A stretch of 37,815 nucleotides of DNA from Arachnia propionica. Lineage in GTDB: Bacteria > Actinomycetota > Actinomycetes > Propionibacteriales > Propionibacteriaceae. The notes below the pieces were generated by a model, which did not search any database, had not been told where the DNA came from, and was given only the letters and a program-made list of their open reading frames with translations. The translations under genes and the position numbers were made by a program. Of this stretch, positions 1 to 37,815 are shown piece after piece. How positions within the stretch are numbered: position 1 is the stretch's first letter; the number at the start of each line of letters is the position of its first letter. Where the stretch lies: the NCBI RefSeq assembly GCF_003932785.1, contig NZ_RQYT01000026.1, positions 1 to 37,815 on the forward strand. Reading direction: 5' to 3'.

Positions 1-168
1 CCCTTGGAAATGCGTCCCATACGTGGCTTTACGGGCATTACGCACCCCCACCTGCGCCTCCACCCTCACCGCAGCCGACCGCAACGCCTCAACAAGACCC
101 GAACTCACCTCAAAATCCCACACAACATCCCGCGCCGCATTCAACTCATCCAAGCTGTAATCACTCAC
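1..168 (-). CDS. N-terminus of a small helical protein, possibly WXG100/type VII secretion-like (partial)
   Basis: A GTG at 168 is preceded by the ribosome site GAGGAG with a spacing of about 6 and opens 56 codons that run off the left edge without a stop. The translation begins VSDYSLDELNAARDVVWDF and continues as an amphipathic helix rich in Ala, Val, Glu and Arg. It has a Trp in the first helix and ends in a basic Gly/Thr/Phe stretch. This is the style of small WXG100-like partners of actinobacterial type VII secretion, but the C-terminal half is missing, so the assignment is inference only. Codons ending in T and TTG Leu codons are more frequent than in the neighbouring genes, which hints at different ancestry. 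It is divergent from the DeoR-family gene at 335. Confidence 0.5.
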   Translation of the reverse strand, partial: MSDYSLDELNAARDVVWDFEVSSGLVEALRSAAVRVEAQVGVRNARKATYGTHFQG

Positions 169-303
169 GACAACTCCTCGCACGATCAGATGGGCAGGCT
201 GCGGCCAGCCTAACCCACTCCATGGCCGACGTCAGTGGAACCGGAGGATCCGGGCCTGTCTGCTGGTGATGGTGCTCGGATCGCGAGTAGGCTGGGTCCC
301 GCC

Positions 304-309
304 TAGACT
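304..309 (+). promoter_or_regulatory. Probable -10 element of the DeoR-family gene
   Basis: TAGACT fits the actinobacterial TANNNT pattern and lies 25 bases before the ATG at 335. No convincing -35 hexamer is visible 17-18 bases upstream. Confidence 0.35.
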
Positions 310-334
310 CCTCGCATTCGAAAAGAAAGAGGTC

Positions 335-1126
335 ATGCCGACGCAACCTACAAATGATGAGCAGCCGCCGCCGAAGAGCGAGCGGAAGAACCTGCTGCTG
401 GGCGCGGTCATGGATGTCGGACGCGTGGAGGTGGCCCAGCTCGCCGCGGACTTCGGAGTCTCCCAGGTGACCGTCCGCAAGGACCTCAACGAGCTGGAGG
501 CCCAGGGACTGCTCCGACGCGAGCACGGCTTCGCCGTCGTGGGTTCCAGCGACGACATGCGCACCCGGCTGGCCGTGAACTACCCCGTCAAGCAACAGAT
601 CGCCCGTGCAGCGGCCGAGATCGTCGGCGACGGGGAGACCGTCATGATCGAGTCCGGGTCGGTGTGTGCGATCCTCGCCGAGGAACTGTGCACGAACCGT
701 CGCGGGGTCACCCTCATCACCAACTCCGCGTTCATCGCCGACTTCGTCCGGAAGATCCCACAGAGTGACGTGCTCCTGCTGGGCGGGGCCTATCAGCCGG
801 AGTCCCAGGTCTGCGTCGGCCCGCTCATCGCCGCCATGACGGAGAAGCTCTATGTCGACAAGTTGTTCGTCGGCATCGACGGTTTCACGCCCCGAACCGG
901 TTTCACCGGGCGCGACGTGATGCGAGCCGAGGCGGTCCGTCGGATGGCGAGAAGCGCTGAGCGGGTCATCGTGCTGAGCGAGACCCGGAAGTTCCAGCGG
1001 CGCGGTGCCGTGCAGCTGTTCGAGACCGCCGAGGTGAGCGAGGTGTTCACCGAGGGACCGCTCGAGACGGAGGTCCTCGCCGACCTGCACTCCCACGACG
1101 TGACGGTGACGCAGACGCACCTCTGA
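335..1126 (+). CDS. DeoR/GlpR-family transcriptional regulator of sugar metabolism
   Basis: A 263-aa repressor of the DeoR family. These proteins bind DNA through an N-terminal winged helix and sense a phosphorylated sugar through a C-terminal NagB/RpiA-like domain. The HTH lies at about residues 20-65, containing LAADFGVSQVTVRKDLNELE. The sensor domain shows the family features LITNSAFIADF, LLLGGAY and LFVGIDGF followed by a conserved Thr/Gly-rich stretch. The ATG at 335 is chosen over an in-frame ATG at 266 because it follows the purine-rich site AAAGAAAGAGG and starts just before the HTH. The gene converges on the PTS permease gene and is separated from it by a strong terminator hairpin. 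It most likely controls the adjacent PTS genes; that link is inferred from position. Confidence 0.85.
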   Translation: MPTQPTNDEQPPPKSERKNLLLGAVMDVGRVEVAQLAADFGVSQVTVRKDLNELEAQGLLRREHGFAVVGSSDDMRTRLAVNYPVKQQIARAAAEIVGDGETVMIESGSVCAILAEELCTNRRGVTLITNSAFIADFVRKIPQSDVLLLGGAYQPESQVCVGPLIAAMTEKLYVDKLFVGIDGFTPRTGFTGRDVMRAEAVRRMARSAERVIVLSETRKFQRRGAVQLFETAEVSEVFTEGPLETEVLADLHSHDVTVTQTHL

Positions 1127-1161
1127 GCCGCGTCGGCACCGAGCGCAGTCCGGGGGAGGAT

Positions 1162-1199
1162 CGGCGTCGTGCCCACCCCGCGGGATGGGCACGACGCCG
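1162..1199. terminator. Bidirectional hairpin between convergent deoR-type and PTS genes
   Basis: A perfect 14-bp inverted repeat (CGGCGTCGTGCCCA at 1162-1175, complement at 1186-1199) with a 10-nt loop sits between two convergent stop codons. There is no T-run, so it would be a high-GC, bidirectional actinobacterial terminator. Confidence 0.75.
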
Positions 1200-1204
1200 A
1201 GACC

Positions 1205-3139
1205 TCACACCGTCTGGGGTTGCACGAGGGTGGCCAGCACCTCCGCGCAGGCCCCGGCGCGGGGACCGACGATGAGCATCGCCGTGGCGTCGTCCTGCCA
1301 CATCACGGCACCCACCCCGGCCTCGGCGAGAGCCACCTCGTCCACCTGGGACCGGTCCCGGAAGGTGATCCGCAACCGGGTGCGGGCCACGCATTCCAGG
1401 TTCGCCACGTTGTCGGGACCACCGATGGCGGCGACCATGAGGTCGGCCCGGTGCGCGTCCTCCGGCTCGACGACCAGGGCCCGCGGCGCCTCGGCCGACG
1501 GGGTCGCCGCCGGATCGGGGGCCGAACTCTGGTCGGCCTCCGCACCGGCCCGATTGGCCAGGTAGTCCTCCATGTCGGTCTTCAGGTTCTCGGAGCGGGT
1601 CCCGAAGATGGCCTGCATGCTGTTGCCGACCACCACGACCCCGGTGGCGCCGAGCGCCTTGAGGCGGGCCTGATCCACCAGCGCCTTGTCGTGGACCGAC
1701 ACCCGCAGCCTCGTGATGCAGGCGTCCAGGGCCTCGATGTTGGCACGGCCACCGAAGGCCAGCACCAGCTTCAGGGCGAACTCGTCACGCGGGTCCACGA
1801 TGCCGGAGACGGAGGCGCCGTCGTCGGCCATCGCCTGTTCCTCGACCTCCCGGCCCGGAGTGCGGAGCCTGAAGTGGACGATGACGAAGTGGAAGAGCGC
1901 GTAGTAGATCAGTGCGTAGATCGGACCGAGGATCAGCACCAGCCACGGCCGTTCCGCCATCGAGTAGAACAGCACGTAGTCGATGGCCCCGTGCGAGAAG
2001 GTGTGCCCGAGCCTGCCCCCCAGCACCTCCATCACCAGGAAGGCGGACCCGGCCAGGAAGATGTGCAGCACGTACAGCAGGGGAGCGACGAAGAGGAAGG
2101 CGAACTCGATGGGCTCGGTGATGCCGGTGAGGAACGACGTCAACGCGGCCGAGACCATGATCGAGCCGATCGCGGTCCGGTTCTCCGGGCGGGCGGTCCG
2201 CCAGATCGCCAGCGCGGCTGCGGGGAGCCCGAACATCTTGAACAGGTAGCCACCACCCAGGTGACCCATCTCGGAGACCCCGGCGAAGAAGCAGGTGGTC
2301 CAGCCGTGCTTGGTGGCCCCGGTCACCGGGTCGATGCAGGTGCCGACCTCGTAGTAGAAGGGGGCGTTCCAGATGTGGTGGAGGCCCACCGGGATGAGTG
2401 CCCGCTCGACGCTGCCGTAGATGAACACCGCGAAGCTCGAGGCGGTCTCGGAGGCCCAGGTGCCGAAGGCCAGGATCGCGTTGCCGATGGGGGGCCAGAT
2501 GAAGGACATGGCGATGCCGACGAACACCGCGGCGAACGAGGTGACGATGGGCACGAATCGCTTGCCGGCGAAGAAGCCGAGGTAGGTCGGCAGCTGGATC
2601 CGGTAGAACCGGTTGAACAGGTAGCCGGCGACCAGACCCATGACGATGCCGCCGAAGACCCCCGTCGAGATGGTGTCGATGCCGAGGAAGGAGAACGGCG
2701 CGGTCTGGTCCGCGGCCGGGATCTTCGGGTCGAGCGGGACGATCTGTCCGGTCTCCTTCCCGATGACCCCCATCGTCGTGGTCATGACCAACACACCGAC
2801 GGTGGCCGCCAGGGCGGAGACCCCGTCGTTCTTGGTCATGCCGAGGGCCACGCCGATGGCGAACAGCAACGGCATGGCGGCAAACATCGGCTCTCCGGAG
2901 GCCTTGAGGACCTCGAGGAACACCCGCAACGGCACGGGCAGGTCCCAGCCGTTCTGTGTCGCGCCACTCAGCAGTGCCCCGCCGACACCCAGCAGGATAC
3001 CGGCGGCGGGCAGGATGGACACGGGCAGCATGAGCGACTTGCCCAGCTGCTGCAGGAATGCGAAGACCCGGCTGGATCGTTTCGTGCGCGGTTCCGGTTC
3101 GGTACCGGTGGCGGAACGCGAGTCCGTCGTCGTTGACAT
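1205..3139 (-). CDS. PTS sugar permease EIIC-EIIB-EIIB (glucose/N-acetylglucosamine family)
   Basis: A 644-aa membrane permease that takes up a hexose or amino sugar with phosphorylation. The EIIC domain spans about residues 25-430 with many membrane helices and the family motif GITEPIEF near 340. EIIB-1 (about 450-530) has the phospho-acceptor motif ACITRLRV with Cys474. A second EIIB-like domain (about 560-640) reads [11 protein letters not shown], with its Cys (583) two residues earlier than the canonical CxTRLR position. It has no EIIA; that domain is in the next protein upstream. The ATG at 3139 follows AAAGGTGG at about 8 nt; a GTG at 3151 is also in frame but sits directly on that site. 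It lies 21 bp after the EIIA-HPr-EI gene, forming one operon. The substrate cannot be fixed from sequence; GlcNAc or glucose is likeliest. Confidence 0.88.
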
Positions 3140-3160
3140 GGAACTGGCCACCTTTCTGGT

Positions 3161-5692
3161 TCAGGAGTTGATGGGGGGAAGCAGGTCACGCACGGCCGAG
3201 GCGTCCTCGCTGCTGACGGCACGCTCAGCCAGCTCGGTGGCCCGGGAGAGGTCGAGGTCCCGGACGGCGGCCTTGACGTCGGCGACGGCGGAGATCACCG
3301 CGCTGAGCTCGTCGACGCCGAGCCCGAGGAGGATCGCCGCGGCGCGCGGATCGGAGGCGAGGGCACCGCACACCCCGACCCAGGTCCCGTGGGCGTGGGC
3401 ACCCTGGACGGTGCTGCGGATCAGCGCCAACACACCGGGGTTGAGGGCGTCGACGCGGGGGGCGAGCTTCGGATGGCCCCGATCCATCGCCATCGTGTAC
3501 TGGGTGAGGTCGTTGGTGCCGATGCTGAAGAAGTCCACCTCGCGGGCGAACTGCTCGGCCATCATCGCCACGGCCGGGACCTCCACCATGATGCCGACGG
3601 GGACCGCCGGGGCGGCGAGCCGGACGCGTTCCTCCTCGAGGATGGCCTTGGCGCCACGGAACTCCGCCAGCGTGGAGATCATCGGGAACATCACATGGAT
3701 GGCGGCGCGGGAGGTCTTCGCGGCCTGGAGGATCGCACGGAGCTGGGGACGCAGCACCTTCTCCTGGTGCTCCAGCCCGACCCGGATGCCGCGCTGGCCG
3801 AGGAACGGGTTGTCCTCGGCGGCCATCGGGAGATAGGGCAAGGGCTTGTCGCCACCGACGTCGAGGGTACGGATGATGAGCCGGTTGCCCTCACCGACCA
3901 GGTCGGCGACGGCTTGGTACAGCTCCGCCTGCTCCTGCTCGCTCGGTGCGGTGGCACGGTTCATGAAGACGAACTCGGAGCGGAGCAGACCGACGCCCTC
4001 CGCCCCCTCGGCCATACCGCGTCGGACATCGTCGAGGCTGCCGATGTTGCACACCACCTCGACGCGGTGCCCGTCCCGGGTGACCGCCGGTTGGTGGGCG
4101 GAGGCGAGGTTGCGCCGCCGTCGCTCGGCGTCACGCTCAAGGCGACTGCGAACCTCGGCCAGCTCTGCAGCGGGTACGTCGACGCGCACGGTTCCGTCGT
4201 CACCGTCGACGACCACCTCGGTCTCCTCCGCCAGGTCGAGCACCCGAGGATCGCATCCCACGACGGCGGGGATGCCGAGGGACTGCGCGAGGATGGAACT
4301 GTGTGAGGTGGCCCCGCCCTCGGTGAGCACGATGGCGGCCACCCGTTCCGCGTCGAGGACGGCGGTGTCGGAGGCGGTCAGGTCGCGGGAGATGATCACC
4401 GCCCCGGCGGGCAGTTCCGCCCGGGCCGGGATGGTGCCGGTCAGCTCGGTGAGGACCCGCAGACCCACGTCGCGGATGTCGGATCCCCTGGCAGCGAGGA
4501 GGGGATTGGCCATCCCGGAGAGCAGGTCGGCGTACTGCTGGTAGGTGTCCTTCCAGACGGGACCGGCAGCTGCTCCCGCCCTGACGGCGGCCTCCACCGG
4601 CTCGATGAGCTCAGGGTCGTCGAGGATCTGACGTTGGGCCCCGAAGATGTCCGCCTGGTAGATGCCGACCTTGGCCGCCGTGGCGGTCTCCAGTTCGGCG
4701 AGCTGGAGACGGGCCCGTTCCACAGCGGCCTGGAAGACCGACCACTCCTGCTCGGGGGAACCGGAGGGGGAATCCGTGACCGGGATGTCCGGGTCGGTGA
4801 GCGGAACCGCGATCCCGACGGCGACGCCCGGCGAGGCCCCGACCCCACGCAGCACCCCGGGTTCCGTCTCGACCGGTTCGGTGACAGCCGGTTCGCCCTC
4901 AGGCGTTCCGCCCGTCGCAGCGATCGTCTCGCCCAGACCACCTCGGATGGCCTCGGAGAGTTCCGAGACGGCCGCATCGGCGTCGGGTCCCCAGGCGCTC
5001 AGCCACACCTCGTCGGCGTGTGAGACATCGAGGGTCATCACCGCGGTGACGCTCTTCGCGTTGACCTCACGGTCGCCCCGGTGGAGACGAACCTGACTGT
5101 CGAAGCCCCGTGCCCTGTCGGCCAGCACGGCGGCGGGCCGGGCGTGGAGCCCGGTGGCGCACGGCACCACCACGGGCGCTCCGACGACGGCATCCACGGG
5201 TCGGGCCTCGGCGGCCGGGTCGGCGGCGTCCCCGGAGAGCTCGAAGCTCAGGGCGACGTCCTGCCCCGCCCGCACCAGCCCGACGGCGGGAACCAGGTTG
5301 CGCGCCACGTCCATGTTGGCGATGACCATCTGGGTGAGCAGGCTGCTGGCGCCCGCGATGATCCGTTCCTGGTCGAAACGCAGCAGGGGCTGCCCTGTGG
5401 TGACCTGATCGCCCTCGGCGACGAGCGGGGTGAACCCGTCCCCCTTGAGCTCGATCGTGTCCAGACCCACGTGGATGATGATCTCGGCACCGGCGCCGGA
5501 GCGCACCGTCAGGGCGTGGTGGGCGGGATGGATGAGGGTGATCGTGCCCTCACACGGGGCCACGACGACGTCGTCGGTGGGGTCGATGGAGACACCGTCC
5601 CCCACCATCTTCGACGCGAAGACCTCGTCTGGGACTTCCTCCAGGGGTGTCATGACCCCGGAGACCGGGGCACGTAGCTGAGCGGACGGCAT
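3161..5692 (-). CDS. ptsP: Multiphosphoryl transfer protein EIIA-HPr-EI (phosphoenolpyruvate-protein phosphotransferase)
   Basis: An 843-aa fusion that carries the whole soluble PTS phosphorelay from PEP to the EIIB domain of the neighbouring permease. EIIA(Glc-type) is at about 1-155 with HVGLDT (His74). HPr is at about 165-255 with TGLHARPA (His184) and the regulatory-Ser region NAKSV (Ser214). Enzyme I is at about 280-843 with GGATSHSSILAQS (phospho-His464), the PEP-site pattern EGVGLLRSEF, and DFFSIGTNDLTQYTMAMDR. The domain order matches NagF-type proteins of GlcNAc systems. The ATG at 5692 is chosen because it follows AAGAAGGG and starts just before the EIIA domain; an in-frame start at 5764 adds an unrelated tail. 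First gene of the operon with the permease. The general PTS enzymes may also exist elsewhere. Confidence 0.92.
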   Translation of the reverse strand: MPSAQLRAPVSGVMTPLEEVPDEVFASKMVGDGVSIDPTDDVVVAPCEGTITLIHPAHHALTVRSGAGAEIIIHVGLDTIELKGDGFTPLVAEGDQVTTGQPLLRFDQERIIAGASSLLTQMVIANMDVARNLVPAVGLVRAGQDVALSFELSGDAADPAAEARPVDAVVGAPVVVPCATGLHARPAAVLADRARGFDSQVRLHRGDREVNAKSVTAVMTLDVSHADEVWLSAWGPDADAAVSELSEAIRGGLGETIAATGGTPEGEPAVTEPVETEPGVLRGVGASPGVAVGIAVPLTDPDIPVTDSPSGSPEQEWSVFQAAVERARLQLAELETATAAKVGIYQADIFGAQRQILDDPELIEPVEAAVRAGAAAGPVWKDTYQQYADLLSGMANPLLAARGSDIRDVGLRVLTELTGTIPARAELPAGAVIISRDLTASDTAVLDAERVAAIVLTEGGATSHSSILAQSLGIPAVVGCDPRVLDLAEETEVVVDGDDGTVRVDVPAAELAEVRSRLERDAERRRRNLASAHQPAVTRDGHRVEVVCNIGSLDDVRRGMAEGAEGVGLLRSEFVFMNRATAPSEQEQAELYQAVADLVGEGNRLIIRTLDVGGDKPLPYLPMAAEDNPFLGQRGIRVGLEHQEKVLRPQLRAILQAAKTSRAAIHVMFPMISTLAEFRGAKAILEEERVRLAAPAVPVGIMVEVPAVAMMAEQFAREVDFFSIGTNDLTQYTMAMDRGHPKLAPRVDALNPGVLALIRSTVQGAHAHGTWVGVCGALASDPRAAAILLGLGVDELSAVISAVADVKAAVRDLDLSRATELAERAVSSEDASAVRDLLPPINS

Positions 5693-5779
5693 TGTCGACC
5701 CTTCTTGTTGTGGTGGACGGAGGCAGGCGCTGCTCCGGCGCGAAGTCGGCCAAACCCTCGTCATCTTCGATCAAAGGGC

Positions 5780-5835
5780 TTGTCGGCTCCTAACGGAAGA
5801 TGCTAGTATTTCGAACATTGAGTTTCAAGTGAAAC
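5780..5835. promoter_or_regulatory. Overlapping divergent promoters with a 14-bp palindromic operator
   Basis: Rightward, toward the activase: TTGTCG (5780-5785), an 18-bp spacer, then extended -10 TGC-TAGTAT (5804-5809). Leftward, toward the PTS operon: TTGAAA (complement of 5823-5828), a 17-bp spacer, then TAGCAT (complement of 5800-5805). The palindrome GTTTCAAGTGAAAC (5822-5835) covers the leftward -35 and lies just after the rightward start point, so one bound protein could control both. It differs from the ParB site core GTTTCACGTGAAAC at one central base. Confidence 0.6.
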
Positions 5836-5865
5836 CGACTTCATCCCGATACGAAAGCTCAAGCA

Positions 5866-6705
5866 ATGTCGGACACTGAGGGACGCGTCTTCAACATCCA
5901 GAAGTTCTCGATCCATGACGGACCGGGGATCCGCACGGTCGTGTTCCTCAAGGGCTGCCCCCTCGCCTGCTCGTGGTGCGCGAACCCCAACAGTCGCAAG
6001 CTGCGTCCACTCATGATCCGTGACGCGAATGACCCGAACGTCTTCGTCGAGGACAGCCGGGAGTACCGGGTGGAGGAGGTGGTCCGCATCTGCCTGCAGG
6101 ACCAGCCCTTCTACGAGGAGTCAGGGGGCGGGGTGACGCTGTCAGGGGGTGAGCCGCTGGTCCAGCACCGCTTCGCCACGGCCTTGCTCCGCCAGCTGCG
6201 GGACGAGGGCGTCCACACGGCCATCGAGACCACCGGATACGTCTCGAACGCGATCTTCACCAAGGCCCTCAAGCACTGCGACCTCGTCATCATGGATGTC
6301 AAACACCACGACAAGGATCGACACAAGCGCTGGACGGGGGTGGTCAACGATCTGCCGCTGTCGAACCTGGCGCTGGCCATCGAGGCAGGGGTCCCGGTGT
6401 GGGCTCGCATCCCGGTCATCCCCGGGGTCAACGACGCCGTGGCCGAGGCGCCTGACTTCGCGGCCCACCTGCTGAGGCATGGCATCACCTCGGTGCAGTT
6501 GCTCCCCTTCCACCAGTACGGCGAACGCAAGTACGAGCTGCTGGACTGGGACTACGACTTCGCCGGGGTGAAGAACCTCCACGAGGAGGACGTCGAGCCC
6601 TTCCGTCAGGCCCTGATCGCCGAGGGAGTGGAAGCCAGTTTCGACCCCCCGGAGGCGGCGACGACGGCGGTGCGACGCAGCGCTGCCGGACCGCAGGCCC
6701 ACTGA
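5866..6705 (+). CDS. Radical SAM glycyl-radical-enzyme activating protein (PflA/PflC-like)
   Basis: A 279-aa radical SAM enzyme of the pyruvate formate-lyase activase family. It uses a [4Fe-4S] cluster and S-adenosylmethionine to install the glycyl radical on a partner enzyme. Visible features are the family opening FSIHDGPGIRTVVFLKGC, the cluster motif CPLACSWC (Cys31, Cys35, Cys38), the SAM-binding GGEPL, IETTGY, and DLVIMDVK. The length fits the short form without the ferredoxin-like insert seen in several other activases. The start follows a weak GAAAG site. No glycyl-radical partner lies in the window. The gene is divergent from the EIIA-HPr-EI gene, a pairing that recalls the E. coli frw-pflCD region (established knowledge). 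The target enzyme is unknown. Confidence 0.88.
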   Translation: MSDTEGRVFNIQKFSIHDGPGIRTVVFLKGCPLACSWCANPNSRKLRPLMIRDANDPNVFVEDSREYRVEEVVRICLQDQPFYEESGGGVTLSGGEPLVQHRFATALLRQLRDEGVHTAIETTGYVSNAIFTKALKHCDLVIMDVKHHDKDRHKRWTGVVNDLPLSNLALAIEAGVPVWARIPVIPGVNDAVAEAPDFAAHLLRHGITSVQLLPFHQYGERKYELLDWDYDFAGVKNLHEEDVEPFRQALIAEGVEASFDPPEAATTAVRRSAAGPQAH

Positions 6706-6800
6706 GCCACATGACTGACGGTCCCACGCGCTCAGGTTGCGGATCGGTGTCGTCCGTGTGGCCGGGAGAGGCCGGAAATGCCCTATCCGGTGAGGGCCGC

Positions 6801-6811
6801 GGGTAGCCTCG
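6801..6811 (+). promoter_or_regulatory. Shared -10 motif of a tandem paralog pair (copy 1)
   Basis: GGGTAGCCTCG contains a TAGCCT -10-like hexamer. The identical 11-mer recurs at 7827-7837 ahead of the second paralog, suggesting that the promoters were duplicated with the genes. Confidence 0.4.
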
Positions 6812-6868
6812 ACCCCGTTGTGGAAGGACGAAGGGGATCGTCCGAACGCGACACCTGGGGGAGGTTCA

Positions 6869-7750
6869 GTGATTCGCAACGTGGTCGCAGTGTGCCTGAG
6901 TGGGCTCGCCGTCCTGTTGGTCTTCATCAGTGTGACAACGCATGCCGTTTCCCAACTGGGGCGCAACCCGGAGGCCGGGGGCGAGTTCGTCACCACCGTC
7001 GCCAGGGATCCCGAGGTCCGCTGGGCCATCGCGATGGAGATCGCCTCGCAACTGCTGGCCTCCCAGGAGGAGGCCGAGGTGTCGTCGTCCCAGCTGGCAC
7101 CTCCCGTCGCCGAACTCCTGGCCAGCGAGCCGATCGACGCCGAGTGGCGGGCGTTGCTGGGGCGGGCGCGGATGGACTTCGTGGCCTCCCTCGACACCTG
7201 GCGGCACGGTGACCCACATCCGGGCGCGACGCTCGACATCGCGCCCCTCGCCACCATGGTGGCCGAACAGTTGCGGGCGAGCGACGATCCCGCCATCGCC
7301 GCGACCATGGCGCAGGCCACGATCCCCGAGTCCATCGTCCTGCCCGACACGACGCTTCCCGCAGGCCTCACCGGCCTGGCGGCCCCGGCCCTGACGATCG
7401 CGAAACTGTCGGGGACACTCGCCTTCCTGGCGGCGGTGCTGCTGGTCATCGGCCTCGGCTTCGCGACGTCGAAGGCCCGTGGCGGGGTGGTGTTCCTCGC
7501 CGGCGTCTGCACCGTCGCGGGAGCCCTCGTGGTCAACGGCGCCATCAAGTCGATTCCGTCCCGGCTCGGATCCCCACACGACGGCCCGTCCAAGGCCCTG
7601 TCCGTGGTGGCGGCCCGGGAGGTGACCGCCTCGCTCACCACCACCGGGTACCTGCTGCTGCTGGGCGGGGTGGCGGGCATCCTCATCGGCATCGCGTGGT
7701 GGGTCGCGAGCGCCCGCCGCGGCCTCGTCACCGCGCCCTACAACCAGTAG
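6869..7750 (+). CDS. Predicted membrane protein, first of two tandem paralogs
   Basis: A 293-aa protein of unknown function. It has one N-terminal membrane helix (about residues 3-23), a soluble loop of about 160 residues, then three C-terminal helices, ending in a Trp-Trp helix and a short basic tail. The loop is presumably extracytoplasmic. It carries DPEVRWAIAMEIASQLL, then LDTWRHGDPHPG, then AEQLRASDDPAIAATMAQAT. The GTG at 6869 is chosen because GGGGGAGG lies 5 nt before it; the open frame runs upstream without a ribosome site. The protein at 7860 has the same architecture and shares many motifs (DP-V-AIA-E, AEQLRAS/EQLRASGDPA, ITVPDSIV). No enzyme motif is visible. Confidence 0.75.
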   Translation: MIRNVVAVCLSGLAVLLVFISVTTHAVSQLGRNPEAGGEFVTTVARDPEVRWAIAMEIASQLLASQEEAEVSSSQLAPPVAELLASEPIDAEWRALLGRARMDFVASLDTWRHGDPHPGATLDIAPLATMVAEQLRASDDPAIAATMAQATIPESIVLPDTTLPAGLTGLAAPALTIAKLSGTLAFLAAVLLVIGLGFATSKARGGVVFLAGVCTVAGALVVNGAIKSIPSRLGSPHDGPSKALSVVAAREVTASLTTTGYLLLLGGVAGILIGIAWWVASARRGLVTAPYNQ

Positions 7751-7826
7751 CGACGGCCATGCGCCGGGTCGGCGCGCCGGGGCCGTGTCCCAGAATCGCG
7801 ACCTGCGTCCCCCGCCCCTGCGGAAC

Positions 7827-7837
7827 GGGTAGCCTCG
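7827..7837 (+). promoter_or_regulatory. Shared -10 motif of the tandem paralog pair (copy 2)
   Basis: GGGTAGCCTCG, identical to 6801-6811, lies about 25 nt before the start at 7860. Confidence 0.4.
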
Positions 7838-7859
7838 TTCCAGTCGTCAAGGAGGTCGG

Positions 7860-8783
7860 ATGGTCCGCAACATCTTCGCAGGGTTCCTGGGCATCGTCGC
7901 GGTGCTCATCGGTTTCCTGGGCGTGGCCGCCCACTGGGTCCACGCCCTCGCCCACGACCCCGAGCCCACCGAGAAGGTCGCCGTCGCCATCGCCAAGGAC
8001 CCCGCGGTGCAGTCGGCCATCGCGGCTGAGCTGGTCCAGCGGATCGAATCCGCCCTCCCCGAGGTGGACCTGCCCTACCCGGAGCTGAAGGACAACGCGA
8101 CGACCCTGCTGCGGCAGGGCATCGAGCAGGTGCTGGCCAACCAGTCCGCCGACGAGCTGTGGCGCACCGTGCTGGGCAACACCCGCTCCCGTCTCGTCGC
8201 CGACCTCAAGGCGTGGCGCAGCGGCGACCCGACCCCCAACCTCACCCTCGACCTCACCCCCGTCGCACAGACGATCATCGAGCAGCTGAGGGCGAGCGGC
8301 GATCCGGCGACCGCCCTGCTCGCGCAGCAGATCACGGTGCCGGACTCCATCGTCGTGACCGGCGCGCAGCTGCCGGTCGAGGTCACGGAGGCCGCCTCCC
8401 CGACCCTCGAGCTGTCCCACCTGTGGCTGTGGGTGCTGTTGCTGGCGGCAGCGTTCGTCGTCGTCGCCCTGCTGTTCGCCAACCGACGGGGACGCGGCGG
8501 CATCCTGTTCCTCATCGGGCTGCTGGCGGTGATCGGCGCGCTGGGGCTCCGGGCGGTGGCCACGATGCTGCCCTCACTCACCCGCTCCAGTCAGCCGGGG
8601 TTGTCGACGACGGTGGTCAGCGCCACGGGGCGCGAGCTGTCGGGATCCCTCGCCGACGCGGGTCAGTGGCTGCTGTGGGGCGGGATCGCCGCGACGGTGA
8701 TCGGTCTGGTGTGGTGGGTCACCGCCTCGCGCCGCGTCTCTGCAACAGGAAGTGGACGGGGGCCGTCACCAGTCCTCCGATGA
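7860..8783 (+). CDS. Predicted membrane protein, second of two tandem paralogs
   Basis: A 307-aa paralog of the protein at 6869, with an N-terminal membrane helix (about 3-25), a soluble segment to about residue 185, and three hydrophobic helices in the last third, the last ending VIGLVWWVTASRR. The ATG at 7860 follows GGAGG closely. The conserved core reads DPAVQSAIAAELVQRI, LKAWRSGDPTPNLTLDLTP, EQLRASGDPATALLAQQ and TVPDSIVV. The function is unknown; an envelope role is plausible only from topology. Its last 65 bp overlap the 3' end of the convergent gene 8719-9057, so the C-terminal tail beyond the last helix overlaps coding sequence on the other strand. Confidence 0.75.
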   Translation: MVRNIFAGFLGIVAVLIGFLGVAAHWVHALAHDPEPTEKVAVAIAKDPAVQSAIAAELVQRIESALPEVDLPYPELKDNATTLLRQGIEQVLANQSADELWRTVLGNTRSRLVADLKAWRSGDPTPNLTLDLTPVAQTIIEQLRASGDPATALLAQQITVPDSIVVTGAQLPVEVTEAASPTLELSHLWLWVLLLAAAFVVVALLFANRRGRGGILFLIGLLAVIGALGLRAVATMLPSLTRSSQPGLSTTVVSATGRELSGSLADAGQWLLWGGIAATVIGLVWWVTASRRVSATGSGRGPSPVLR

Positions 8784-9057
8784 GCAGGATCAAGAACTTC
8801 TCCGTCCCCCACAGGGGGAGGGCCAGGGCCACCAGCAGCAGGGCGGAGAGCAGGAGGCTCGGTCCCGGTCGGTCGAGGTCGACGGGGGCCACGAAGGAAC
8901 GATAGGCGGCGAAGCCCACCACGACGAGGGCCACGAGGGCGGCCATGAGCCCCGCCGTGCCGATGGGCGCCCAGCCCGTCAGCCAGAAGATCAGGAAGGG
9001 GATGAGGGCCAGCACCAGTCCGAACACAATCGTCTCGGTGAATCGACGTCCATCCAT
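8719..9057 (-). CDS. Small predicted membrane protein
   Basis: A 112-aa protein that is mostly hydrophobic, with about four membrane helices: TIVFGLVLALIPFLIFWLTG, then a helix around GLMAALVALVVVGFAAY, then two at SLLLSALLLVALALPLW and FLILLIGGLVTAPVHFLL, ending in a basic QRRGARR tail. The ATG at 9057 has GGAGTGGGG upstream; the frame is open to 9171, but that part is basic and low in hydrophobicity. No family is recognised. The upstream region 9118-9220 carries six phased short repeats that may control it. It overlaps the convergent gene 7860-8783 at the 3' ends. Confidence 0.6.
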   Translation of the reverse strand: MDGRRFTETIVFGLVLALIPFLIFWLTGWAPIGTAGLMAALVALVVVGFAAYRSFVAPVDLDRPGPSLLLSALLLVALALPLWGTEKFLILLIGGLVTAPVHFLLQRRGARR

Positions 9058-9117
9058 CGCCCCACTCCGATCCTGCGCATTCCGCCACGCCCTGGTGTCC
9101 TCCATTCTGCCCTGAGG

Positions 9118-9220
9118 TCGCCTGCCTTGGGTCGGAAACGCCTGCCGTCTTTCAATTCGCCTGCCGAACAAGACAGGCGAGCCGTGGAAATGGCAGGCGA
9201 AGCCAAACCAGGACAGGCGA
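9118..9220. repeat. Array of six phased 9-bp motifs (G[G/A]CAGGCGA) in two opposed sets of three
   Basis: Copies with the motif on the minus strand: TCGCCTGCC 9118-9126, ACGCCTGCC 9138-9146 and TCGCCTGCC 9157-9165. Copies on the plus strand: GACAGGCGA 9172-9180, GGCAGGCGA 9192-9200 and GACAGGCGA 9212-9220. Start-to-start spacing is 20 and 19 in the left set, 15 at the inversion, then 20 and 20. The array lies between genes, upstream of the small membrane protein at 9057. It looks like a cooperative protein-binding site or iteron set; the binding protein is unknown. Confidence 0.7.
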
Positions 9221-9260
9221 AACGGGTCCGCCCGGAGTCACACTCCCTGGTACGAACCCT

Positions 9261-9800
9261 TCAGAGGTCGCCGTTGAGCTCGAAGGCCCCCTTGCCATCG
9301 ATGGTCTCGCGGATGATGTCGGCGTGGCCCGCGTGCCGGGCGAGCTCCCCGACGAGGTGGAGCAGGCACCAGCGCGCCTCCCAGTGGGTGAGGCCCTTCG
9401 GGATCCACGGGGCCGGGGGCACCGGAACCGGGGCTGCCAGGTCGGTGATGGCATCGATGTTCGCCGCCGTCAGGGCGACGCAGCGGTCAAAGACGGCGAG
9501 CACCTCGTCGAGGCCGCGCGGGTCGTCGATGAGGGCGTCAATGTCGCGATGTTCCGCCTCCAGGTCCTTGGGCCGCTCCGGTGGATTGGGGGCGGACGCG
9601 GCGCTCGCGGACCAGTACACGGCGACGGGACCGGTGTGCAGCAGCAGCGCGGTGAGGTTCAACGCCGACGCCGTGGGGGTGCTGCGGGCCTGCTCGTCGG
9701 TGAGGCCGACGACCGTGGAGCGCAGCTGCGCCAGCTGCTGCAGCACGAACACCTTCGCGTGGCCCAACTCTCCGGTGGCGGTCGGCGTGAGGAATCCCAT
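9261..9800 (-). CDS. DUF664 / DinB-like four-helix protein
   Basis: A 179-aa protein of the DUF664 branch of the DinB/YfiT-like superfamily, small four-helix proteins that often bind a metal through three histidines and sometimes act as thiol-dependent transferases. Visible signatures are LTALLLHTGPVAVYW near residue 50 and the C-terminal WCLLHLVGELARHAGHADI with the paired His residues. The ATG at 9800 has an excellent site, AGAAGGAGAAGG. It is divergent from the WYL regulator at 9881, with a palindromic operator between them, so it is probably the target of that regulator. Its substrate is unknown. Confidence 0.8.
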   Translation of the reverse strand: MGFLTPTATGELGHAKVFVLQQLAQLRSTVVGLTDEQARSTPTASALNLTALLLHTGPVAVYWSASAASAPNPPERPKDLEAEHRDIDALIDDPRGLDEVLAVFDRCVALTAANIDAITDLAAPVPVPPAPWIPKGLTHWEARWCLLHLVGELARHAGHADIIRETIDGKGAFELNGDL

Positions 9801-9842
9801 GTCCTTCTCCTTCTCTCGGGTGAACCCAACGTAAACAGCAAT

Positions 9843-9861
9843 GCGGACAGATCCTGTCCGC
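9843..9861. promoter_or_regulatory. Palindromic operator between DUF664 gene and WYL regulator
   Basis: GCGGACAGATCCTGTCCGC has perfect 8-bp arms with a 3-bp centre. It lies 20 bp before the regulator start and covers the -35 position of the divergent DUF664 promoter, whose -10 is TACGTT (complement of 9828-9833). Probable binding site of the WYL regulator. Confidence 0.6.
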
Positions 9862-9880
9862 GATCTGCCATGCTGGGGCC

Positions 9881-10828
9881 ATGACCGATCCGACCTCCCG
9901 CACGCTCACCCTGCTGGGCCTGCTGGAGAGCCGACGCGTGTGGACGGGGTCGGAGCTGGCGGAGCGGCTCGGCGTCACGACCCGCACGCTGCGGCGGGAC
10001 GTCGAACGACTGCGCGACCTCGGCTACGTCGTCGACGCAGATCCGGGACCCGGGGGCGGCTACGTGCTGGGCCGCGGCCAGGTCGTGCCACCGCTACTGC
10101 TCGACGAGGAGCAGGCCGTGGCCGTCACCCTCGCGCTGACCCGCGCAGCGCACAGCTCAACGGGCCGGGAGGCCGAGGCGGCACTGCGGGCGCTGGCCAC
10201 CGTCGACGCCCTCATGCCCTCGCAGCTGCGGCATCGACTGGCCGCGCTCCAGCAGGCCTGGACAGTGCCCGCCACCGGGCAGGGACCTGACACGACCCTG
10301 CTGCTGACCTGCGCCGACGCCGTGAGTCGGCAGCTGCGGCTGGGCTTCGCCTACCGGGACCGCCACGGCGCGGAATCGACGCGGTCGGTGGAGCCGCACC
10401 GTCTCGTCGCCCGGGCCAGGTCCTGGCTGCTCATCGCCCACGACCTCCACCGCGAGGACTGGCGGACGTTCCGCGTCGACCGGATGAGCGACGTGGCGCT
10501 CAGCACGTGGCGGTTCACCCCGCGGCCCGGGCTGGAGCAGGTCGTGGCCCGCCTCGACGAGCCCGTCCCGCCCTCCGTCTGGCGCCACCGGGTGGTCCTC
10601 CACATCCACGCCTCCCACGAAGTGGTGGCGGAAGAGATCCCGCAGGCGGTGGGCCGCCTACGTCCCCTGCCCGACGGGGGCACCGAGTTCGTCAGCGGGG
10701 CCGACGACCCGGAGGATGCGGCGTGCTGGCTGGCGCGCATGAGGCACGACTTCACGCTGCTCGGCGACGACGCCGTCCGCGAGGCCGTCGAGAAGCTGAG
10801 CCGACGACTCGGCCGGGCCACACGCTGA
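9881..10828 (+). CDS. HTH-WYL transcriptional regulator (YafY family)
   Basis: A 315-aa regulator with an N-terminal winged HTH (about residues 5-62, SELAERLGVTTRTLRRDVERL) followed by the conserved PGPGGGYVLG. A WYL ligand-sensing domain spans about 140-215 (LRLGFAYRDRHGAESTRSVEPHRLV, SWLLIAHDLHREDWRTFRVDRM), followed by a C-terminal WCX region. The family senses nucleotides or other small ligands and often autoregulates. The start at 9881 is 6 nt after a CATGCT -10-like hexamer, so the message may be leaderless. It is divergent from the DUF664 gene and shares the operator at 9843-9861 with it. Confidence 0.88.
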   Translation: MTDPTSRTLTLLGLLESRRVWTGSELAERLGVTTRTLRRDVERLRDLGYVVDADPGPGGGYVLGRGQVVPPLLLDEEQAVAVTLALTRAAHSSTGREAEAALRALATVDALMPSQLRHRLAALQQAWTVPATGQGPDTTLLLTCADAVSRQLRLGFAYRDRHGAESTRSVEPHRLVARARSWLLIAHDLHREDWRTFRVDRMSDVALSTWRFTPRPGLEQVVARLDEPVPPSVWRHRVVLHIHASHEVVAEEIPQAVGRLRPLPDGGTEFVSGADDPEDAACWLARMRHDFTLLGDDAVREAVEKLSRRLGRATR

Positions 10829-10841
10829 TCCGCTCGCCACG

Positions 10842-10847
10842 TAGTGT
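10842..10847 (+). promoter_or_regulatory. -10 element of a leaderless promoter
   Basis: TAGTGT ends 6 nt before the ATG at 10854, placing the transcription start at or next to the first base of the codon. No ribosome site precedes this ATG. Confidence 0.5.
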
Positions 10848-10853
10848 GTCAAC

Positions 10854-11678
10854 ATGACTGCACCGTTGCCCCCGGTTCCCCCGCCCCCACCGTTCCCAGC
10901 CACACCGCCCCGCCGTCGGGGCCTCGTCCTCACCGTCGGGCTGCTCGCCCTGGCCCTCGTCGCGAGCCTCGGCGTCAACGTCGCCCAGTTCCTCGGCAGG
11001 CCGACGGATGGGCAGCGCAGCTTCGCCACCCCCGAGGAGGCCATCACGTTCTACGTGGCCGCCATCGGCAAGGGCGACGTCGCCACCGCGGTCAGTGCCT
11101 ACGCCACCACCTCGATGGCGAAGCGCTACGACCTGAACGAGTCGATGATCAAGCACGGCAGCTGGGTCTTCAACGACTACACCCCCGTCGTCATGGACAC
11201 CGACGTGGGTCGCGCCATCTGGGCGGAGCAGTTCCACCAGATGGCCCGCCACCTGTCGCTGGTCCGCGTGGCAACCCTCACCGTCGACGACCCGATCGTG
11301 CTGGAGCGGCCCGTGAGCGACGAGCCGGAGGTGCTCAAGACGCTCCTCCATCCGGAACGTCTCAACGGCAGCCTCAAGATCAAGGAGATCAAGCTCGTCG
11401 AGGGCTACGGGAAACTACAGGGAAAGACCCTCACCGACCCGCCCCACAATCCTGAGGACGCCGTCGACGCCTACGTCCTGCTGACCTCGGACCACGGCGA
11501 CTACATTCTCAGCCAGGCGCTGATGAAGTACGACGGCAGGTGGCAGCTGGCCACCGGGCGGGGTCATCCCATCTCCTTCGGCAAGGACATCCTGGGCAGC
11601 ACCTTCGTCGCCGCGGAGCCCGGCGCATGGGAGAAACTGCTTCATGACCTCGACGCTAGCGAGGCCAAGTATCGCTGA
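10854..11678 (+). CDS. Proline-rich single-span membrane protein with NTF2/DUF4878-like extracellular domain
   Basis: A 274-aa protein. The N-terminus is a short proline tract and RRR, then one membrane helix (about 23-45, LVLTVGLLALALVASLGVNV), then an extracytoplasmic domain that starts SFATPEEAITFYVAAIGKGD. That opening is typical of NTF2-like DUF4878 domains, which are small cone-shaped folds, often of unknown ligand. The gene at 18845 is a paralog with the same layout (RRRGL..., SFATPQEAVEFYVSAIGRGD). Probably leaderless. The last 37 bp overlap the convergent GyrB-like gene. The function is unknown. Confidence 0.75.
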   Translation: MTAPLPPVPPPPPFPATPPRRRGLVLTVGLLALALVASLGVNVAQFLGRPTDGQRSFATPEEAITFYVAAIGKGDVATAVSAYATTSMAKRYDLNESMIKHGSWVFNDYTPVVMDTDVGRAIWAEQFHQMARHLSLVRVATLTVDDPIVLERPVSDEPEVLKTLLHPERLNGSLKIKEIKLVEGYGKLQGKTLTDPPHNPEDAVDAYVLLTSDHGDYILSQALMKYDGRWQLATGRGHPISFGKDILGSTFVAAEPGAWEKLLHDLDASEAKYR

Positions 11679-12529
11679 CAGGCCTCCGCGACGACCCGGG
11701 CGACGACCTCGTCGTCCAGCCGGTCCTTCGTGGCCCCGGCGTAGCTCGGCTCGTCGACCTCGACGGTGATGACGGCGGCCAGGCCGTCGGGGAGGAGGTC
11801 GCGCTCGTCGAGGAGGGCTGTTCGGAGGGCGTCCTGGTGGCTGCCGCCGCCCCGGGTCCGCTGCCCGCCCACGAAGCTGAGGATGCGGGCGGGCCAGCGG
11901 CGGCCGCGTCGGACCGCGACCTGCACCGCGACCCCCCGTTCCTCGTCGCGGTGGTCGATGACGACGGGGGCCGTCAGTGCTGGCCCCATCCCCTCGGCGA
12001 GCGCCTCGACGCAGTCGAGCAGGCCGCCGGGTTGATGCCAGGTCTCCTCGATGGCAGGGGACCGGAGGGTGAGGGTCGCGCCCGGGTGCAGCCAGGCGAG
12101 TTCCCGGAACCGGTCGGCCAGGGTTTCCGCGTCGACCTCGTCGACGGTGAAGATCTCGGGGTCGAGTTCTCCCGACATCTCGTGCCCCGACGGCCCGTCA
12201 AGGCTGGATGCCTCCTCGCCGGTCGTGTCGAGGCGGACGACCTGCGTCAGGGCCGTCAGCACACCGAGATCACCCCACCCCTTCCCCAAGTCCAGGCCCG
12301 TGAGGTCCTCGTGTCGGGGTCGGGGCCCGTCGTGTCGGAGGGTGAACCAGGGCCCGGGCGCGACCGTCAGTTCGACCCGCCGGGCCCCCAGCCTGAGGGC
12401 GGGCTCGACGAGGTACGAGAGGAGGAGCCGCGCCGCACCCTCCCCGTCGGGCCTCCCCCCGATGTACATGCCGGGTCGCCGCCGGATGGCCTCCCGAATC
12501 TCACTCCACCGCATCACGCCATCACCCAT
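11642..12529 (-). CDS. GyrB-like ATPase/transducer fragment with degenerate nucleotide site
   Basis: A 295-aa protein resembling only the first two domains of GyrB/ParE. The opening IREAIRRRPGMYIGG matches the GyrB N-terminus. The region that should hold the N-box (xxDNSxDE) reads LLSYLVEPALRLG, and the DNGRGIP turn is replaced by RHDGPRP, so Mg-ATP binding is doubtful. The transducer part is better kept: SFVGGQRTRGGGSHQDALRTAL, then DGLAAVITVEVDEPSYAG and the QTK-like loop ATKDRL. There is no TOPRIM domain and no C-terminal domain. The ATG at 12529 overlaps the RloB-like gene by 8 bp, so the two are translationally coupled; an ATG at 12514 is also possible. Probably the third component of the RloAB-like cassette; the role is unknown. 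Confidence 0.72.
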   Translation of the reverse strand: MGDGVMRWSEIREAIRRRPGMYIGGRPDGEGAARLLLSYLVEPALRLGARRVELTVAPGPWFTLRHDGPRPRHEDLTGLDLGKGWGDLGVLTALTQVVRLDTTGEEASSLDGPSGHEMSGELDPEIFTVDEVDAETLADRFRELAWLHPGATLTLRSPAIEETWHQPGGLLDCVEALAEGMGPALTAPVVIDHRDEERGVAVQVAVRRGRRWPARILSFVGGQRTRGGGSHQDALRTALLDERDLLPDGLAAVITVEVDEPSYAGATKDRLDDEVVARVVAEACQRYLASLASRS

Positions 12530-13121
12530 CGCCGCCCCGCATGAGATCCACCAGGACAGGCATCGCGGTGGAGGGATCCGGCCCCACCCTGCCAGCCTTG
12601 AGGTCGGGATCGGCTCGGCGAGCCGTGGCACAGGCTCGATCCACGGCAGGGAACGGGAAAGTGCTTGAGAGGTTCTTCCCAACGGTCAGCCCCATCTTCC
12701 CCATAAGGTCATCGAGTTCGATCGTGCTGAGCACAGAACATCTGTCCTCCACATGCCATCGCAGCCACACCTCGAACTTCAGGTTCGAGACGATCACGAA
12801 GACGTTCTCCTCGGCAGCCAGACGACAGGCCGCAGGCAGTGTCTGGTGCTGGTCGACGTCAACCAAGCACACGCAGATGTCGTACTCCCTGTCCCTCGCA
12901 GCCGCATCATTCCTGACCTCGATGCACTTCTTCACAACCTTGAGGGGGTCCTTCCCCACAGGAACTCGCTTCACCATGGCCGTCACGCCTTGGTGGCGAA
13001 GGTAGTCGTTCAGCCCTTCCACGTACTGGGGTTCTGTACATGTTCCCTCGGTGACGACCAGGATGCGCCGTACCAACGATCTCGAGGGTTTTCGAGGGCG
13101 ACCGCCCGACCGTCTGCTCAC
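12522..13121 (-). CDS. RloB/AbiLii-like protein (defence-associated, TOPRIM-like)
   Basis: A 199-aa protein with the RloB layout: basic N-terminus, RRILVVTEGTCTEPQYVEGL (acidic Glu motif, about 16-35), CVCLVDVDQHQTL (Asp pair near 90-95), and VSNLKFEVWLRWHV (the SNPxFExW-type motif of the family). RloB proteins pair with an AAA ATPase in the Rlo and AbiL abortive-infection systems and are considered nuclease-like effectors (established knowledge for the family; activity here is not shown). The GTG at 13121 overlaps the ATPase stop (GTGA), and the next gene overlaps its end, so all three are coupled. Length is normal for the family. Confidence 0.8.
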   Translation of the reverse strand: MSRRSGGRPRKPSRSLVRRILVVTEGTCTEPQYVEGLNDYLRHQGVTAMVKRVPVGKDPLKVVKKCIEVRNDAAARDREYDICVCLVDVDQHQTLPAACRLAAEENVFVIVSNLKFEVWLRWHVEDRCSVLSTIELDDLMGKMGLTVGKNLSSTFPFPAVDRACATARRADPDLKAGRVGPDPSTAMPVLVDLMRGGDG

Positions 13122-14449
13122 GCCACCCCCTCACGAGAGGCGACGAGGGCTGCCAGTGTGCTCGGGGAGAGCCGGGGTGTCCCGCCGTACCGGCCTGTCA
13201 GGTAGCGCTTCGCCACATTGGCATCAGGATGGCGTGGGAACTCGGCGAGGCACGAGAGTTGGGTCACACCCTCGTAGCTCTTGTCGGTCAGCCACACCTG
13301 TTCCGGTTCCAGCTCAACCTCGCTCAGCGGGGACAGCACATAGGACTCGTGGCTGGTGAAGATGATCTGGGCCTGCTTGGTGTTGACATTCGGGTCCGCG
13401 AACGCCCCGAGCAGCAGGTCCACCAGGTGGGGGTGCAGGCTCGCGTCGATCTCGTCGATGACGAGCAGGCCCCCCTCTCGCAGCCGCTCCAGGGCCGGGA
13501 CTGCCAAGGCGAGCCACGCGAGCGTGCCGTCACTCTCGTCCTCGATGGAGAAGGCAGGAGGCTCCTCGGAGGACCCTCGGTGCCTGAAGACCAGACGGCG
13601 TGAGACCTGATCGAGCTGGTCGTCGTCGAGGGTCGCGATCTCGTCATCACCCGACGGGCTCTCCGACGAACTCTCCTCGTTGAGCACCGAAAGGACTCTG
13701 AGAAGTACCCGACGGATGTCATCAGGCATGTCGGTCTCCCTGACCTCCGCCCTGACCACGCCGATATCGGCGGTCCGGAGCAGGGCCTCGATGTCGGCGA
13801 AGGAGGTCATCCCGGCTGCCAGCATGTCCGCCAGGACACGCAACCGTGCCTCCCGGTGAGCATGCTTGACCGACACCTGGTCCCAGTGCTCCGCGAGATC
13901 GGCAGCGACGGCGTGCAACGGGGAACCCTTCAGCAGCAGCGCCCGACTGAGCACCAACTCGCGATCAGTCACGGCGAAAGGTCTGCCGAGACTTGGATGC
14001 AGTTTCAGGATGCGCTCATCGCGATCGCGGGTCAGCAGAGTGCGCCACCTCGAGTTCGGGACGTCACTGAGCCATTCGCGCCGAATGCCGTCGTGGTCCA
14101 CCTCGAACCCGTAGAGATGACGCCGTCCCTGATGGACAAAATCCAACTCGTAGCTGCTCGTCGAGGTGCGGGCCGTCCCGTCCAGCAGAAACGGAGCACG
14201 CTGCATCGCCTTCCCCGCCTGCCATGTCGTCGCGGAGTGACCGATTGCCGTGAAGGCATACCAGAGGGCGTCCAGCAGGGCGGTCTTTCCCGTGGCATTG
14301 CCGCCGAGGATGGCGGCCATCGGGTAAACCACGGAGGCCCAGTCCTCATCTCGGGGGCGAAGGGTCCGCAACGAGGGTCGTGTCAGATCGAGCGTGACCT
14401 CGTCGCGGATGCTCTTGTGGTTGCGAACCGTGAAGCTCAGCAGCAGCAT
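13118..14449 (-). CDS. AAA ATPase of RloA/AbiLi type (AAA_15/AAA_21)
   Basis: A 443-aa SMC/ABC-like ATPase. It opens with the family signature LLLSFTVRNHKSIRDEVTLDL. The Walker A is GGNATGKT (49-56), the signature region SDGTLAWLALA, the Walker B GGLLVIDEIDASLHPHL, and the switch histidine FTSHES. Such ATPases sense phage infection and license a coupled effector; here that would be the RloB-like protein overlapping by GTGA. The ATG at 14449 sits 6 nt after the -10-like TAGATT (complement of 14456-14461), which suggests a leaderless message; a GAAGGA lies too close to act as a normal ribosome site. First gene of the three-gene cassette. The GC content looks similar to neighbours. Confidence 0.85.
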   Translation of the reverse strand: MLLLSFTVRNHKSIRDEVTLDLTRPSLRTLRPRDEDWASVVYPMAAILGGNATGKTALLDALWYAFTAIGHSATTWQAGKAMQRAPFLLDGTARTSTSSYELDFVHQGRRHLYGFEVDHDGIRREWLSDVPNSRWRTLLTRDRDERILKLHPSLGRPFAVTDRELVLSRALLLKGSPLHAVAADLAEHWDQVSVKHAHREARLRVLADMLAAGMTSFADIEALLRTADIGVVRAEVRETDMPDDIRRVLLRVLSVLNEESSSESPSGDDEIATLDDDQLDQVSRRLVFRHRGSSEEPPAFSIEDESDGTLAWLALAVPALERLREGGLLVIDEIDASLHPHLVDLLLGAFADPNVNTKQAQIIFTSHESYVLSPLSEVELEPEQVWLTDKSYEGVTQLSCLAEFPRHPDANVAKRYLTGRYGGTPRLSPSTLAALVASREGVA

Positions 14450-14466
14450 TCCTTCAATCTACCATG

Positions 14467-14513
14467 CTGAGCAAGCGATTCCTCACGTTTTTCGAGGAAT
14501 CACGATAGCTCAG
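14467..14513. promoter_or_regulatory. Nested inverted repeat upstream of the defence cassette
   Basis: Inner arms GATTCCTC (14477-14484) and GAGGAATC (14494-14501) are separated by 9 bp; outer arms CTGAGC (14467-14472) and GCTCAG (14508-14513) flank them. The structure lies between the ATPase start (14449) and the DtxR-family promoter, and the inner arms overlap the cassette's -35 region. Likely operator, or an RNA hairpin if transcription starts upstream. Confidence 0.55.
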
Positions 14514-14579
14514 AGTCGCAACGGCCTGTCCCGACTGACCTCGCTCCACGATCTCAGCTCGAACCTCCGACGGCCGCTC

Positions 14580-14585
14580 TACACT
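14580..14585 (+). promoter_or_regulatory. -10 element of the DtxR-family gene (leaderless)
   Basis: TACACT is followed by six bases and then GTG at 14592, placing the transcription start on the start codon. Confidence 0.5.
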
Positions 14586-14591
14586 GATCGG

Positions 14592-15269
14592 GTGTCAGTG
14601 ATGGAGTTGTCGCGCAGCACCCAGGACTTCCTCAAGGTCGTGTGGGCCGCGAACGAGTGGTCCGACGCCCCCGTCACACCCACGTACGTGGCCGGGAAGC
14701 TCCGGCTCAAGCTCTCCACCGTCTCCGGGACCTTCAGTCGGCTCGTCAACGAGGGGCTGGTCGAGCGCTCCGGGAGCGGGGCCATCGTCCTCACCGACAC
14801 GGGGCGCGACCACGCCCTCCAGATGATCCGCAGGCACCGGCTCCTCGAGACCTTCCTCTCGGTGAACCTCGACTTTCCCCTCGAACTCCTCCACGACGAG
14901 GCCGAACACCTCGAACACGTCGTCTCCGACTACTTCATCGAACGGATCGACGCGCTGCTCGGCCATCCGACGCGCGACCCGCACGGCGACCCGATCCCGA
15001 ACCGCGACGGGGTGCTCGAGGACACCGGCGCCCACTCGCTGACCGAGGCCGAGGCGGGCCGTCACGTCGTCGAACGCATCGACGACAGCGACCCCGAACT
15101 CGTCTCCTTCTTCTCCCAGCTGGGGTTGGTCCTCGGCAGGACGGTCGAGGTGTCCGAGGGCAGCCGCTTCTCGGACACCGTCAACGTCGTCACGCAGGAC
15201 GGACGATCGGCGTCGCTCGGTCGGCGGGCGGCCGAGGCCGTGTGGGTCTCGCCCGCACCCACCGACTGA
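14592..15269 (+). CDS. DtxR/MntR-family metal-dependent repressor
   Basis: A 225-aa iron- or manganese-dependent repressor. The N-terminal winged HTH (about 5-65) contains PTYVAGKLRLKLSTVSGTFSRL and GLVERSG. The dimerisation/metal domain (about 70-145) shows HALQMIRRHRLLETFL, then ELLHDEAEHLEHVVSDYFIERI with the metal-ligand Glu/His set, then a His-Pro/Gly loop. A C-terminal SH3-like/FeoA region follows. GTG 14592 is chosen from promoter spacing; GTG 14598 and ATG 14601 are in frame. It converges on the Mn/Zn-type ABC importer operon and overlaps the last permease gene by 80 bp. It very likely represses that operon through the box at 18755-18773. Mn versus Fe cannot be settled from sequence. 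Confidence 0.88.
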   Translation: MSVMELSRSTQDFLKVVWAANEWSDAPVTPTYVAGKLRLKLSTVSGTFSRLVNEGLVERSGSGAIVLTDTGRDHALQMIRRHRLLETFLSVNLDFPLELLHDEAEHLEHVVSDYFIERIDALLGHPTRDPHGDPIPNRDGVLEDTGAHSLTEAEAGRHVVERIDDSDPELVSFFSQLGLVLGRTVEVSEGSRFSDTVNVVTQDGRSASLGRRAAEAVWVSPAPTD

Positions 15270-16089
15270 CGACGAGGCACACCGCGAACAGCAGCCCGTA
15301 GAACAACGCCATCCCCGCGCTGGTCGGGGCGTCGATGACGTACGCGCTCCAGAACCCGCCGAGCGCCCCCACCGCCGCGAACCCCGCCGAGATCCACAGC
15401 ATGTGCGCGAGGGATCGGGCGAACAGGGCCGCCGCCGCGGCGGGCACCACCATGAGGGAGATGACGAGCACCGCCCCGACGGCGTAGAACGCCGACGTGA
15501 CCGTCACCGTCGTCAGGAAGGTCACCGTCAGCATCAACCCCCGCACGGGCAGGCCGCGGACCTTCGCGAAGTCGTGGTCGAAGGTGGTGGTCTCCAGCGC
15601 GGGGAAGCACGCGACGACCACCGCCACGTTCACCGCCAGCACCCCGAGCATCACCCAGGCGTACTCGGGCCCCAGCTGGATCCCGCCGATGGTGAGCTGC
15701 TTGAGCGCCACGTAGTTGAGTTCGCCGACGAGCACCGAGTGGGCGTCGAGCTTGACGTGCGCGAACTTCATCGTGATGAGCAGGATGCCCGCGCTGAACA
15801 GGGCGGGGAAGATCAGCCCCTGCGGGGCGTCGCCGCTGACGAGCCCGGTGCGACTCAGGTACTCGCTGCTCGCCACGACGATGAGCCCGGCGACGGCGGC
15901 GCCGAGGATCAGCCACGGCGAGCTGAGGTCACGGGTGAACCAGAACCCGACGACGACGCCGGGCAGCACGGCGTGGCTGATGGCGTCGACCATCATGGAG
16001 CGACGACGCAGCACGAGGAAGCTGCCGGGGACGGAGCAGGCCAGCCCGGTCACGAGCGCCAGGAACATCACCGCGTGGGCGAGGCTCAT
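15190..16089 (-). CDS. Mn/Zn-type ABC transporter permease 2 (ABC-3 family)
   Basis: A 299-aa inner-membrane permease of the ZnuB/MntB (ABC-3) family with eight or nine hydrophobic helices. Family marks are the opening ...VPGSFLVLRRRSMMVDAISHAVLPGVVVGF, the internal GLVSGDAPQGLIFPALFSAGILLI, and VGAVLVISLMVVPAAAAALF near the end. The ATG at 16089 overlaps the stop of the first permease (ATGA). Last gene of the importer operon, so the pore is probably a heterodimer of the two permeases. Its 3' end overlaps the convergent repressor gene by 80 bp. Confidence 0.88.
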   Translation of the reverse strand: MSLAHAVMFLALVTGLACSVPGSFLVLRRRSMMVDAISHAVLPGVVVGFWFTRDLSSPWLILGAAVAGLIVVASSEYLSRTGLVSGDAPQGLIFPALFSAGILLITMKFAHVKLDAHSVLVGELNYVALKQLTIGGIQLGPEYAWVMLGVLAVNVAVVVACFPALETTTFDHDFAKVRGLPVRGLMLTVTFLTTVTVTSAFYAVGAVLVISLMVVPAAAAALFARSLAHMLWISAGFAAVGALGGFWSAYVIDAPTSAGMALFYGLLFAVCLVVSRWVRARPTRPRPPADRATPIVRPA

Positions 16090-17015
16090 GCCGCCACCCC
16101 CTGCCGGAGTTCGTCGCGGAGCCTGCGCCGCAGTCGGGCTCGGTGGATGGCCCGCATCACGACGGAGCGGTGCGGGGCCGCGACGAGCGAGATCACCACC
16201 GACGCGAAGAGCATGAGCACCACCAGCGGCCCCGTCGGGACCCGGCCGATGCTGATCGACAGGTAGGCGCCGACCCCGCTGGCCGCCGCGCCGATGAGGC
16301 CGGACAGCAGGAACAGGGCCCGCGGTGAGCGGACCCACTGCCGGGCGGCCGCGGGCGGCATGAGGACGAACGCCACCATGAGCACGAGTCCGACCGCCTT
16401 GAGTCCCACCACCGTCGCGACGACGATGAGCGCGAAGATGATGATGTCGAGGAGTTTCACGGGCATGCCCCGCACCTCGCAGAACCGCGGGTCGAAGCAG
16501 CGCATCGCGAGCGGCCTCCCGAGCACGATGAGCACGAGGCCCCCGACGCAGCCGACCACCACCGTCGTGAGGACGTCGGCGCGGGTGAGGGTGGAGGCGT
16601 TGCCGAACAGGTAGTCCTGGACGCCGCCCTGCCCCGACTGCCCGGTGCGGGAGCCGAGGTGCATGATGATGAGGCCGAGGCCGAAGAAGGTGCTGAGCAC
16701 GATGGCCATCGCGGCATCCAACCCGACCTTCGACCAGTGGGTGATCCGGTCCGCCAGCCACACCGCGACGATCCCGGCGACGATGGCACCCACCATGAGC
16801 GCCGCCATGTTCCGGCCGTCGCCGAACAGCACCACCGACACCCAGAACGCGCCGAGGATTCCGGGGAGGGCCGAGTGGGAGACGACGTCGCTGATGAGGG
16901 TTTGCTTGCGGAGATACGCGAAGCAGCCGAGGGTTCCGGCCACCAGCCCGATGAGGCTCGTGCCGAAGAACACCATCCGGAAGGTGTGGTTGGCGAAGAA
17001 CTCGGCCGGGTTCAC
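16086..17015 (-). CDS. Mn/Zn-type ABC transporter permease 1 (ABC-3 family)
   Basis: A 309-aa permease paralogous to the following one: LRKQTLISDVVSHSALPGILGAFW near the N-terminus, a central GGVQDYLFGNASTLTRADV, and GLVLMVAFVLMPPAAARQW toward the C-terminus. A basic cytoplasmic tail (RARLRRRLRDELRQG) closes it. The GTG at 17015 overlaps the ATPase stop (GTGA), showing translational coupling within the operon. Confidence 0.88.
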   Translation of the reverse strand: MNPAEFFANHTFRMVFFGTSLIGLVAGTLGCFAYLRKQTLISDVVSHSALPGILGAFWVSVVLFGDGRNMAALMVGAIVAGIVAVWLADRITHWSKVGLDAAMAIVLSTFFGLGLIIMHLGSRTGQSGQGGVQDYLFGNASTLTRADVLTTVVVGCVGGLVLIVLGRPLAMRCFDPRFCEVRGMPVKLLDIIIFALIVVATVVGLKAVGLVLMVAFVLMPPAAARQWVRSPRALFLLSGLIGAAASGVGAYLSISIGRVPTGPLVVLMLFASVVISLVAAPHRSVVMRAIHRARLRRRLRDELRQGVAA

Positions 17016-17752
17016 GAGGCCACCGCGTCCCGCAGGTCGACGAGGTCGTGGGCGCGGTAGGCGCGGGCGATGGCCTCGTCGGTGAACACCGTCTCGACGG
17101 GCCCGTGGGAGACGACGGTGCGGTTGAGCAGCAGCACCTCGTCGCAGAAATCGGGGACGGTCCCGAGGTCGTGGTGGACGACGATCACCCCGGCACCCGC
17201 GTCGCGGATCTCCCGCAGCACCCGCATGATGGTGAGCTGACTGGGGGCGTCGACGCCCTGGAACGGCTCGTCCATGAAGTACAGCTCGGCGCGGCTGGCG
17301 AGCGCCCTGGCGAGGAAGGTCCGCTGCTGCTGCCCGCCGGAGAGCTCCCCGATGGGGCGGTCGGCCAGCTCCGCGACGCCGCACTGTTCCATCGCCTCGT
17401 CGGCGGCGGCCCGGGCGGCGGCGCTGGGTCGGCGCCACCAGCCACGGTCGTGGGCGACACCCATCTGGACGACGCCGCGCACGGTGGTGGGGAAGTCCCA
17501 GTCGACGGAGGCGGCCTGCGGCATGTAGGCGATACGGTTGCGGACCCTCGCCAGGGGTTCGCCGAGGAGTTCGACGGTGCCGGCGAGCGGCGGGACGATG
17601 CCGAGCATGGCCTTGATGAGGGTGGACTTGCCGGCTCCGTTGGGGCCGACGACGCCGAGGAGGGTGCTGGCCGCGAGGTCGAGATCCACACCGAGCAGCA
17701 CGGGCTGAGCGTTGCGGTACGCAACGCTCAGCCCACGGACCTGACAGATCAC
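17012..17752 (-). CDS. Mn/Zn-type ABC transporter ATP-binding protein
   Basis: A 246-aa ABC ATPase of the ZnuC/MntB class. Walker A GPNGAGKST is near residue 37, the Q-loop in RIAYMPQAASVDWDFPTTV (the VDWDFP motif is typical of manganese/zinc importers), signature LSGGQQQR, Walker B ELYFMDEPF, and switch VHHD. It powers uptake by the two downstream permeases. The GTG at 17752 overlaps the stop of the binding-protein gene, and its own stop overlaps the next start. Confidence 0.92.
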   Translation of the reverse strand: MICQVRGLSVAYRNAQPVLLGVDLDLAASTLLGVVGPNGAGKSTLIKAMLGIVPPLAGTVELLGEPLARVRNRIAYMPQAASVDWDFPTTVRGVVQMGVAHDRGWWRRPSAAARAAADEAMEQCGVAELADRPIGELSGGQQQRTFLARALASRAELYFMDEPFQGVDAPSQLTIMRVLREIRDAGAGVIVVHHDLGTVPDFCDEVLLLNRTVVSHGPVETVFTDEAIARAYRAHDLVDLRDAVAS

Positions 17753-18744
17753 TGCTGACCGCCCAGCGCCTTCGCGATGGTCCTGGCGTTGGTCTCCAGC
17801 ACGCCGAGGTAGGTGTCGGCACCGGCGGTGTCGCCCAGGGCGTCGGCGTAGAGGACCTCGTCGGACACCTCGACCTCACCGCCGTTGGCCTTCACGGCCT
17901 CCTTGAGACTGTCGATGGCCTGCGGGTTGGCGAGGTTGTCCTGGAAGATCACGGGGACCTTCTTCTCGGCGATGAGCTTGGCGAGGTCGCTCATCTCGGT
18001 GGCGCTCAGCTGCGCCTCGGAGGAGACGAAGTCGGTGGCGTGGACCTCGAAGCCGAAGGCGCGACCGAAGTAGTTGAACGCGTCGTGGCCGGTGATGAGG
18101 ACCCGGGATCCGGCGGGCACCTTCTCGAGTTCGGTCTTGGCGGCCTTCACGGCGTCGGCAATCTTGCCCCGGTAGGCCTCGGCGTTCTTCTTGTAGGTGT
18201 CGGCGTTGTCCTTGTCGACCTCACCGAGCTTCTCGGCGACGATCGTGACGACGTCGCTCCAGATGTCGGGATCGTTCCAGATGTGGGGGTCGTTGAGGGG
18301 CTCACCGTCGGGGCCCTCCTCGGGCCAGTCGAGGAGCTTGCCCTTGTCGAGCTTGGTGCCGACCTCGATCTGCTTGTCGCCGAGCCCGCGCAGCTGGTCG
18401 ATCATCTGGGCCTCCAGGTGGAGGCCGGTCCACACGACCACATCGGAGCTGGTCATGCTCTCGATGTCCTTGGTGGTGGGCTGGTAGGTGTGCGGGTCGC
18501 CACCGGGGCCGACCATGACGGTGACCTCGGCGTCGGGGGCGATGTTGGCGACGGCGTCGCCGAGGTAGCCGGTGGTGGCGTAGACGGTGAGCTTCTTGCC
18601 GTCGGCTGCCGCTGCGGGGCTGCTCTCACCGCTGGCCTGACCGGCGGGGGTCTGGCTGGGGGAGCACCCGCTGAGGGCGAGGGCCGCGCCCGCGAGGGCG
18701 ATCAAAGCGCGTCGACTGATGACACCGAACCATGAAGTTTGCAT
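17749..18744 (-). CDS. Metal-binding lipoprotein of the Mn/Zn ABC importer (cluster A-I)
   Basis: A 331-aa extracytoplasmic binding lipoprotein. The signal peptide ends in the lipobox LALSGC (Cys27). Metal ligands of the family are visible: GGDPHTYQPT (His85), NDPHIWND (His153), a Glu in SSEAQLSATE (near 226) and an Asp in IFQDNL. The His-rich loop typical of zinc proteins is absent, and a His-His-Glu-Asp set favours manganese (inference). The ATG at 18744 is chosen over 18753 because the -10 TAAGAT ends 7 nt before it and gives a leaderless mRNA; it also gives a compact signal peptide. First gene of the operon. Confidence 0.88.
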   Translation of the reverse strand: MQTSWFGVISRRALIALAGAALALSGCSPSQTPAGQASGESSPAAAADGKKLTVYATTGYLGDAVANIAPDAEVTVMVGPGGDPHTYQPTTKDIESMTSSDVVVWTGLHLEAQMIDQLRGLGDKQIEVGTKLDKGKLLDWPEEGPDGEPLNDPHIWNDPDIWSDVVTIVAEKLGEVDKDNADTYKKNAEAYRGKIADAVKAAKTELEKVPAGSRVLITGHDAFNYFGRAFGFEVHATDFVSSEAQLSATEMSDLAKLIAEKKVPVIFQDNLANPQAIDSLKEAVKANGGEVEVSDEVLYADALGDTAGADTYLGVLETNARTIAKALGGQQ

Positions 18745-18751
18745 GGCCGAC

Positions 18752-18780
18752 ATCTTAGGTTTGGGTTACCGAACAAGCAA
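18752..18780 (-). promoter_or_regulatory. Promoter of the metal importer operon with embedded DtxR-like box
   Basis: On the minus strand: -35 TTGCTT (complement of 18775-18780), a 17-bp spacer, -10 TAAGAT (complement of 18752-18757), then the ATG 7 nt later. The 19-bp stretch 18755-18773, TTAGGTTTGGGTTACCGAA, matches the DtxR/IdeR box TTAGGTTAGSCTAACCTAA at most positions and spans spacer and -10, a classic repression geometry. Confidence 0.7.
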
Positions 18781-18832
18781 GGGATGAGAATCATCCTCGC
18801 ACAGGCTTCCCTGGGGTGAACCCGGTGGGGCC

Positions 18833-18838
18833 TACCGT
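18833..18838 (+). promoter_or_regulatory. -10 element of a leaderless promoter
   Basis: TACCGT ends 6 nt before the ATG at 18845, the same geometry as its paralog at 10854. No ribosome site is present. Confidence 0.45.
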
Positions 18839-18844
18839 TGTGCC

Positions 18845-19741
18845 ATGTCCGCGATGCAGCAGCCGTACCCACAGCCGGGTCGTCCCCCATACACCCCCGC
18901 AGCCGCACAACCCCCGTTCCCTCCCGGGCCGCCGACACCGCCTGGGCCGCGGCGACGCGGGCTGGGCATCGTCGCCGGGGTGCTGACACTGGCGCTGCTC
19001 GCGAGCATCGGCCTCAACGCGTGGCTGTTCCTCGGCAACCGGGGCGGCGGGGAAACCTCCTTCGCGACGCCGCAGGAGGCCGTCGAGTTCTACGTCTCCG
19101 CCATCGGGAGGGGGGACCTGGACAAGGGCGCGAGCGCCTACCCGACGACCACCCTCGCGAGGCATCACGACCCGAAGCGGTACCTCGATGCGAAGCAGGG
19201 GACGAAGACCCCCTACGGGGTCGGTCCCCTTCCGGTCGACGACCCGCGGGTCTGGGAACAACAGATGCGCGCCACGGCAATCTGGTCCACGGGGGAACAC
19301 ATCAAGATCCTTCTCGTCGACAGGGACGAGAAGCTGGACGTGGGGGCGGAGACCCGCCCCGACTCGAAGGACCAGAGCACCGAGGAGATCCTCGCCAAGT
19401 ACGACCGGAGCAGGCTCGACGGCAGCACCACCGTCGAGGAGGTCAAGGTCGTCAGGACCCTCCAGCCTCAGTTCCAGTCCCGCCTCAACGAATGGAGGGC
19501 ACAGACCGGGGCGGAGCAGGTGACCGAGGTCGTCGCGAAGCTCTCCACGAAGCAGGGCCCATTCCTGCTCGCGGTGCAGGTCATCCGTTTCGACGGGCGG
19601 TGGTTCATCAACTCCGGACGATCCCTGCTGGCCCTGAGTCAGTACCAGAAGGCGCTCCAGACCTTCGCACCGATCGAGGAGGGCGAGTTCGAGAAGGCGA
19701 TCAGCGACTGGGAGTCAGGGGGTGTCACCTTCGAGAGCTGA
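18845..19741 (+). CDS. Proline-rich single-span membrane protein, paralog of 10854-11678
   Basis: A 298-aa protein. The N-terminus is rich in Pro, Gln and Tyr (about 1-36), followed by RRRG, one membrane helix (LGIVAGVLTLALLASIGLNAWLF) and an extracytoplasmic domain opening SFATPQEAVEFYVSAIGRGD, as in its paralog. The C-terminal half ends in a charged helix (EEGEFEKAISDWE). NTF2/DUF4878-like by appearance; function unknown. It is divergent from the metal importer operon and nearly abuts the convergent ABC-2 permease (31 bp between stops). An in-frame ATG at 18854 is an alternative start. Confidence 0.75.
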   Translation: MSAMQQPYPQPGRPPYTPAAAQPPFPPGPPTPPGPRRRGLGIVAGVLTLALLASIGLNAWLFLGNRGGGETSFATPQEAVEFYVSAIGRGDLDKGASAYPTTTLARHHDPKRYLDAKQGTKTPYGVGPLPVDDPRVWEQQMRATAIWSTGEHIKILLVDRDEKLDVGAETRPDSKDQSTEEILAKYDRSRLDGSTTVEEVKVVRTLQPQFQSRLNEWRAQTGAEQVTEVVAKLSTKQGPFLLAVQVIRFDGRWFINSGRSLLALSQYQKALQTFAPIEEGEFEKAISDWESGGVTFES

Positions 19742-19772
19742 CCCTGGGCCGTACGTCGTCCCGGCTTCGACC

Positions 19773-20558
19773 TCATCGACGATTGAACCGCATGTGCCTG
19801 CGCGCGAGGACAAGGAACAGAACGGTCCACAGACCCAACGCTGCCAGGGGTTGGCCTGCCTGGGCCCACGCCCCCAGGAACGTGGTGCTCTGGTTGGTCA
19901 GCGGATCCGTCCCCGTGCTGAGGGACAGGAGATGGTTCACGGCCACCAGAGGACTCCACCTCGAGATGGTGGGGACCGGTTCAGGGAACAGGTGCAGCGG
20001 GATGATGATCCCCGAGAGGAAGTAGAAGAAGAGGAATCCGGGGAGTGCACCGTACTGGGCTGATTCGACGGTTCGGCAATACGCGGACGTGAAGGCGGCG
20101 CATCCTGCGAAGAGCGCCAGAGCCAGCAGGACGGTGAGCAGGAGCAGCAGGGGATCGGAGATCGGCCAGGACTTCGCGATCACTCCCGCCAACACCAGTC
20201 CGCACACCACTTGAAGCAGCAGCACGACGACGCTGGGAACGGTCGTCGCCACCACCGTTTCCCACCGCGTGGCCTCTCCCGTGTCCAGACGCTGGAAGAC
20301 TCCATCCTCTCGACGTGCCACGAAGATGACCGTCAGGTTGAAGTAGATGACCAGCATCAGGCTCATGTTGACCACCAGCTGGAGGATCACCGTCGGAATG
20401 GAGATGGTGTCGATGTCCCGCAGGATCACGGGACTGTTGGCGAGCACCAGCAAAGGGGTCAGCAGGAGCGCGGTGAGCGCAATGGAACGATTCCGAAGGT
20501 AGAGGCTGACCTCGGCTCTTGACATGGCCCAGGTTCGTCGAAGAGCTACGGCAATCAT
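19773..20558 (-). CDS. ABC-2 type transporter permease
   Basis: A 261-aa integral membrane protein with six predicted helices and the ABC-2 exporter layout: RNRSIALTALLLTPLLVLAN after a cytoplasmic N-terminus, VVNMSLMLVIYFNLTVIFVARREDG with the cytoplasmic loop and coupling helix DTGEATRWE, and FLFFYFLSGIIIPLHLFPE in the conserved C-terminal half. The ATG at 20558 overlaps the ATPase stop (TCATGA arrangement), so the two are coupled. It sits beside a two-component system, a frequent arrangement for peptide or antibiotic export and resistance; the substrate is unknown. Confidence 0.85.
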   Translation of the reverse strand: MIAVALRRTWAMSRAEVSLYLRNRSIALTALLLTPLLVLANSPVILRDIDTISIPTVILQLVVNMSLMLVIYFNLTVIFVARREDGVFQRLDTGEATRWETVVATTVPSVVVLLLQVVCGLVLAGVIAKSWPISDPLLLLLTVLLALALFAGCAAFTSAYCRTVESAQYGALPGFLFFYFLSGIIIPLHLFPEPVPTISRWSPLVAVNHLLSLSTGTDPLTNQSTTFLGAWAQAGQPLAALGLWTVLFLVLARRHMRFNRR

Positions 20559-21463
20559 GACTGACTCCTTGATGTCATGTGGAGGAAGGCGGATTCGAGG
20601 GAAGCGGATCTGGCGTCGAGACGATCCAGATGGATGCCACGGCTGTCCGCCAGCGTCAGCAGGTCTCGCAGGGTCGCGTGGAGGTCCGTGCTCAGGAGTC
20701 GGGTGACCCCACGGTGCCGACTCACCGGATGCACCACCTTCGCGAGCGCTTCGAGTTCGTCGTCGCCGAGTGCGACATCGGCGAAGGTGATCTCGCAGGG
20801 ATGCCTGGACACGATCTCGGCGACTGTTCCCTCGGTCAGGATGCGTCCGTGATCCATGATGAGGATGCGATCCGCGAGTTCCTCCGCCTCCTCCATGTAG
20901 TGAGTGGTGAGCAACACGGTCGCCCCCTCGTCGAGCATGCGCCTGACCAGTTCCCAGGTGAGTTGACGCACCGCCGGATCAAGTCCTGTGGTCGGTTCGT
21001 CCATGAACAACAGTTCGGGACGCCCGAGGGTGGCCATCGCCAGATCAAGACGGCGACGTTCCCCGCCGGAAAGGCTGCCCACGCGGATGTCGGCACGAGT
21101 CTCCAGGCCGCACATCCCCAGGGACTCCGCCACGGGACGAGGGGCCGTCAGGGTTCCGGCCCACATGGTCAAGGTCTCCCTCACGGTGAGGTCCTTGGCG
21201 AAGCCGGCCTCCTGGAGCATGATGCCGGTCCGCTGTCGGATCACGGCGCGATCAGCCATCGGGTCGAGCCCGAACACCTGTACACGGCCTGCATCGGCCC
21301 GCGTGCTCCCCTGGAGCACCTCCAGCAACGACGTCTTTCCCGCACCGTTCGATCCGAGGAGTGCGACCAGCTCACCCTCCCGCACGCGGAACGAGACGCC
21401 ATCCACGGCTGTGAACGTGCCGTAGCTGCGTCTCACGGAGTCCACCGTGATGATGTCCTTCAT
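20555..21463 (-). CDS. ABC-2 transporter ATP-binding protein
   Basis: A 302-aa ATPase of the CcmA/DrrA-like exporter class: Walker A GSNGAGKTS, Q-loop GIMLQEAGFAKDLTVRETL, signature LSGGERRR, Walker B LLFMDEPTTGLDP, switch LTTHYMEEAEELADRI. The C-terminal 80 residues form the DrrA-type accessory domain. The ATG at 21463 has GGGAGCGG upstream; the frame is open to 21622, but the extra sequence is low-complexity. It forms an operon with the permease. Confidence 0.9.
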   Translation of the reverse strand: MKDIITVDSVRRSYGTFTAVDGVSFRVREGELVALLGSNGAGKTSLLEVLQGSTRADAGRVQVFGLDPMADRAVIRQRTGIMLQEAGFAKDLTVRETLTMWAGTLTAPRPVAESLGMCGLETRADIRVGSLSGGERRRLDLAMATLGRPELLFMDEPTTGLDPAVRQLTWELVRRMLDEGATVLLTTHYMEEAEELADRILIMDHGRILTEGTVAEIVSRHPCEITFADVALGDDELEALAKVVHPVSRHRGVTRLLSTDLHATLRDLLTLADSRGIHLDRLDARSASLESAFLHMTSRSQS

Positions 21464-21639
21464 CTCCGCTCCCTGTCGACCATGACTCGCGGCCATCATG
21501 ACACCCTTGTCAGGACCTCGCCGATCCGAATCACCAGAAGTTGACGCAGGGTCCACAGGCGTGGTTGACGGGGCCGAGGCGGCTGCTCCTTTCGGCTTCA
21601 CCACCTCGACAGCGGGAATCAACTTTGGGGGATGACCGC

Positions 21640-21669
21640 TTGGGAGGCACCCGGAACCGCACCTACCAT
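21640..21669 (+). promoter_or_regulatory. Probable promoter of the 60-aa membrane protein
   Basis: TTGGGA (21640-21645), an 18-bp spacer and TACCAT (21664-21669). A leader of about 37 nt with AAAGGA precedes the ATG at 21713. Confidence 0.4.
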
Positions 21670-21712
21670 GGTGACATCCACCACGCAGAGGGAGATTTTC
21701 AAGAAAGGAACA

Positions 21713-21895
21713 ATGATGCTCCGCTGGATTCTACTCATCGCCGCGGCCATCGCGGGAGGAAACCTCACCCAACAACTCTTCACCAATCATGGATTCGACG
21801 TCTGGGTCACCCGCGGACTGGGAATTGTGGCGGTTGGGCTCATCACACTGATCGGATACCTCCTGTTCCTGAAGCCGGTCCCCGAGAGGGGATGA
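21713..21895 (+). CDS. 60-aa two-span membrane protein
   Basis: A short protein, MMLRWILLIAAAIAGGN followed by a loop with NHGFDVWVTRG and a second helix GIVAVGLITLIGYLLFL. The two adjacent ATGs at 21713 and 21716 follow AAAGGA. It has no recognised family. It lies between the ABC-2 exporter genes and the histidine kinase gene, on the opposite strand from both, so it may be an accessory or a target of that system. This is inference from position. Confidence 0.6.
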   Translation: MMLRWILLIAAAIAGGNLTQQLFTNHGFDVWVTRGLGIVAVGLITLIGYLLFLKPVPERG

Positions 21896-21932
21896 CAACA
21901 CGACGTGAAATGGGTCACCGTTTCTGGTCACA

Positions 21933-23159
21933 TCAGCGAATGGGAAGAATCACCTCAGCGAGCCACTGGCCATTCTCGGACGAGAACGAACACGTTCCTC
22001 CGAGTTCGGCAACACGACTCTCGATACCCGAGATTCCTTGACCACCGCTCTCCTTGCGGGGAGCACCGGTACCTGCCACGTCGTTGCTCACCCGCAGGAA
22101 GAGCTTTCCTCCCTTCACGACACCATGCATGAGACACGGACCCGGATTCCCGTGCCAGATGATGTTGGCGACCAATTCACCCAGGATTCTGGAGGCGGCA
22201 TGGTCAAGCGGTCGCGGTAATGCGACGTTGCCGACGTCGAGACCGCCCCTCGGTTCGAAACCACCTTCACGCAGGACACTCTCGAATTGATGCCACTGCT
22301 GAGCGAGGGATTCCACGTCCCGGGACTGACCGACTGCACCGAACTCCTTGTCGACGTCCCGCAAGGCGGACATCGCAGAACGCAGCTCCTTCGTGGCACC
22401 ATTCGCCATGTCCAGGAGTTCCGACACCTGGGGCGTGAGCTCCCGGTGCAGGAGAGGATGCTCCGCCAGTTCCTGAAGTCTCATGACGACAAGGCTCTGG
22501 GTCTGGGCCACACTGTCGTGGAGCTCACTGGCGGTCAACAGACGAATTCGGCGCGTGGCCTGCTCCCCTTCGGCGCGGATCCTCTCCTCACGAGCAAGTC
22601 GCCCGCGCGTGACAATTCCTGCTGCAACAGCGACCGCGCTCAACCCGAAGAAGAAGACAGCGTTGGCCAAGAAGAACTGAAGCGATGTCGAATCCACCCA
22701 CACGGCCAGCGTCATCACCGGGTAGGCGATGGCGAGGGGAATCCGCCAAGGACGATTGTGGGCAAACCAGTTGTGCACGATGACAGCGCCACCAATGACC
22801 ATCACCGGAGTGCTGTCACCCACGACCTTCCATGCCACGAAATAGCCTGCTCCCAACGCCAGGGCAACTCGAGGAAAAACAGGAAGCAGCACCAGGGCCG
22901 ACAACATCAGAACCCAGACCATGACATCGGCGAGAGCAACCGAGGACCGACTGCTGGCGACAGCGAAGAGAAAAACAACAACGCCGATCACGGGTTCAAC
23001 ACTTTGGCGCAGGATCATGCCAGCGGCTGCGAAGCGACCACGTTGCACCATGAAGGCATGGTAACGCGGTTCCCACCCAACAGCAAGGACGCTTGATACC
23101 GCCACTCCCCAAGCGTTGTTCACGCCTTTTTGCCGCTGCTCACGCCGAACCTCGTGCAC
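21933..23159 (-). CDS. Sensor histidine kinase, NarL/DesK type (HisKA_3)
   Basis: A kinase of up to 408 aa. An N-terminal membrane sensor of five or six helices (about 50-180) is followed by a HisKA_3 dimerisation domain with LLTASELHDSVAQTQ (phospho-His214) and a HATPase domain with N-box ILGELVANIIWHG and G-box GGQGISGIESRVAELGG. There is little extracellular sequence, as in intramembrane-sensing kinases. The start is uncertain: GTG 23159, GTG 23123 and ATG 23051 are all in frame and none has a good ribosome site. It is divergent from its likely partner at 23266 and next to an ABC-2 exporter, its probable regulatory target. Confidence 0.85.
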   Translation of the reverse strand: MHEVRREQRQKGVNNAWGVAVSSVLAVGWEPRYHAFMVQRGRFAAAGMILRQSVEPVIGVVVFLFAVASSRSSVALADVMVWVLMLSALVLLPVFPRVALALGAGYFVAWKVVGDSTPVMVIGGAVIVHNWFAHNRPWRIPLAIAYPVMTLAVWVDSTSLQFFLANAVFFFGLSAVAVAAGIVTRGRLAREERIRAEGEQATRRIRLLTASELHDSVAQTQSLVVMRLQELAEHPLLHRELTPQVSELLDMANGATKELRSAMSALRDVDKEFGAVGQSRDVESLAQQWHQFESVLREGGFEPRGGLDVGNVALPRPLDHAASRILGELVANIIWHGNPGPCLMHGVVKGGKLFLRVSNDVAGTGAPRKESGGQGISGIESRVAELGGTCSFSSENGQWLAEVILPIR

Positions 23160-23169
23160 GGAGCGCAGT

Positions 23170-23226
23170 CCGTGTCGAGACCTCCGTGTGACTTCCGCTC
23201 AACTCGAGTTCCTGCACCGTGTGTCA
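23170..23226. repeat. Dispersed intergenic repeat, copy 1
   Basis: A stretch of about 57 bp beginning CCGTGTCGAGAC and containing CAACTCGAGT and CACCGTG. It matches 37534-37591 at roughly four of five positions with one indel. It lies in the divergent kinase/regulator intergenic space. Confidence 0.6.
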
Positions 23227-23253
23227 ACGGAAAAGAAAGTCCTGAACAACACC

Positions 23254-23259
23254 TAGAAT
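23254..23259 (+). promoter_or_regulatory. -10 element of the response regulator gene (leaderless)
   Basis: TAGAAT ends 6 nt before the ATG at 23266; no ribosome site is present. Confidence 0.5.
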
Positions 23260-23265
23260 GCCATC

Positions 23266-23922
23266 ATGAGCAGCAGTGGGATACGCGTCCTGATCGTCGA
23301 GGACCACGAAAAGGTGAGGGCACAGATCCAACGAATCGTGGAGTCGATGCCCGGCGTCACCGTCGTCGGCACGGCGACCAACGGACTCAACGGCGTCTCC
23401 CTCGCCAACCGCCTGGACCCCGATGTGATCCTCATGGACATCAGCATGCCTGTCATGGACGGCATCAAGGCCACCCAGCAGCTCAGTGACATCGGTGCGC
23501 GGGGCCGCGTCATCGCATTGACATCCTTGGAGGACGACGCCACGTTCCACGCCGCCCTGCGCGCCGGGGTCGTCGGCTTCCTGCTCAAGACAAGCACCCG
23601 AGGTGAGATCCTGCATGCGATTCAGCAGGTTCACCTGGGCGAGGCCATGCTGTCGCCCAAGCTCATCACCCGTGTTCTCTCACGCTATGAACGGGGCAAC
23701 CAGCCCTCAGAGAAGATCCGCGAGCTTCCTGAGCGGGACCTGTCCCTGCTGCGACTCGTGGCTGAGGGCCTGAGCAACGACGAGATCGCCACGGAGTTGG
23801 GTTTCACCCCCGCCACGGTCAAGAGCTACATCTCACGGCTGCTCAGCCGCCTCGACGCACGGGACCGCGCCCAACTGGTCATCATCGCCTACCAGAACGG
23901 CGTGGTCGACCCTCATCCGTAG
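23266..23922 (+). CDS. NarL/FixJ-family response regulator
   Basis: A 218-aa regulator. The receiver domain (1-125) has acidic residues EDH at 12-14, phospho-acceptor Asp58 in ILMDISMP, the Thr/Ser in ALTS and Lys108 in FLLKTS. The LuxR-type HTH (about 150-212) reads LLRLVAEGLSNDEIATELGF then TVKSYISRLLSRL. Partner of the divergent kinase at 21933-23159. The last 10 bp overlap the convergent dciA gene. Confidence 0.9.
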   Translation: MSSSGIRVLIVEDHEKVRAQIQRIVESMPGVTVVGTATNGLNGVSLANRLDPDVILMDISMPVMDGIKATQQLSDIGARGRVIALTSLEDDATFHAALRAGVVGFLLKTSTRGEILHAIQQVHLGEAMLSPKLITRVLSRYERGNQPSEKIRELPERDLSLLRLVAEGLSNDEIATELGFTPATVKSYISRLLSRLDARDRAQLVIIAYQNGVVDPHP

Positions 23923-24431
23923 GTGTCACGGGGGCCCCGGCCCTGGACCGAGCGGCGGCCCTTCTTCCAGCTCGGCGCCTTCGGGCCGAGGAACTCGATC
24001 CGCAGCACCGAACGTTCACCGAGTTCCCTGTTGAGCCGCGCGACGAGCGGGCCCGCGTTGAACTTCATCGCCGACGCCCACGCCGTCGAGTCGCACTGGA
24101 CCGTCAGCACCCCGTCGCGGAACTCCACCGGGTGGGAGTGCTCCGCGTTCGCCTCGCCGACGAGGCCCGCCCAGTCACGCAGCACCGTGGCCAGCGACAG
24201 CTGTCGCTGCCAGCCCCGCCGCTGCGCCACCCCCTCCAGCACCGCACCGAACAGCTGCGGGTCCCGATCGTCGGGGCGGGCACCGGAGCGTTGCTCCCCG
24301 ACGAACCGGCGCCGCTTCGGCACCTTCGGCGGCACCGGCGCCACATCCGGCAGCAGCGGCGCGGTGCGGGCCGTCCGGTGCGCGATCTCGGCGGCCAGGT
24401 CCAGCCCCGTCGGGTCGTGGGGTTCCGTCAC
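23913..24431 (-). CDS. dciA: DciA-like protein (DUF721)
   Basis: A 172-aa protein of the DUF721 family, linked to loading or operation of the replicative helicase DnaB. A disordered N-terminal half with PKVPKRRRF is followed by the conserved core (about 65-150): VLRDWAGLVGEANAEHSHPVEFRDGVLTVQCDSTAWASAM and a C-terminal RIEFLGPK. The position after recF matches the usual actinobacterial order. The GTG at 24431 overlaps the vapC stop (GTGA), so translation is coupled to the toxin gene. gyrB, commonly next, is not here. Confidence 0.85.
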   Translation of the reverse strand: MTEPHDPTGLDLAAEIAHRTARTAPLLPDVAPVPPKVPKRRRFVGEQRSGARPDDRDPQLFGAVLEGVAQRRGWQRQLSLATVLRDWAGLVGEANAEHSHPVEFRDGVLTVQCDSTAWASAMKFNAGPLVARLNRELGERSVLRIEFLGPKAPSWKKGRRSVQGRGPRDTYG

Positions 24432-24826
24432 GACAACTGCACCTGCCGCACATCCGTGTGAACGAAGTCGTCGCCGACGAACAACAGCGGCTCGTCGAGG
24501 TCGATGGCCAGCGCGTACGAGAAGCAGTCACCCATGTTCAACCGCGCGGGCGACCCGGAACCCGGCCCGTAACGACGGTGCGCCATCCTGGCGATCCGCG
24601 CCTGGGACACCGACAGCGGGACGAAGACGATGCCGAGACCATCGATCAGCGCATCGAGTCGATTGTGGTTCTCCTTGGACAATCGACGATCCGCGACCAC
24701 TCCCAGCTCAACCCATGTCGCGGCCGACATGTGAAGCCTGCTTACGGCGTTGAGCTTCTCCCCGAACTTCTCATACCCCGGTTCCTTCAGGGTGAGGGCA
24801 ATCATCACGGAGGAATCCACGATCAT
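24428..24826 (-). CDS. vapC: VapC-like PIN-domain toxin
   Basis: A 132-aa PIN-domain ribonuclease. The expected acidic residues are visible: MIVDSSVMIALTLKEPGYEKF (Asp4), a central Glu in SAATWVELGVV, and NMGDCFSYALA and FVGDDF toward the C-terminus. The ATG at 24826 overlaps the vapB stop (ATGA), and its stop overlaps the dciA start (GTGA). Toxins of this family cleave tRNA or rRNA; the target here is unknown. Alternative: a PIN protein without toxin activity. Confidence 0.85.
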   Translation of the reverse strand: MIVDSSVMIALTLKEPGYEKFGEKLNAVSRLHMSAATWVELGVVADRRLSKENHNRLDALIDGLGIVFVPLSVSQARIARMAHRRYGPGSGSPARLNMGDCFSYALAIDLDEPLLFVGDDFVHTDVRQVQLS

Positions 24827-25080
24827 CGCGGAAGTCCATCCTCGTCATAGATCTCCCGATCGACGTTGCGAAGGGCCTCGCGTTCCTCGTCGGTCATGCT
24901 GTCATGGATCTCGTTGACGATCGCCATGATCCGTTCGTACCGTTCCGCCCTGCGCTGCTCCTCGCTGTGCAGCAGTTCCTGCAGGGCTCTCTCGATCACG
25001 TCGACCTGGGTGGTGTTGAACCGTTCGGCGGCTTCGCGCGCCAGGTCGCACACTCTCTGGTTCTTGATGTTGAGCGCCAT
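24823..25080 (-). CDS. vapB: VapB-like antitoxin (Psk-type transcription factor family)
   Basis: An 85-aa protein opening MALNIKNQRVCDLAREAAERF, the signature of PSK_trans_fac/VapB antitoxins, followed by an HTH-like/ribbon segment and a highly charged toxin-binding C-terminus (MTDEEREALRNVDREIYDEDG). Located 30 bp after recF and overlapping vapC by ATGA. Confidence 0.85.
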   Translation of the reverse strand: MALNIKNQRVCDLAREAAERFNTTQVDVIERALQELLHSEEQRRAERYERIMAIVNEIHDSMTDEEREALRNVDREIYDEDGLPR

Positions 25081-25110
25081 GAAGAGATTTTACACCCTCG
25101 AAAACAGGGA

Positions 25111-26268
25111 TTACACCCGCTGCTCCGGGTCGATCCCGACGGTGCCCGCGTCGACCCGGAACCGTCGGGCCGACGGGAAATCCGGCACATCCGCGCCGAC
25201 GGCGGCCGTGATGAGGACCTGCTCCGCATCCGCGATCGCCCCCGCCAGCCGCTCCCGACGGGCGGTGTCCAGCTCCGCGAACACGTCGTCGAGGACCAGC
25301 ACCGGCTCCGTGCCGTCGTCCCGGACCAGGGCGAACCCACCCAGCTTCAACGCCAGCGCCAACGACCACGACTCCCCGTGCGAGGCGTACCCCTTCGCCG
25401 GCAGCTCGCCGATGGACAGGTCGACGTCGTCGCGCTGCGGACCGACGAGGGTCACCCCGCGCGCGATCTCGTCGCGGCGCCTCTCCTCCATCGCGGCGAG
25501 CAGCCGCCCCTCGAGCGCCCCCCGCACGTCGTCGGCGGGGATGCCCTGCAGGTCCAGGGAGGTCTTGTAGTGGGCGGCGATGACGTTGTTGACGGGCGCG
25601 ATCGTGCCGTAGGCGGCGACGGCGTGCGGCAGGACGTCGGCGAGGGTGTCGAGTCGCGCGTGGAGCAGCTCGGCACCGATCCGGGCGAGGGCCTCGTTCC
25701 ACGCCTGCAACGTCACCTCCTCCTCCGGCTGCGCCTGCCGCTGCGACCGACCCGACATGGCCTTGAGCAGCGAGTTGCGCTGCCTGAGGATCTTGTCCAG
25801 ATCCGAGCGCACCCCCGCCATCCGCGGCCACCGCGTGGTGACGAGGGTGTCGAGCCAGGCGCGTCGATCCGCCGGCTCCCCCCGGACGATCGCGAGGTCC
25901 ATCGGGGAGAACACGACGGTGCGGAGCGCGCCGACGAGCTCCCGCGGGCGGGGGAGCGGCACCCGGTTCAGCCGCGCGACATTGCTGCGGCCGTGGGTGA
26001 CCTCGAGTTCCAGGTGGATGAGACGTTCGTCCTCGCGGCTCGCCTGGACCCGGGCCCTGAGGATCGCCGACTCGGCCCCGGCCCGGATGAGGGGGGCGGT
26101 GCCGGAGACGCGGTGCGAGGACATCGTCGACAGGTACTCCACCGCCTCGACGAGGTTCGTCTTGCCCTGCCCGTTGGCACCCACGAACACGTTGACCCCC
26201 GCGACGAGGTCCAGCTCGGCGGCCGTGTAGTTGCGGAAATCCGTGACGGACAGATGGGTGACGAACAT
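25111..26268 (-). CDS. recF: DNA replication and repair protein RecF
   Basis: A 385-aa SMC-like ATPase that loads RecA at gaps with RecO and RecR. Visible: FVTHLSVTDFRNYTAAELDL, Walker A GANGQGKTNLVEAVEYL, the RecF motif VRGEPADRRAWLD, signature GVTLVGPQRDDV, and Walker B LVLDDVFAELD. Length is typical. Downstream of dnaN, separated by one small gene. Confidence 0.97.
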   Translation of the reverse strand: MFVTHLSVTDFRNYTAAELDLVAGVNVFVGANGQGKTNLVEAVEYLSTMSSHRVSGTAPLIRAGAESAILRARVQASREDERLIHLELEVTHGRSNVARLNRVPLPRPRELVGALRTVVFSPMDLAIVRGEPADRRAWLDTLVTTRWPRMAGVRSDLDKILRQRNSLLKAMSGRSQRQAQPEEEVTLQAWNEALARIGAELLHARLDTLADVLPHAVAAYGTIAPVNNVIAAHYKTSLDLQGIPADDVRGALEGRLLAAMEERRRDEIARGVTLVGPQRDDVDLSIGELPAKGYASHGESWSLALALKLGGFALVRDDGTEPVLVLDDVFAELDTARRERLAGAIADAEQVLITAAVGADVPDFPSARRFRVDAGTVGIDPEQRV

Positions 26269-26358
26269 CGTCGTCGATCCTACGGCAGCCGGTACGGGGC
26301 CGGGAACGACGATCGCCGGACAGGCCCTGGCCCACCCGGCGATCGCTCACACACCCAC

Positions 26359-26559
26359 TCAGTGCTGCGGCGGATTCTCCTGGTTCTTCTTCGACATGAT
26401 GCCGAACAGCACCAGCACGACACCGACCACACCGAGGCCGATACCCAGCCACGGCTGGAAGTCGTCCGCCCACGACAGGAGCTTGAACTCCATGTTGAAC
26501 TGCTCGAGGATGAGCGAGCCGAAACCGAGGATGATGAAGAGGACGCCTATGGAACCCAT
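26359..26559 (-). CDS. 66-aa two-span membrane protein between dnaN and recF
   Basis: A small protein with helices GVLFIILGFGSLILEQ and WLGIGLGVVGVVLVLFGIM, and a basic/polar tail SKKNQENPPQH. The ATG at 26559 has GAAAGG upstream. Function unknown; its place in the origin operon suggests it is expressed with dnaN and recF. Confidence 0.75.
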   Translation of the reverse strand: MGSIGVLFIILGFGSLILEQFNMEFKLLSWADDFQPWLGIGLGVVGVVLVLFGIMSKKNQENPPQH

Positions 26560-26605
26560 GGTTTACCTTTCGTCAGACTGTTCCTCACCCTACGTCGGGC
26601 AGGGG

Positions 26606-27766
26606 TCAGTTCGGAAGCCTCATCAGCATGATGACGTGGCGGTAGTCGAGCAGCTGGTCACCATCGATCGTTGCCAACCCCGTGATGAGGCAGGGCTTCC
26701 CGGCCTGCGTGAAGGCGAAGTGCGCGTACGGCGCGTCGAGGGCCCCCAGCGCGTCGAGCAGGTACTGCGGGTTGAACCCGGCCGCGGTGATCGACTGCTC
26801 GTCACCGACGACGTCGACCTGCGCCTCGATGGCCTCGGAGGCGTGCGCCTGGTCGCCGGTGGCGGCCTCCAGCGCGACGTGGTCGGACTCGATGATCATC
26901 CGCAGCGGGGTGTTGCGCTCAGCGACGAGGGAGACGCGCTTCACGGCGGCCAGCAGCTCGGCCGTGGCCACCCGCACCGTCACGGTGCCGACGACGTCCA
27001 TGAGGTGCCGCACCTTCGGGAACGCCTGGTTCAGCAGGCGAGTGGTGGCCTCGCGTCGGCTCTTCGCGCCCTCACCGATGAATCCGACGAGCCCCTCACC
27101 CTCTGACTGGGTGGTGGACAGGGACACGGTGACGGTCTTGCCGGAGGTCAGCGACTTCGCGGTGTCCGCGAGCACCCGGCCCGGGACCAGCACCGCGCCC
27201 TCGATGTCGGGCGACGACGGTGCCCACGTCAGCTCCTTCAGCGCCATGCGGTAGCGGTCCGTGGCCAGCAGCGACAGCTGGTCACCGTCGATCTCGACCC
27301 GCACCCCCGTGAAGACGTTGAGCAGCTCGTCGCGCCCGGCCGCGATGACCACCTGGCTGACGGCCTTCTCGAAGACGTTCGCGTCGACCTCGCCGGTGTG
27401 CGTGGGCATCTCGGGCAGGTTCGGGTACTCCTCGACGGGGAGGGTCTGGAGGTTGAACCGGGCGGAACCGCAGGTCAGCTCCACCTGGGTCTGGTCCGCG
27501 GTCATGTCGACGGGCTTGTTCGGCAGCTGCCGGGCGATCTCGTTGAGGAGCCGACCCGACACCAGCACGGTGCCCTCGTCGGTGACCTGGGCGGGCATGG
27601 TGACCTGCGCGGAGGTGGTGGAGTCGAAGCTCGACAGGGTCACCTCGTCGCCCTGCGCGGTCATGAGCAGGCCCGCGAGAATCGGCGCCGTGGGGCGATT
27701 CGGAAGGCTTCGGGCCACCCAGGCAACAGCGTCGGCAAGAGCGTCGCGCTCCACTCGGATCTTCAC
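26606..27766 (-). CDS. dnaN: DNA polymerase III sliding clamp (beta subunit)
   Basis: A 386-aa clamp with three repeated domains: MKIRVERDALADAVAWVARSLP, then NVFTGVRVEIDGDQLSLLATDRYRMA in the middle domain, and ending in HVIMLMRLP. The start is GTG at 27766, after AAGGGGACGAC. Between dnaN and dnaA lies an ABC transporter, which is unusual. Confidence 0.97.
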   Translation of the reverse strand: MKIRVERDALADAVAWVARSLPNRPTAPILAGLLMTAQGDEVTLSSFDSTTSAQVTMPAQVTDEGTVLVSGRLLNEIARQLPNKPVDMTADQTQVELTCGSARFNLQTLPVEEYPNLPEMPTHTGEVDANVFEKAVSQVVIAAGRDELLNVFTGVRVEIDGDQLSLLATDRYRMALKELTWAPSSPDIEGAVLVPGRVLADTAKSLTSGKTVTVSLSTTQSEGEGLVGFIGEGAKSRREATTRLLNQAFPKVRHLMDVVGTVTVRVATAELLAAVKRVSLVAERNTPLRMIIESDHVALEAATGDQAHASEAIEAQVDVVGDEQSITAAGFNPQYLLDALGALDAPYAHFAFTQAGKPCLITGLATIDGDQLLDYRHVIMLMRLPN

Positions 27767-27793
27767 GTCGTCCCCTTACGTCGATGACCAGCC

Positions 27794-27820
27794 ACCACGG
27801 CGTGGTCGCCTGACAATATA
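27794..27820 (-). promoter_or_regulatory. dnaN promoter -10 and leader palindrome
   Basis: -10 TATATT (complement of 27815-27820) lies about 50 nt before the GTG. The palindrome ACCACG-G-CGTGGT (27794-27806) follows just downstream of the likely start point. Confidence 0.45.
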
Positions 27821-27839
27821 CCGGTACGGCGGCGGCACC

Positions 27840-30386
27840 TCATTCCGTGGCGATGGAGTCGAGGACGTTCAGCCGGGAGGCGCGGCGGGCCGGGGCGATC
27901 GCGGCGATGACGCCGACCAGCCCCGCGACGACGACGAAGACGACGAGCTGCTGCCAGGGGATGCTGAGGACCTTGAGATCCGGGATGACCCGGACCAGCG
28001 CCCACCCGAACAGCAGCCCCAGCACGACGCCGAGTCCGGCCCCGAGGACCGCGACCGACACCGATTCGAGCCGCACCATCCGGCGCAGCTGACCCCGGGT
28101 GAGGCCGACGGCCCGCAGCAGCCCGATCTCGCGGGTGCGTTCCATCACCGAGAGGCTGAGCGTGTTGACGATGCCGAGCACCGAGATGACGATGGCCAGC
28201 GCCAGGAGCGCGTAGATGATCCCGAGGAGGGTGTTGAACTGGGCGAGCCTCTCGTTGATGTACTCGTCGTTGTCGACGACGGAGACGAGCGGGTACTCGG
28301 CGGTCGCGTCGACGAGGGCCTGCTTCACGGCGGCCCGGTCGGCGCCGTCGCTCACCTTGACCTTGACGGTGGAGAACTGCTGGGCGTCGCCGATGCGGGG
28401 GAAGGTGGCGGAATTGGTGACCAGTTTCGGGACGTCCTGGGGGGCGTTCTCCTCGTCGAAGACCCCCGTGACGAGCAATTCCACGGGCTGGCCGTCGATG
28501 CCGGGGACGGTGAACACCTTGCCCATCGGCAGGTCGAGTTCCCGGGAGAGCCGGTGGTCGATGAGGACGGAGCCCTCGACCTCCAGCAGCTCCCCGGCCA
28601 GCACCTCGAGCGCATTGCCGTCCCGGAGTCCATCGACGCTGGTGCCCATGATCGGTTCCGGGTCGCCGTCGCCGAGCTTCAGCGCGGAGTGCGAGTAGGT
28701 CCACACCTTCTCCACCCCGTCGATGCCCTCGAGGCCCGCCACGTCGACGTGGAACGGTTGGAAGTTGACGGGGGTGAGGAGGTGGTCGCCGCGCTGGTCG
28801 GCGGTCAGCGAGGCGCGGAACGACGCGGTGGTCGTGGCGGCGAGGATCGCGACGGTGCTGACCAGGGTCAGGCCGATCATGAGGGTCGCGGCGGTGGCGG
28901 CGGTGCGTCGCGGCTGTCGTGACGCGTTGCGGCTGGCCATGCGGCCGATCTCCCCGAAGAGCAGCTGCCCGACCCTCCCGCAGAGCCACAGGATCGGAGC
29001 GCCGAGCGCGGCCGCCGACAGCACCGCACCGACGAGGACGGCGACGGCCCCGCACGCCACCCACCACAGCCGCTGCGGCACGTCGAGGAACACCCCGCAG
29101 ACGATCCCGGCGATCCCCAGCTGCACCAGGCCGAGGCCGAACCAGGCGGGCAGTCCGATGCCCTCGACGGTGGTGGCGGCCGCCTGGGTCATCGCCTCGA
29201 CGGGGCGGGTGCGGGAGGCGCGGATGGCCGGAAGCAGCGCCGCGATGACGGTGATGACCACCGCCAGGACGTAGGAGATGACGATGGTCTGCCAGGTGAG
29301 CTGGGGCTGGGTCGAGCCCAGCCCGATGCCGAACGCGTCGAGGACCCAGCGGATCAGCCAGGCCAGGCCATAGCCGGCACCGATGCCGACGGTGGCGCCG
29401 ATGACCGCCATGACCACCGCCTCCAGCAGCACCGCGGCCCGCACCTGGGATCGTTTCGCGCCGAGCGCCCGGAACAGCGCCAGTTCCCGGCTGCGCTGGG
29501 AGACGAGGATCGAGAAGGTGTTGAGGATGAGCAGCGACGCGACGAGCAGCGCGATGCCCGCGAAGACCAGCAGGAACGTGTTGACGAAGCCGAGCCGCAC
29601 GTCGAGCTGGTCGCGGATCTCCGCCACGACCTTGGTGCCGTCCTTCGCCTCGAAGCCCTCCGGGAGCAGCGCCTGGATCCGCTCCGCGACGGCGGCCCGG
29701 TCCGCCCCCGAGCCGGTCTGGATCCACACCCCGGTGTAGCCGTCGATCCCGCCCAGGGCCAGCTGCTGCATGGCCGCGACGGTGAAGAACAGGTAGGCGG
29801 CGCCGGAGGTCGCGCCGTCGCCGTAGGTCGCGGTGCCGACGACGAGGTACTCGCGCACCCCGTCGCGGGGGGTCGCGATCCGGATGCGGTCGCCCAGCGC
29901 ATGCCCGGAGCGGGTGAGGGTGCCGGGGTCGAGGGCCACCTCGTCGTCGGCCTGCGGTGCCCTCCCGTCGAGGACCCGCATCCCGACGACCCCCTCCATG
30001 GCGGGGATGTCGTCGAAGTTGATGGCAATGCCGGGGGCACCGCCGAGGGTGACGACGCGGCCGTCGCGGTTGAGCGGGTACACCGACGGGTGGGTGACGA
30101 GCCCCGCCACCCGCTCCACGCCGTCGACGGCGGCGATCTCGTCGATCACGGACGGTTCGATCATCACCGCCTGGGATCGCACGCCGTTGCCGAGGTCCAG
30201 GGAGCCGCCGAGGAGGACGTTGACGTCGCCGACGCTGGAGGAGAGCATCTGCCGGTAGGTCGAGCCGAGGAGCTGCGTGAACAGCAGCGACCCGGTGACG
30301 AAGGTGATCCCGAGGACGATCGACAGCGCGCTCATGAGCAGCCGGATCTTCCGGCTCATGAGGGACTTCCAGGCGGCGCGGAGCAT
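27840..30386 (-). CDS. MacB/FtsX-type ABC transporter permease
   Basis: An 848-aa permease with two FtsX domains. An N-terminal helix (residues about 15-37, IRLLMSALSIVLGITFVTGSLLF) and a large extracytoplasmic domain precede the first helix bundle (VNTFLLVFAGIALLVASLLILNTF; LFRALGAKRSQVR). A second bundle and extracytoplasmic domain follow, with AFG/LLRAVGLTRGQLRRMVRLESV and the terminal ARRASRLNVLDSIATE. The ATG at 30386 lies two bases after the ATPase stop. This family does mechanotransmission or lipid/peptide export; the substrate is unknown. Its insertion between dnaA and dnaN is unusual. Confidence 0.9.
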   Translation of the reverse strand: MLRAAWKSLMSRKIRLLMSALSIVLGITFVTGSLLFTQLLGSTYRQMLSSSVGDVNVLLGGSLDLGNGVRSQAVMIEPSVIDEIAAVDGVERVAGLVTHPSVYPLNRDGRVVTLGGAPGIAINFDDIPAMEGVVGMRVLDGRAPQADDEVALDPGTLTRSGHALGDRIRIATPRDGVREYLVVGTATYGDGATSGAAYLFFTVAAMQQLALGGIDGYTGVWIQTGSGADRAAVAERIQALLPEGFEAKDGTKVVAEIRDQLDVRLGFVNTFLLVFAGIALLVASLLILNTFSILVSQRSRELALFRALGAKRSQVRAAVLLEAVVMAVIGATVGIGAGYGLAWLIRWVLDAFGIGLGSTQPQLTWQTIVISYVLAVVITVIAALLPAIRASRTRPVEAMTQAAATTVEGIGLPAWFGLGLVQLGIAGIVCGVFLDVPQRLWWVACGAVAVLVGAVLSAAALGAPILWLCGRVGQLLFGEIGRMASRNASRQPRRTAATAATLMIGLTLVSTVAILAATTTASFRASLTADQRGDHLLTPVNFQPFHVDVAGLEGIDGVEKVWTYSHSALKLGDGDPEPIMGTSVDGLRDGNALEVLAGELLEVEGSVLIDHRLSRELDLPMGKVFTVPGIDGQPVELLVTGVFDEENAPQDVPKLVTNSATFPRIGDAQQFSTVKVKVSDGADRAAVKQALVDATAEYPLVSVVDNDEYINERLAQFNTLLGIIYALLALAIVISVLGIVNTLSLSVMERTREIGLLRAVGLTRGQLRRMVRLESVSVAVLGAGLGVVLGLLFGWALVRVIPDLKVLSIPWQQLVVFVVVAGLVGVIAAIAPARRASRLNVLDSIATE

Positions 30387-30388
30387 GC

Positions 30389-31279
30389 TCAGTCCTGGAT
30401 GGCTCGACGGGGTGCGCTCATCTCCGCCTCGGTCTCGGGTTCGATCCTGCCGCTCGGCGGCGGCTGGAAGGCGCCGTCCCGGAAGAAGGGTTCGGATGTC
30501 GCGTGACGGCCCGGGTTCGTGCTGGGGCCGTCGTCGAACTGGTCGGGCCGGTGGCGCGGGTAGATGCGGGACATGGCGTGGAGGAGCTGCTCCTGGGATG
30601 CGCCGCGACGCTCGTCGACGATGCGGCCGTCGGAGAGGAAGACGGCGCGGTCGGCGTAGCTGGCAGCCAGCGCGTCGTGGGTGACCATGACGATGGTCTG
30701 GCCGAACAGGTCCACGGAGCGACGCAGGAAGGTGAGCACCTCGGCGGCGGAGGTGGAGTCGAGGTTGCCGGTGGGCTCGTCGGCGAAGATGATGTCCGGC
30801 CGGTTCATCAGGGCCCTGGCGCAGGCCACCCGTTGCTGCTGGCCGCCGGAGAGCTGGTGGGGTTTGTGGGTGAGGCGGTCCCCGAGGCCGAGGACCTCGA
30901 TGATCTGGTCGAACCACCGCTTGTCCACCTTGCGACCTGCAATGGCCAGCGGCAACACGATGTTCTCGCGTGCGGTGAGGGTCGGGACGAGGTTGAAGGC
31001 CTGGAAGATGAAGCCGATGCGGTCGCGTCGCAGCTTGGTCAGGGGGGTGTCCTTGAGGGTGGCGACGTCGACGTCGCCGATGTGGACGCTGCCGGAGGTG
31101 GGGGAGTCGAGGGCGGCGAGCAGGTGCATGAGCGTCGACTTGCCCGAACCGGACGGTCCCATGATGGCGGTGAACTCCCGCGAGTGGACGATGAAGTCGA
31201 CATCATCGAGGGCGACGACCGTCGCGCTCCCGGAACCGTAGGTCTTGCGGAGCTTGACTGCCTTCGCTGCGATGGTCAC
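30389..31279 (-). CDS. MacB-type ABC transporter ATP-binding protein
   Basis: A 296-aa ATPase of the LolD/MacB class: Walker A GPSGSGKST, Q-loop GFIFQAFNLVPTLTARENI, signature LSGGQQQR, Walker B DIIFADEPTGNLDS, switch VTHD. The C-terminal 55 residues are a Pro/Glu-rich extension after YPRHRPDQF that is not part of the usual domain. GTG 31279 is preferred: the extended -10 TGG-TAGCTT lies 7 nt upstream, giving a leaderless mRNA; a TTG at 31288 is the alternative. Confidence 0.9.
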   Translation of the reverse strand: MTIAAKAVKLRKTYGSGSATVVALDDVDFIVHSREFTAIMGPSGSGKSTLMHLLAALDSPTSGSVHIGDVDVATLKDTPLTKLRRDRIGFIFQAFNLVPTLTARENIVLPLAIAGRKVDKRWFDQIIEVLGLGDRLTHKPHQLSGGQQQRVACARALMNRPDIIFADEPTGNLDSTSAAEVLTFLRRSVDLFGQTIVMVTHDALAASYADRAVFLSDGRIVDERRGASQEQLLHAMSRIYPRHRPDQFDDGPSTNPGRHATSEPFFRDGAFQPPPSGRIEPETEAEMSAPRRAIQD

Positions 31280-31734
31280 AAGGGCCAAGCTACCAGCGAG
31301 AGGCAGCAGCCGACCGGGTCCCCGGTTCCACAGTCGGTGACTTTGAGTCTTGATGTGTAATTACATCCTCGTCTCAGTAGTAGGCCCTGTGGATCCTGTG
31401 GGAAACCATCATCGACGCTTGTCGCGTCGGTTTGGGGGGTGTGGAACGGCTGTGGGTGAGTCGTAAATCACATGGTGAGGATTTGTGGGTTGTCGAGCAG
31501 AAGGACGGCATCCACCCGCTGTCCACCGGGGCTGGGGACAACCTGCGGGAAGAAACGAGGCCTCCGACCCCACATGTTGGGGTTGGTCCCGGCTGCGGCG
31601 TCGGGCAGGAGCGAGGGGGCACGTGCCACGAGGGCGCGTGGTGAGGACGAGTCCGTTGTGGTCGCTCCGGTGATCCCTGGCCCGGACCTCCTCGACGGCC
31701 ACGACACAGAGCATTCTTCGTCGCCGCCCTTGGT

Positions 31735-31755
31735 CACGAATCGCCGTTCTGCTTC
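31735..31755. repeat. 21-bp direct repeat, copy 1
   Basis: Identical over 21 bases to 36795-36815; core ATCGCCGTTCTGCTTC. It lies just downstream of dnaA and is followed by a palindrome at 31755-31774. Confidence 0.7.
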
Positions 31756-31774
31756 GATGTCAGCGTTGACATCG
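31755..31774. terminator. Hairpin downstream of dnaA
   Basis: CGATGTCAGCGTTGACATCG has 8-bp arms and a 4-nt loop, about 110 bp after the dnaA stop. It could end dnaA transcription or be a protein site; no T-run. Confidence 0.4.
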
Positions 31775-31884
31775 GCGTCTCGCGGAAGCAAAGCGGCGGT
31801 TCGTGCTCGCGAAAGCAGCGGGCTGGAGTGCGCGATGCGGCGCCGAGGGAGGGGTCAGAGCGACGGTGACGCGGCGGCCCGGGC

Positions 31885-33246
31885 TCAGGACTGCTTGATG
31901 CGGTTGGTGAGCTCGGTCACCTGGTCGAACAGCTGCCGGTCCTCGCCCATGCGGGAGTCGATCTTGCGGACCGAGTGCATGACGGTGGAGTGGTCGCGTC
32001 CCCCGAACTGGGAGCCGATCTTCGGCAGCGACAGGTCCGTGAGCTCCCGGCACAGGTACATCGCGATCTGCCGGGCCCGCACCAGCGCGGCCACGCGGCT
32101 GGAACCGACCAGGTCCTCGCTGGAGATGGCGAAGTACTCGCAGGTGGCGGCGATGATGGAGTCGGCGTCGACGTGGGTGGCGCTGCCGTCGGGCATGAGA
32201 TCGGCGAGGACCTGTTCGCTCAGCTCCAGGGTGATCTCCTGGTGGTTGAGGCTCGCCAGCGCGGCGACGCGGGTCAGGGCACCCTCGAGCTCCCGGATGT
32301 TGCTCGTGATCCGCGACGCGATGAGCTCCAGCACCTCCGTGCCCGCGGTGAGACGCTGCGAGGCGGCCTTCTTCCGCAGGATCGCGATGCGCGTCTCGAG
32401 GTCGGGGGGTTGGATGTCGGTCATCAGCCCCCACTCGAAGCGCGACCGCAGCCTGGGCTCCAGCGCCTCCAGCAGCTTCGGCGGTCGATCCGAGGTCATC
32501 ACGATCTGCTTCTGCGCGTTGTGGAGGGTGTTGAAGGTGTGGAAGAACTCCTCCTGGGTCTGGATCTTCGCCTCGAGGAACTGGATGTCGTCGACCAGCA
32601 GGACGTCGACGTCGCGGTAGGCGCGGCGGAAGTCCGAGGCGCGGTTCTCCGAGATGGCGTTGATGAAGTCGTTGGTGAGTTCCTCCGTCGAGACGTACTT
32701 GACGCGGAGGGTGTCGTAGTAGCTGTTGACGTAGTGGCCGATGGCGTGGAGGAGATGGGTTTTCCCCAGGCCGGACGGGCCGTAGATCATGAGCGGGTTG
32801 TACGACTTGCCGGGCTGCTCGGCGACGGCGGCGGCAGCGGCGTGGGCGAACCGGTTGGACGATCCGGCGACGAACGACTCGAAGGTGTAGCGGGGGTTCA
32901 GCCGCAGGTCATGATTGACGGGGACATGCTTGCCACGCATGTCATCGTCATCCTGGGGGGTGCGTTCGGCGACGTCGGGTCCCGGCTGCGGGGGCTCCTC
33001 CTTGATCGACGGGTCGATCATGAACGCCAGGTAGGTGGGCGTCCTGGTCACGTCGGAGAGCTTGGCCTCGATGTCGGGGCGGAGTTTCGTCTCGATGCGT
33101 TCCCTGGTGGTCTCGTCGGAGACGGCCAGCATGAGCGTGCTCCCGTGCATCGCGAGGGGGCGGGTGCGGCGCAGCCACGCGCGCGAGGAGATCGGAACGT
33201 CGGCGACGATCCCCTCCCAGAGTTCGCTCAGCGACGGCACGGACAC
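31885..33246 (-). CDS. dnaA: Chromosomal replication initiator protein DnaA
   Basis: A 453-aa AAA+ initiator. Domain I is at about 1-80 ([14 protein letters not shown]) and a short acidic domain II at 80-110. Domain III has [15 protein letters not shown], Walker A GPSGLGKT (156-163) and Walker [11 protein letters not shown]. Domain IV carries the DNA-binding signature [14 protein letters not shown] 33246 is chosen because AGAGAGGAG lies 6 nt upstream. The frame stays open far upstream, across rpmH, rnpA and yidC on the other strand, but that part is antisense and not coding. Divergent from rpmH, with DnaA boxes between them. Confidence 0.97.
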
Positions 33247-33299
33247 GAGCGACTCCTCTCTGACCAGCACGTTCGGACCCGTGGGGACCGTCCCCCACG

Positions 33300-33372
33300 A
33301 AATCCACAAAGTTGTCCACAGGAGGGTACAACTCCCCCACCCATCACGTCGACGTGCTGATGCTGTGGAAAA
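33300..33372. promoter_or_regulatory. DnaA boxes upstream of dnaA
   Basis: TTGTCCACA at 33312-33320 matches the actinobacterial consensus exactly. AAATCCACA at 33300-33308 and the inverted TGTGGAAAA at 33364-33372 are near matches. They lie in the 384-bp dnaA/rpmH space and probably mediate DnaA autoregulation or form part of the origin. Confidence 0.7.
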
Positions 33373-33442
33373 GCTCGCCGCGCAAGAACAGAAACTAGTC
33401 GGTTCCAGGGCCTCCCGCAAGGTAGTCGGAGCGGCTTCGAGT

Positions 33443-33458
33443 ACTACATCGGTGTAGT
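33443..33458. promoter_or_regulatory. Small inverted repeat in the dnaA/rpmH intergenic region
   Basis: ACTACA-TCGG-TGTAGT, 6-bp arms. Function unknown; it lies about 200 bp upstream of dnaA. Confidence 0.35.
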
Positions 33459-33489
33459 TTCCCGGCCCCTGGGGAAATGTGCACGGAGT

Positions 33490-33519
33490 TTGTCGAAAAC
33501 CGCCGTGAACGCGTATCGT
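33490..33519 (+). promoter_or_regulatory. Probable rpmH promoter
   Basis: TTGTCG (33490-33495), 18-bp spacer, TATCGT (33514-33519). The long leader to 33631 contains the palindrome CCCAGGCCCCTGGG (33575-33588). Confidence 0.45.
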
Positions 33520-33630
33520 TGACCAGTCGCTGCCCAGGCCCCGCCGAGGGCCGTGCCGGGCCGCGACGTCCTTCCCCAGGCCCCTGGGTTGGGCCAACCA
33601 GATCTTTGGAACAAGCACGGAGTCATTCCC

Positions 33631-33768
33631 ATGAGCAAGCGCACGTACCAGCCGAGCAACCGTCGTCGCAGCCGTACCCACGGCTTCCGCGCCCGCATGC
33701 GTACCCGTGCCGGGCGCGCCATCCTCAGCGCACGCCGTCGCAAGGGCCGCGTCGAACTGTCCGCCTGA
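33631..33768 (+). CDS. rpmH: 50S ribosomal protein L34
   Basis: A 45-aa, very basic protein, [19 protein letters not shown], with [17 protein letters not shown], the universal L34 pattern. Five bases separate it from the rnpA start. Confidence 0.97.
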
Positions 33769-33772
33769 TCCC

Positions 33773-34117
33773 ATGCTTCCCCGGACGAGGAGGCTGCGAC
33801 GATCCGGTGACTTCACCGAGACCTTCCGTCGTGGCGCCAGGGCCGGGACCTCGAGCGTGGTCGTCCACGTGGCAGTCGGGACGATGAATCCACCCGGAGC
33901 GACCCGGGTGGGTTTTGTCGTGTCCAAGGCCGTCGGCAACGCGGTGGTGCGCAACCGCGTCAAGCGTCGGCTGCGGCACCTCGTCGCCTCCCGCGACGAG
34001 CAGGTCGGGGCCGATGTGGTGGTGCGGGCGCTGCCCCCTGCGGCCGCGGATCCCGGCACCCTCGTCGAGGATTTCCACAGCGCCTGGGAACGTGCGTTCC
34101 GGAGGGCGACGTGTTGA
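33773..34117 (+). CDS. rnpA: Ribonuclease P protein component
   Basis: A 114-aa basic protein: [18 protein letters not shown], then [24 protein letters not shown], which is the RNase P signature. It binds the RNase P RNA and helps mature tRNA 5' ends. Overlaps yidD by 7 bp. Confidence 0.95.
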
Positions 34118-34401
34118 GGTATCCGCTGCTGTGGTTCATCCGCGGCTGGCGGCGGTTCATCTCCCCGCTGTACGGGGACGTGTGCAAATTCCACCCCACC
34201 TGCTCGGCGTATGGTGAGCGTGCCGTCGAGGTGCATGGCGGCATCAAGGGCGGATTCCTGGCGGCTCGACGGATCGTCAGCTGCCACCCCTGGTCGATGG
34301 GGGGCGTGGACTACGTGCCAGGCACCCCCGAGGCCCGATCGTGGGCCGAAGAACAAGCCAACGAGAAGACCCGGGCGAGTTCCGGGCAGAAGGTGTCCTA
34401 G
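34111..34401 (+). CDS. yidD: Membrane protein insertion efficiency factor YidD
   Basis: A 96-aa protein with an N-terminal amphipathic helix and the conserved [29 protein letters not shown], with the HP-C and SCHPW cysteine motifs. The GTG at 34111 follows GGAGGG; a TTG at 34114 is the alternative. Stop abuts the yidC start. Confidence 0.93.
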
Positions 34402-35499
34402 ATGATCGAGCTGCTGGTGTCCCTGTCCATCTGGGACGGCATCTACGGGCTCTTGTCGGCGATGATGCAGCCCATCTACTGGGTGATCTCCGGCATCCTG
34501 GTCCTCTTCCACGCACTCTGGGCCCCGATCTTCGGGGCCGACTCCGGGTGGGCGTGGGCGATGGCCATCGTCTGCATGACGCTGCTGGTGCGCACGCTCA
34601 TGATCCCGCTGTTCGTGAAGTCGACGAACTCGTCGCGGGCGCTGCAGATGCTGCAGCCGAAGATGGAGGCGCTGAAGAAGAAGTACGGCTCGGACCAGAT
34701 GCGGTTCAGCCAGGAGATGCAGAAGTTGTACGCCGAGGAGGGCGTCAACCCGATGGCCTCCTGCTTCCCGATGCTGCTGCAGATGCCGGTGATGCTGTCG
34801 CTGTACCGGGTGCTGCAGGGCGTGGCCGACAACCAGGTGCGCGGCCAGTGGCTGAAGGACAACCCTCAGCTCGTCGAGTCGCTGCAGAAGGCGCAGTTCC
34901 TGGGCGCCGACCTGTCGGGCCGGATCCTGCCGTTCAGCCCCTTCGGGATGACCCAGATCCTCGGCATCCTGCTCGTCGTGCTCATGGTGGTGACGCTGTT
35001 CATCACGCAGCTGCAGCTCATGCGCAAGAACATGCCGCCGGAGGCGCTGACGAGCCAGTTCGCGCAGACGCAGAAGATCATGCTGTACGGCTTCCCGATC
35101 ATGTACGCGCTGACCTCGACGTTCATCCCGATCGGTGTGCTGCTGTACTGGACCGTCAGCAACATCTGGACCATGGGTCAGCAGGGTCTCCTCATCCGCA
35201 ACAACCCCGCCCCGAACACCCCGGCCTACATCGACTGGGAGGAGCGGATGCGCGCCAAGGGCAAGGATCCCGACGCGATCATGCGGGAGCGCGCCGCCAA
35301 GCGCCGCAAGGGCCGTCCGGCGGCCACCGTCGCCCCGACCGCGCCGGTCGTCGATGAGGCGACGGGTCGCAGGAAGGTGACCAGGCAGCAGGTGACCCGT
35401 TCCACGGTGCGCACCTCGACGGAGGGCGCGGCCGGCGGGGGTGGCGGTGTGCGTCGTCAGCCACGCAACACGACGCGGGCAGCGCGGAAGAAGAAGTAG
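34402..35499 (+). CDS. yidC: Membrane protein insertase YidC
   Basis: A 365-aa Oxa1/YidC/Alb3-family insertase. Five hydrophobic helices include [41 protein letters not shown] and the conserved [21 protein letters not shown], with the long basic coiled segment [15 protein letters not shown]. The C-terminal tail is basic (AARKKK). Inserts membrane proteins with or without SecYEG. Confidence 0.96.
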
Positions 35500-35538
35500 T
35501 TTTCCGGCCCCGTGGGGGCCACCGACCGAAGGATCGTC

Positions 35539-36009
35539 ATGAGTGAGAAGACTGACAACGAGGCCCTCCTCGCTGAGGGTGACCTCGTCGCTGACTACCT
35601 GGAGGAGCTGCTCGACATCGCCGACCTCGACGGCGACATCGAGAACTCCGTCGCCAACGGCCGCGCGCACATCGCCATCGACACCGACGACGACCGTCTG
35701 GTGGGCAAGGACGGCGAGGTCCTGGAGGCGCTGCAGGAGCTGTGCCGGCTGGTCGTGATGACGGAGCAGGGGCACCGTTCGCGGCTCACCGTCGATGTCG
35801 GCGGCTTCCGGGAGAAGCGCCGCGCGGAGCTGGTCGCCCTGGCGAAGGACGCCATCGCCGAGGTGATGGAGAAGGGTGAGCCGATCCGCATGGCCCCCCT
35901 CAACGCCTACGAGCGGAAGATCATCCACGACGAGGTCGCGGCGGCCGGGCTGACGAGCGAGTCGGAGGGCGAACCGCCGTTCCGTCGCGTCGTGGTGTCG
36001 AAGGCCTGA
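35539..36009 (+). CDS. jag: RNA-binding KhpB/Jag-like protein (KH-R3H)
   Basis: A 156-aa protein with a KH domain (about 45-95, [22 protein letters not shown]) and a C-terminal R3H domain (about 100-150, [17 protein letters not shown]). The N-terminal Jag_N domain is missing, as usual in actinobacteria. The ATG at 35539 follows GAAGGATCG; an in-frame ATG at 35512 adds nine residues without a ribosome site. Confidence 0.92.
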
Positions 36010-36017
36010 GGGCTGTC

Positions 36018-36644
36018 GTGTCGTCGGAGGCCGCGGTGCGGGACGCGCTCGTGGAGCGCTTCCCGGCGGCCGCGGCGGGGCTGGACGCCTATGCCGGGAT
36101 CCTCGCCGGCAGGGGCATCGAGTGGGGGCTGCTGGGGCCCCGGGAGACCGAGCGGATCTGGAGCCGTCACGTCTCGAACTCCCTGGCGCTGAGCGACGTC
36201 GTCGGTTCGGGCCTGGACGTGGCCGACGTGGGGTCGGGGGCGGGGCTGCCCGGTATCCCGTTGGCCCTGGTGCGCCCGGACCTGCGGGTGACGTTGGTGG
36301 AGCCGCTGCTGAGGCGGGTGTCGTTCCTGGAGCTGGCGGTGGCGGATCTCGGTCTGGAGGACCGGGTGACGGTGCTGCGGGCCCGCGCCGAGGAGTGCAA
36401 GGAGACCTTCGACGTCGTCACCTGCCGCGCGGTCGCCCCGCTGGAGAAGTTGCTGAAGTGGACAGGTGGACTCTTCCTCCCCGACGGCGAGCTGCTGGCG
36501 CTGAAGGGCGCGACGGCCGAGGACGAGATCAAGGCGGCATCGAAGCTGCTGGACAAGCGATCCCTGCGCGCGGAGGTCCTGGAGATCCGGGCCTGCGCGG
36601 GGGTCGAGGGCACCCGTGCCGTGAGGGTCAGGCCCATCGGCTGA
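36018..36644 (+). CDS. rsmG: 16S rRNA (guanine-N7) methyltransferase RsmG
   Basis: A 208-aa class I SAM methyltransferase that methylates N7 of G527 of 16S rRNA. Motif I is [15 protein letters not shown], followed by [13 protein letters not shown] and, near 130, [19 protein letters not shown] start at 36018, 8 bp after jag. parAB, usual next, is absent from the window. Confidence 0.95.
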
Positions 36645-36676
36645 GCCCGCCCCGACGCCGTCCAGCACTGCCGACC

Positions 36677-36739
36677 ACTGAGCCGACTGAGCCGACTGAG
36701 CCCACTCAGCCCACTCAGCCCACTCAGCCCACTGAGCCC
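36677..36739 (+). repeat. Seven 9-bp tandem repeats (ACTGAGCCS/ACTCAGCCC)
   Basis: Units at 36677, 36686 (ACTGAGCCG), 36695 (ACTGAGCCC), 36704, 36713, 36722 (ACTCAGCCC) and 36731 (ACTGAGCCC). Thirty-three bases after the rsmG stop. In one frame it would read Thr-Glu-Pro/Thr-Gln-Pro, but no gene start supports translation. Confidence 0.8.
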
Positions 36740-36794
36740 ACCTCCGCCGACGCCCTGCCGTCGGACGCCCCGAGCAACGGGGGGGGGAGGGGGG

Positions 36795-36815
36795 CACGAA
36801 TCGCCGTTCTGCTTC
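36795..36815. repeat. 21-bp direct repeat, copy 2
   Basis: Identical to 31735-31755. Both copies are noncoding and each is followed within about 20 bp by a palindrome. Confidence 0.7.
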
Positions 36816-36829
36816 CGTGAGACGTCGGT

Positions 36830-36841
36830 TGAAACGTTTCA
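36830..36841. repeat. 12-bp perfect palindrome
   Basis: TGAAACGTTTCA. It combines the parS arms TGAAAC and GTTTCA in reversed order around CG. About 155 bp left of the parS site. Confidence 0.5.
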
Positions 36842-36994
36842 GACCGAAGAAACCCGTCAGTTGGTGCTCGTCCGGTTCCTGGCGTGACGGGGCAGATCGC
36901 AGAGATCTTGGCATAGCTGTGAAACAGTAAACGTTCTAAACGAGAAGACCTGAAATAGATATATCGACATAAAGACGTGAAACACGCGGTTTCC

Positions 36995-37008
36995 GTTTCA
37001 CGTGAAAC
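36995..37008. promoter_or_regulatory. parS: parS centromere site (ParB binding)
   Basis: GTTTCACGTGAAAC is the perfect 14-bp core of the chromosomal parS site bound by ParB (established knowledge). Isolated GTGAAAC half-sites lie at 36919-36925 and 36977-36983. The site is about 4 kb from dnaA. Confidence 0.85.
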
Positions 37009-37533
37009 GCTGGCAGGTCTCTTCGGTCAGCTGTGCGGGTGCGTGATGAGGCGGAATCGTGACGATCACAGCGGATTCCGCCCCCTCTCCGCTCGCCCTT
37101 GAAGCACTGTCGACGGGACGACCTCTCGGACCGCCGGCTGTGGTTAACGGCCCGCCCGCCTCGGGCACGCGCTTGATCTGTGGTATCCGTGTGGGTGGAT
37201 CGCGCGCAGGGATGGGCCTGTCGGACCCGGTAGGGGCGGTCCGTGGAATCGGGTTCCATTGACGTGAAGTTCAGTCGTCCTCCCTTGACCGCGGCTTCTC
37301 ATCCCCGCGTCCTTTGTCACAACTCCTGGTCCGATGCCACGTGAAGCTGTGGTCCTGTGTGAAGCGGCGGGGTCGGCTCGGTGGGCTCCGTGGGTAGGAC
37401 CGATGCAGCAGGATTGACGGTGTGCGCGAGGGCGTAACGCGCTGCGGTCTCAGCCGTTTCCCGGCTTGACCGATCCGCCGTTTGCGTCAGGCTCACCCAG
37501 CGGGTCGCGTTGTTCTCCCCGTCGCTGGTCGAC

Positions 37534-37591
37534 CCGTGTCGAGACGTCCGTGGGGAACCCCGCCCAACTCGAGTCCCAGTACCGTGCGTCA
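37534..37591. repeat. Dispersed intergenic repeat, copy 2
   Basis: Begins CCGTGTCGAGAC and contains CCAACTCGAGTC and ACCGTGCGTCA; homologous to 23170-23226. Its left end forms a 12-bp inverted repeat with GTCTCGACACGG at 37595-37606. Confidence 0.6.
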
Positions 37592-37671
37592 GGGGTCTCG
37601 ACACGGACGGCTCGCTAGCGCTCGCGGTCCGGCTCGACCAACGGAGAAAGACGTCTGTCAGGGGTCTCGAC
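37588..37671. repeat. REP-like element with 15-bp direct repeats
   Basis: GTCAGGGGTCTCGAC occurs at 37588-37602 and 37657-37671. Between them is CGGCTCGCTAGCGCTCGCGG, a palindromic segment of the kind found in actinobacterial intergenic REP sequences. Confidence 0.5.
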
Positions 37672-37815
37672 TTAGAGGGTGCGCGGATAGGCGAATCTAC
37701 TGCGGTCGCCCCGGTGTCCCCCTGGCTGTGTTGTCCTCCTTGAACGCACGGTCCAGTGCGCTTTTCGTCGTCCGCCTTGCCATGAGGTCACCGTGACGAT
37801 CCTCGTGACGACCCC

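What the first reader, a model, noticed from the sequence alone, without database searches (positions are those of the whole stretch)
11642..14449. Three-gene coupled cassette: RloA-like ATPase, RloB-like protein and a GyrB-like fragment
Three overlapping genes (GTGA at 13118-13121, 8 bp at 12522-12529) form one translational unit. The first two match RloA/RloB or AbiLi/AbiLii, an abortive-infection pair. The third is a GyrB-like ATPase/transducer protein, which I do not know as part of that system. RloB is considered TOPRIM-like, and gyrase-type enzymes combine GHKL, transducer and TOPRIM domains, so the cassette places the parts of a type II topoisomerase next to a sensor ATPase. It could sense or corrupt gyrase, or respond to phage gyrase inhibitors.
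Basis: partly seen in the sequence, partly recalled or inferred. Interest (0 to 1): 0.82.

Follow-up and report, generated by a model that had tools for sequence, protein, structure and literature searches.

The report
RloAB defence pair beside GyrB relic
A known type of two-gene bacterial anti-phage module sits next to a shrunken copy of a DNA gyrase subunit, and comparison with relatives suggests that the two were put side by side in one small lineage and are not a three-gene machine.

Summary
The three minus-strand genes exist as described. RloA (13118-14449) and RloB (12522-13121) share a real GTGA overlap and match AbiLi/AbiLii and Pfam RloB. The third gene (11642-12514 or -12529) is a shortened GyrB ATPase/transducer paralogue. 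The cassette reading fails. Of 51 distinct RloB places examined, 50 have an RloA-like gene in the held DNA and 2 have a GyrB-like gene; those 2 are this locus in two Arachnia species, and in one of them RloB is broken by an internal deletion while RloA and gene 3 stay open. In the third species found with gene 3, it follows dciA directly, with no RloAB there. Gene 3 was found in 3 of 198 family genomes. The 8-bp overlap depends on a start codon that is out of frame in the sister species. Gene 3 has host-like GC3; RloAB does not. The predicted gene 3 fold is GyrB 43K-like, but the catalytic Glu, the Mg-binding Asn and 23 residues of the ATP-lid region are missing, and Pfam HATPase_c does not match. 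Most likely RloAB is an AbiL-type toxin/ATPase defence pair that landed beside an independent, ATP-dead GyrB derivative of the dnaN-recF-dciA-gyrB region.

The parts
13118..14449 (-). RloA / AbiLi-like ABC-type ATPase, 443 aa, probable antitoxin/sensor of the pair
   Evidence: PADLOC AbiLi 4.6e-73, Pfam AAA_21 3e-36; dN/dS 0.13 against G018
12522..13121 (-). RloB / AbiLii-like TOPRIM-type protein, 199 aa, probable toxic nuclease; 4-bp GTGA overlap with RloA
   Evidence: Pfam RloB 3.2e-25, AbiLii 1.2e-16; E25, E30, D88, D90, H92 present; conservation counted; model pLDDT 84.7
11642..12529 (-). Gene 3: GyrB-derived ATPase/transducer paralogue without ATP site and lid, 290-295 aa; the start shared with G018 is ATG 12514
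14479..14499 (-). Inverted repeat TTCCTCGAAAAACGTGAGGAA upstream of RloA, possible operator or promoter element; core TCGAAAAACGT also before RloA in G018 and G010
   Evidence: Seen by eye (the one match is trivial, as the pattern was copied from the window)
9881..10828 (+). HTH_11-WYL regulator; a close homologue lies downstream of gene 3 and convergent with it in all three gene 3 genomes (immediately in G031; after the 10854-11678 gene in G000 and G018)
   Evidence: Pfam WYL 9.6e-21
10854..11678 (+). Membrane-anchored or secreted-looking protein (by eye), convergent with and overlapping the 3' end of gene 3; has a homologue in G018
   Evidence: No Pfam hit at 0.001; 84% identity in G018
23913..24431 (-). 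dciA; in G031 gene 3 follows dciA directly
   Evidence: Pfam DciA 1.1e-23

Best explanation
Two independent units lie side by side. Unit 1 is an RloA-RloB (AbiL-type) pair: RloA, an ABC-type ATPase, holds RloB, a small TOPRIM-type nuclease, inactive, and RloB is freed on phage infection to stop growth (inferred from relatives). Unit 2 is a GyrB paralogue cut down to a lid-less, ATP-dead GHKL-plus-transducer body (loss of the site is shown by alignment; deadness is inferred). It belongs to the dnaN-recF-dciA-gyrB region and WYL neighbourhood of a few Arachnia species. If it works, it works by binding, for example as a modulator or decoy at gyrase, without ATP turnover (inferred, weak). RloAB, which has lower GC3, arrived between dciA and gene 3 before the G000 and G018 lineages split (inferred) and gives gene 3 at most shared transcription (inferred).
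For: Linkage: of 51 distinct RloB places with DNA held (45 genomes; genus, order and phylum samples), 50 have an RloA-like gene and 2 a GyrB-like gene, both this locus. Gene 3 is in 3 of 39 genus genomes and 3 of 198 family genomes at E 1e-15, and in 1 of 396 of a phylum sample at 1e-25, the window itself (only 6 candidates a genome were scored there). G018: RloA and gene 3 open, RloB internally deleted out of frame. G031: dciA, 9 bp, gene 3; no RloAB match in the 20 kb stretch, its RloAB is on another contig. Composition: gene 3 GC3 0.89 like dciA 0.91 and WYL 0.91; RloB 0.74, RloA 0.81. ATP site gone, no HATPase_c in any of three. A C. algidicarnis RloB-type/AAA pair is listed as a validated toxin/antitoxin in PMC10440598.
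Against: In G000 gene 3 starts 7 bp after the RloB stop and probably shares its transcript, so a recent functional link in this one lineage is not excluded. Gene 3 stayed beside RloA in G018 although RloB broke. Only three gene 3 genomes were found, so 'independent' rests on few events. RloB's toxicity, target and trigger were not tested here; its fold match to OLD is tied with lumazine synthases, and E25 and D90 are replaced in 8 of 46 and 9 of 48 relatives. In PMC10440598 the authors only speculate that such pairs are phage defences, and another AAA-neutralised pair gave no protection in their phage screen.
Confidence: 0.82

Rival explanations
1. A genuine three-gene defence module: gene 3 mimics gyrase so that RloA senses phage attack on gyrase and unleashes RloB.
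For: Near-contiguous genes on one strand; gene 3 keeps the GyrB fold; gene 3 retained next to RloA in two species.
Against: 2 of 51 RloB places, both the same locus; gene 3 without RloAB at the site in G031; different base composition; start overlap not conserved.
Confidence: 0.07
2. Gene 3 is a decaying relic of a gyrB duplication at the dciA-gyrB site with no function left.
For: Patchy (3 of 39), dN/dS 0.46-0.55 against 0.13 for RloA and dciA and 0.25-0.31 for the WYL gene, ATP site lost; for the close pair G000/G018 the bootstrap range 0.26-1.21 includes 1.
Against: Open in all three species although dS to G031 is about 0.8; dN/dS G000/G031 0.48, bootstrap 0.35-0.63, below 1; motifs RRRPGMY, RTRGGGSH and GATKDRL kept in all three.
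Confidence: 0.3
3. Gene 3 is a gyrase decoy or modulator: a free GyrB-like body that takes up inhibitors or regulators that bind the GyrB N-terminal region, as MfpA does.
Against: The ATP pocket that aminocoumarins use (recalled) is destroyed; no inhibitor gene was noticed nearby, though none was searched for; no binding data.
Confidence: 0.3

Closest known systems
AbiL (AbiLi/AbiLii) of Lactococcus and RloA/RloB pairs; AAA(D29):RloB(D44) toxin-antitoxin pairs (PMC10440598, passages and part of section 11 read)
   Same: Two-gene order ATPase then RloB, overlapping GTGA junction here, Pfam RloB, PADLOC AbiLi/AbiLii hits
   Different: From an actinobacterium; function not tested here; a GyrB-like gene follows in this lineage only
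PARIS (AriA/AriB)
   Same: Split ABC ATPase plus separate TOPRIM-type effector (PMC12409363 abstract and PMC10568477 passages read); an AriA model matches RloA at 3.7e-35
   Different: RloB matches Pfam RloB and PADLOC AbiLii, and no AriB model at E up to 1; AbiLi scores far higher than AriA for RloA
DNA gyrase B 43-kDa ATPase/transducer fragment
   Different: No Toprim or C-terminal domain, no catalytic Glu or Asn, ATP-lid region shortened by 23 residues against the Arachnia GyrB, no HATPase_c hit
Standalone truncated GyrB paralogues (Myxococcus xanthus 3cwv; Streptomyces L033, L034, L036; Lysobacterales L037)
   Same: GyrB ATPase plus transducer without Toprim (for the four loci; 3cwv by its record name and fold match only)
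   Different: L033, L034, L036 and L037 keep HATPase_c, the Glu and a 45-46 residue lid region; gene 3 is shorter and has lost all three

Membership tests
RloAB / AbiL-type pair | AbiLi/RloA-type ATPase encoded next to RloB | tested here: met
   50 of 51 RloB places have an RloA-like gene in the held locus
RloAB / AbiL-type pair | RloB with TOPRIM/OLD acidic residues and fold | tested here: inconclusive
RloAB / AbiL-type pair | RloB toxic, neutralised by RloA, protects against phage | not testable with these tools
   Toxicity neutralisation is reported for another species' pair in PMC10440598
PARIS | AriB-type effector beside AriA | tested here: not met
   No AriB model among the 2 PADLOC families listed for RloB at E up to 1
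DNA gyrase subunit B | GHKL ATP site: catalytic Glu, Mg Asn, D-N-G-R-G, ATP lid | tested here: not met
   Gap at Glu, Y or Q at Asn, H/Y-D-G with no R-G, lid region 24 residues against 47 in the Arachnia GyrB; no HATPase_c
DNA gyrase subunit B | Toprim and GyrB C-terminal domains | tested here: not met
   Absent in all three gene 3 proteins; present in the full-length GyrB of G031
Standalone truncated GyrB (3cwv type) | GyrB ATPase/transducer body as a separate short protein | tested here: met
Three-gene RloA-RloB-GyrB system | Recurrent linkage in unrelated genomes | tested here: not met
   2 of 51 places, both the same locus

The most novel reading that the evidence does not exclude
Gene 3 is a functional, lid-less GyrB-derived pseudo-ATPase that regulates or protects gyrase in some Arachnia, and in one lineage it has been put under the promoter of an RloAB defence module so that phage defence and gyrase control are co-expressed.
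Probability: 0.12. Interest if true: 0.6.

Novelty: new variant of a known kind. Interest (0 to 1): 0.27.

Why it matters
It separates a known defence pair from a neighbour that looks mechanistically tempting, and it shows a natural case where the probable toxin (RloB) is broken and its ATPase partner kept open. The GyrB derivative without ATP site or lid is a handy candidate for asking whether cells use gyrase fragments as binding proteins.

Tried and rejected
Three-gene system: rejected on the linkage count, on G031 and on composition. Reassembled topoisomerase idea: rejected because gene 3 lacks the ATP site. Gene 3 on plasmids: 22 records, all below 60% identity; two Streptomyces records (annotated DNA gyrase subunit B) cover 94% at 29%; of the 20 rows listed, the annotated features were gyrase or topoisomerase IV B subunits apart from one ATP-binding protein, and five rows had no annotated feature. 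Gene 3 on phages: 16 records, below 60% identity, none covering 80% of the query. RloB against PDB sequences: no hit at E up to 1. Foldseek of the RloB model: lumazine synthases on top, no TOPRIM protein among the 50 rows shown. Promoter/terminator scan: nothing found. RloA/RloB near short GyrB genes L033, L034, L036, L037: none in the held flanks. dciA neighbourhood: 36 of 39 genomes matched, 30 had DNA held; gene 3 lies within 1.5 kb of dciA only in G031. Literature: GyrB paralogue terms gave 8 papers, of which passages of two were read and neither describes a short GyrB like this; gyrase+phage defense+GHKL+TOPRIM and pseudo-ATPase searches gave 0 papers; 3cwv/short GyrB terms gave 17, 10 listed, none with 3cwv among those listed; RloB+gyrase gave only PMC10440598, whose one 'gyrase' passage was not read. 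Other listings used.

Rows dropped: of the RloB matches, duplicates of one place were merged, and 5 places had no locus held and were not examined (G185:C73:92311, G178:C80, G188:C169, G184:C10, G043). In 5 of the 51 places the window RloB found no tblastn match, so the downstream length was not computed, although the whole locus was searched; in 3 (L008, L009, L018) less than 1 kb downstream of RloB was held. The 11 RloB rows were picked with a motif (10 of the 32 loci tried passed), so invariance of E25, G26, E30 and Y33 there is by construction; one search is the check on the 51 loci. L035 was not counted as a short GyrB because its frame runs into the contig end. The DtxR row of the GC3 table was out of frame and ignored.
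Full report
WHAT IS THERE. On the minus strand lie RloA (13118-14449, 443 aa), RloB (12522-13121, 199 aa) and gene 3 (11642-12529, 295 aa). RloA matches PADLOC AbiLi at 4.6e-73 and RloB matches Pfam RloB at 3.2e-25 and AbiLii at 1.2e-16. Gene 3 matches Pfam DNA_gyraseB at 1.9e-11 and NCBIfam gyrase B at 4e-23, far below the latter's full-length cut-off. The GTGA junction of RloA and RloB is real. The 8-bp overlap of RloB and gene 3 uses the ATG at 12529; in G018 one base is missing between that ATG and the gene 3 body, so it is out of frame there, and the shared start is ATG 12514 or GTG 12517.

WHERE IT IS. The window lies in the genus Arachnia: the same locus at 94% gene 3 identity is in a record titled Arachnia propionica OH887_COT-365, whose contig length equals that of G018:C76, a genome of the window's genus. 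The window carries dnaN, a RecF-like gene (Pfam SMC_N; named recF by eye), a PIN-domain gene, dciA, a ZnuA-type ABC system and a DtxR-type repressor upstream of RloA, and a WYL regulator and a mycothiol-S-transferase (DinB-type) gene beyond gene 3.

RELATIVES OF GENE 3. It is in 3 of 39 genus genomes and 3 of 198 family genomes, both at E 1e-15; in a phylum sample at 1e-25 only the window itself matched, 1 of 396, with 6 candidates scored per genome. In G018, RloA (81% identical) and gene 3 (94%) are open but RloB is reduced by an internal, out-of-frame deletion; one search lists one TGA in the G018 gene 3 match, which is the RloB-remnant stop just before the shared start. In G031, gene 3 (about 55% identical) follows dciA by 9 bp, next to the same WYL gene, with gyrB (Pfam) and gyrA (by eye) starting some 4 kb further on and no RloAB match in the 20 kb stretch; that genome's RloAB is on another contig. 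Close WYL homologues (73% or more) occur in the same three genomes of 39; one more genome passes the cut-off at 44%.

RELATIVES OF RLOAB. From three searches 51 distinct RloB places in 45 genomes had DNA held. An RloA-like gene is present in the held locus in 50 of 51 and a GyrB-like gene in 2 of 51, namely this locus in G000 and in G018. The window's own genome has a second RloAB on contig C136 without a GyrB neighbour in the 804 bp held downstream. Five further places had no DNA held and were not examined.

COMPOSITION AND SELECTION. GC3 is 0.89 for gene 3, 0.91 for WYL, 0.91 for dciA, but 0.74 for RloB and 0.81 for RloA. dN/dS is 0.48 (bootstrap 0.35-0.63) for gene 3 G000/G031 and 0.55 (0.26-1.21) for G000/G018, against 0.13 for RloA and 0.13 for dciA; WYL gives 0.25 and 0.31, and the small gene 10854-11678 gives 1.14. 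So gene 3 is under weak purifying selection between the more distant pair, and the close pair cannot tell. A tract of 88-100% identity per 250-bp block (7 of 9 blocks at 94% or more) between G000 and G018 runs from about 10.5 to 12.6 kb, with 72-91% in most flanking blocks, and reaches the RloB deletion junction, which suggests recombination there.

HOW IT WORKS. Shown here: gene content, junctions, conservation, lost ATP site, lack of linkage. Inferred: RloA restrains RloB and releases it during infection, by analogy with AbiL and PARIS; the RloB target (tRNA as for AriB, PMC12409363 abstract; or DNA as for OLD, PMC10568477 passages) is open. Inferred with low confidence: gene 3 acts by binding without ATP. 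G018 is a natural case in which the probable toxin is broken while its ATPase partner and gene 3 stay open.

CONCLUSION. RloAB is a new member of a known kind; gene 3 is a new variant of short GyrB paralogues; as far as these samples show, their adjacency is a one-lineage event.

Noticed in passing
window 14479-14499 (-): Inverted repeat TTCCTCGAAAAACGTGAGGAA upstream of RloA; its core TCGAAAAACGT is also upstream of RloA in G018 (L025) and G010 (L007), and related short palindromes seem to precede some other RloA genes by eye: possible autoregulatory operator.
   Followed up: partly
window about 10500-12608 against L025: Tract of raised identity (88-100% per 250-bp block) with G018, flanked mostly by 72-91%, reaching the RloB deletion junction of G018: probable recombination tract.
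   Followed up: partly
L033, L034, L036 (Streptomyces), L037 (Lysobacterales): Short GyrB paralogues (364-406 aa with the starts chosen) with HATPase_c and transducer but no Toprim; the three Streptomyces ones have R or Y at the Mg-binding Asn and Arg at the QTK Lys.
   Followed up: partly
window 10854-11678 (+) and 18845-19741 (+): Two related membrane-anchored-looking genes (by eye); the second is a distant homologue (35% to the G018 copy of the first). The first has no Pfam match and dN/dS 1.14 against G018.
   Followed up: no
Downstream of dciA in Arachnia (L112-L141): gyrB appears within 1.5 kb of dciA in only one of 30 loci (G020, L119); in the loci looked at the interval seems variable and may be an insertion hotspot.
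   Followed up: partly
RloB homologues L015, L021, L022, L170, L172 and L182, L183: RloBs in which E25 is replaced by Asn or Cys while E30 and D88 stay: possibly a sub-group with an altered or different active site.
   Followed up: no
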